DNA from: an uncultured Eubacteriales bacterium
GTDB taxonomy: Bacteria > Bacillota > Clostridia > Christensenellales > QALW01
Direction of reading: 5' to 3'
Length of the DNA stretch: 37,913 nucleotides
NCBI GenBank assembly: GCA_900552055.1
Contig: URYI01000006.1
Span: 1-37,913, forward strand
The notes under the pieces were generated by a model. It had not been told where the DNA came from and made no database searches. It saw only the letters and a list, made by a program, of their open reading frames with translations. Position numbers and translations under genes: made by a program. Below, piece by piece: positions 1 through 37,913 of this stretch; position 1 is the stretch's first letter; each line of letters begins with the position of its first letter.

Positions 1-16
1 GCGCGCGAAGCGCGCC

Positions 17-44
17 AAAAAAGCCGCCGTGCAGAAGCCGGCTT
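17..44 (-). terminator. Intrinsic terminator of the secreted-protein gene
   Basis: On the minus strand AAGCCG pairs with CGGCTT and is followed by a run of six T. It lies just past the stop codon at 60. Confidence 0.6.
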
Positions 45-59
45 ACATTCTATAATCTC

Positions 60-914
60 TCAGATTGTATATTTGCGCATAACCGCCAGCGCTCCGCCTC
101 CTATTATCGCACACGCAATATAAATGGCCCAAACACTATTATCTGCCGTTTCCTTCTCGTCAGCGCTATCATTTTGAACCATTTCCCTTATCCTGTCCGC
201 CTCCCCCTTGTCCTCAAAATCAGGATTTGTACTGAAAGTGAAAAAATCATCCATGATAAAACCGTCGCGGTCCAGATTAGATATAATTAGTCCAAATTTG
301 CCAATGGGCGCTTCATTAGGATCGTAAATCTGTCCCCTACGTTCCCCGGAAAACGCATTATAAATTACTTTTTCAAAGCTGACTGTTACAAAGCCCTTAA
401 AGCCTGCGGGGATGATAGCATAGTCAAACTGATTGGGCAATCCCTCTGTAAACTCAGGCTTAATCTGTTTTCCCTCCAATGTGGTTAGAGTAAAATCTAT
501 TGCGTATGCGCCCAGATAGTTACCCATATTGATCCATACCTGATGGGTTAAAAGCAGATCCCGTTCCTGGCGGACTTCCAGATAGTATCCAAATCCCTCG
601 GCATCTTTAGAATAAGGCTCGAAGGACGGAATATTAAACATGGGCCAATCCTGTTTTATATCATTACTCATATTTTCAGACGGCGCGCGTCGGATATGAA
701 GCCGATGTTCCTTTACCTCATATATGGCGTAACCCGTGCCGTTAGCGCCGTTTTCCTGCCAATTTGTAACATCCCAGACTTGATCAGGACGGGAATTAAA
801 AGTTTCAGCCACCTGGATACCGACTTGCTCATCCCACCAATTTATATCCGCCCCATAAGCTCCTGTACTGATAAATGCAAATATGAATCCGGCGATAAAT
901 ATCAGCTTTCTCAT
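60..914 (-). CDS. Secreted, C-terminally membrane-anchored protein of unknown function
   Basis: Family not recognised. The 284-residue product starts with a signal peptide (MRKLIFIAGFIFAFISTGAYG) and ends with one hydrophobic segment around residues 262-277 followed by a short basic tail. That is the layout of an exported protein held in the membrane with its bulk outside. The middle (about 25-230) is rich in aromatic and acidic residues and alternates like a beta-sandwich; it could be a carbohydrate-binding-type fold, but no catalytic motif is visible. The ATG is preceded by AAGGAG at good distance. It reads away from its neighbours and has its own terminator, so it is probably a single-gene unit downstream of ferritin. 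Confidence 0.8.
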   Translation of the reverse strand: MRKLIFIAGFIFAFISTGAYGADINWWDEQVGIQVAETFNSRPDQVWDVTNWQENGANGTGYAIYEVKEHRLHIRRAPSENMSNDIKQDWPMFNIPSFEPYSKDAEGFGYYLEVRQERDLLLTHQVWINMGNYLGAYAIDFTLTTLEGKQIKPEFTEGLPNQFDYAIIPAGFKGFVTVSFEKVIYNAFSGERRGQIYDPNEAPIGKFGLIISNLDRDGFIMDDFFTFSTNPDFEDKGEADRIREMVQNDSADEKETADNSVWAIYIACAIIGGGALAVMRKYTI

Positions 915-1007
915 AGCATTTCTCCTTATACACCCCTATTAAACTGCCCAAAAAACAATAAGAATTTAATTAACAAAAAACAAGTAAAAAGCGTAATTAA
1001 TATCAGT

Positions 1008-1042
1008 AAAAAATGAGCCGGGCACGCATAAAACGGCCCGGC
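1008..1042 (-). terminator. Intrinsic terminator of the ferritin gene
   Basis: On the minus strand GCCGGGC pairs with GCCCGGC over a 12-nt loop and is followed by TCATTTTTT, 12 bases past the ferritin stop codon. Confidence 0.8.
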
Positions 1043-1053
1043 AGGCTTTAATC

Positions 1054-1563
1054 TTAAAGCACGAGGGAAGGCGCCGAATAAACCCTTGCCGCCAGCTCGC
1101 TGTTAAGCATATAAAGGCTCTTGGGGTCCCCGCCGAAAAGTTCCATTTTGGTTATAAGGTCGGTAGTGTTCTTTTCTTCCTCCCCCTGTTCCTTTATGAA
1201 CCAGTCCAAAAACTGTACCGTGCGGAAATCCTGCGCATCCCTAGCCGCAGCATATATTGCGTTTATCAGGGAGGTTACATATTCTTCATGCTCAAGCGCC
1301 GCTGTTAAAGGAGATTTCAGGCTGTCAAACGGCTTATCCGGCTTAGCCACCGCCTCCAGGGTAACAGCCTGGTTGTTATTATGCAGATATTTATAGAAGA
1401 GCATTGCATGGTCCTGCTCCTCCTTAGCCTGTATTTCAAACCAGTTGGCAAAACCGTCCAGGCCTTTTGACGTATAAAAATTCGCCATATCTAAATATAA
1501 ATATGCAGAATATAGCTCTTTGTTAATTTGTGCGTTAAGCAGTTCATAAACTTTCTTATCCAT
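1054..1563 (-). CDS. ftnA: Non-haem ferritin
   Basis: Full-length (169 aa) bacterial ferritin, which oxidises Fe(II) and stores it as a mineral in a 24-subunit shell. The dinuclear ferroxidase ligands are all visible: Glu16, Glu49 and His52 (in KEEQDH), Glu93 and Gln126, with Glu129 near the third iron site. The four-helix layout is complete, including the short fifth helix. The ATG has GAGGTG upstream. It is monocistronic, with its own promoter and terminator. With rubrerythrin and FeoAB in the same window this fits iron handling in an oxygen-sensitive anaerobe. The promoter -10 region holds a run of TTATAAT-like half-sites that could be a PerR/Fur-type operator, but that is inference. Confidence 0.95.
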   Translation of the reverse strand: MDKKVYELLNAQINKELYSAYLYLDMANFYTSKGLDGFANWFEIQAKEEQDHAMLFYKYLHNNNQAVTLEAVAKPDKPFDSLKSPLTAALEHEEYVTSLINAIYAAARDAQDFRTVQFLDWFIKEQGEEEKNTTDLITKMELFGGDPKSLYMLNSELAARVYSAPSLVL

Positions 1564-1629
1564 AGTAAAAAAAACACCTCACTATATTTAAAATTTGCCT
1601 TTTATATGGCCTTTATATCGTTGATTATA

Positions 1630-1658
1630 ATTATAATAACAGCGGTTAATTTTGTCAA
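1630..1658 (-). promoter_or_regulatory. Sigma-A type promoter of ferritin
   Basis: On the minus strand TTGACA and TATAAT are separated by exactly 17 nt, about 65 bases upstream of the ATG. The -10 lies inside an ATTATAATTATAAT stretch that resembles overlapping PerR/Fur-type half-sites. Confidence 0.8.
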
Positions 1659-1806
1659 TATAGGCCAAATATAAATAAAAAGCAAAGCGCGTTAATATGG
1701 GTTAAGGCTGCTGAATCCTCAGAGAAATATAATAAGCAGGCAAATTTTTAACGCCATACGCTAAATATCTTAATAGAAATGCCATACTTTTTTAACCGCA
1801 ATATCA

Positions 1807-1839
1807 TTGACATAAATTTAAATAATGGTAAACTATAAT
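1807..1839 (+). promoter_or_regulatory. Possible promoter of the CAP-like lipoprotein gene
   Basis: TTGACA and TATAAT are both perfect but 21 nt apart, longer than the usual 17, so only one of the two hexamers may be used. Confidence 0.4.
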
Positions 1840-1918
1840 TAATATCGGCGTGCAGCCGTTTAAGCTTTTATTATTTCTTATTTTCCACGTTTACACAAAA
1901 CGAGAAAAGGAGCCTGTT

Positions 1919-2674
1919 ATGAAAAGATTAGTTAAAATATGTGCACTGTGCCTATGCGCAGTAATGCTGTTTGCCCTTGTTTCCTGTCAGGGGGATACTA
2001 CCGTAAACCAAACGGCTACTCAAACCGCGGTTCCGGAAAATACTCCGTCGCCCGAAGCAACACCCTCGCCTACACCTGAAAATACCCCTTCGGCTGAAGC
2101 GACGCCTACACCGACGCCCACTCCTACTCCAACCCCTTCACCCTCTGAAACCGCCGAGCCTTCTCCGTCCGATACGGCGACCCAGCAGCCCAGCCAGTCC
2201 CCCAGCACTTCAACCCCTGCCCCGGTTGAGGGCACCCTTGAATTTGAAAGCGTTGGGGAAACGGGACTGATATCCATGGTTCAGCAGCTGCGCACGCAGA
2301 ACGGCCTTAATGAAATGAACAATACCCAGCAGCTTAATGAAATTGCTCAGGCTATAGCCGAAGTAATATATTCTGCCGGCGAAGAATACCGGGATGCCGG
2401 TGATTTCTCCGTGCTGCCCGATGGAACGTCCATGACAGATTATCTCCGCTCCCTTGGGTTCAGCGGGCATTATACATACAGCTACTGGTTCCACGATTAT
2501 CCCACCAGCGGCGACACGGTAAACATGCTTTTAAACCGTGCCGAAGCCTCCCAGGATTATTTCATCAGCCGTGTTACTGAGGGAAGATATAACAGCGTCG
2601 GCGCTGCCAGCGGAATTGTGCAGGACGGCCAATACAAAGACTTTACCATTCTGGTCCTGTTCTTCGCAAGCTGA
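1919..2674 (+). CDS. Lipoprotein with Pro/Thr/Ser-rich stalk and degenerate CAP (SCP-like) domain
   Basis: The start is placed at the ATG with AGGAG six bases upstream, not at an in-frame codon further up. The product begins with a lipoprotein signal peptide whose lipobox LVSC puts the modified cysteine at residue 23. Residues about 30-100 are a low-complexity stalk of PTPTP, PSP and EATPSP repeats, typical of wall-spanning spacers. The remaining ~150 residues resemble the extracellular CAP/YkwD fold (QLRTQNGLNEMN at the start, a YNSVGAASG-like turn and an ILVLFFAS end), but the usual His/Glu cavity residues are not evident, so its activity is uncertain. Monocistronic, ending in a strong terminator. 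Confidence 0.8.
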   Translation: MKRLVKICALCLCAVMLFALVSCQGDTTVNQTATQTAVPENTPSPEATPSPTPENTPSAEATPTPTPTPTPTPSPSETAEPSPSDTATQQPSQSPSTSTPAPVEGTLEFESVGETGLISMVQQLRTQNGLNEMNNTQQLNEIAQAIAEVIYSAGEEYRDAGDFSVLPDGTSMTDYLRSLGFSGHYTYSYWFHDYPTSGDTVNMLLNRAEASQDYFISRVTEGRYNSVGAASGIVQDGQYKDFTILVLFFAS

Positions 2675-2711
2675 CCACTCTTCAGTAATATAATCTAAAA
2701 AAGAGCTGTTC

Positions 2712-2746
2712 AGGGAGACGCTTTTTATATAGCTGTCTCCCTTTTT
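2712..2746 (+). terminator. Intrinsic terminator after the CAP-like lipoprotein
   Basis: AGGGAGAC pairs with GTCTCCCT around a 15-nt loop and runs into TTTTT. Confidence 0.85.
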
Positions 2747-2774
2747 CTAACCTTAAATATTTATATCGCCTGTA

Positions 2775-3045
2775 CCCTCAGTTTACAAGGAAGACGGTCA
2801 GAAGGCATAAAATATGCGTCCTGCTGCGTTGCTTTGATTCCATGTACGCCCGGTACATGTCGTTTCTGCGCGCTTTACCTGGCACAAATTTTATGCCTTC
2901 TGACTCTGGAGACCTCAAACGGAGAGAATTTCTTCATTTTCAAGGCAGACGAAGAAGGCGTACTGGGAGTACGCTGATTGAGGATAACGCAGAAAATGAA
3001 GAAATTATCCCGTTTTGAGGCGTGTAGTTCCTTGTAAACTGAGGG
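2775..3045. repeat. Nested inverted-repeat element with two internal hairpin arms (MITE-like)
   Basis: The 271-bp element is bounded by a perfect 18-bp inverted repeat (2775-2792 and 3028-3045). Inside are two further arms. Arm 1 pairs 2797-2813 with 2888-2904 (17 bp perfect) and holds the small hairpin CATGTAC/GTACATG at 2841-2859. Arm 2 pairs 2913-2941 with 2992-3020 (CCTCAAACGG and a perfect 15-bp block) and holds GCGTACT/AGTACGC at 2958-2974. The whole folds into a three-way junction. No protein is encoded. It may be a miniature inverted-repeat transposable element or palindromic repeat unit; a structured RNA is the alternative. Confidence 0.8.
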
Positions 3046-3081
3046 CAATTATTATTAAAATCACCCCGAAGGAGTTCCTTT

Positions 3082-3196
3082 AAAATGCCTATTTGCATTG
3101 ATTTAGCTCCATGCAAGGTTTGAGGAAACCGCATGGAGGATAATTAAGCGTAATCCTCAGGCTTGGCATTTTGATTATTTAATTAAATCAAAGGAG
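3082..3196 (+). promoter_or_regulatory. Leader-peptide attenuator controlling the MFS exporter
   Basis: The region between the folded element and the exporter carries a chain of mutually exclusive stems. TTGCAT (3093-3098) pairs with ATGCAA (3111-3116). CTCCATGC (3107-3114) pairs with GCATGGAG (3131-3138). GAGGAT (3136-3141) pairs with ATCCTC (3153-3158). AAAATGCC (3082-3089) pairs with GGCATTTT (3165-3172). TTTGATT (3170-3176) pairs with AATCAAA (3186-3192), directly against the AAAGGAG of the exporter. There is no T-run after the stems, so control of translation is more likely than transcription termination. A ribosome stalled on the leader ORF would break the first stems. Confidence 0.6.
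3085..3123 (+). CDS. 12-residue leader peptide of the MFS exporter
   Basis: A short reading frame, MPICIDLAPCKV, with AAGGAG ten bases upstream of its ATG. It sits wholly inside the set of competing stems before the exporter, as expected for a regulatory leader peptide such as those ahead of macrolide or chloramphenicol resistance genes. The peptide itself is not one I recognise. Confidence 0.5.
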   Translation: MPICIDLAPCKV

Positions 3197-3206
3197 CAAA
3201 GTCTTT

Positions 3207-4496
3207 ATGAAAAACAAATATAATCTTAGAACATATCTGCTGCTTTGGGGAACGCAGACTCTCTCTTCCTTAGGCAGCGGCATGACCAGCTATACTCTGG
3301 TACTATGGCTGTATATGTGCACCGGCTCGGCGCTGCAAACCTCTCTTTTATCCATCTGCTCATACGCGCCTTATATACTGATGAGTGTTTTTGCGGGAGC
3401 ACTCAGCGACAGGTGGGATAAAAAGCGCACTATGCTAGTCTGCGATTTAGCCGCTGCCGCCGGCACTGTCGCCGTATTTGCGCTGATTAAGCTTAACGCG
3501 CTGGATGTCTGGCATTTATATGTCTTAAACGCTATAAGCGGCCTTATGAACACCGTGCAGCAGCCGGCAAGCGAGGTTGCGTGTACTCTGCTGGTACCCA
3601 AAGCCCTTTATCAGAAAACAAGCGGCCTGCGCTCATTTTCTCAGTCGTTAAATTCTATTTTAACCCCCATTTTAGCAACGGCGCTGTTTTCATTCGCGGG
3701 CATAGAATGGGTAATAGCAGCCGATTTAGCCACCTTCGCGCTGGCGTTTTTCACTCTGCTGCTGTTTATACGCATTCCTAAATCGTCCGCGTCCCAAGCG
3801 CCTAAAGAACCCTTCCTTTCTGAAGCAGGGCGCGGTCTCGGCTGGATAAAGAGAAATCCGCTGATATTAAAGCTTATTCTGTTCTTAGCGTCTATTAATC
3901 TGGTGGCTTCGGCATATAACTCTGTCCTGCCCGCTATGCTGCTGTCCAAAGCCAACGGAGGGCAAACCGTCCTGGGTTGGGTAAACGCCTGCGCAGGCCT
4001 CTCAACCCTCGCCGGCAGCCTGCTTGCCGCACTGCTCCCCCATCCTAAAAACCGGGTAAAAGCAATTTGTTTGGCCCTGTTTTTCTCCATGAGCACAGAA
4101 AATTTTATTCTGGCCTTTGGGAACACGCCGCTGATTTGGTGTACCGGAGCAGTTTTAGGCTGGCTGTTCATACCGGTTATGAACGCAAATATGGATGTGA
4201 TTTTTCGGAGCACCATCCCCGTTGAAATGCAGGGCCGGGTATATTCGTGCCGCAACGCGCTGCAGTTTTTTACAATACCCATCGGCTATCTTTTAGGCGG
4301 GCTGCTGACAGACAAGGTTTTTGAACCCCTTATGGCAGCGCAGCCTGCAAGCGGCCTCTTATCCTCTCTTTTCGGCCAAGGCAAGGGAGCGGGCGCAGCT
4401 ATGCTGTTTTTTGTAATAGGCGCAGCCGGAGTAATCATTTGCCTGATATTTTCCCTTATGCTTAAAAAATACAAATGGAAGGAAACAGATAAATAA
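3207..4496 (+). CDS. MFS exporter, macrolide-efflux (MefA-like) type
   Basis: A 429-residue major-facilitator protein with about 12 hydrophobic segments. The loop after the second segment holds the family signature in the form GALSDRWDKKRTM (residues 64-76). The opening RTYLLLWGTQTLSSLGSGMTSYTLVLW closely follows the macrolide-efflux/enterobactin-exporter branch, proton-driven drug exporters in the inner membrane. The true substrate cannot be read from sequence. The ATG has AAAGGAG ten bases upstream, lying next to a hairpin. The upstream leader peptide and alternative stems suggest induction by something that stalls ribosomes, consistent with an antibiotic-efflux role, which is inference. 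Confidence 0.85.
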   Translation: MKNKYNLRTYLLLWGTQTLSSLGSGMTSYTLVLWLYMCTGSALQTSLLSICSYAPYILMSVFAGALSDRWDKKRTMLVCDLAAAAGTVAVFALIKLNALDVWHLYVLNAISGLMNTVQQPASEVACTLLVPKALYQKTSGLRSFSQSLNSILTPILATALFSFAGIEWVIAADLATFALAFFTLLLFIRIPKSSASQAPKEPFLSEAGRGLGWIKRNPLILKLILFLASINLVASAYNSVLPAMLLSKANGGQTVLGWVNACAGLSTLAGSLLAALLPHPKNRVKAICLALFFSMSTENFILAFGNTPLIWCTGAVLGWLFIPVMNANMDVIFRSTIPVEMQGRVYSCRNALQFFTIPIGYLLGGLLTDKVFEPLMAAQPASGLLSSLFGQGKGAGAAMLFFVIGAAGVIICLIFSLMLKKYKWKETDK

Positions 4497-4507
4497 AAAA
4501 AGAATTT

Positions 4508-4781
4508 TTAGCGTGGCTCCGGCCCGCGGGCCGGAGCCGTGCGCGTGCAGAAAAGCCGATATGCTTTTAGCCGGGAATGCCGCTAGCTCGAAAATAAAAA
4601 ATTTCCGGACTGCATTCTATTCCCCGCAATACCACCCAGTGTCCTTGGAAAACCGCTTATAAGGAGTTTTCCCGCAGAACCTGCCGGCGAAAAACAAAAT
4701 GCGGCGAAACGCCGCAAAAAAGTAAATTGAAGCTTTATCTACAATCTGTCGACGCCGGCCCGCGGGCCGGCGCCACGCTAA
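4508..4781. repeat. GC-rich palindromic inverted repeats flanking a structured RNA
   Basis: The two ends mirror each other: TTAGCGTGGC at 4508-4517 and its complement at 4772-4781. Each continues into a near-identical long palindrome with the core CCGGCCCGCGGGCCGG (4515-4538, a perfect 24-bp palindrome; 4753-4772, a perfect 20-bp palindrome). Between them lies the minus-strand RNA candidate at 4551-4715. The ends could be mobile-element termini or back-to-back transcription barriers. Confidence 0.65.
4551..4715 (-). ncRNA. Structured RNA candidate, copy A
   Basis: The reverse complement aligns from end to end with 7648-7833 on the plus strand. Shared blocks are a leading GCGGC/GCCGC hairpin, AACTCCTTATAAGCG (4654-4668), ACACTGGGTGGTAT (4629-4642), a CGGAAAT hairpin and a closing AAAAGC/GCTTTT hairpin. 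The long-range stem is GCCGG/CCGGC here and GTCGG/CCGAC in the other copy, a compensating base-pair change that argues for RNA structure. No reading frame is conserved. The class is not recognised; the raiA motif and other large clostridial RNAs are possible. Confidence 0.6.
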
Positions 4782-5209
4782 TATACCATATTTTTCTCAG
4801 CCCTTGTCAGACACGGGCAAAAAACATATAATATAAATTAATTGCCCCATAACCCTTTTATCTCTAAACGAAACGGAATTTTCAACCCGAATAAACCCTA
4901 CGGCGGCATTTAATTTTCCTCAGCGCGCAAGGAACAATACTTCCCAAAAGAACAAGTTTGCGTCCCCGCCGTACTGTTTTGCTTTACACGCGCCCCTTGC
5001 ATGCCGGTCAAGCGCCTTTGCATAGACCCAAACGGCATACTTACGGCCGCGGCCTCAGCGGCTAATAAACGCACTGTTTTTAAGCCGGTAAAAGCACGCA
5101 TCCGGAGCGTTACGGATGAGAATAATGGCAATAAGCAGGTTGGGCGGGCCGATCCCGTTATTCCTGCATATCAACGCCGGCTATAAATCATTATGGAAGG
5201 ATTTTATTA
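4782..5209. other. Non-coding stretch upstream of the Gx transporter
   Basis: Some 430 bases with no convincing gene. A frame of 61 codons from 5001 and a minus-strand frame of 73 codons over 4910-5131 lack ribosome sites and family resemblance. On the minus strand GGTATATTAG near 4780 could provide a -10 for RNA copy A. Confidence 0.5.
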
Positions 5210-5716
5210 ATGATGGCCAAAAGGCTTTCAACCCTTGGGATTCTATTGGCTCTTTCCCTGGTGCTGTCATATATAGACAGTCTCGTCAGCGCCGCCATAC
5301 CTCTGCCCGGCGTCAAGCTTGGCCTTGCCAATATAGGAATACTCCTGCTCATCTGCGTATCCCGCTATAAAAACGCCATAGCGTTGTCCCTGGTTCGCGT
5401 AATTCTGGCTTCGCTGCTCTTTTCCGGGTTTTCCGGCTTTGCCATGAGCCTAGCCGGAGCACTGTTTTCCTTTGCGGCAATGTTTGTCTGCCAGAAAGCC
5501 GGTTTCCTGGGGGTTATCGGATTAAGCGCCGCAGGAGGAGCCCTGCATAATATAGGCCAGCTTGCCGCCGCCCTGCTGCTTGCGGGAACCGCGCAGATAT
5601 TATATTATTTTCCCCTGCTGCTTGCGCTCGGCATAATCTGCGGATTTTTAACAGGTGTCGCGGCCTGGTCGGTGCTTAAAAATCCATTTTTGCGCAAAGC
5701 GCTGGAGAGCTGCTGA
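5210..5716 (+). CDS. Gx transporter family membrane protein (HepS component I-like)
   Basis: A 168-residue integral membrane protein with five or six hydrophobic segments. It matches the family once annotated as heptaprenyl diphosphate synthase component I and now called Gx transporter: the [24 protein letters not shown] opening, with the [10 protein letters not shown] signature at about residues 33-42, is diagnostic. These proteins resemble the substrate-binding part of ECF-type importers; the substrate is unknown and may be an isoprenoid or quinone precursor. In many Clostridia the gene sits next to FMN-binding or NusG-domain-II genes, which are absent here. The ATG has GGAAGGA eight bases upstream; a second ATG follows immediately. 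Confidence 0.85.
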
Positions 5717-5824
5717 TTTCTGGAGGACTGCTGATTTATTATATTTTGAATTTTCAGAATATTCTTAAAATTATTAACAATTTGTTAAATGTGCCTGAGC
5801 GGTATTCCCATACTGCCGGTTTTA

Positions 5825-5833
5825 TGCTATTAT
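5825..5833 (+). promoter_or_regulatory. Extended -10 promoter of rubrerythrin
   Basis: TGCTATTAT is a TGn-extended -10 about 40 bases before the ATG. The -35 position (TTCCCA, 5805-5810) is weak, as is common with extended -10 elements. Confidence 0.5.
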
Positions 5834-5874
5834 ATATACACAAACAAAAAATAAAAATAACGGAGGTAATTGTT

Positions 5875-6420
5875 ATGATAAAATGGGTATGTTCAGTTTG
5901 CGGCTACACCTTTGAGGGACCCAATCCCCCTGAAAAATGTCCCCAGTGCAATGCTCCCGCTTCCAAATTCAATAAAGTTGAGCAGGGCGAAATGACCTTT
6001 GCGGCGGAGCATCAGATCGGCATCATTGACGGAGTGGACGCTGAAATCGTACAGGGTCTGCGCGAAAACTTTACCGGTGAATGCACCGAAGTAGGCATGT
6101 ACCTTGCTATGAGCAGACAGGCAGACAGGGAAGGCTATCCCGAAGTGGCCGAGGCTTACAAGCGCATTGCCTTTGAAGAGGCGGAGCATGCCGCCAAATT
6201 CGCTGAAATGCTGGGCGAAGTTGTATGCGCTGACACCAAAAAGAACCTTTCGATGCGCGTAGACGCCGAGCACGGCGCCACCGCTGGCAAAACCGAGCTT
6301 GCCGCTATGGCTAAAAAAGCCGGTCTGGACGCCATACACGACAGCGTGCATGAGATGGCCAGGGACGAGGCACGCCACGGCCGCGCTTTCAAGGGCTTGC
6401 TGGACCGCTACTTCAAATAA
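5875..6420 (+). CDS. Reverse rubrerythrin (rubredoxin domain first)
   Basis: The start is the ATG with GGAGG eight bases upstream, giving 181 aa; longer in-frame openings have no ribosome site. Residues 1-35 are a rubredoxin-type Fe(SCys)4 domain with Cys6, Cys9, Cys22 and Cys25. The rest is a ferritin-like di-iron bundle with the EEAEH and DEARH Glu-x-x-His motifs. This domain order is the reverse of classical rubrerythrin and is typical of clostridial revRbr, which reduces H2O2 and O2 to water using NAD(P)H-derived electrons in the cytoplasm. Monocistronic with a strong terminator. A second copy of its 3' end lies at 7001-7060. Confidence 0.95.
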
Positions 6421-6441
6421 AATCTAATAGCAAAACTCACG

Positions 6442-6476
6442 AAGATATGCTATCATAACGGTAGCATATCTTTTTT
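6442..6476 (+). terminator. Intrinsic terminator of rubrerythrin
   Basis: AAGATATGCTA pairs with TAGCATATCTT around a 9-nt loop, followed by a T-run. Confidence 0.9.
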
Positions 6477-6497
6477 GCTTTTGGGGAGGAAATTTTC

Positions 6498-6917
6498 ATG
6501 AATCTTTCAGTAAAAAAGAAAACTATAATTGCTGTTGTTTCTACTTCTATATTAATTTTTATACTGATTTTTATACTAGTTTTTTCAGCGACTCGCTATT
6601 TTATTTTTTCTTTTATTTACAGTAACAATTATAAACTTACTGATGTCGGTACAGAAATTTCACCCGACGGTAAGTACTCTGTACTTTTTCAAATGGTGGG
6701 TCAACCTGAATGGCCTTTTGGCGCTACCACTGTTAAAGTTACCGTAAAGGAAGTGGACAGCAACAAACAGTTAGAGGTTATTGACGCTTCTATTAACGAT
6801 GATGGCGCTACTCTCAGAAAATCTAATTGGACTGTCGTTTGGCAAAGCGATACAGTAGAAATTACATTGAAAGGCAGCGAACAGGAAGATAAATCTTACA
6901 TTGTGCCGCTACAATAG
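6498..6917 (+). CDS. Small membrane-anchored protein, DUF5412-like
   Basis: A 139-residue protein with one N-terminal transmembrane segment (about 9-30, very rich in Ile/Leu/Phe) and an extracytoplasmic domain. SPDGKYSVLF near residue 55 and the closing NDDGATLRKSNWTVVWQSDTVEITLKG pattern resemble a family of uncharacterised Firmicute proteins (DUF5412 or a relative), assigned from memory. The ATG has GGGGAGG nine bases upstream. It is more AT-rich than its neighbours and sits between the rubrerythrin gene and a duplicated fragment of that gene's 3' end, so it may have arrived with that rearrangement. Confidence 0.75.
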   Translation: MNLSVKKKTIIAVVSTSILIFILIFILVFSATRYFIFSFIYSNNYKLTDVGTEISPDGKYSVLFQMVGQPEWPFGATTVKVTVKEVDSNKQLEVIDASINDDGATLRKSNWTVVWQSDTVEITLKGSEQEDKSYIVPLQ

Positions 6918-7000
6918 TTTTGGGGGCGGTAAAAATGTGATTCTGAAGACTCAAACCTCAAAAGCCTTGATTCCAGGCAATTTTATCGCCATTTATTCAA

Positions 7001-7060
7001 GACGAAGCCCGCCACGGCCGCGCTTTCAAGGGCTTGCCGGACCGCTTGCTTCAAATAAAT
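7001..7060 (+). pseudogene. Duplicated 3' fragment of the rubrerythrin gene
   Basis: These 60 bases repeat the last codons of rubrerythrin (6363-6420) with a few substitutions and a 2-base insertion before the stop. The first ~40 bases encode the same [12 protein letters not shown] motif. No start, ribosome site or upstream part remains, so this is a relic. Confidence 0.85.
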
Positions 7061-7078
7061 ATTATTAAGGTATATCAG

Positions 7079-7113
7079 GTATATGCTGCCCTAACGGCAG
7101 CATATACTTTTTA
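7079..7113 (+). terminator. Terminator following the rubrerythrin relic
   Basis: GTATATGCTGCC pairs with GGCAGCATATAC around CTAAC, then TTTTT. It resembles the terminator at 6442 in position and partly in sequence (ATATGCT, AACGG), so it probably came with the duplicated tail. Confidence 0.8.
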
Positions 7114-7552
7114 TAGAGCTTTAGCTGGATAAAACAGCCAGCTATGCGGCGGCCTGTAAAAGCAATGGCATTGGGCAGGTTTATTCTGTGCGGAATACGC
7201 TTGCAAGTAATATACCCTCTATGGGCTTACTGCGTACCTCGCGTTTAACGTGCGGCTGCAATCAGCAGCCATATAAAAAAGTTATCTCTAAAGTTTATCA
7301 TCTTTGGGTTCAATTTCACTTTATTATTACCAGCTGTTTTTATATTCTTTGGCATAACGTCGGTTTCCGTTCCAAAACGGCAAAAGCCGGGACAGAGTCA
7401 AAGGGATTTGGGAAAAATCCCATAAAATTATCAGCGGCGGAAATTATACCTAAGGCAGAAACATTGCCAAGGGCGGTGGTTACCATATAAAAAATAAAAT
7501 AATGCCCATACTGTCTTTTGGTAATTGCCGTTCTTAATTAATCGGACAGCTT
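7114..7552. other. Non-coding stretch with no clear gene
   Basis: Contains small hairpins (AGCTGG/CCAGCT near 7120; GGCTGC/GCAGCC near 7255). A minus-strand frame of about 48 codons beginning at 7488 lacks a ribosome site, and a 100-codon plus-strand frame from 7188 has no family resemblance. Possibly decayed sequence. Confidence 0.5.
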
Positions 7553-7575
7553 TATACTACGGAGGTTATTTAAGA

Positions 7576-7617
7576 ATGGCAAACGGGCTAGCTATAGCTA
7601 AAGCTATTTCAGTTTAG
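7576..7617 (+). CDS. Possible 13-residue peptide upstream of RNA copy B
   Basis: ATG with GGAGG ten bases upstream encodes MANGLAIAKAISV and then TAG. TATACT at 7553-7558 could be the -10. It stops 30 bases before the structured RNA. It is too short for codon statistics; it may be a leader peptide or chance. Confidence 0.3.
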   Translation: MANGLAIAKAISV

Positions 7618-7647
7618 ACCGTCCATAAACCTGGAATTTAGTTTTTT

Positions 7648-7833
7648 GCGGCATTTAGCCGCATTTTCTTTTCTGTCGGCAAAGTACTGCGGAAAAACTC
7701 CTTATAAGCGAAAAACCGCTTTATAAGCGGTTTCACAAGAACACTGGGGGGTATAAGCAGGGATTAAGTACCGTTCGGAAATCTTGAATTTCCGAGCGAA
7801 CGTCATTTCCGACTAAAAGCGTGTCGACTTTTT
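7648..7833 (+). ncRNA. Structured RNA candidate, copy B
   Basis: Plus-strand counterpart of the RNA at 4551-4715. In order: hairpin GCGGC/GCCGC (7648-7662), 5' strand of the long stem GTCGG (7675-7679), conserved AACTCCTTATAAGCG (7696-7710), an inserted hairpin built from CTTATAAGCG and its near-complement, conserved ACACTGGGGGGTAT (7741-7754), a strong GTTCGGAAAT/ATTTCCGAGCGAAC hairpin, the partner strand CCGAC (7809-7813), and a terminal AAAAG/CTTTT hairpin. The copies share these blocks but differ widely between them, with a compensated pair in the long stem. Confidence 0.6.
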
Positions 7834-7843
7834 CCACCCGCTT

Positions 7844-7875
7844 AACCGGGATAGCAAATGCTATCCCGGTTTTAT
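7844..7875 (+). terminator. Terminator after RNA copy B
   Basis: AACCGGGATAGC pairs perfectly with GCTATCCCGGTT around AAAT, followed by TTTAT on the plus strand only. It also lies just past the stop of the minus-strand membrane protein. Confidence 0.75.
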
Positions 7876-7884
7876 AAACAGCCG

Positions 7885-8184
7885 CTATTTTTCCGGTGGT
7901 TTTGCGCCCCTGCGGAGCGCGGCTATTAAATCCTCATTCTGCTTTCTCCGAACAAGGTCGGGAAGAAGAATGGTATAAAGAATACCCGCAAATCCCAGGA
8001 AAAAGGTAAGAAAAAGCACGCTCTTTTTAAGATGGCCTTTTTGACGCGCTATATCAAACATGCTCCATGCGATTACAGCCCAAACTATAGATATTAAAAT
8101 GAATAAAGCAACGGCTGTATCCGTAACTATTTCTAAATCAAAACCAATTTCCCCCACAGCCAGCAGCAATACTATCATAATCAC
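7885..8184 (-). CDS. Small membrane protein of unknown function
   Basis: Family not recognised. About 99 residues with an N-terminal hydrophobic stretch and two further transmembrane segments (about 27-45 and 55-75 in MFDIARQKGHLKKSVLFLTFFLGFAG), ending in a basic cytoplasmic tail (RRKQNEDLIAALRRGAKPPEK). The start is uncertain: AAAGGAGG lies nine bases before a GTG at 8184, three before a GTG at 8190 and fifteen before an ATG at 8178; spacing favours 8184. The segment pattern recalls phospholipase-D-nuclease N-terminal (PLDc_N) membrane proteins, but the match is weak. It has a perfect sigma-A promoter shared with a TTGCAA repeat, opposite the regulator gene. Confidence 0.7.
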   Translation of the reverse strand: MIMIVLLLAVGEIGFDLEIVTDTAVALFILISIVWAVIAWSMFDIARQKGHLKKSVLFLTFFLGFAGILYTILLPDLVRRKQNEDLIAALRRGAKPPEK

Positions 8185-8263
8185 ATTCACATTCCTCCTT
8201 TACCACATATAAAATAAAAACGGCATCTTATCCAAATATTTGCCCATCCGTTTGGCTAAATTC

Positions 8264-8292
8264 ATTATACCAGTTTTGCAATATATTTGCAA
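8264..8292 (-). promoter_or_regulatory. Promoter of the small membrane protein, overlapping TTGCAA repeats
   Basis: On the minus strand TTGCAA (-35) and TATAAT (-10) are exactly 17 nt apart. TTGCAA is a palindrome and occurs three times (8276-8281, 8287-8292, 8303-8308), so a dimeric regulator could bind here and block the promoter. Confidence 0.7.
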
Positions 8293-8368
8293 GTATTTTA
8301 TCTTGCAATAAAATTCTATATTTTATTAAACAATACATGCATAATAATTCTAAAAGGAGTGCATGCAC

Positions 8369-8566
8369 ATGTTTAAAATACAAAAAGGCTATGACAGCGA
8401 AAGCAAAACCTTCAGACTGCCCGTTGAATTAATAGAGCAGCTGGAAAAATTAGCCGCTCAAAATAAATTATCATTAAATCAGCTGGTGATTCAGTGCTTG
8501 AATTACGCCGTTTCCAATTTAGATCCCGATGGGCAGGAAGAAGGCAAGGAAAAAGATATAAAATAA
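8369..8566 (+). CDS. Ribbon-helix-helix DNA-binding protein
   Basis: A 65-residue protein starting at the ATG nine bases after AAGGAG; the upstream ATG at 8363 is only three bases from it. FRLPVELIEQLEKLAAQNKLSLNQLVIQCLNYAVSNL is a standard ribbon-helix-helix fold: the FRLP strand reads the DNA major groove, followed by two helices. The tail is acidic and charged. Such proteins are antitoxins, phage-type repressors or small autoregulators. No toxin gene follows. The three TTGCAA sites in the divergent promoter region are plausible operators, which would make this an autoregulator that also controls the membrane protein. Confidence 0.75.
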   Translation: MFKIQKGYDSESKTFRLPVELIEQLEKLAAQNKLSLNQLVIQCLNYAVSNLDPDGQEEGKEKDIK

Positions 8567-8655
8567 AAATGAAGGCGGCAATGGGCACAGACACATAAGG
8601 CAGTATTTTGTGCAATGCACCGCGCTGTGCCCAAACGACGCTCCCACTGGCGGAC

Positions 8656-8803
8656 AAGTTAAGTTACCTTGCGGCATTGAGGCTGCTTTGCAGTGAAGTT
8701 TGTTGCGCAATGGCTTTGCGGCAAACTTAACTTCACATTCAATAAATACTTCACTGTAATTTATTTCAGCTTCACTTCAAACTAAAGGTTTGAAACTTCA
8801 TAA
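8656..8803. repeat. Foldback and ACTTCA/TGAAGT repeat cluster
   Basis: AAGTTAAGTT (8656-8665) is mirrored by AACTTAACTT (8724-8733). ACTTCA or its complement TGAAGT recurs about five times between 8693 and 8800, and TTTGAA-type palindromes lie at the end. No protein is encoded. It resembles palindromic debris found near mobile elements of gut Firmicutes. Confidence 0.5.
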
Positions 8804-8811
8804 AATAAGAT

Positions 8812-8860
8812 ACCACTCGAAAAAGAATTCTTTGGTTCTTCTTCGAGTGGTTTTATTTTA
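8812..8860 (+). terminator. Terminator after the repeat cluster
   Basis: ACCACTCGAA pairs with TTCGAGTGGT, with an inner AGAA/TTCT stem, flanked by AAAATAAGAT on one side and TTTATTTTAT on the other, so it could act in both directions. Confidence 0.75.
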
Positions 8861-9010
8861 TACCGCAGCAGCAGGCAGGGAATTTGCACGGCAAATTTTT
8901 ATTCTTTTATAGAAATACTTCCTTATCGGAGATGCCCGATTGCCGCCGCCTTTTTAATTTCACACTCCCGCTTAAACAGCCGCAATAAATAAGCATATCA
9001 AAATAGTATA

Positions 9011-9157
9011 TCAATGCCGGGCGCATTTGCCGCATGCATTTTTGCAGCCCGCCATACAGCCGCCGCATTCCCTTCTTCCCTTTTTCCTGCGCAAATATAT
9101 ACAGCGCACAGCCCAAATTGTATAAATCAGCAAACACGAAATTATTATAACATCCAT
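9011..9157 (-). CDS. FeoB-associated Cys-rich membrane protein
   Basis: A 48-residue protein: one transmembrane helix (IIISCLLIYTIWAVRCIYL), a basic RRKKGRR stop-transfer, then a cysteine cluster CGGCMAGCKNACGKC. This is the typical layout of the small protein encoded just after feoB in many anaerobic Firmicutes. It probably sits in the membrane beside FeoB and handles Fe(II); the exact role is unknown. The start is the ATG with CGGAG eleven bases upstream. It lies 83 bases after the feoB stop on the same strand and is likely co-transcribed. Confidence 0.85.
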   Translation of the reverse strand: MDVIIISCLLIYTIWAVRCIYLRRKKGRRECGGCMAGCKNACGKCARH

Positions 9158-9240
9158 TTTTTTCAAACTCCGCTTATAATATACGCTTGTACCGTTATCT
9201 AACATCCGCCCTGTACCCTTAACGGGCTGATCATTAATCC

Positions 9241-11283
9241 TTATACAAACAACAGAGCTATATGATATACTGCGAAAGTAACCAGCCAAGCCACCATCAG
9301 CTGGAAAAGTGCCGTAAAGCCCATCCAGGCCCAGCTGTGCGACTCCTTGCGTATAGCCGCCAGCGCCGCCGCGCACGGAATATAAAGCAGGCAGAATACC
9401 ATCAGGCAGAAAGCATTAATCTGGCCGAAGCCTATGCCCTGCAATGCCGCTGCAAAAGAGGCCATTCCGTCAGGAGAGCTGGCATTTACTATGCCAAACA
9501 GCACGGCGCAGCTGGATACAACAACTTCCTTTGCTGATATTCCGGCAATAAGCGCTACGGCTATCTGCCAGAAGCCCAGGCCGATAGGCACAAAGAAAGG
9601 GGTTATCCATCTGCCCAATATTGCTCCGAAGCTGTTAGTCATATCCTCCACATAGCCTTGGGGACCGAAATTAAGCAGCGCCCAGATTATAATGGTAGCC
9701 AGGAAAATGGTCGTTCCCGCCTTCCCAAGATAATCCTTTATTTTTTCCCAGACATATATCGCTACCGTCCGTGCGTCGGGCAGCTTATATTCAGGCAGTT
9801 CAATCATCAGATAATTGACGCTCTTTTTCCTGTCAAAAAGATGTATTACTGCCGAAACCAAAATGGCAACCACAATACCTATCAAATACATTGAATAGGC
9901 TACCAGCATTGCGTTCTCGGCAAAAAACATCTCAGCAAAGAGAATATATATGGTAAGCCGGGCATTGCAGCTCATAAACGGCGTTACCAGCATAACCTTA
10001 AATCTGTCCCGCTTATTTTCCAGGGCGCGAGAAGCCATAATGGCTGGGACTGTGCAGCCAAAGCCCAGCAGCATGGGTATAAACGCCTTGCCTGACAGCC
10101 CCAGCTTGCTCATAATGCCTTCCATGACATAAGCTACTCTGGCCATATATCCGCTGTCTTCCAAAAGCGCAAGACATAGAAAAAGTATAAGTATATTGGG
10201 CAGAAAGGTAATTATAGTACCCACGCCCGCAATAATGCCGTCCACCACCAGCGAGGTTATAACCGTACCGGCGTTTACAGCCGCCAGCCCTGATTCTACA
10301 GTGCCCGAAAGCCAGTCTATGCCCGCTTCAAAAAAGCCTTTAATCCAGTCTCCAACCGTAAAGGTCAGAAAAAAGGTAACTGCCATAATGACAAGGAAAA
10401 GAGGTATGCTCCAGATTTTGCTTGTCAAAAGCTTGTCCACCCGCTCGGTAAAAATATCCTGCTTCTGCTTATGCAGCACTACTTCGTCTATTATTTCGCT
10501 GATAAAATCATATTTCTGATTTATAATATCCGATTCATAGCTGCGGTCAAGCACATCAGGCAGATTCACAGGGTATTTTTCCAGTATCTCCTTATCCCCT
10601 TCCAGCAGCTTGATGGCGTGCCAGCGAAGATTCTCTAAATCAGGATAAAGCTTATGAAGCTCAGGCATTATTTTATCTATCCTGTCCTCAATGTCGTCCG
10701 AATACACCATGGTAAATTCCGCATGATGGTCATGCTGGTGCTGGGAAACATCCTTATGATTATGAATGAGGCAATCAGGATTAGCGCTGTCCTTATGATG
10801 GGCCGCGGCATGAAGCAGCGTATCCAGCCCCCTCCGCTTGCGCGCCGAAACCGGAATAACTGGTATGCCCAGCATTTCGGGCAAGCGGTGCATATCTATT
10901 TCCATGCCCCGCTTTTCCACAATATCCATCATATTAAGGGCCAGCACAACCGGCTTGCCCAGTTCCAATAATTGCAGGGTAAGATAAAGGCTGCGTTCCA
11001 ACGCCGAAGCGTCCGCAACATTAATAATTACATCCACTTCCCCGCTTAAAATAAACTGCCTGGAAACCGTTTCCTCCATGGTATAGGATGTAAGGCTGTA
11101 TGTGCCGGGCAAATCCACCAGATGTATATTAAGGCCGTGATCCTTTATTGCGCCTTCTACCTTTTCCACAGTAACGCCCGGCCAGTTTGCCACCTTCAGA
11201 TTAGCGCCTGTATATGCGTTGAAAAGGGTGGTTTTGCCGCAGTTGGGATTGCCGATAAACCCTATAGTCATTTCGTTATTCAT
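9241..11283 (-). CDS. feoB: Ferrous iron transport protein B
   Basis: A 680-residue Fe(II) transporter. The N-terminal G domain shows G1 GNPNCGKTT (11-19), G2 Thr in PGVTVE (near 38), G3 DLPG (57-60), G4 NMMD (117-120) and an SARKRRG G5 (146-152). A helical spacer follows, then two Gate domains and about 8-10 transmembrane segments, with the conserved core GFGCTVPAIMASR and the family motif IELPEYKLPDARTV. Between G5 and the spacer is an unusual His-rich stretch (nine His within residues 158-187). The start overlaps the feoA stop by a few bases, so the two are translationally coupled. Imports Fe(II) under anaerobic conditions. Confidence 0.97.
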   Translation of the reverse strand: MNNEMTIGFIGNPNCGKTTLFNAYTGANLKVANWPGVTVEKVEGAIKDHGLNIHLVDLPGTYSLTSYTMEETVSRQFILSGEVDVIINVADASALERSLYLTLQLLELGKPVVLALNMMDIVEKRGMEIDMHRLPEMLGIPVIPVSARKRRGLDTLLHAAAHHKDSANPDCLIHNHKDVSQHQHDHHAEFTMVYSDDIEDRIDKIMPELHKLYPDLENLRWHAIKLLEGDKEILEKYPVNLPDVLDRSYESDIINQKYDFISEIIDEVVLHKQKQDIFTERVDKLLTSKIWSIPLFLVIMAVTFFLTFTVGDWIKGFFEAGIDWLSGTVESGLAAVNAGTVITSLVVDGIIAGVGTIITFLPNILILFLCLALLEDSGYMARVAYVMEGIMSKLGLSGKAFIPMLLGFGCTVPAIMASRALENKRDRFKVMLVTPFMSCNARLTIYILFAEMFFAENAMLVAYSMYLIGIVVAILVSAVIHLFDRKKSVNYLMIELPEYKLPDARTVAIYVWEKIKDYLGKAGTTIFLATIIIWALLNFGPQGYVEDMTNSFGAILGRWITPFFVPIGLGFWQIAVALIAGISAKEVVVSSCAVLFGIVNASSPDGMASFAAALQGIGFGQINAFCLMVFCLLYIPCAAALAAIRKESHSWAWMGFTALFQLMVAWLVTFAVYHIALLFV

Positions 11284-11509
11284 TTTTCCCGTCTTCCTTT
11301 ATTTCGATATTTTTTGTAATGTTATATCCCAGTGCAAAACGGGTCCCCCTCAGCTTGATGATAAGAATACCCTTACCCTTGCGGTTCAAAACTGAAACGG
11401 GAGTTTTCTGAGTCATCCCTAAAGCCTCCAGCCTGCGCTCCATTTCAAACGGCAGGCTTATATTCTCTACTATGTAGGTGCGCCCTATCTGAGCGTCTTT
11501 TAAAAGCAT
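11276..11509 (-). CDS. feoA: Ferrous iron transport protein A
   Basis: A 77-residue SH3-like FeoA protein, the cytoplasmic partner that supports FeoB. The family core is clear: a MERRLEALGMTQKTPV motif followed by ILIIKLRGTRFALGYNITKNIEI. The ATG has GGAGGG six bases upstream. It is first in the feoA-feoB-Cys-rich unit and overlaps feoB by eight bases. No convincing Fur box was found upstream. Confidence 0.93.
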   Translation of the reverse strand: MLLKDAQIGRTYIVENISLPFEMERRLEALGMTQKTPVSVLNRKGKGILIIKLRGTRFALGYNITKNIEIKEDGKNE

Positions 11510-11602
11510 CCAATCCCTCCGCAGTAAAAATCAAAACAGCCTCAAATTTTATGCCCGTGATTAAAGCCTTTTGTTAAAAAGTCCGGTCCGGAAAATGTCC
11601 GG

Positions 11603-11636
11603 AAAAAAGCCTGCCGCCTCAACAGCGCAGCAGGCT
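11603..11636 (-). terminator. Terminator of the ABC transporter operon
   Basis: On the minus strand AGCCTGC pairs with GCAGGCT across a 15-nt loop, followed by TTTTT. TCCGGA repeats follow (11584-11602). Confidence 0.8.
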
Positions 11637-11653
11637 GAATTGTTAAAGCACGG

Positions 11654-12472
11654 CTATGCCAGATTAAGCCTTTTATTCATTATGCTTTTGCAAATGCCAA
11701 AAGCCGCGCCGAAAATACAGATATATAGCACCGTATTTATAATCGTTACAATATGGTAAGCATCATCTGAGCCCATGAAGCTGTTTGCTGAAATACCCGT
11801 AACAATTATATTTACAAAGCCAGTAACCCAGGAAATACCTATGGTTATGGCAAAATAAAGAAGTATCGCTATAAGCACCTTGTGCTTAGCCGCAATGGCG
11901 CTGCCCAGAGTTATGCAGAGATATATAATCATCATGCTGTAAAAAACATTGACCAGCATGCTTATTATAGTCTCAGCTATAAACAAGCCCGGTTCAATGC
12001 CGGTTAACGAAAAATAATAGTTGATTGTAATATTAATATATAATAATAAATCCTCTCCAACATAATTGCCCGCAGTTTCTAATATGCCTACAAACAGGAT
12101 GCCAAAGGAGGCAATAACGCCTATGCCGGCAATGATTGTCCATACAGCTCCCGAAATCAGCTTGGACCAAAGCAGCTGTGAAGAAGAGACCGGCAAAGTA
12201 AAGGTAAGGTACCCCTCATCATTGTAGAGATTGGTATAAAAGCGATGGATAATAAATACCAGCGTTAGAATACTCACAGCCAGCATGGCCAGAATTGAAA
12301 AAATCATGCCGCTGCTCAAAAAAAGCTGCAGCATAATATTATTGCCGTCCGAAGCCGCAGTCAGCTGGAACATGAGCAAAGTAAGAATGGAAATGAGCAG
12401 CCCGCCGGCAACACACAGCAAAACCTTTTTGTAAAGCGCCTTAAATTCATATTTAATAAGCTTGCCTAACAT
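11654..12472 (-). CDS. ABC transporter permease
   Basis: Start taken at the ATG with GGGAGG seven bases upstream, giving 272 aa; its first bases overlap the stop of the ATPase gene (ATGTTAG). The product has a short basic N-terminus (MLGKLIKYEFKALYKK) and six hydrophobic segments, the layout of ABC-2 type permeases. The conserved FYTNLYNDEGYLTFTLPVSSSQLLWSKL loop after the second segment is typical of the YtrC/D-like branch in Firmicutes. With the ATPase it forms an exporter or sensor-type transporter of unknown substrate. Two permease copies plus two ATPases would assemble in the membrane. Confidence 0.88.
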   Translation of the reverse strand: MLGKLIKYEFKALYKKVLLCVAGGLLISILTLLMFQLTAASDGNNIMLQLFLSSGMIFSILAMLAVSILTLVFIIHRFYTNLYNDEGYLTFTLPVSSSQLLWSKLISGAVWTIIAGIGVIASFGILFVGILETAGNYVGEDLLLYINITINYYFSLTGIEPGLFIAETIISMLVNVFYSMMIIYLCITLGSAIAAKHKVLIAILLYFAITIGISWVTGFVNIIVTGISANSFMGSDDAYHIVTIINTVLYICIFGAAFGICKSIMNKRLNLA

Positions 12473-13164
12473 CTGAATACCTCCCTGAATATTTCGTCCA
12501 GACTCTTGCCCTGTTCTGAGCACACTTGCTGTACGTTCCCCTGCATTATAAGCTGGCCGTATCTTAAAAATATAAAATCATTAAGCACCCGTTCAACATC
12601 AGATATCAGATGGGTGGAAATCAGAACTGAAGCGCCCTCTGCGTAGTTAGATATCACAGTATCCAATATATATTCCCGCGCCGCGGGGTCTACTCCCCCT
12701 ATAGGTTCATCCAGAAGATATAATTTGGCCCTGCGCGCCATAACCATAACCAGCTGTACCTTTTCCTTAGTGCCTTTGGAAAGGGTTTTAAATTTAAACG
12801 CAGGATTTACGTCCAGCCTCCTGAGCATATCCTCAGCCTTTACCCTGTCAAAATCCTCATAAAAATCACTGAAAAGCTTCAATATTTCAGATACCTTCAT
12901 TGCATTATTAAAATAAGTCCGTTCAGGCAAATAGCTGACTATTTTTTTAGTCTCCACCCCAGGTTCCATGCCGTTTATAAGCAGACTGCCGCTTGCAGGC
13001 GTCAGAAGGCCCGAAATCATTTTAATAAGAGTAGTCTTGCCGCTGCCATTAGGCCCGAGCAGGCCTATGATCCGGCCGCTTTCCAGCTTAAGATTAAGAT
13101 TGCTTACCGCCATTAAGCCGTTAAAATTCTTAGACAGGTTAATGCATTCCAAAATCGCCGACAT
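12466..13164 (-). CDS. ABC transporter ATP-binding protein
   Basis: A 232-residue ATPase with all core motifs: Walker A GPNGSGKT (37-44), a signature in the form LSKGTKEKV instead of LSGGQ, Walker B LYLLDEPIGGVDP and the switch-loop His in ISTH. The LSKG form is characteristic of the YtrB branch, usually preceded by a GntR-family (YtrA) repressor gene; no such gene is adjacent. The ATG has AAGGAG eight bases upstream and a good promoter. First gene of a two-gene operon, translationally coupled to the permease. Confidence 0.93.
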   Translation of the reverse strand: MSAILECINLSKNFNGLMAVSNLNLKLESGRIIGLLGPNGSGKTTLIKMISGLLTPASGSLLINGMEPGVETKKIVSYLPERTYFNNAMKVSEILKLFSDFYEDFDRVKAEDMLRRLDVNPAFKFKTLSKGTKEKVQLVMVMARRAKLYLLDEPIGGVDPAAREYILDTVISNYAEGASVLISTHLISDVERVLNDFIFLRYGQLIMQGNVQQVCSEQGKSLDEIFREVFRC

Positions 13165-13203
13165 CTCTTCAACTCCTTTTTAATATAATCAGCAGTTTAT
13201 CTT

Positions 13204-13231
13204 ATATTACACTATTTTATACGCTTGTCAA
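13204..13231 (-). promoter_or_regulatory. Promoter of the ABC operon
   Basis: On the minus strand TTGACA and TAATAT are separated by 16 nt, about 40 bases upstream of the ATPase start. Confidence 0.75.
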
Positions 13232-13597
13232 CTATGAAAATGCCTATTCTCATCAAAAAAATATTTTAAAAGCGCATCCTGTTTTAAAAATCGCTCATTA
13301 CAATTTAAATTCGCAGACCTATCAAATAGTCAAGCGTCTCATTTATAATAATATTCCCCCTGCTGCCTGCAAATTATTTTAGAGTAAAAATGATTTATAA
13401 ATAGTACTTGATATTCCGTTTAATTGATGTTATTATATTAATAATAAATTGTTTATAGAATTTTTATTTTTGTCGGGAAAATCAGGCAGGAAGGCCTGTA
13501 TACCGGCTAAAAGTATGCGTAATATTGATTAAACGCGCGTATAATATAACAGACCCGTCTTAGGTTCGGATATTCTATATTGTTAGGAGGGAATGCT
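13232..13597. other. AT-rich divergent intergenic region
   Basis: About 365 bases without a gene, between divergent units. TATAAT at 13540-13545 may be the -10 for the downstream methyltransferase-like gene; its -35 is not obvious. No terminator is seen. Confidence 0.5.
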
Positions 13598-14785
13598 TTG
13601 ACTTTCGAGCAGGCGCTGAAAACTGATAATCTGCTTTTTGACGGCGCTATATATTCCTTTCTGCAAAAAAGCGGCATTGCGCCCGAAGCCAATCTGCCTT
13701 TATGCAATTTAACCAATCCAGAAATTATAAAAGCCGGGTACGCAGCATACACGCTTGCAGGCGCGGAAGTAATAACCGCCGCAAGCCGTGGAGCGGACGC
13801 TGTAACCCTGGAAGCGAACGGAATTGAGCAAAGCAGCTATGACATATGCTGCGCCGCCGCCCAAAATGCCAAAGAAGGGAGCGGGAACGCATTTACCCTG
13901 ATGGCGCTTGCCCCAATAAGCATTCGGGAATTGACCTTTGACCAAATATATCAAGCCTATGAACCGCAGATAAAAGCTGCATCCGACTGCAAGCTGGACG
14001 GAATTATTCTGGAGGAAATGGCTGATATAGTCCAGGCCAGGGCCGCCTATACGGCAGTGCGTGAAATCTGCTCTCTTCCCGTTATAGTCTCCTTTCAAAT
14101 GGAAAACGGCCAGCTCCCGGACGGTACGCCCGCCTCGGTATGCGCCGGCATATTCCAGTCCATGGGCGCCGACTGCCTGGGCCTGAACTGCCGGGATAAT
14201 CCCCTTTCCCTGCTGGGCGCATTAAGGGATTTCAACACCGGCTCTTCCCTTCCTGTTCTGGTCCGCCCAGATACCGGCAAGGACATAAAGCTTGCTCCCG
14301 AAGAATTTAAAAAAGCTCTCCAGCCTCTGGTTGACGCAGGAGCTGTTCATATAGGCGGAGGGCGCGGTTCAACACCCGAACACATCCGCGCTCTAGGTTC
14401 AATTACCCCTCCCGGAAATAATAAAAGGGAGCTGGACCGGCCGTATATGCTTTCGGACAGCAAAAAGCTTTACCAGATAAATTATCAGCTTGACCAGCCG
14501 TTTGCGCCCGCAGGCGGCCAAACAGCAAGTGAAATATGCTCCGAGGCGATAAAAAGAGCGGACAGCGGCGACTTTTATATTGATATTTCCGCCTTGCCCG
14601 AAAAAACCATAATTCAGCTAATGCCTCTTTTAGAAAAACGGCTCCACAGGCCCCTTATAATAAAAGCGTCCACCTTTGAGCAGTATAAGCTGGCTCTCAG
14701 ATATTACTGCGGAATTGCCGGAGTTACCGGCTGCGATTTTGAGACCTTTCATTCCCTCGCCTATTATGGGCCTGTGCTGATTTAA
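13598..14785 (+). CDS. Homocysteine S-methyltransferase-like protein lacking zinc cysteines
   Basis: The start is a TTG with AGGAGGG six bases upstream; the ATG just before it runs into a stop. Residues 1-270 follow the homocysteine S-methyltransferase barrel (as in the first MetH module): CNLTNPEIIKAGYAAYTLAGAEVI, an LGLNC strand (Cys198) and a TPEHI end. In working enzymes zinc is held by that Cys and by two Cys in a GGCCGTTPEHI motif. Here the motif reads GGGRGSTPEHI (253-263), so two of three ligands are gone. The last ~125 residues are a separate alpha/beta region that I do not recognise. It is either a non-catalytic paralog or has a changed chemistry. Its 3' end overlaps ygiQ on the opposite strand by 62 bases. 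Confidence 0.8.
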   Translation: MTFEQALKTDNLLFDGAIYSFLQKSGIAPEANLPLCNLTNPEIIKAGYAAYTLAGAEVITAASRGADAVTLEANGIEQSSYDICCAAAQNAKEGSGNAFTLMALAPISIRELTFDQIYQAYEPQIKAASDCKLDGIILEEMADIVQARAAYTAVREICSLPVIVSFQMENGQLPDGTPASVCAGIFQSMGADCLGLNCRDNPLSLLGALRDFNTGSSLPVLVRPDTGKDIKLAPEEFKKALQPLVDAGAVHIGGGRGSTPEHIRALGSITPPGNNKRELDRPYMLSDSKKLYQINYQLDQPFAPAGGQTASEICSEAIKRADSGDFYIDISALPEKTIIQLMPLLEKRLHRPLIIKASTFEQYKLALRYYCGIAGVTGCDFETFHSLAYYGPVLI

Positions 14786-16577
14786 CCAGCCGGGGCTTTA
14801 TGAGACATTTTTTGTCAAAGCCAATAAGATCCTGACGGCCCGCAGCAATGAGGGCCTTTTTTACAAGCTCATAGTTTTCCGGCTTTCTATATTGAATTAA
14901 CGCCCGCTGCATAGCCTTTTCAAGGGGCGACTTAGGCACATATATGCTCTGCATGGTTCTAGGGTCCAGTCCGGTATAGAACATGCATGTGCTCATAGTG
15001 CCCGGAGTAGGATAAAAATCCTGCACCTGTTCGGGCATATGGTTTATATCCCTCAAATATTCGGCCAGCTCAACCGCATCCCTGAGGGTACAGCCCGGAT
15101 GGGAGGACATTAAATAGGGCACCAGATACTGCTCCTTGCCTATTCTCTCATTTATTTCATAAAATTTATCCCGGAATTTTTCATATATTTTATGTTCGGG
15201 CTTGCCCATGGCCGCCAGCGCTCCAGGGGCGACATGTTCAGGGGCGACTTTCAGCTGTCCGCTTACATGGTATTTGCACAATTCGTTCATAAAGCGCATT
15301 CCGTTCTTTTTATCGGCCAAAACGTAGTCAAACCGTATTCCTGACCGCACAAAAACCTTTTTCACGCCCGGCAGCTTTCTAAGCTTTTCCAGCAGCTCAA
15401 TATAATCCGAATGGTCGGCCTTTAAATTGGCGCAGGGGGAAGGAAAAAGACATTGCTTATTGGGACACGGGCCGCTCTTTTCCTGCTTTGCGCAGGCAGG
15501 GAACCTGAAATTGGCCGTAGGCCCGCCCACGTCGTGTATATATCCCTTAAAATCCCTGTCTCCAATTATAATGCGCGCTTCCTCAAGAATGGAAGCATGG
15601 CTGCGCGAGGTTACTTTTCTCCCCTGATGAAAGGTCAGCGCGCAGAAATTGCAGCCGCCGAAACAGCCGCGGCTGCTGGTTATGCTGTATTTAACCTCTT
15701 CAATGGCAGGAACCCCGCCTGCGCTTTGATACATGGGATGATAAGTCCGCTCATACGGCAGAGCGTAAGTTTCGTCCATCTCCGCTTGGGAAAGCGCCTC
15801 CTGAGGCGGATTGCATACTACATAGGCCTTGCCGTGCTTCTGGACAAGCCTTTTGCCCTGAGGGCTTTGCTGAACGTACTGCTTCATAAAAGCGCTGGCA
15901 TACGCCCTTTTATCCTGTCTGACCTCTTCAAAGCTTTCTATAATTTCATAATCATATACATTATCCAGATTGTCCGCTATATACGCCGAGCCGTTTATGT
16001 ATGTGATTTCCTTTATGGGTATGCCCGACTCAAGAGCGTCAGCCAATTCTATTATGCTTCTTTCCCCCATTCCGAAAAGCAGCAAATCCGCTCCGCTGTC
16101 CACGAGTATGGAAGCGCGCACCCTGTCCTCCCAATAGTCGTAATGAGCCATGCGGCGCAGGCTCGCCTCCACTCCGCCCAAAATTACAGGCATATTTTTA
16201 TATGCCTGCCTAATACAGTTGGTATAAACAATATCCGCCCGGTTGGGCCTCAGGCCCGCTCTGCCGCCGGGAGAATATACATCCCTGCTCCTGGGCTTTT
16301 TAGCCGCCGTATATGCATTCACCATGGAATCAATATTGCCCGACGACACTAAAAATCCCAGCCGCGGCCGCCCGAATTCCTTAAACGCCTTTATATTCTT
16401 CCAGTCGGGCTGAGCCAGCATGGCCACCTTATATCCCCTGCTTTCCAGCATTCTGGTTATAATTGCATGGCCAAAGCTGGGATGGTCCACATATGCGTCC
16501 CCCGACACATAAACAAAATCCGGCCTGTCCCAGCCTCTGGCAAGCATTTCAGCTTTATTTACAGGCAAAAACGGCAT
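14724..16577 (-). CDS. ygiQ: YgiQ family radical SAM protein (UPF0313)
   Basis: Start taken at the ATG with AAAGGAAG upstream (617 aa); a longer frame has no ribosome site. An N-terminal cobalamin-binding-like domain (FGHAIITRMLESRGYKVAMLAQPDW) is followed by the radical SAM domain with Cys305, Cys309 and Cys312 in GCFGGCNFC binding the 4Fe-4S cluster. The C-terminal extension ends in the family-typical YRKPENYELVKKALIAAGRQDLIG. The substrate is unknown; the family is widespread in anaerobes. It has its own promoter. The last codons overlap the convergent methyltransferase-like gene, so the two transcripts are antisense at their ends. Confidence 0.93.
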   Translation of the reverse strand: MPFLPVNKAEMLARGWDRPDFVYVSGDAYVDHPSFGHAIITRMLESRGYKVAMLAQPDWKNIKAFKEFGRPRLGFLVSSGNIDSMVNAYTAAKKPRSRDVYSPGGRAGLRPNRADIVYTNCIRQAYKNMPVILGGVEASLRRMAHYDYWEDRVRASILVDSGADLLLFGMGERSIIELADALESGIPIKEITYINGSAYIADNLDNVYDYEIIESFEEVRQDKRAYASAFMKQYVQQSPQGKRLVQKHGKAYVVCNPPQEALSQAEMDETYALPYERTYHPMYQSAGGVPAIEEVKYSITSSRGCFGGCNFCALTFHQGRKVTSRSHASILEEARIIIGDRDFKGYIHDVGGPTANFRFPACAKQEKSGPCPNKQCLFPSPCANLKADHSDYIELLEKLRKLPGVKKVFVRSGIRFDYVLADKKNGMRFMNELCKYHVSGQLKVAPEHVAPGALAAMGKPEHKIYEKFRDKFYEINERIGKEQYLVPYLMSSHPGCTLRDAVELAEYLRDINHMPEQVQDFYPTPGTMSTCMFYTGLDPRTMQSIYVPKSPLEKAMQRALIQYRKPENYELVKKALIAAGRQDLIGFDKKCLIKPRLVKSAQAHNRRGNERSQNRSR

Positions 16578-16608
16578 AATATAACTTCCTTTCGCTTTAA
16601 ACAAAATT

Positions 16609-16638
16609 AGTATATCACCCGTTTGCCATTTGGCGCAA
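16609..16638 (-). promoter_or_regulatory. Promoter of ygiQ
   Basis: On the minus strand TTGCGC and TATACT are separated by 18 nt, about 30 bases before the start codon. Confidence 0.65.
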
Positions 16639-16677
16639 CCTTATTATTTTCTGGCCTGCTGTGCTCAGGGTCCGGGC

Positions 16678-19600
16678 TTAGATGACGACCTTAATATAAT
16701 GCGTGTTTTTATCGTCTTTAAGCACAATTTCACTGCAAGCTTTTCCGTCCAGGAGCAGGCTTCTGGCTCCAGTGCCCCTGCCCTCCGGATTAAACAGCTC
16801 AATTTTATAGAGACTTTCCCCATGCAAAAGCTCAACCGACACCTTATCCCAGCCGGGCGGAAGACACGGTTCAAAGATCAGCTTTTCTCCTTGAAGCTTA
16901 ATACCCAGAATATCCTCAAGATATACCGTATACATCCAGGCTGCCGCGCCTGTATACCACGTCCAGCCGCTTCTTCCCGCATTTGAGCCGCAGGAATAGA
17001 CATCGCCGGCCACTACATAAGGCTCTCCCTTATATACTGACGCCTGCTGGGAGGTCAGCGCATGATTGACAGGATTCAGCATATTCAGCACCTCGCCTGC
17101 CCTATCCGCCTCTCCCAGCATAGCCAGCGCCTTTAAGAACCATACGGCCGCATGAGTATACTGCCCGCCGTTCTCCCGCAGGCCGCCCAGATATCTCTGG
17201 ATATAGCCGGCAAAGGGCTGGTGCTTATCAAACGGCGGCCACAGCAGGCGGACAATGCCCGTGCCCTGTTCAACCAGCAAATCCATAACCGAGCGCACGG
17301 CCGTTTGCTGTCTTTGAGCGTCTCCCATGCCCGAAATAACCACCCACGCCTGCGAAATGACATCTATGCGGCATTCGTCCGACTGATTTGAACCTATTTT
17401 TTGCCCGTCGTCGCTTATGGCGCGCAGGTACCAGCGTCCATCCCACGCCCTTTCAACCGCTGCCCGCAGTCGGGCGGCAAATTCCATAAGCTCAGCCGCA
17501 GTATTTTCATCCTTTCTCATGCGCGCCACAGGAATAAATTCGCTTATGACGCTTAAAAGGAACCAGCCCAGCCATACGCTTTCTCCCCGGCCCTTAGCGC
17601 CCAGTTCGTCCATTCCGTCGTTCCAGTCCCCCGTACCCATTAAAGGCAGGCCGTTTTCTCCGGTACGCGCCGCGCGGCGCAGCGCGCGCAGGCAGTGCTC
17701 GTAAAGGATACCTTCACCGCTCAATGCAGGTTCCTCATATACATCCTTTTCCCCCTGAGAGGGCGCGCGGCCTGAAAGGTAAGGCGCTTTTTCGTCAAAT
17801 ATAGCGTAATCCCCCGTAATTTCCGCATACCGGCAGGCCACATAAGGCAAAAACAGCAAATCGTCGCTTATTTTTGTACGCACGCCTCTGCGCGGAGCAT
17901 GCCACCAGTGCTGGACGTCCCCTTCATTAAACTGATGTCCCGCACATTCAAGAATATGCGCGCGCACCAATGCGGGCTGGGTGTAAACCAGGGCAAGACA
18001 GTCCTGAAGCTGATCACGGAAACCAAAGGCCCCGCCCACCTGATAAAAGCCTGTGCGCCCGTAAAAACGGGAGCTGTAGCTCTGATAAAGCAGCCAGCGG
18101 TTAAACATAAAATCAAATGCCTTATCGGGCGTATCAACCTTAATAACGTCCAAACGCTCGTCCCAAAAGCTCTTTATATCCTCCAGGCATTCAAAAACGC
18201 CCTGCGCTTTTATCCTCTCTATATGCCGCGCGGCTTCTTCCAGGCTCTCGGCATAGCCCAGCGCACCCCATACCTCCGTTTCATTGCCTACTTCAAAAAA
18301 CATGCGTCCGGCAAGGAAGGGGTTAATCCCTTCGCCCTCAGGCAGATTTTTCAGGCGCATTCCCAGGGGCTGAGTAATATCTCCTTCTCCGAAAAAAGCG
18401 TCTCTGTCCAGGCAGCTTTCAAATTCCCCGGACAAATACAAATAGGCATATTTATTATCCCGCTTAACATATATAAAGCCTTCTCCCCGGCCGCAGGAAA
18501 GAAACTTAACGCTTTCCTTCCTGTCCCGGCCCAGCGCCGCTTCTATACATGCGGTAACACTTAATTTTCGTGTTTTACCGCTTCTGTTTAAAAAATGCAT
18601 GCTGTAAATCTTCACAGGCAGTTCTCTATGGACAAATACCGTCTGCCTCTGCTCCAGGCCAAAGCCGTTATATTCAAAATAACTGTAGCCCTGGCCGTGA
18701 ACTGCTTTATATTCGTCTCCCAGGTTTATAGGCGAAGAAGTTATAGTCCAGAACCGGCCGTTTTCTTCATCCCTTATATAGATATACTCGTTAGGAATAT
18801 TGATAACGGGATCATTTTGGAAATCAGTAAGCTTTTCCAGGCCGCTGTTGGCATGCCAGGTATAGCCTCCGCCGTTTTCACAAACTACCGTACCCAAATT
18901 CCCTGTCGAAATTACGTTGCTCCAAGGCAGAAGCGTGCCTCTTCCCCTGCGGATTAATATAACATATTCCCTTCCGTCCTCGGTAAAGCCGCCCAGCCCG
19001 TTGAATAATTCCAGGCTCTGCGCAGTAATTTTAGAGGGCGGATAATCCGAGGGAATAATCTCCAGCTTTTCAGGCTCAGGGCCCTGGCTGCGCTCATTCT
19101 GCTCAGAATGCGCAAGGTCTATATATATGCAGGACATACTCTTAAGCGCCTGGAGCATATCTGGGCTTTCGTATCGGCACTTATGGTGAACCACCTCGTT
19201 TTCCCCTCTTTCAATAGAAGCAAGAAGGTTTTCCACCCGGTTATAATCCGCCTGCATATAATCCTGCTCGCTGAAATCCAGCACTAAAAGATCCATTTTA
19301 AAGCCCGCAAAACATATATAGCGGTATGCGCTTATCACACTTTTTAAGCTCTCCGAGCTGAATTGCGCCGGGCAGTGGACAAGCATTATAGGATTATCCC
19401 CTGAAATGCCCATGCTCCAGAGCAAATCCCTTTTCCCGTTTTCGCTTATACCCGCCTTTGCGTCTCTCAGAGCGTTATATATGGCCCTGCCCGCCAAAAT
19501 AATCTGGTTAGCGCCTATATTATAATAGTTCATGCGCGCTACCGCCTGGGCGCAGGCAAGCTCGGCCTCTTTTTTGCTTTCACAAGCTTTAAGGCCCGTT

Positions 19601-22600
19601 AAAAGCTGTTCCATTTCCCCCTCGTTAAGAGAAGCGGAAGTATAAAAAGTTACGCTTGAACGCTGGTTAGGCTTCAATTTTATTCGTACGCTCTGCGCCA
19701 GCATAGGCTCAATGGGCACTTCCTTAAAATCACCCGGCCGTTCCTCGGCGCAGGCAACCATATCGGGCAGCCCTGTGTTTGTCCGGCCATAGAAGGCAAA
19801 GCGGTCGGTGCAGTACCACTGCGCTTCAAATTCTCCCGCCGCCGATAACGCTATGCAGCCGTCCGTCTCTCCCCGCTTGCCCCGCCGTTTTAATATAACT
19901 GCGTCCGAGAGCTTTTGAGCGCTGACAAACAGCTTATTAAACACCCTGTGCGCATAATAATCATTGGGCGGGCAAAGCACGGCGTCATGCGCCAGGGTAA
20001 TAATTGCCTCCCTGGGCTGCATTGAAAGATTTTCCAATTCGATTGTGCGTATTTCCACGTTTTTATCCGCACTCAAAATTATCTCTTCACTAATTTTAAA
20101 GTGTTTCCCCGTATAAGAAAATACGCATTTATCCTCCCGGAACATGCCTTCAAGCGCGCCCGGCCATATAACAGACTGCTCTGATTCATCCTTTATATAA
20201 AGGCTGGACCCGCCTCTGAAAATTCCTCCGTTAAAGGAAGGCAAAGTCAGCGCCAAATCCTTAAACCAAAGCGCGCCCGTACCATCAGCAAAATATACTC
20301 CCCGCAAGCTGCCGTTAGAGAGCGCCTGTACTCTGCCGGGCGCCGCCTTTGCCGGAGTAATATTAAGGCTCTTAACCTTGACCTCCTCGCGCACTTTCCG
20401 CGGTGAAGCGCCTTCGGGAGGCTTCTCTTCCAAAAGCAGCGCCGCAGCCTTTATCATATCGTTTTCCATAAAGCCCGCTCTGACCGCCGAATTTTCCAGC
20501 AGATTGCAAAGGGCGCACAAAGACATGCCGTTATGATGAGCCATATAGGTAGCGGCCAGTTCGCCGGCATTATAATTCTCCATAGCCCCGCGGCTGTGCG
20601 TGAAATCTATAGCCTCAAACATGCCCAGGCTGCCGGCGCAGCCGCGCTGCACAAGCTTCACCAGATTTTCCATGCTCTCGCGGGGAAAGCGTTCCATTGC
20701 CAAAATGGTGGAATAGGGAGAAACTACCCTCTCTCTGGGACAGGAGCTTAGGGCCGTTTCATATACGCCGAATGCCTTGTATTTATATTCCCTGTGCCTG
20801 TCCAGCGCATAATATGCCGATTCGCTGATACCCCAGGGGATATTCTCCCATCTTCCGTATGCAATCTGCGCTCTGACCGCTCCGTCAACGCTCCTGCCCA
20901 ATAAAGTATCTCTATGCGTATCAAAGAATATTTCAGGCATCAGGTATTCAAACATAGTTCCGCTCCAGGAAAGCAGAACGGGCTCGTTGTCAATCCTGGA
21001 AATGGGCCTGCCCAGCGCGAACCAGTGTTCAGCCGGAACCATGCCCGAAGCTACGGCATAATAGCTGCACAATCTGCTTTCAGAGGCCAGAAGGTCATAA
21101 TAATGACTGCTCATTTTGTCCTCCTGCGCGTCCCAGCCTATAGAAAACAGCTTTTTCTTTGCGTCATACAATCTATAAAGCTCGCAGTTTTCCAGCAGAT
21201 TATCTATTCTGCGCTGAAACTGCGCCGCAGCGGTATTTAATGAAGATATATAATCCAGGGCAGTTCTTTTTAAAGCCGCATCATTAAAATAACTGTCCGG
21301 ATTTATGCTTATTTCATGCAGGCTCGCGCTGCACACCCCTTTAATGCCCAAGCCTTCATACATCTGAACAAACCCATTATACAGCTCCCTGACAAACTTT
21401 ATACCCTTAACTGAATCTAGGCTCCCATCATTTATAACCCCGTTAAGCACAGCGCACAAGGTGGATATATTTTCAGCTCCGGCCAGCGCGCCGTCATACT
21501 GCTTTATATTATCGTATATATCCTTATCCAGCCGCTTTTCATCCACAACGCTCATTAAAAGGGTGCGCATCCCCTCTTTTATCCGGCCGTCCATAAGCGA
21601 ATGCCTGAATAAATCTGACAGCATGCCCCGGCAGGCCAAAAGGCAGCAAAGAAAATTGCCGCTGTCCACGCTGGAAATATATTTAGGTTCCATAGGGCTT
21701 AAATCAGATATTTTATACCAGTTATATAAATTGCCGTACCATTTGTCCAGGCCTTCTATAGTTGCAAGAGTATTATCCAGCATTTTTAAAGCCTCAGACG
21801 GCGAAATAAGCCGCATATATGCAGCGCAGAGAGGGGCCAGCGCTCCGAAGCCTATATTGGTGGCGCTGGTTCTGTCCGCAAAGCCTATAAAAGGCCGCTG
21901 CTGAAAATTGTCAGGAGGCAGATAATGCGTATCCTTATTCATCCCCTCATAAAAGAACCTGAAGGTGCGGGCAGCCAGCATTCGCAGCGCATAAAGCTGT
22001 TCAGGCAGCAGCCTGTCCTTTTTCACTTCCGCACTAAAAGACAAGCGGTATGCTATATAAGGCGCAAACGCCCAGGCCAGCCCCAAAATAAGAGGCAGAA
22101 ACAAGTACCGTCCAAAAGCAGCGGCAATCAGGAAATATACCGCGCCGAAAACCGCGCAGGGCCACATAGCCGCCGCATAAGTGTTGCCCGTCGCCCGTCC
22201 TTTTTCGCTGTCCGCCGCAGTCACCCATTCCAGCATCCGCTTCTTGCTTATAAGCATGCGGTACAGCGCGCGGATTTTGGCATCCGCGTATATATACGCT
22301 TCATAGGGCAGAAATACAAAGCTAAGGGCCAGCCGCACTATTACGGCCCATATGTCCGGCAGAGCGTCGCGCAGTGTATATTTACGCTTTATAGCCCTGT
22401 AAACTCCTACGGCCTTAGAAAATACCTCCAGCCCCAATGGATAGAATACCGCCTGGAGCGCAAAGGCAAAATAGGTAAGCATATTGCCCGGAAGAACGGA
22501 TACCGAAAGCAAAAGAAGAAGCAGTACCGAACCGGGGAACAGCGTCCTGAACATATTGGCGAATATTTTAAAGCGGGCTAAAGGAGAAAGCTCCTTCTTA

Positions 22601-24882
22601 AATACCCAGCGGGCCAGCTGCCAGTCCCCGCGCGTCCAGCGGTGCGCGCGCTTATAATAGGACAGCGCCTCGCCCGGAAAGCTGTCAAAAAATTTAACGT
22701 CTCCGGCAGTAGCGCACCTGAGAAAAGAGCCTTCAAGCAGATCGTGGCTGAGCACGGTATTTTCTGGAATTCTGTCCCCTATCGCCGTCTGGAAAGCGTT
22801 TACGTCTATAATTCCCTTGCCGCCAAAGCTCGCACAGTTAAAAATGTCCTGATATACATCGCTCACCAGTCCCGAATATGCGTCCAGGCCGCCCTTAGGC
22901 GAGAAAAAGCGCGCAAAATAGGTTTTGAGGGAAGATATAGTGGTACCCATGCCCGGCTGGATAATACCGAACCCCTTGACAATCCGCCTTTTTTCCCGGC
23001 TGTATACCGGCCTGTTCAGAGGATGTGCCGCGCGCGAAACAAGGCTCAAAAGCGCACCGGGCGCCAATCGGGTATCCGCATCTACGGTCAGAATATATTT
23101 TACATTCGCAAGGCAAGCAACGTCCCCCTGAAAATAATGGTTATCCTCGCCCGAACACACCTTAACCAGCTGTAAGAGCGCCCCTCTCTTGCGCTCATAA
23201 CCCATATATTTTTTATCCCTCGCTACATAGCTGCGCTGACGGTGCAGATATACAAACTGCGCCTGAGGATATTTTTTATTAAGCGCCTCAATCCGGCGGG
23301 AGGCCTCCTCAAATATCCCAGCATCCTGCTCTTCCTCCAGATTGGGTCCGTCCTTATAATCGCCCAAAAGCACATAAACCGCGTTTTCGCATCTGTTGGA
23401 GAGATAATGCCTTTCCAGCTGCGCGCATACATCATCGGCGCGCTTTTTACTGCTCAGCAGCGCGGGTATAACCACCGCCGTGCGGTTCTGAGGCGTATCG
23501 CACTCTTCCTCCTTAAGTCCCGGCACAATTATTGGCTTAACAAAAATATTTATCATGCTGTTAAGCAGTATTTCAGTCATTACATACGCAGGCGCTATAC
23601 CCACAACCGCGGTTATAAGGCCATAGAGCCATTTTAAAGACTGAGCGGCGCTTACTGCATATATAACCAGGGGCGCCAGCATAAAAACAGTAATTATCCC
23701 CAGCGCGCAGAAATAATATATGCCCATATATTTTTTAGATAAAAAGCGCTTTCTGCTCTTTATTTTGCTTTCTTTAAACAGCCTGTCTATAAGCCTTTCC
23801 CGCTCCGAACCAATAAGGAAAGCGCATATTCCTCCCGGCAGAGAAGTATCTTCGCGCGCCAGCGTTAATGCCGTTTCCAATATTTCAGTTTCCCCGGCGC
23901 CGTACCTCCGGCTCATCCTGGCCAGCGACACCCGGCAGGCGCTTTTTGTGGCCTTATTGGAACGCGCGTATGTCCCCGATTCCTCTTCCAGCAGCATACG
24001 TTCAGCTTTAAAGGTTTCCTTAATAACCTCTTCAGTTTCTATATCTCCTATAGTTATAAGCCGTTTGACAGAAGCGGCCTCCGCAGCCGAAAGGCGGGAA
24101 TGCAAAAGACGTATTTCCTTAAGCAGAGATTCCCTGTCCAGTCCCCTGCGGCTCAGGGCGCGTTCACATAAAACCGCCAGCTCGGTTTTAGAATCCAGCC
24201 TGGATAAAATGAGCATGAAATTATAAAAGCTCTCTCCGCTGTTATCCTGATTTAATTCGCGCAGAATGACTTCGCTGCGGTTTTCCCTTGCCAGCCGCGC
24301 CATCTTTTCATAATTGCCGGCCGAATTAAGCATACTTAGAGCAGACTGAGTTATCTGCTCCAAAAGACATAACTTAAGGCAGAAGGGCAATAAAAAGCCC
24401 TCCTCCAGCTGCAAGTCCCGTATCTGATTTATCTCCCCAATATAGGCGGTTAAATCCTCCTGGTTAAAGCTGCCCCCGTTTTTCATTATAAAATGCCCAG
24501 CCACCTCATAAATTCTGAGGTTCCCCGCTTTATTCACAGGCAGTTTCATGGAAAGATTGGCCTGCTGCGCGCATATCTGTTCCGCTTCGCTGAAAAGCCG
24601 GTTTTTATTATCTGCCAGCCATTTCAGTCCCAGCTCAAATTCTTCGGGCATCAGTTCCTCAAGCCTTGTTACGCATTCCTCCAAAGCAGACTGCATAAAA
24701 GCGGGGTTTGGAAGGGCTTTTTTTACTTTTTTGAGCCGAACCGAGCTCAAATCGGGCTGATCCGCAATATGCTTAAAGCTTCCGCCATCACTTAAAGCGG
24801 CGTATGTCCGCTTCTTTTTAGCTTCGTATACGATTACTGAAATAGCCGCTAGCAGCAAAATTGTCAACACAATGTATTCCAT
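16678..24882 (-). CDS. Cyclic beta-1,2-glucan synthase (GT84 / GH94)
   Basis: A giant 2734-residue membrane enzyme of the NdvB/Cgs type that makes cyclic beta-1,2-glucan from UDP-glucose. Order: a transmembrane helix at 4-20; segments near 388-440; a GT84 domain with DAD (601-603), SHDLLEG (about 712-718) and RAHRWTRGDW (745-754); more segments to about 945; a glycoamylase-like domain (FADRTSATNIGFGALAP from 1001, WGISESAYY near 1350) thought to help ring closure; then a C-terminal GH94 phosphorylase-like domain that sets ring size (NGLGGF near 1960, GFRDQ near 2288, GDWNDGM near 2420). Length and order match proteobacterial enzymes. The ATG has GGGAG upstream. It stands alone; no exporter gene is adjacent. 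Confidence 0.93.
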   Translation of the reverse strand: MEYIVLTILLLAAISVIVYEAKKKRTYAALSDGGSFKHIADQPDLSSVRLKKVKKALPNPAFMQSALEECVTRLEELMPEEFELGLKWLADNKNRLFSEAEQICAQQANLSMKLPVNKAGNLRIYEVAGHFIMKNGGSFNQEDLTAYIGEINQIRDLQLEEGFLLPFCLKLCLLEQITQSALSMLNSAGNYEKMARLARENRSEVILRELNQDNSGESFYNFMLILSRLDSKTELAVLCERALSRRGLDRESLLKEIRLLHSRLSAAEAASVKRLITIGDIETEEVIKETFKAERMLLEEESGTYARSNKATKSACRVSLARMSRRYGAGETEILETALTLAREDTSLPGGICAFLIGSERERLIDRLFKESKIKSRKRFLSKKYMGIYYFCALGIITVFMLAPLVIYAVSAAQSLKWLYGLITAVVGIAPAYVMTEILLNSMINIFVKPIIVPGLKEEECDTPQNRTAVVIPALLSSKKRADDVCAQLERHYLSNRCENAVYVLLGDYKDGPNLEEEQDAGIFEEASRRIEALNKKYPQAQFVYLHRQRSYVARDKKYMGYERKRGALLQLVKVCSGEDNHYFQGDVACLANVKYILTVDADTRLAPGALLSLVSRAAHPLNRPVYSREKRRIVKGFGIIQPGMGTTISSLKTYFARFFSPKGGLDAYSGLVSDVYQDIFNCASFGGKGIIDVNAFQTAIGDRIPENTVLSHDLLEGSFLRCATAGDVKFFDSFPGEALSYYKRAHRWTRGDWQLARWVFKKELSPLARFKIFANMFRTLFPGSVLLLLLLSVSVLPGNMLTYFAFALQAVFYPLGLEVFSKAVGVYRAIKRKYTLRDALPDIWAVIVRLALSFVFLPYEAYIYADAKIRALYRMLISKKRMLEWVTAADSEKGRATGNTYAAAMWPCAVFGAVYFLIAAAFGRYLFLPLILGLAWAFAPYIAYRLSFSAEVKKDRLLPEQLYALRMLAARTFRFFYEGMNKDTHYLPPDNFQQRPFIGFADRTSATNIGFGALAPLCAAYMRLISPSEALKMLDNTLATIEGLDKWYGNLYNWYKISDLSPMEPKYISSVDSGNFLCCLLACRGMLSDLFRHSLMDGRIKEGMRTLLMSVVDEKRLDKDIYDNIKQYDGALAGAENISTLCAVLNGVINDGSLDSVKGIKFVRELYNGFVQMYEGLGIKGVCSASLHEISINPDSYFNDAALKRTALDYISSLNTAAAQFQRRIDNLLENCELYRLYDAKKKLFSIGWDAQEDKMSSHYYDLLASESRLCSYYAVASGMVPAEHWFALGRPISRIDNEPVLLSWSGTMFEYLMPEIFFDTHRDTLLGRSVDGAVRAQIAYGRWENIPWGISESAYYALDRHREYKYKAFGVYETALSSCPRERVVSPYSTILAMERFPRESMENLVKLVQRGCAGSLGMFEAIDFTHSRGAMENYNAGELAATYMAHHNGMSLCALCNLLENSAVRAGFMENDMIKAAALLLEEKPPEGASPRKVREEVKVKSLNITPAKAAPGRVQALSNGSLRGVYFADGTGALWFKDLALTLPSFNGGIFRGGSSLYIKDESEQSVIWPGALEGMFREDKCVFSYTGKHFKISEEIILSADKNVEIRTIELENLSMQPREAIITLAHDAVLCPPNDYYAHRVFNKLFVSAQKLSDAVILKRRGKRGETDGCIALSAAGEFEAQWYCTDRFAFYGRTNTGLPDMVACAEERPGDFKEVPIEPMLAQSVRIKLKPNQRSSVTFYTSASLNEGEMEQLLTGLKACESKKEAELACAQAVARMNYYNIGANQIILAGRAIYNALRDAKAGISENGKRDLLWSMGISGDNPIMLVHCPAQFSSESLKSVISAYRYICFAGFKMDLLVLDFSEQDYMQADYNRVENLLASIERGENEVVHHKCRYESPDMLQALKSMSCIYIDLAHSEQNERSQGPEPEKLEIIPSDYPPSKITAQSLELFNGLGGFTEDGREYVILIRRGRGTLLPWSNVISTGNLGTVVCENGGGYTWHANSGLEKLTDFQNDPVINIPNEYIYIRDEENGRFWTITSSPINLGDEYKAVHGQGYSYFEYNGFGLEQRQTVFVHRELPVKIYSMHFLNRSGKTRKLSVTACIEAALGRDRKESVKFLSCGRGEGFIYVKRDNKYAYLYLSGEFESCLDRDAFFGEGDITQPLGMRLKNLPEGEGINPFLAGRMFFEVGNETEVWGALGYAESLEEAARHIERIKAQGVFECLEDIKSFWDERLDVIKVDTPDKAFDFMFNRWLLYQSYSSRFYGRTGFYQVGGAFGFRDQLQDCLALVYTQPALVRAHILECAGHQFNEGDVQHWWHAPRRGVRTKISDDLLFLPYVACRYAEITGDYAIFDEKAPYLSGRAPSQGEKDVYEEPALSGEGILYEHCLRALRRAARTGENGLPLMGTGDWNDGMDELGAKGRGESVWLGWFLLSVISEFIPVARMRKDENTAAELMEFAARLRAAVERAWDGRWYLRAISDDGQKIGSNQSDECRIDVISQAWVVISGMGDAQRQQTAVRSVMDLLVEQGTGIVRLLWPPFDKHQPFAGYIQRYLGGLRENGGQYTHAAVWFLKALAMLGEADRAGEVLNMLNPVNHALTSQQASVYKGEPYVVAGDVYSCGSNAGRSGWTWYTGAAAWMYTVYLEDILGIKLQGEKLIFEPCLPPGWDKVSVELLHGESLYKIELFNPEGRGTGARSLLLDGKACSEIVLKDDKNTHYIKVVI

Positions 24883-24927
24883 GCTTACACTCCCGTAAGA
24901 TATTTTAAACTGGCGTAATTATGAAAT

Positions 24928-24955
24928 ATATTATTGACAAGATAAAATGGAACAA
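24928..24955 (-). promoter_or_regulatory. Probable promoter of the glucan synthase gene
   Basis: On the minus strand TTGTTC and TAATAT are separated by 16 nt, about 45 bases upstream of the start codon. Confidence 0.5.
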
Positions 24956-25436
24956 TACAGCCCAGGCTCAAAATGCAAACTCTGCCTGATAAATTACCGC
25001 CGGATATATTTAAAAATGCTATTTGCAAACTGCTGGCGTCAATGCATAAAGATGATACGCCTCAGTCATATAAATGTATCTGTTTGCTATGTTATCCTCA
25101 ACTGATGCCCATTGCCATCAATCATGAAAACGGAGGCATTTTCAAAAGGTTTAGCCTCAAAGTTAAAATGCTGCGATATATACTGGCAATGTGCCTGAAG
25201 GACACGCACCGCAATCTGGAGAACTGAAACCAGCACGGCAGGAACGCAAATTCATACATCCTAACCCATATTATCCTTAGGCTATAAAATAAGGATAAAA
25301 GGTGGCGCTGGCAGATATTCTTCTAATTACTTCTCTGCCCTAAAATTATAATGTATGTAAGCAATAAAAAACACAGCGGAAAAACTCAGCAGCCCGCTGC
25401 TGCCATATACCTTCTTCAGGCTTAAATAGGAGAAAT
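24956..25436. other. Intergenic region with a weak unplaced reading frame
   Basis: Holds an 84-codon plus-strand frame (24973-25227, MQTLPDKLPPDIF...) without a ribosome site, rich in Cys, Lys and Ile and matching nothing I know; an overlapping 52-codon frame starts at 24948. Both are probably chance or a decayed gene. The remainder shows no features. Confidence 0.4.
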
Positions 25437-25466
25437 AAAAAAACGGTCCGGAATAACCGAACCGTT
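25437..25466 (-). terminator. Terminator of the rpmG-rplA operon
   Basis: On the minus strand AACGGTTCGG pairs with CCGGACCGTT around TTATT, followed by TTTTTT. Confidence 0.85.
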
Positions 25467-25524
25467 AATAAAGCAATAACTTTAAAAATACAAGTTCCCC
25501 ATGTGCTGCTATACGGCTTACACC

Positions 25525-26214
25525 TTAAAATTTAGCCGCATTCAGACGGATACCGGGGCCCATTGTGGTGGAAATGGCTACGCTCTTAAGATAGGTTCCC
25601 TTAGCGGCCGCAGGCTTGGCCTTATTAATGGCCTCCATAAGCACGTTAAGATTCTCAATAAGCTTATCCTTGCCAAAGCTGGCCTTTCCTATAGGCACAT
25701 GCACAATAGCGGTTTTATCCACGCGGTATTCTACCTTACCGGCTTTAATGTCATTTATAGCACGGGAAATATCCGCCGCAACCGTACCGCTCTTGGGGTT
25801 AGGCATTAAGCCTTTAGGACCAAGCAGCTTACCTAAACGGCCTACCAGACCCATCATATCAGGCGTGGTGACAATCACATCATAATCGAACCAGTTCTCA
25901 TTCTGGATCTTGGAAACCATTTCCTCAGCGCCTACATAATCAGCTCCCGCAGCTTCGGCTTCAGCCGCCTTGTCGCCCTTAGCAATAGCAAGTATGCGCA
26001 CCTTCTTGCCGGTACCGTTAGGCAGCACAACCACGCCGCGAACCTGCTGGTCTGCATGACGCGGGTCAACGCCCAGCTTAATGGACAGCTCTACCGTTTC
26101 ATCGAATTTAGCCTTAGCCGTCTGAAGCACCAGCTCAACAGCCTCTTCTGTATCATATAACTTTTGAGCATCCACTAATTTCAGGCTCTCTAAATATTTT
26201 TTTCCGTGTTTCAT
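25525..26214 (-). CDS. rplA: 50S ribosomal protein L1
   Basis: Full-length L1 (229 aa) of the ribosomal L1 stalk. Recognisable blocks are [21 protein letters not shown] at the start, the [13 protein letters not shown] strand, [42 protein letters not shown] and the [21 protein letters not shown] end. GAGGAGG precedes the ATG. It is the last gene of the operon, followed by a terminator instead of rplJ-rplL. L1 commonly represses its own operon by binding leader RNA; two such sites are visible upstream. Confidence 0.97.
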
Positions 26215-26227
26215 CTTTTTCCTCCTC

Positions 26228-26264
26228 GTGGTTATAGCGGTGCAGAATAAAATGCCCCTCCCAC
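26228..26264 (-). promoter_or_regulatory. L1-binding leader element before rplA
   Basis: On the minus strand GTGGGAGGGGC ... CGCTATAACCAC closes a stem with the purine-rich GGGAGG strand opposite ATAAC. This is the pattern of the 23S rRNA L1 site (GUGGGAGG ... AUACCAC). It ends immediately before the rplA ribosome site, so bound L1 could block translation. Confidence 0.7.
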
Positions 26265-26275
26265 TTAAATAAAGC

Positions 26276-26701
26276 TTATTCCTCGACTGTAACGCCCATG
26301 CTGCGAGCTGTTCCGGCTATCATGCTTATAGCTCCGTCCAGGTCAACAGCGTTAAGGTCAGGCATTTTAAGCTCTGCAATTTCCTTGAGCTGCGCTTTGG
26401 TTATCTTGGCAACCTTGGTCTTATTAGGAGCGCCCGAACCGCTGTCAATCCCGCAGGCCTTCTTAATCAGCACGGCCGCAGGCGGGGTCTTGGTAATAAA
26501 GGAAAAAGAGCGATCCTGATAAATGGTAATAACCACCGGGATAATCATACCGGCCTGTTTGGCGGTACGCTCATTAAATTCCTTGCAGAAGCCCATAATA
26601 TTTATACCATGAGGGCCGAGCACCGAACCGACAGGAGGCGCCGGAGTAGCCTTACCGGCTGCAATCTGCAGCTTAACCATACCTGTTATCTTTTTAGCCA
26701 T
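26276..26701 (-). CDS. rplK: 50S ribosomal protein L11
   Basis: Full-length L11 (141 aa), binding the GTPase-associated centre of 23S rRNA. The start [40 protein letters not shown] is canonical, and the C-terminal RNA-binding domain carries the family's [12 protein letters not shown] and [31 protein letters not shown] precedes the ATG. It lies between nusG and rplA in the usual order. Confidence 0.97.
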
Positions 26702-26730
26702 AATTAAAACACCTCCTCGTTATATAATGT

Positions 26731-26758
26731 GGTGATAGCGAACAAACGTCCTCCCACC
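26731..26758 (-). promoter_or_regulatory. L1-binding leader element before rplK
   Basis: On the minus strand GGTGGGAGG ... CTATCACC forms a closed stem with the same GGGAGG strand as the 23S L1 site, in the nusG-rplK gap just upstream of the rplK ribosome site. A GCGCC/GGCGC hairpin adjoins it. Confidence 0.65.
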
Positions 26759-26799
26759 GCGCCCAAAGGCGCATATATATCACAGGCTTAAAATTAAGC

Positions 26800-27333
26800 C
26801 TATAATACCTGAACCTGTACAAAATCCACTTCTACAGGCGTATCCCGGCCGAACATGGAAACAATGACTTTAAGCTTCTGTTTAGCCGGATCAATCTCTT
26901 CAACAACTCCGGGAAAGCCGTCCAGCGGCCCCGAAACAATCCTGACATAGTCTCCCTTTTTAATATCCAGCTTAATGGAGACATTTTCTACGCCCATCCT
27001 GCGCACTTCCTCATCGCTCAAAGGAATGGGCTGCTTGGAACCCGGCCCGACAAAGCCCGTTACGCCGCGCGTATTCCTCACGGCATACCAGGTATGCTGG
27101 TTCATAATCATTTTAATCATGACATAGCCGGGATAAAGCTTGCGCTCAACAAGCTTTTTCTTGTCATTCTTTATTTCCATGACCTCTTCCACAGGGATTT
27201 TTACATCCACAATATAATCCTGCAGCTGCATGTTTTCCACCATGTTCAGCAGGCTGGTCATGACCTTATTCTCATAACCCGAATAGGTATGAATTACATA
27301 CCACTTCGGCTCATTTACCGTTCCTTCACTCAT
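26800..27333 (-). CDS. nusG: Transcription termination/antitermination protein NusG
   Basis: A 177-residue NusG with the N-terminal RNA-polymerase-binding domain (KWYVIHTYSGYENKV, then YPGYVMIKMIMNQHTWYAVRNTRGVTGFVG) and a C-terminal KOW domain (GDYVRIVSGPLDGFPGVVEEID). GGGAG lies seven bases before the ATG. Between secE and rplK in the conserved cluster. Confidence 0.97.
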   Translation of the reverse strand: MSEGTVNEPKWYVIHTYSGYENKVMTSLLNMVENMQLQDYIVDVKIPVEEVMEIKNDKKKLVERKLYPGYVMIKMIMNQHTWYAVRNTRGVTGFVGPGSKQPIPLSDEEVRRMGVENVSIKLDIKKGDYVRIVSGPLDGFPGVVEEIDPAKQKLKVIVSMFGRDTPVEVDFVQVQVL

Positions 27334-27348
27334 TAGGAAGCTCCCTTT

Positions 27349-27609
27349 TTACTGAAACAGCGCCGCAAAATTATCAGTAAGCAGCGACAAAAGCTTGCTG
27401 ACGCCATAATCCATAACACCGGTTACAATAGCCATTACAATAACAAATACAAACACGCCTATAGAGTAATTCTTAAGCTCCTGGCGGGAAGGCCATGTCA
27501 CCTTTTTCAGTTCGTGCACCATATCCTTGATTGGATTGGAGCGCTTCTTTTTTTCTTTTTTAGCCTTAACGGGCTTCTGCTTGGCTTCCTTTTCAATCTT
27601 GTCTGCCAT
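27349..27609 (-). CDS. secE: Preprotein translocase subunit SecE
   Basis: An 86-residue single-span SecE. A Lys-rich N-terminus (KKEKKKRSNPIKD) leads into the conserved amphipathic helix VHELKKVTWPSRQELKNYS and one transmembrane helix (about 50-70). Stabilises SecY in the translocon. Ribosome site weak (GGATGTG). Confidence 0.95.
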   Translation of the reverse strand: MADKIEKEAKQKPVKAKKEKKKRSNPIKDMVHELKKVTWPSRQELKNYSIGVFVFVIVMAIVTGVMDYGVSKLLSLLTDNFAALFQ

Positions 27610-27649
27610 TTTTCTTTTTTCACATCCTTAAATAATAAGGTCCAGCCGC

Positions 27650-27811
27650 TTATTTAGTCTCCTTATGAGCGGTATGGGATTTGCAAACGGGGCAATATTT
27701 CTTGATTTCAAGACGGTCAGGATCATTTTTCTTGTTCTTGCTGGTAATATAATTTCTATTCTTGCAATCAACGCACGCAAGAGTAACATTGTTTCTCTGT
27801 CCGGCAGCCAT
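27650..27811 (-). CDS. rpmG: 50S ribosomal protein L33 (zinc form)
   Basis: Start set at the ATG after GGAGG (53 aa); an upstream frame is not needed. This is the zinc-binding (C+) form with Cys13, Cys16, Cys40 and Cys43. The family core [35 protein letters not shown] is intact. It heads the secE-nusG-rplK-rplA operon, as in most Firmicutes. Confidence 0.95.
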
Positions 27812-27873
27812 TTCTTTAACACCTCCGACTTTTAAGCACACAAAATAAAAGCATTTTTCTCAAATGCTTTATA

Positions 27874-27902
27874 ACTTTACCATATAAACGCCCGCCTGTC
27901 AA
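27874..27902 (-). promoter_or_regulatory. Promoter of the rpmG-secE-nusG-rplKA operon
   Basis: On the minus strand TTGACA, 17 nt, then TAAAGT. The transcript would open with an AAAGCATTT/AAATGCTTT hairpin followed by TATTTT (27842-27870). Confidence 0.8.
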
Positions 27903-28491
27903 CCAAAAAAAGCGAAATCGCGCATTTTTCCTGTCCAAATCCGGTTTTATTCAATTTTAATCCGCCTCCCCCTCCCTTTAGCAATCCGCAATAAGCACTT
28001 TCGCGTATTGAATAAAAAAAATGGTTTGTCCGTAAAGAATAATACAATCATAAATAGCCGAATTTGCGTCACGGACTGTTCTGCTTACCCTCCCGGTGCG
28101 CATGCCCAAGTTTGCCTTGCACAGGCGCAATCAGCGTGATTTTACTATATAACCTCAGTTCATTTAAATTTACCCGTCTTTGAAGCGGAACAATAAGGAC
28201 ATCCAAAAACGAATTCCTCTTGAGGTTGTCGCAATGCCGATATAAGTTGCCGCAATACCGATTGAGGTTATCGCAATACCGATGGAAGTTGCCGCAGAAG
28301 GACTGAAAAATTCAACTGAATGTTATCTCTTGCGCACTGTTGCAGCATTATATTAAGGCAGCTTATCTCCATAACCCCTGCGGTAACTTAAATGTTTTGC
28401 AAAATTAGCCTGCAAACATAATTGAATTTCTCCCCCCGCTATCTAAAAGCAGCTCATCCCTTTTTATTTTTACCGTTACTCTAAAAAACGC
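27903..28491. other. Intergenic region between the L33 promoter and tRNA-Leu
   Basis: Nearly 600 bases without a gene that can be supported. It holds the 21-bp tandem repeat at 28222-28300, AT-rich runs, and short frames that do not extend. Possibly the site of a decayed small gene. Confidence 0.5.
28222..28300. repeat. 21-bp tandem repeat, about 3.8 copies
   Basis: Units start at 28222, 28243, 28264 and 28285, with consensus GAGGTTGTCGCAATACCGAT plus one variable base. One frame over the array stays open and reads heptads such as KLPQYRL and RLSQYRW, but no start or ribosome site was found. Confidence 0.85.
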
Positions 28492-28520
28492 TTGCCCAAA
28501 AACCCGAAGCATGCTATTAT
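28492..28520 (+). promoter_or_regulatory. Promoter of tRNA-Leu
   Basis: TTGCCC, 17 nt, then TATTAT preceded by TGC (extended -10), about 15 bases upstream of the mature tRNA 5' end. Confidence 0.65.
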
Positions 28521-28535
28521 AATTAAGCGCTGTAT

Positions 28536-28839
28536 GCGAGTGTGGCGGAACCGGCAGACGCACGGGACTTAAAATTTGAGCACCTGAGGCGAAATCCTCA
28601 GCGTGAATCGCGTCAAATTCGGTGGAACTCCCCAATGGGACAATACCGAGCAAAGCCCTTGAGAAAAGGGAATGTGTAGAGACTAGACGGCGCGCGCCCA
28701 CAGCCTGATAGAAAAAGGCCGGGCGAAGGTATAGTCCAGACTACAACGCTTGATAACTAAGCGGCTATGGCAACATAGAGTAGCATGAAAATCCCGGGTT
28801 GGAGACAGCGTGAGGGTTCAAGTCCCTCCACTCGCACCA
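28536..28839 (+). tRNA. tRNA-Leu(UAA) interrupted by a group I intron
   Basis: The exons (28536-28570 and 28788-28839) join into a complete class II tRNA. Acceptor GCGAGTG pairs with CACTCGC. There is a D arm, an anticodon stem CGGGA/TCCCG around loop CTTAAAA (anticodon UAA), a long variable arm (GTTG/CAGC) and a T arm GAGGG/CCCTC around TTCAAGT. CCA is encoded. The discriminator A is typical of leucine. The intron sits between U34 and A35, the same place as in cyanobacterial and plastid tRNA-Leu. Without splicing this gene cannot give a working tRNA. It has its own promoter and terminator. Confidence 0.95.
28571..28787 (+). ncRNA. Group I intron in tRNA-Leu(UAA), IC3-like
   Basis: A 217-nt self-splicing type intron. 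P1: exon CUU with GAG (28578-28580), giving the U-G pair at the splice site. P2 28584-28589/28596-28601; P4 28618-28623/28645-28650; P5 28629-28632/28637-28640; P6 28656-28660/28666-28670; P7 GACTA (28681-28685) with TAGTC (28732-28736); P8 28695-28699/28721-28725; P9 28747-28751/28759-28763; P9.1 28765-28769/28774-28778. The R-like GTAGAGACTAGACGG and S-like AAGGTATAGTCC elements are present, and the last base is the omega G. P3 is the least clear. No homing endonuclease is encoded. Subgroup IC3 is inferred from the host position. Confidence 0.93.
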
Positions 28840-28841
28840 AA

Positions 28842-28883
28842 AAGAGACAAACTTGTTTTAGAGCAGGTTTGTCTCTTCTTTTA
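28842..28883 (+). terminator. Terminator of tRNA-Leu
   Basis: AAGAGACAAACTTG pairs with CAGGTTTGTCTCTT (14 bp, one wobble) around an 8-nt loop, then TCTTTTAT. Confidence 0.85.
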
Positions 28884-28920
28884 TCCTTAAATAGGTGAAA
28901 AATAGAATAATGGCATTGAT

Positions 28921-28957
28921 AACGGCTTGATTTTAATGAAAATCAGGTCGTTTTTTA
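28921..28957 (+). terminator. Second terminator-like hairpin with no gene before it
   Basis: AACGGCTTGATTTT pairs with AAAATCAGGTCGTT (14 bp with two wobbles) around AATG, then TTTT. It may be a relic or a backup for the tRNA terminator. Confidence 0.65.
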
Positions 28958-29041
28958 TTTTGTTCGTTTATATAACAAGTTTTAAATATACTAATTTGCG
29001 GGTTATGGCTATCAATAAAAAGCCGAACAGAGTTGCAAAAC

Positions 29042-29077
29042 CACTAATATTTACTTTTATTATTGTGAAGCGCATAG
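29042..29077. repeat. Island repeat R1, first copy
   Basis: CACTAAT followed by TATTATTGTGAAGCGCATAG at 29058-29077; a second copy (18 of 20 in the core) is at 32361-32390 in the same orientation. Confidence 0.65.
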
Positions 29078-29245
29078 TGTAAAAATCTAGCGGCAGACAG
29101 ATTCTAACTCACATGTCTAATTTAAAAATACTCACTAAACTTCCTGCGCAAAGCAATTAACAATACCTTTTATTTAGAATACCCTGATTATGCAGATACT
29201 ATCAGAATTTTTATACAAAAAATAAATCAATGTTACTAAAATATC

Positions 29246-29274
29246 TTTACAATTAATCTCGTTTATGGTACACT
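29246..29274 (+). promoter_or_regulatory. Promoter of the attenuated acetyltransferase unit
   Basis: TTTACA, 17 nt, then TACACT with TGG just before it. Confidence 0.75.
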
Positions 29275-29300
29275 ACAATTACTTTGGAGTGAAAGTGAGG

Positions 29301-29433
29301 TGGACAAAATGACAAATATTGTACTGATAAAATCAAATGCCGTTTTGTCCGCTAATTAAGAACTGATTTATTCAGCCTATCTTTTTTCATACGGATTAAA
29401 TTGTCGCCGCTGATTTTATCAGAGGCGATTTTT
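29301..29433 (+). promoter_or_regulatory. Transcription attenuator ahead of the triple GNAT gene
   Basis: A leader ORF is followed by an intrinsic terminator (TCGCC/GGCGA plus CTGAT/ATCAG around TTT, then TTTTT; 29404-29433). CTGATAAAATCA inside the leader ORF (29324-29335) is perfectly complementary to the terminator bases TGATTTTATCAG (29411-29422), so pairing between them prevents termination. A further stem, GGACAAAA (29302-29309) with TTTTGTCC (29343-29350), spans the ORF and competes for its bases. This is the architecture of ribosome-mediated attenuation. Confidence 0.75.
29309..29359 (+). CDS. 16-residue leader peptide
   Basis: MTNIVLIKSNAVLSAN, with GAGG eight bases upstream of the ATG and directly after a strong promoter. 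The ORF contains the antiterminator strand, so the position of the translating or stalled ribosome would decide termination. The peptide is not one I recognise from known resistance leaders. Confidence 0.65.
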   Translation: MTNIVLIKSNAVLSAN

Positions 29434-29465
29434 GTATCCAAAATTATAATGAAAGAGGTAGTCAA

Positions 29466-30926
29466 ATGAAAAAACTTAATTTTATTCAATTGCTAAAAGA
29501 CAACGAAGAACATTACCATTTGCTTGAAAGTCTGATGATTCCCTACAACATCGAAATTGATTGTCATCACAACCGGCAAACTCCAAGAGAATTTATTCAA
29601 AAAATTACCCGCGGTATGGTAAATATGCAAGGAGCATCAGATCGGCATCTTGAGCTTTGTTATGATGGAAATATTCTTATTGGTTTTCTATATGGGAAAG
29701 TGGATCACAAAGAACATAAAGGTTTTATCAAGCCTGAATATGGTTATATTATGGAATTATATGTTAAGGCCGAATACCGCCGCATGGGATACGGAAAAGC
29801 CATGTTTCAACGGCTGGAGCAACTGTTTGCATCACATGGGACAAAACAGATGTATTTGACAGCGGATCCGGTAACAGGAAAACCGTTTTGGGAAACTCTT
29901 GGATTTGTCGCCACAGGAGAAATTTCGCCCGAAAACAGACTAATGATTTATGAGAAAGCAGTAGAAAATCCAAAAGAAATTATTACGATTACAATCAGTG
30001 ATTTTCTTTCCAATCAACTGGTAGAAAAGATTACACTTATGCAATGGCATTCAAGCGAACCGCAGTTTACAAATTCCGTTAAGCATCTGATTTATGACGG
30101 AAAAACACACAGCGATTGCTTTAATGTTATCGCAATTAACGCTGTCGGAGAAGTAATCGGTCGGATGTTTTGTCTAAAGAATCAGTTGCAACCTAGCCTG
30201 TGGTATTATGGAGACCTAGCCGTTTGTCCGAAATATCGCAGGCAGCATATTGCAAGTAAAATGCTTGCTGCAGCGATTGAATCTCTGATAAGCAGAGGAT
30301 GCTCCGTTTTACGCACCTATGTAGAACCTGAAAATATTGCCTCTCTGAAATTACAAGCCTCTTTCGGGTTCTCTGAAAAGCCGTATGAGGTATTTGATAA
30401 TTTATTGAACGAAGGAGAGCTTATGCTTGAAAAAGAGTTGTCAGTATATTCTGTGTTCCCTGCAACGGCAAATGACGCTCGCTTTATAACTATGATTTAC
30501 GGAAAGAATAAGGATATTCTTCATGGCAACACGATTATTTTTGATGAGTGGGAAAAATTGTTATCTAAAAATGATCCGGATGAAGCACATTTTTTAATAC
30601 ACAAAGGAGCTATGCCTTGCGCATGGCTGAAAATCAACGGCTTACAAAACACAGATACTGCTTGGATTAGTATGCTTGCAGTAGAACCGAAAATGCAGCA
30701 TCAGGGTATTGGCACATATGCTGTAAAATTTGCAGAAGATTTTATCCGTTCAAAAGGCTTTTTAAAAATTGGCATTCATACGACCGATGACAATACCCCA
30801 GCACAAAATTTATATAAGAAATGTGGATATACCATTACGGAACACGATGAATGCACAACAGGTGATGGCTTAAAGCGAAAAGGATACACCTTTGTAAAGG
30901 AACTGCATTCATGTTCAAACATGTAA
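29466..30926 (+). CDS. Triple GNAT-domain acetyltransferase
   Basis: A 486-residue protein that is three GNAT folds in a row. Each has a recognisable acetyl-CoA loop: RRMGYGKA (105-112) in domain 1, RRQHIASK (258-265) in domain 2 and QHQGIGTY (411-418) in domain 3. Domain 1 ends with KPFWETLGF, domain 2 with SLKLQASFGF and domain 3 with AQNLYKKCGY, the usual closing motifs. Loops 1 and 3 keep the Gly-x-Gly pattern; loop 2 is degenerate. GAGGT lies six bases before the ATG. Transcription is gated by the attenuator upstream, so an antibiotic or related small molecule is a reasonable but unproven acetyl acceptor. AT-richer than the chromosomal genes to its left. Confidence 0.88.
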   Translation: MKKLNFIQLLKDNEEHYHLLESLMIPYNIEIDCHHNRQTPREFIQKITRGMVNMQGASDRHLELCYDGNILIGFLYGKVDHKEHKGFIKPEYGYIMELYVKAEYRRMGYGKAMFQRLEQLFASHGTKQMYLTADPVTGKPFWETLGFVATGEISPENRLMIYEKAVENPKEIITITISDFLSNQLVEKITLMQWHSSEPQFTNSVKHLIYDGKTHSDCFNVIAINAVGEVIGRMFCLKNQLQPSLWYYGDLAVCPKYRRQHIASKMLAAAIESLISRGCSVLRTYVEPENIASLKLQASFGFSEKPYEVFDNLLNEGELMLEKELSVYSVFPATANDARFITMIYGKNKDILHGNTIIFDEWEKLLSKNDPDEAHFLIHKGAMPCAWLKINGLQNTDTAWISMLAVEPKMQHQGIGTYAVKFAEDFIRSKGFLKIGIHTTDDNTPAQNLYKKCGYTITEHDECTTGDGLKRKGYTFVKELHSCSNM

Positions 30927-31006
30927 AGACCTGTTAAAAAGAATAAGTAAATAGTGAAACCCGCGATAAACCTTTTGATAGAGAGTTCGAATCCCATTTC
31001 CCAAAA

Positions 31007-31024
31007 GCCGAAAATATCTTTTTT
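31007..31024. repeat. Island repeat R2, first copy
   Basis: GCCGAAAATATCTTTTTT; the first 17 bases recur exactly at 32283-32299. Just upstream of each copy is a tRNA-3'-end-like stretch (GTTCGAATCCC here, GTGCAAATCCCC there). Confidence 0.7.
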
Positions 31025-31185
31025 ATAGTCCTTAGACAAAAAGAAACGGCAATTTTCGATTGTCGTTTCTTTTTGTTCTTTGCTCTATTCACTTTTTATT
31101 ATTCTCTTTTCTCTAAAATTGCCGTTTCCAGATACAAGATAATAAATAATAGATAAAAGTAAATGTAGCTTTACTACGCAAAGCA

Positions 31186-31214
31186 TTGATTATAAAAAAG
31201 AATTATTGTATAAT
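31186..31214 (+). promoter_or_regulatory. Promoter of the four-helix-bundle gene
   Basis: TTGATT, 17 nt, then TATAAT; AGGGGTG and ATG follow at once. Confidence 0.75.
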
Positions 31215-31233
31215 TCGTGTAGGGGTGATACTG

Positions 31234-31581
31234 ATGAACAGCCCGTTACTCGATAAATCTCTTGATTTTGCAACATAGATTGTTTTGTTTTATGAGGAAT
31301 TTTCTAAAACAAGAAAAGATACAACTATCGTAAAACAATTACTTCGTTCAGCAACGAGTATCGAAGCAAATATAAACGAAGCCGTTTACGGTAACAGCAA
31401 AGCTGATTTTATATCTAAACTTCATATTTCACTGAAAGAAACGAGCAAAAGCATTTATTGGCATACGCTCTTAAAAAGAACAAAGCTAATGGATTATAAT
31501 TTTGATGAACTATTATCATTGGCGCAAGAGATCAAACGAATGCTGATTGTATCCCTAAATACCGCAAAGGAAAACAAATGA
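31234..31581 (+). pseudogene. Four-helix-bundle (S23-type) protein gene with internal amber codon
   Basis: From an ATG with AGGGGTG upstream the frame reads MNSPLLDKSLDFAT, then TAG at 31276-31278, then continues in the same frame as IVLFYEEFSKTRKDTTIVKQLLRSATSIEANINEA to 31581. The joined product is a standard ~115-residue four-helix-bundle protein of the 23S-intervening-sequence (S23) family, whose usual text at the stop position is a sense codon (FAVRIV or similar). The promoter and the rest of the gene are intact, so this is a single nonsense mutation, a readthrough site, or restart at a TTG at 31285 giving a shortened 98-residue protein. Overlaps the next gene by four bases. Confidence 0.75.
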
Positions 31582-32030
31582 AAACTCTTTTTACTGCCTT
31601 TAAAGGCATACACAATACTTCTTTTCAATTAGTCGATCCATTGGGTGCAAATTATATCTTGTTAACCAATAGCTTCCAAGGTATAGAAAAAGGTATTTCT
31701 TCCATTTACAGTGATGATAGTATCGTGTATATGTTTGGTGTTGATAAGACCTTGATGGACAAAATCCGAATTGAAGCCTATGCAAATTACAATGAAGAAA
31801 TGGTCTATACAAAATTCGATATATGTACTTTAAGAAACAGGTTTAGAGACGGAAATATTTTTTACACCGTATCTTATAAACCTACGCATTATTTATGCAA
31901 TGCAGCGTATTATCATATGCTCAAGAAAAAACTAAATACAGTTTTTATACATATTACTTCTTTAAAAGGCATGCGTATGGGTATGATGAATAAACTTGTT
32001 AAAGTTTTGGAAGATGATATAATTCACTAA
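31578..32030 (+). CDS. Compact pyroglutamyl-peptidase I-like protein
   Basis: A 150-residue protein starting at an ATG that overlaps the preceding frame's stop (ATGA). It follows the C15 pyroglutamyl peptidase pattern: LFTAFKG at the start, a strand ending IVYMFGVDK, Glu66 in KIRIEAYAN, Cys107 in THYLCNAAYYHML and His125 in TVFIHIT. These correspond to the Glu/Cys/His catalytic set. It is much shorter than the usual ~215 residues because internal loops are missing. It may remove pyroglutamate from peptides or have drifted in function. No terminator directly after it. Confidence 0.7.
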   Translation: MKTLFTAFKGIHNTSFQLVDPLGANYILLTNSFQGIEKGISSIYSDDSIVYMFGVDKTLMDKIRIEAYANYNEEMVYTKFDICTLRNRFRDGNIFYTVSYKPTHYLCNAAYYHMLKKKLNTVFIHITSLKGMRMGMMNKLVKVLEDDIIH

Positions 32031-32067
32031 AGCATCATAAGGGGCAATGTCTTTCGTTACAGGAGCA

Positions 32068-32119
32068 CGCTTAGCTCACCGGTTCGATTGTAAACGCTCT
32101 CACAACGGCTCACAGTCGT
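32068..32119. repeat. Island repeat R3, first copy
   Basis: A GC-rich 52-bp block aligning with 33473-33522; both contain CGCTT, TTGTA, CGCTCTC, CGG and GTCGT in the same order. It lies in a GC-rich patch (about 32060-32290) quite unlike its AT-rich surroundings. Confidence 0.6.
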
Positions 32120-32282
32120 TTCCTCTTGAGATGCCCGGCTCCGGTTGCAGCGAATAAACCAACCGCCTTGCCAATCGCCGACCGCCGTGCCAACAAATCC
32201 TCTCTGTATCCCGCACCGCGGACGCTTGGATGTGTCGCCAACCTTTCTGCGAGCTACGAGTGTGCAAATCCCCCGCCGAAAT

Positions 32283-32299
32283 GCCGAAAATATCTTTTT
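32283..32299. repeat. Island repeat R2, second copy
   Basis: GCCGAAAATATCTTTTT, identical to 31007-31023 and in the same orientation; the two copies bracket the four-helix-bundle and peptidase genes. Confidence 0.7.
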
Positions 32300-32319
32300 C
32301 ATGTGCCTCTCACATATTA

Positions 32320-32359
32320 GGATGTCACTATGGAAAACATAGCGGTGTCCCGCTTTTTT
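32320..32359 (+). terminator. Terminator-like hairpin
   Basis: GGATGTC and CTATG pair with CATAG and GGTGTCC (with wobbles) around GAAAA; CGC and TTTTTT follow. Confidence 0.6.
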
Positions 32360-32360
32360 G

Positions 32361-32390
32361 CACTAATTTATATTATTGTGAGGCGCACAG
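32361..32390. repeat. Island repeat R1, second copy
   Basis: CACTAATTTA then TATTATTGTGAGGCGCACAG (32371-32390), matching 29042-29077 in the same orientation. Confidence 0.65.
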
Positions 32391-32529
32391 AGAGACGAAC
32401 TATGCACCAAAATTGTGTGCATGATTATCAGCAGAAATGACAAGATGAACAGGCTGCGCCCATTTTGACCGGCTATTTTTTATTTTGAGATAGGCAATAA
32501 TCAGATATCAGTACCTTTGCTAATCGCTG

Positions 32530-32557
32530 TTGAATTCAAAAATAACTATGGTATAAT
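32530..32557 (+). promoter_or_regulatory. Promoter of the immunity-type gene
   Basis: TTGAAT, 16 nt, then TATAAT, about 45 bases before the ATG. Confidence 0.7.
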
Positions 32558-32600
32558 TAATGCGGCAAAGCTGAGTTTATAGTTGAATTGGAGAAAATTT

Positions 32601-33071
32601 ATGATAGATATGAAAAATTTCTCTTTAGCAAAACATGATCCAGAGATACAAGATTTAATATCGAAAACTGAACAGAAAATATTAGCTCAGTGGGCAATAG
32701 ATTGCCTGAACAGAATACTTTATATCTTTGAAGAAAAATATCCAGATGAAAAAGTCCCAGAAACAGCTATCAGTATATTGTATGACTGGATGAACGGTAG
32801 AATAGCAATGTGGGATGCCAGAAAATATTGTTGGACCATATTGGAATTAGCAAGAAAATTAGAAAAAGAAGACAAAGTGTGTTGCCGAATAATTAGAGCA
32901 ACGAGCCATTGTTTGGCAACCTGCCATGTTCCGACTCACGCTGAAGGGACAGCAATGTATGTTGTTTCTGCTATCAAATATCTTAACCAAAATAGAGAAA
33001 ATGTCATAGAACTTATGGAAGAAGAAATGAAGTGGCAAATCAGCCATTTAAAAGAATTGCGGGGCAAATAA
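32601..33071 (+). CDS. Putative immunity protein (Imm-5-like)
   Basis: The start is set at the ATG with GGAG seven bases upstream (156 aa). The all-helical sequence follows the pattern of proteins annotated as putative immunity protein or Imm-5-like: WAIDCLNRILYIFEEKYPDEKVPETAI, then WMNGRI, then ATSHCLATCHVPTHAEGTAMYVVSAIKYL. These occur singly in Firmicutes and are thought to neutralise toxins of contact-dependent systems, but no toxin gene is near. The assignment rests on resemblance of these motifs. Single gene with its own promoter, in an island of decayed DNA. Confidence 0.7.
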   Translation: MIDMKNFSLAKHDPEIQDLISKTEQKILAQWAIDCLNRILYIFEEKYPDEKVPETAISILYDWMNGRIAMWDARKYCWTILELARKLEKEDKVCCRIIRATSHCLATCHVPTHAEGTAMYVVSAIKYLNQNRENVIELMEEEMKWQISHLKELRGK

Positions 33072-33654
33072 CAAGCATCATTTATTTTCCGGCAAAGATC
33101 CCGCACCCGTACGGGCGTTGGCATCCCCTGAAAGGAGATAGCGTCGTTTCCACTTGTTATGGAAGTTCTGTGTTGTTCTGCCGCTTTCCCGTTGTTTAAC
33201 TCCAAGCAATGAGATGGACGACGGGATGATGCGGTTTATCTTGCTGAACTATACATCCATATGACACAATAAATGAGCCGCATGTAATTATTCTTTTGGC
33301 CCAGAAAAAATTGGTGCAAACATGTCAAAGTATAATATAATGAAAAAGTAAGGGGGATGATATCCACTGTCGACGTCTTAACACACGTCGGAACAAATTA
33401 TGCCCGTTCAGATTTTTATTTTATAAAAATTAGTCACCTGCTTCACTGCTCCTCCTCTTCCGCAAAAAGTCTCGCTTGGTTCCCCTGCTCGGTTGTACGC
33501 TCTCGCAGCGGTTCCCTGTCGTGATTACCTTTTTGCGGATTTGAGTCTATTTTAAAATTTTTCGCAGGTATCTTTTTCGCTGTCTCTTTGCAACGCATTC
33601 AAACCCAAACCTTTTACCTATCGAAACATTTTGATTTGTTTTTTCTCGCGGATA
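33072..33654. other. Decayed DNA with short frames and repeat R3
   Basis: Alternates GC-rich and AT-rich patches. A frame of about 50 codons starts at the ATG right after AAGGGGG (near 33357; MISTVDVLTHVGTNYARSDF) and runs into the R3 copy, so it may be a gene start cut off by it. On the minus strand the R3 copy reads as a short protein end (NHDREPLRERTTEQG). No intact gene. Confidence 0.45.
33473..33522. repeat. Island repeat R3, second copy
   Basis: GC-rich block matching 32068-32119, between AT-rich flanks; see the first copy. Confidence 0.6.
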
Positions 33655-33683
33655 TTGACATTTATGAACATCTGCACTATACT
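33655..33683 (+). promoter_or_regulatory. Strong promoter with no intact gene behind it
   Basis: TTGACA, exactly 17 nt, TATACT. The next 150 bases hold only a poor 84-codon frame, then the GNAT relic. Confidence 0.65.
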
Positions 33684-33877
33684 ATTTTTATTAAGCAACG
33701 AAAGCAAGGCGGGTAAACCAGACTTAATATTGATAAATCAACGGTCATTTTGCCCATTGCTTAAAACATGGATTGCGTCCTGGGGCCAAACGCCCTTGCT
33801 TTGCCAAAAGCATTTCATTTTTCATGAAAGAAGTATCCTATTGATGGAATTATCGCAATTCAACAAGCAGATTTTTA

Positions 33878-34060
33878 ACAAATGAGCTTGCGGAAAAGGT
33901 TTTTCCAAAACAATGGGAACCAACTGCCCCGTCATGGAGACAATCATTCACTGCAGTATATAAAATTATTATTATTCCAAGCCGAAATCTTCAATTATCC
34001 GTTGGATATTTAAAAAAGTCTTTTGAGACTTTTAAGAACTCTATAAGTGATGGTAAAATA
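33878..34060 (+). pseudogene. Remnant of a second multi-GNAT gene
   Basis: The frame of the downstream GNAT gene stays open back to a TGA at 33842. The upstream part reads NELAEKVFPKQWEPTAPSW, which resembles the start of domain 2 in the triple GNAT (NQLVEKITLMQWHSSEPQF), and then runs into the start of domain 3. Most of domain 2 and all of domain 1 are missing, and there is no start codon with a ribosome site. It looks like a deletion derivative. Confidence 0.55.
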
Positions 34061-34522
34061 ATGTACAAATCTAGTATTTCAAATAAGCTTACAATAATTC
34101 CCGCTACAGAAAATGAAGCACACTTTGTAGAGATATTATATGCACAAAACCAGGAAGCTCTGCACACCGGCAACATAAGTTTGGACAAATGGAAAGAACT
34201 GCTTTCTGCCCAGGACGAGGACGAAAGGCATTTTCTTGTATGGATGGGCAATGTGCCTATTGCATACATGAAAATAAACGGACTTGAAAACACAGATAAA
34301 GCATGGATATCCATGTTATTTGTTTCTAAAAATTTTCAGCGTAAGGGAATTGGTTCTTTTGCCATAAAATATGCTGAGGAATATGTAAAATCTAAAGGAT
34401 TAACCATTATTGCAGTTCAAACAGACAAAGACAATTTGCCTGCACAAAACTGTTACTTGAAATGCGGGTTTCAGGTTTTTGAGAAAGATGAAAAAATAAA
34501 ATTTTATAAAACTTTGCAATAA
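34061..34522 (+). CDS. GNAT acetyltransferase related to domain 3 of the triple GNAT
   Basis: A 153-residue single GNAT domain. It is plainly a relative of residues 325-486 of the triple protein: both have IIPAT or VFPAT at the start, a shared KINGLxNTDxAWISML block, and the acetyl-CoA loop (QRKGIGS here, QHQGIGT there), then QNCYLKCGF. All GNAT motifs are intact, so it may still work. The ribosome site before the ATG is poor, and the frame continues upstream into an apparent domain 2 remnant, so this may be a surviving piece of a larger gene. Confidence 0.75.
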   Translation: MYKSSISNKLTIIPATENEAHFVEILYAQNQEALHTGNISLDKWKELLSAQDEDERHFLVWMGNVPIAYMKINGLENTDKAWISMLFVSKNFQRKGIGSFAIKYAEEYVKSKGLTIIAVQTDKDNLPAQNCYLKCGFQVFEKDEKIKFYKTLQ

Positions 34523-34723
34523 ACTGTTTTGTTTTATCCTGATTCGGCGGAACAGCATACGTCCTAAGTGTACCTCTTTTGCAAATCCTAGGCATTTAGG
34601 AACGAGCACTGTCAGTTCCGATTTTTATAAACTCTCTTTTTCCTCCCTCTTATCCTTTTCCCGCCAAAACAGCCATACTTCGTTTTACCAGTGGTGCAAT
34701 ATATTCCTGATAAGGAGACAATC

Positions 34724-35644
34724 ATGAACTACCGCGTCGAAAATCAATTAGAACTCTTTGAATTCCATGATGCCCTTTTTTCGCCTGTAAGCTTGGACAG
34801 AGAAAAACTGATTATTTCTGCCGAATACTTAAATATTCATAAAAACACCCGGCAAAATCCTTTTAATTATGACATGGAAATAGATTATGCGCAAATAACC
34901 TTTACAAATTTCCGCGCACTTTCTTATAAATACGCAAGTACGGAGACTACAGACTGCAATCCTCCCTCATTTCCTTTCAAAATAATTAGCGGACAGGAAG
35001 CCCAAGAAAAAATATTTGAAGAATTGGAAAATCAAATAACAGTATACGATTTTGACAGTATAGACGGTTCCCGTTATTTCATTGACGGCTGCGGAATACA
35101 AGCATTTTTTGTAATGGAATTTTGCTTTGACAATGTAATTGTGGAGTGGGACAAATACAAAAAGAAAGCCTGGTATGAATTACAAAAGAGATATCAATAT
35201 GAAATTACCTTAACTTCACCAAAAGGAGAAGAACATGCGAAAATTATAATAAACTGCAATGAAGAAACTTATAATAATACAAAACACACGCCCGATATAA
35301 ATATAATTTTAATGTATGCCGGCAAGGAAATTTTCGGACATGGGGAGGATTTTTTGTGGGTCGATGCTTTTGCCCATATACAGAACCAACTGCCCGAAGG
35401 GGTAAATTTAAAATGCTGCTTAACTTGCAGATATGGCAATATGTGTCCCGTCGGCAACAAGCCTGACGAATTATTCTGCACTAAAAATATTATAATATCT
35501 CAAAAAAGCGACTTGTATTTTTACACAGAAGATGAAGCTGAACGAAATAAACGCTCCAGGCATTACTGCGATGTGTGCGCAGATTATCAGCCGCAGAGCG
35601 AAGAATACTACACCTACAATGATTTCCCATATTATTTAAAATAA
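34724..35644 (+). CDS. Unknown protein with Cys-rich C-terminus (DUF6304-like)
   Basis: Start set at the ATG with AAGGAG upstream (306 aa). It resembles a family of uncharacterised bacterial proteins (I believe DUF6304, from memory). The N-terminal half looks like beta-strands (FEFHDALFSPVSL, then EIDYAQITFTNF). The C-terminal part holds a cysteine cluster (CCLTCRYGNMCPVG, then LFC, then YCDVC) that could bind zinc or an iron-sulphur cluster, and ends in an aromatic YYTYNDFPYYLK. No signal peptide. Last plus-strand gene of the island; its job is unknown. Confidence 0.75.
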   Translation: MNYRVENQLELFEFHDALFSPVSLDREKLIISAEYLNIHKNTRQNPFNYDMEIDYAQITFTNFRALSYKYASTETTDCNPPSFPFKIISGQEAQEKIFEELENQITVYDFDSIDGSRYFIDGCGIQAFFVMEFCFDNVIVEWDKYKKKAWYELQKRYQYEITLTSPKGEEHAKIIINCNEETYNNTKHTPDINIILMYAGKEIFGHGEDFLWVDAFAHIQNQLPEGVNLKCCLTCRYGNMCPVGNKPDELFCTKNIIISQKSDLYFYTEDEAERNKRSRHYCDVCADYQPQSEEYYTYNDFPYYLK

Positions 35645-35851
35645 TATTTTATTAGGCTATCCGTTCAGCCAATAATTACCCGCCAAAAAACTTTTATATC
35701 CCTTTAAAAAAGTTTTTAACGCTTAAGCATCTGATATAATCAAAAACCAGCCGTAAATTTTCTAATTTTTGCTTTCCGCAGCTATTAAGCTTGTTTTCAA
35801 AAAACTATTCCGCACCACCGTTAATAAAACGCGGGTTTCCACCCAATCAGT

Positions 35852-36856
35852 TTATTTTTCTGGTTCAATAGGCTCCACTACCAGTCCTCCTTCAACGAAA
35901 TGGGGGTTATTCATTCGTTCTGTATAAAGCTGGCGAAATTCCTCTGCGTCAGTATACAATATTCCCCTTTGTGCCTTATCATGAATTCTTATACCTTCGC
36001 CGTTTTCATATGGAAAAGTATAAACATATGACCCCTTATTTGTTTCTATTAAACAATATGCATAATTGGTATCCTCGGTAAACAAAATCATATTCTGAAT
36101 ATTACCAAGCCGCGCTTCCTGTACCGCTTCATAAGCATAGTGCGCTTTCATATGCAGAGGTAATACAGCATCGTAAGCTGCCTCCTCCCAATAATCATTT
36201 TTAGGATAAATAAATTTTGTTCCATCCCAGCAACTATCTTTGGCAAGATGGCTAATGAAAGAACTTTTCTTACTGCGCCGTAAACTTTGATACATACGCC
36301 CAATCAAGTTATAATACCTTGAATAAATAGGCACCGTATAATTTGTAAAAATCACCTCACCATTGTTCAATACATCTTCAACAGACGGCATGCCTTTCTC
36401 CCAGTCATAATCTCTCAGCACATAGTTGCGAAAATCATAGCCAACACAAGCGTTTTCATAGGATGCGACGGCTCCTGCGTTATTTAAGTACATACGTTCA
36501 TCATAATCCAGTTCCTGAAACTCTGCTTCATATGCTTCTTTCAATTCGGCTATCTCCTTATCGCTGGGCCGCACAAATTCCGCTCCCGCTATAACCGGAA
36601 GAGGACGCGTAGGCGCAGGCGTTGCCGGATTAAAGGTATACTGCGGCTCTCGGCTTGTATAAGCGGCGGTAGGCTTAACAGGTGTTGATGTGTTTTCCAA
36701 AGTGTTGGATGAAGCAGGCTGAACTGCTGCAATATTTGTATTGGCAGTATTTGCCGCCGTATTGGACGTTTCCGCCTGCCCATTGTCAGCAGTACAGCCA
36801 GTCAGAATCATAAGCCCCGCGCAGCAGAAACAGGTTAAATATTTGCATATATGCAT
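35852..36856 (-). CDS. Lipoprotein of unknown function
   Basis: Start set at the ATG with AAGGAGGTG seven bases upstream (334 aa). A lipoprotein signal peptide with lipobox LTGC places the modified cysteine at residue 21. A Thr/Asn/Ala/Pro-rich linker (about 25-85) follows, then a mixed alpha/beta domain rich in Tyr (CVGYDFRNYVLRDYDWEKG, EDTNYAYCLIETNKGSYVYTFPYENGEG). I do not recognise the domain. It begins 14 bases after the stop of the protease gene, so the two form one unit and the lipoprotein probably works with that enzyme at the cell surface. Confidence 0.8.
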   Translation of the reverse strand: MHICKYLTCFCCAGLMILTGCTADNGQAETSNTAANTANTNIAAVQPASSNTLENTSTPVKPTAAYTSREPQYTFNPATPAPTRPLPVIAGAEFVRPSDKEIAELKEAYEAEFQELDYDERMYLNNAGAVASYENACVGYDFRNYVLRDYDWEKGMPSVEDVLNNGEVIFTNYTVPIYSRYYNLIGRMYQSLRRSKKSSFISHLAKDSCWDGTKFIYPKNDYWEEAAYDAVLPLHMKAHYAYEAVQEARLGNIQNMILFTEDTNYAYCLIETNKGSYVYTFPYENGEGIRIHDKAQRGILYTDAEEFRQLYTERMNNPHFVEGGLVVEPIEPEK

Positions 36857-36870
36857 TGTGTCGCACCTCC

Positions 36871-37913
36871 TTACGGTTTGACTGTCCAATATATTATGTC
36901 CCCCGGCTCCCATTCCGCTTGGTTGCTCGGTTTTTTATCTATGCCTTCAATGCCTTCATCGGTTTCATCCAACATATTAGCATAGGACATTTGTGTTTTA
37001 ATAATTATGTTATCACTTCTATATTGAAAGGGATCATGAATCAAATATACATAATCGCCCGGTTCATATTCGTAATATCCGTATATGACGCGGGCATGAC
37101 CTCCTGATTTAGGCGTTTTGCTTCCGTTAGCCCAATGTTCAGTTAAATAGACCGGATTCCCTCCATCTAAAATGGCTCGCAATTCGCTTTCGCTTGGGAA
37201 AGCCTTTATATGTTCTTCTACTCTGCCATTGGAATAATATGTAGCAGCAGCCGCAGCTTCATAAACATTTCCCGGTAAATTTATTTGAGATTCGGGTGTA
37301 TTTGCATCAATATCCTCATGGGAATTTCTTACGCCTTGCTCCTGAGACGCAGTAATTTCCGGGAAATAATACTTCATAATCATCCGCACGCTCGTTACCC
37401 AGCACCATTGGGTCTTAACCTGTAAATCCAAATTAACATCCATTAGTGTATCTGGGACAATCACGACAATGGAATCAGCTAACGCATTATTGAAGCTGTA
37501 ACGCGCCGTAATGGTTGCCCATCCGTGTCCTACTGCTGTTACCAAACCGGTATTTGAATTAACAGTCGCTACATTAGTATTGCTGGACGACCATACAATG
37601 TTTCCCGAACTGCCCGAAGGAGTAAGTTCTGCTTGCAAAGTCACGCTTTTTTGTTTGGATGAATAAGGGCTGTTCAAATCCAGTATGATGCTGGTAAGCT
37701 CGGCATTTTGCGCTTCTACCAAGCCACAATTAGGATGACTTTTAAAATAATCATGATAATTCCGTATATATCCGATAGAACTGCTGGTCGGGTCTTTTAT
37801 TGTAACGCTGCCATTAACAGCCACAAGCTCCCATTTTCTTGTATCCGAAGTGGTGAAGTCTGTCGCTCTGACAAGCGTACCGCTCTGCAAAGAGCTGTTA
37901 TTTTCCAAACTGT
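36871..37913 (-). CDS. Secreted Ig-like / papain-like cysteine protease, N-terminus beyond window
   Basis: The frame is open to the window edge, so the start and signal peptide lie outside. Residues counted from the edge: about 70-155 form a bacterial Ig-like (Big_2) domain with VWSSSNTNVATVNSNTGLVTAVGHGWATITA. After it comes a papain-like domain: the nucleophile motif QWCWVTSVRMIMKYYF, and GGHARVIYGYYEY followed by YLIHDP for the His and Asp of the active site. This matches the C39-like/staphopain-like peptidase group. It is co-directional with, and 14 bases ahead of, a lipoprotein gene. Confidence 0.8.
   Translation of the reverse strand, partial: SLENNSSLQSGTLVRATDFTTSDTRKWELVAVNGSVTIKDPTSSSIGYIRNYHDYFKSHPNCGLVEAQNAELTSIILDLNSPYSSKQKSVTLQAELTPSGSSGNIVWSSSNTNVATVNSNTGLVTAVGHGWATITARYSFNNALADSIVVIVPDTLMDVNLDLQVKTQWCWVTSVRMIMKYYFPEITASQEQGVRNSHEDIDANTPESQINLPGNVYEAAAAATYYSNGRVEEHIKAFPSESELRAILDGGNPVYLTEHWANGSKTPKSGGHARVIYGYYEYEPGDYVYLIHDPFQYRSDNIIIKTQMSYANMLDETDEGIEGIDKKPSNQAEWEPGDIIYWTVKP

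Follow-up and report, generated by a model that had tools for sequence, protein, structure and literature searches.

The group I intron of the tRNA-Leu(UAA) gene is the classic case for an ancient bacterial intron kept by vertical descent, and we take its insertion site in Cyanobacteria and plastids to be the junction between U34 and A35. A 2014 review assigns a more ancestral origin to this intron, and names Cyanobacteria, alpha-proteobacteria and beta-proteobacteria as the bearers of bacterial group I tRNA introns (PMC4033280). The cyanobacterial-type gene has a 34-nt 5' exon (PMC2729099), and putative group I introns in tRNA-Leu(TAA) have been described from two Beggiatoaceae, Beggiatoa BOGUAY and Thiomargarita nelsonii (PMC4853749). 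Further bacterial group I introns interrupt tmRNA, with a mean length of 293 nt in the founding set of the paper concerned (PMC11915505). Among the open-access papers listed by our searches, we saw no report of a tRNA-Leu intron in a Firmicute or of group I introns in phage tRNAs.

We identified a split gene of this kind in a stretch of 37,913 nucleotides from an uncultured clostridial bacterium, called the window below. The tRNA-Leu(UAA) gene occupies positions 28536-28839 of the forward strand, and a 217-nt group I intron separates its U34 from its A35. The 5' exon (28536-28570, +) ends in U34; the intron (28571-28787, +) ends in its omega G and contains no homing endonuclease gene; and the 3' exon (28788-28839, +) begins at A35 and closes with an encoded CCA (28837-28839). 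ARAGORN called no tRNA in the whole window, and none in the unspliced gene sequence, but returned a complete 87-nt tRNA-Leu(taa) with encoded CCA once the insert was removed, and both exons and the intron boundaries are placed by this reconstitution. The first-pass annotation had proposed a tRNA-Leu(UAA) that folds only without these 217 nt, interrupted between U34 and A35, and its insertion point and coordinates proved exact. The insert matches RF00028, Rfam's single general group I model, over the full model length with 53.1 bits against a cut-off of 50 (E 7.3e-11), so that the covariance-model check proposed with that annotation came out in favour of a group I intron. The pattern formed by the 5' exon and the intron start was absent from 100 shuffles of the window.

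Consensus scanning placed a sigma-70-like promoter with an extended -10 element (TTGCCC-17-TATTAT, 9/12) at 28492-28520 (+), and an intrinsic terminator-like site of 16 pairs with a T-rich tail directly after the tRNA, at 28842-28877 (+). There were two promoter-like sites against 0.8 expected from shuffles, a count so little above expectation that the promoter call is weak, and two terminator-like sites, likewise consensus matches only, against 0.9 expected. As consensus matches, the two sites may frame the split tRNA as a single-gene unit.

The fold of the intron was examined in an alignment of 33 of 65 distinct introns from tRNA-Leu(UAA) genes. The structure tested comprised 52 pairs, namely the RNAalifold consensus with its pairs 189-198 and 190-197 swapped for P7. 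Across these same-site introns 95.8% of cells were paired, and 36 pairs showed two-sided changes. None of 500 shuffles reached four of the five structure measures, and one of the 500 reached the fifth, the number of pair types. Sliding the structure along the alignment reduced the paired cells to 26-42%, although this control is lenient, as the structure was derived from the same sequences, and it is the two-sided changes that carry weight.

All helices lie on the forward strand. The internal guide GAG (28578-28580) pairs with CUU of the exon (28568-28570) to form P1, and the window has both the U.G pair of the 5' splice site, formed between exon CTT and GAG, and a G as the last base of the intron. 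The guide (G8 A9 G10) is invariant in 33/33 aligned introns, as is the last G; the finders demanded an exon T and a last G, so that for loci other than the window these two are there by selection. P2 (28581-28605, formed by 28581-28590 with 28595-28605) has two-sided changes in 10/10 pairs and 85.4% of cells paired. Covariation likewise identifies P3 (28609-28694, formed by 28609-28614 with 28689-28694), which encloses P4 (28619-28624/28644-28649), P5 (28628-28629/28639-28640), P6 (28650-28652/28673-28675) and P6a (28656-28659/28667-28670), each also marked by covariation. P7, the guanosine-site helix, joins GACTA (28681-28685) to TAGTC (28732-28736) and is pseudoknotted with P3, its span (28681-28736) holding P8 (28695-28698/28722-28725). 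It is paired in 33/33 introns, with four of its five pairs never varying and the fifth showing two-sided changes (AU, UA, GC), and is thus also placed by covariation, as is P9 (28740-28784, formed by 28740-28744 with 28780-28784), together with a distal P9 stem (28765-28769/28774-28778).

The conserved group I core from P3 to P9, with the P7 pseudoknot, is therefore present in the window intron, and the helices map as first described (P1, P2 and P4-P9 with an omega G), P7 included; covariation, P7 again included, joins the RF00028 score in bearing out the group I assignment. There is no P5abc extension, P5 and its loop spanning 28628-28640 only, and introns of subgroup IC3 are described as being without P5(a-d) (PMC11835236). 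On these features the window intron appears to be a compact, IC3-like group I intron.

The split tRNA adjoins a chromosomal landmark, the cluster rplA-rplK-nusG-secE-rpmG (25525-27841, -), from which it is divergent. All five genes lie on the reverse strand and were matched by tblastn to three relatives: rplA (25525-26214) and rplK (26276-26701), whose names L1 and L11 were read from the sequence; nusG (26800-27333), with NusG homologues; secE (27349-27609), supported by Pfam; and rpmG (27650-27841), assigned to L33 by Pfam. The window NusG has a 99% match, P0001, on a contig of up to 34 kb. Its named matches at ~64-69%, among the matches listed, carry the labels Clostridia, Clostridiales, Christensenellales, Christensenellaceae and Gehongia, and the closest of 196 genomes of the class have a NusG of 63-65% identity, indicating that the host belongs to the Bacillota and, at the level of class, to the Clostridia. 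The clostridial rpmG-nusG setting, recognised at first from the letters and reading frames, is thus borne out by NusG homologues, Pfam and the relatives. Elsewhere, the window encodes a 23S rRNA intervening-sequence protein (PF05635; 31285-31581, +), while Rfam found no rRNA in the window; a 2734-aa protein with GH94 and glycoamylase domains (16678-24882, -), which we take to resemble cyclic beta-glucan synthase; and an Imm5-like putative immunity protein (PF21805; 32583-33071, +).

We investigated how widely the split gene occurs in the Bacillota. An exact scan for the tRNA-Leu 5' exon followed by this intron start, across the 84,980 species of the genome_contigs collection, returned one other stretch, L001, in a 2.3-Mb MAG that bears the label Oscillospiraceae bacterium STD2_96. 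With RF00028 the intron of L001 reaches 53.7 bits, and blastn aligns L001 to the window at 70% identity over exon and intron, the flanks being without match. Within this MAG, of unstated completeness, nothing but the split gene matches its spliced tRNA-Leu, and the neighbours of the gene look bacterial by eye. A looser pattern, which fits the window, found nothing in 391 genomes of the class; another pattern, also empty in the 391 class and 398 phylum genomes, was set aside as it fails on the window itself (CGGTGGA). RF00028 matched in 4/295 genomes of the order of L001, with tRNA-Leu exons only around the match in L001, and in 7/30 genomes of the nearest sampled order (that of genome G480), where no tRNA-Leu exons were seen. 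Twenty of these 30 genomes have an uninterrupted tRNA-Leu(UAA), in two the match was to other leucine tRNAs only, and eight gave no match. Among the Bacillota genomes searched, tRNA-Leu(UAA) seldom carries the intron.

Some of the remaining group I introns in the order of G480 were observed in other settings, judged from frames read by eye. Introns of ~320-350 nt lie beside flagellin-type genes (L136-L140 and L143), a flagellin intron being known in Geobacillus (cited within PMC4853749), and others lie just after smpB-like frames (L141, L142 and L144), probably in tmRNA. A MerR-like and a reductase-like gene stand near the group I intron both in L139 and in L001; the introns differ, and this is possibly a coincidence.

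The same site is occupied in phages. Blastn led to the 735-kb phage LR756501, in which an entire tRNA-Leu(UAA) is interrupted at the identical position. Pattern scans of the viral_contigs collection returned at least 120, 35, 1, at least 120, 52 and 41 stretches; the first, made with a short pattern (at least 120 stretches), was rejected as mostly chance matches and uninterrupted tRNAs, and the narrow pattern gave the single stretch. Among 359 viral stretches, 78 contained an entire tRNA-Leu(UAA) interrupted at this position, a proportion that is not a frequency because the stretches were selected by pattern, and 76 of the 78 have the P3/P4 motif. A brute-force ARAGORN splice scan proved too noisy, and explicit exon rules took its place; of these, only the tRNA-Leu rule was given a reversed-sequence control, which yielded no split tRNA-Leu gene. 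The loose pattern matched 86 viral loci, with the full gene in 76 and not in 10. A general exon finder, applied to 201 places with a P7 motif in loci of all sources, saw tRNA-like exons at 107, with anticodons TAA (79), CAT (8), TCT (7), TAT (4), TGT (2), GTT (2) and five singles, some of which look spurious, this finder being without a control.

At E 0.001, RF00028 matched all 11 phage records examined, nine of them over the cut-off, at 17 places. Fourteen of these places have tRNA exons around the anticodon loop, and ten of the 14 are Leu(UAA), two of the ten being the same gene in two contigs. Twelve of the 14 introns score 50.8 to 68.6 bits, and the other two 48.9 and 34.5. The cultured Agrobacterium phage Atu_ph07 (490 kb) has an intron-split tRNA-Leu(UAA) (L372, 4001-4195; NC_042013.1, at ~113 kb) to which no feature is annotated, and which is the only RF00028 match of that genome, at 48.9 bits, just under the cut-off. 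The paper on this phage, in the part available, reports 33 tRNAs by tRNAscan-SE and the absence of Asn and Thr tRNAs, and does not contain the word intron (PMC6102473); we identified no further RF00028 intron in Atu_ph07 that would explain the two missing tRNAs. Standard tRNA calling can miss split genes of this kind: ARAGORN called nothing in the window, and the Atu_ph07 record carries no annotation for its tRNA-Leu. Introns of fMet and Ile2 tRNAs lie outside what tRNAscan-SE 2.0 was designed to detect (PMC8450103). The word intron is absent from the main text of the huge-phage paper, as available (PMC7162821), and the available text of the Jug-phage preprint gives 2,513 group I introns and lacks the word tRNA (PMC12363816).

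Other tRNAs of large phages are split in the same manner. One 251-kb phage (viral record G1072, the contig of L337) has a group I intron in the anticodon loop of four tRNAs (L428, L438, L440 and L442), whose anticodons identify them as Gln(UUG), Arg(UCU), a tRNA with CAU, and Leu(UAA). Terminase PF03237 was detected in 7/14 records tested, of 490, 353, 335, 328, 251, 79 and 735 kb, and the sheath family PF04984 in none of the seven terminase-negative ones. The contigs nearest to the window (L327, L147 and L177) have no detectable PF03237 terminase or PF04984 sheath, and 6/7 proteins at the L327 locus are without a PHROG match. Phage families occur in other stretches of these contigs: a helicase beside homing-endonuclease-like genes in that of L327, a tail-fibre match in that of L147, and a minor-head match as well as phage DNA polymerase in that of L177. 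At the L327 locus ARAGORN also called 12 tRNAs and one tmRNA.

Two further observations concern related introns at other sites. A CAU-anticodon tRNA intron in a 39-kb viral contig (L204) is 90% identical over 178 columns to the Azoarcus tRNA-Ile intron. By blastn, phage records (H29-H40), presumably of SP6-like phages, match intron positions 46-115 at ~81-82% over 70 nt, and in most of the annotated cases the match falls within a terminase large subunit gene, indicating that related intron cores sit in protein genes too.

Some of the longer phage copies encode endonucleases. L315 contains a LAGLIDADG_2 protein (E 2.3e-26), L309 and L380 have HNH_3 matches below the curated cut-off, and L167 has a similar frame with no Pfam hit. 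In phages, this site may thus serve as a homing site. The window intron has no ORF of at least 45 aa wholly inside it, two ORFs (28405-28701 and 28542-28679) overlapping it, and it lacks the homing endonuclease that marks mobile (homing) group I introns.

Plasmids carry the site as well. By blastn the window gene matched 42 plasmid records, of which the best six (four Bradyrhizobium, one E. coli and one Klebsiella) cover exon and intron, the remaining matches listed covering the 5' exon only. In each of the three examined in detail (L132, L133 and L134), tRNA-Leu(UAA) is complete and contains the intron. The window gene matches an E. coli plasmid of the collection at 69%, while E. coli genomes gave nothing at E 1e-5, and an Anabaena intron had no blastn match among the plasmids. 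On the Klebsiella and the E. coli plasmid (L132 and L133, ~5995-6290) the split gene lies near an aac(3)-II-type aminoglycoside-resistance gene; we would guess that this stretch originated in a bacterium other than the Enterobacteria.

We compared the introns in two trees. The first comprised 102 introns (100 fetched, with Anabaena and Azoarcus as the other two), with those longer than 330 nt, those with a finder score below 16 and two doubtful rows excluded; the second held 95 rows, a further seven long-branch rows having been dropped. The window, L001, L327 (a 106-kb viral contig) and L147 (a 129-kb viral contig, its gene also present in the 279-kb contig L177) form a clade with support of 100/99 and 98/99, respectively, although the tree tool flagged long branches, L001 among them, and an unsettled bootstrap in both trees. 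Over 190 tree columns the window is most similar to L327 (75-76% identity). Five other viral introns follow at ~67%, and L001 comes seventh with 66.5%. In quick trees the window still joined L327 (99) when L001 and L147 were removed. It lay nearest L001 and L147, without starred support, when L327 was removed; fell in a starred set of three with L147 as nearest row (98) when L327 and L001 were removed; and paired with L001 (98) when L327 and L147 were removed. J7/9 is one base shorter in exactly four of the 95 rows, these same four, a mark noticed after aligning; two other marks shared by the four are not exclusive to them (11/95 and 9/95).

The first-pass annotation had left transfer and a wider natural range of the intron side by side. 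The balance moves towards transfer, from a phage pool absent from that account, given that the closest introns are those of phages, that 20 of the 30 genomes in the nearest sampled order have the gene uninterrupted, and that the intron is rare in the Bacillota samples. We consider it probable that the locus is an ordinary splicing group I intron of a lineage circulating in phages, acquired horizontally by a clostridial chromosome. The direction, from phage to bacterium, is suggested by the rarity, the empty relatives and the kinship together; it is not readable from the tree, as the introns are short and the groups for the approximately unbiased (AU) tests were picked afterwards. For the window exons the best match is 0.788 among viral exons and 0.773 among relatives, which does not mark them as clearly phage-like, so that the intron alone may have moved, and an identity of only 75-76% to the nearest phage intron indicates an event that is not recent.

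On this reading, the split tRNA would be transcribed from its own promoter and the intron would fold. With U34 held in place by the U.G pair in P1, exogenous guanosine would attack directly after this base, and the freed exon would then attack after the omega G, joining U34 to A35 in a normal 87-nt tRNA. The structure makes splicing of the window pre-tRNA plausible, and the host would need it, as the anticodon is split; we propose that an intron without a homing endonuclease stays because it splices. The intron belongs to a lineage found at this position in numerous phage tRNA-Leu(UAA) genes, and its arrival in the clostridial chromosome would most likely have been horizontal, from the phage pool, through homing or through recombination of a phage tRNA gene with that of the host.

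Alternatively, the intron could be ancient in Bacteria and mostly lost in Clostridia, with phages having taken copies along with host tRNA genes, a history that we judge unlikely without dismissing it. It would account for the same site in Cyanobacteria and on Bradyrhizobium, Klebsiella and E. coli plasmids. It would account, too, for the putative tRNA-Leu introns of Beggiatoaceae (PMC4853749). The window and L001 may also be sisters, since an AU test of the window with L001 alone gives p 0.5, and the exons of L001 are nearest to those of clostridial relatives (0.805); if these two are a pair of their own, movement from bacterium to phage is possible. However, the rarity in Clostridia (0/391 genomes, and one match in the exact scan) would need many losses, and the nearest kin found are viral. 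Grouping the window, L001 and three plasmid introns together, five bacterial introns in all, is disfavoured (p 0.026), with the reservations that the group was chosen after the tree, that its rows include two plasmid copies, nearly identical and skewed in composition, and that a Mycetohabitans plasmid intron (L377) was left out. The AU groups and the J7/9 mark, having been chosen after the trees and the alignment were seen, weigh less than their numbers suggest.

Joining of a phage tRNA to a bacterial contig by contamination or misassembly seems very improbable. The record may be metagenomic and the nearest kin are viral, but the tRNA is a solitary gene next to rpmG-secE-nusG-rplK-rplA, flanked by a promoter-like and a terminator-like site of its own, Pfam assigned no phage family to any of the seven proteins scanned around it, and the separate MAG of L001 also has a split tRNA-Leu(UAA) among bacterial-looking neighbours, with no other match to that tRNA. 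Equally improbable is a degenerate remnant that no longer splices, in a pseudogene: the RF00028 score is only 3 bits over the cut-off, yet this is usual for the kind (as in the 12 of 14 phage tRNA introns noted above), the core helices, P7 among them, are all preserved along with the omega G, and the exon stems, the CCA and the terminator-like site are kept.

Acquisition from phages, our preferred reading, has wider consequences. With the site occupied in many phages, and a phage copy nearest to the clostridial one, there is a concrete route of transfer, and the age of the tRNA-Leu(UAA) intron becomes testable by a well-sampled tree. As a tentative extension, which we regard as possible rather than probable, large phages may be a circulating reservoir of bacterial anticodon-loop group I introns, traded by homing, above all through tRNA-Leu(UAA), and seeding chromosomes; the cyanobacterial tRNA-Leu intron could then be a settled branch of it.

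Compared with known systems, the window intron resembles the cyanobacterial one in lying in the same gene, split after U34, and in being small with a GAG near its start. It differs in sequence, sharing 54% of 203 columns with an Anabaena intron, and grouping the two is disfavoured (AU p 0.043), so that a special tie to the cyanobacterial intron is not supported on this one Anabaena sequence, which sits on a long branch. The Azoarcus tRNA-Ile(CAU) intron (IC3) is similarly small and has the same core motifs, but lies in another tRNA and is 57% identical over 180 columns. The tmRNA group I introns are alike in interrupting a tRNA-like RNA, and differ in their site, the T-loop. The introns of Beggiatoa BOGUAY and Thiomargarita nelsonii, which we take to be Gammaproteobacteria, share with it, in a comparison by description only, a putative group I character and a place in tRNA-Leu(UAA) outside Cyanobacteria. 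Closest are the phage introns (L327, L147/L177, Atu_ph07 and LR756501), with the same site and fold and, for L327, the same clade, which differ in lying in viral genomes, several beside other tRNA genes and some with endonuclease genes. Both the site and the kind of intron were thus known before; what is added here is the phylum context, the phage pool, and a clade that links this pool to a chromosome.
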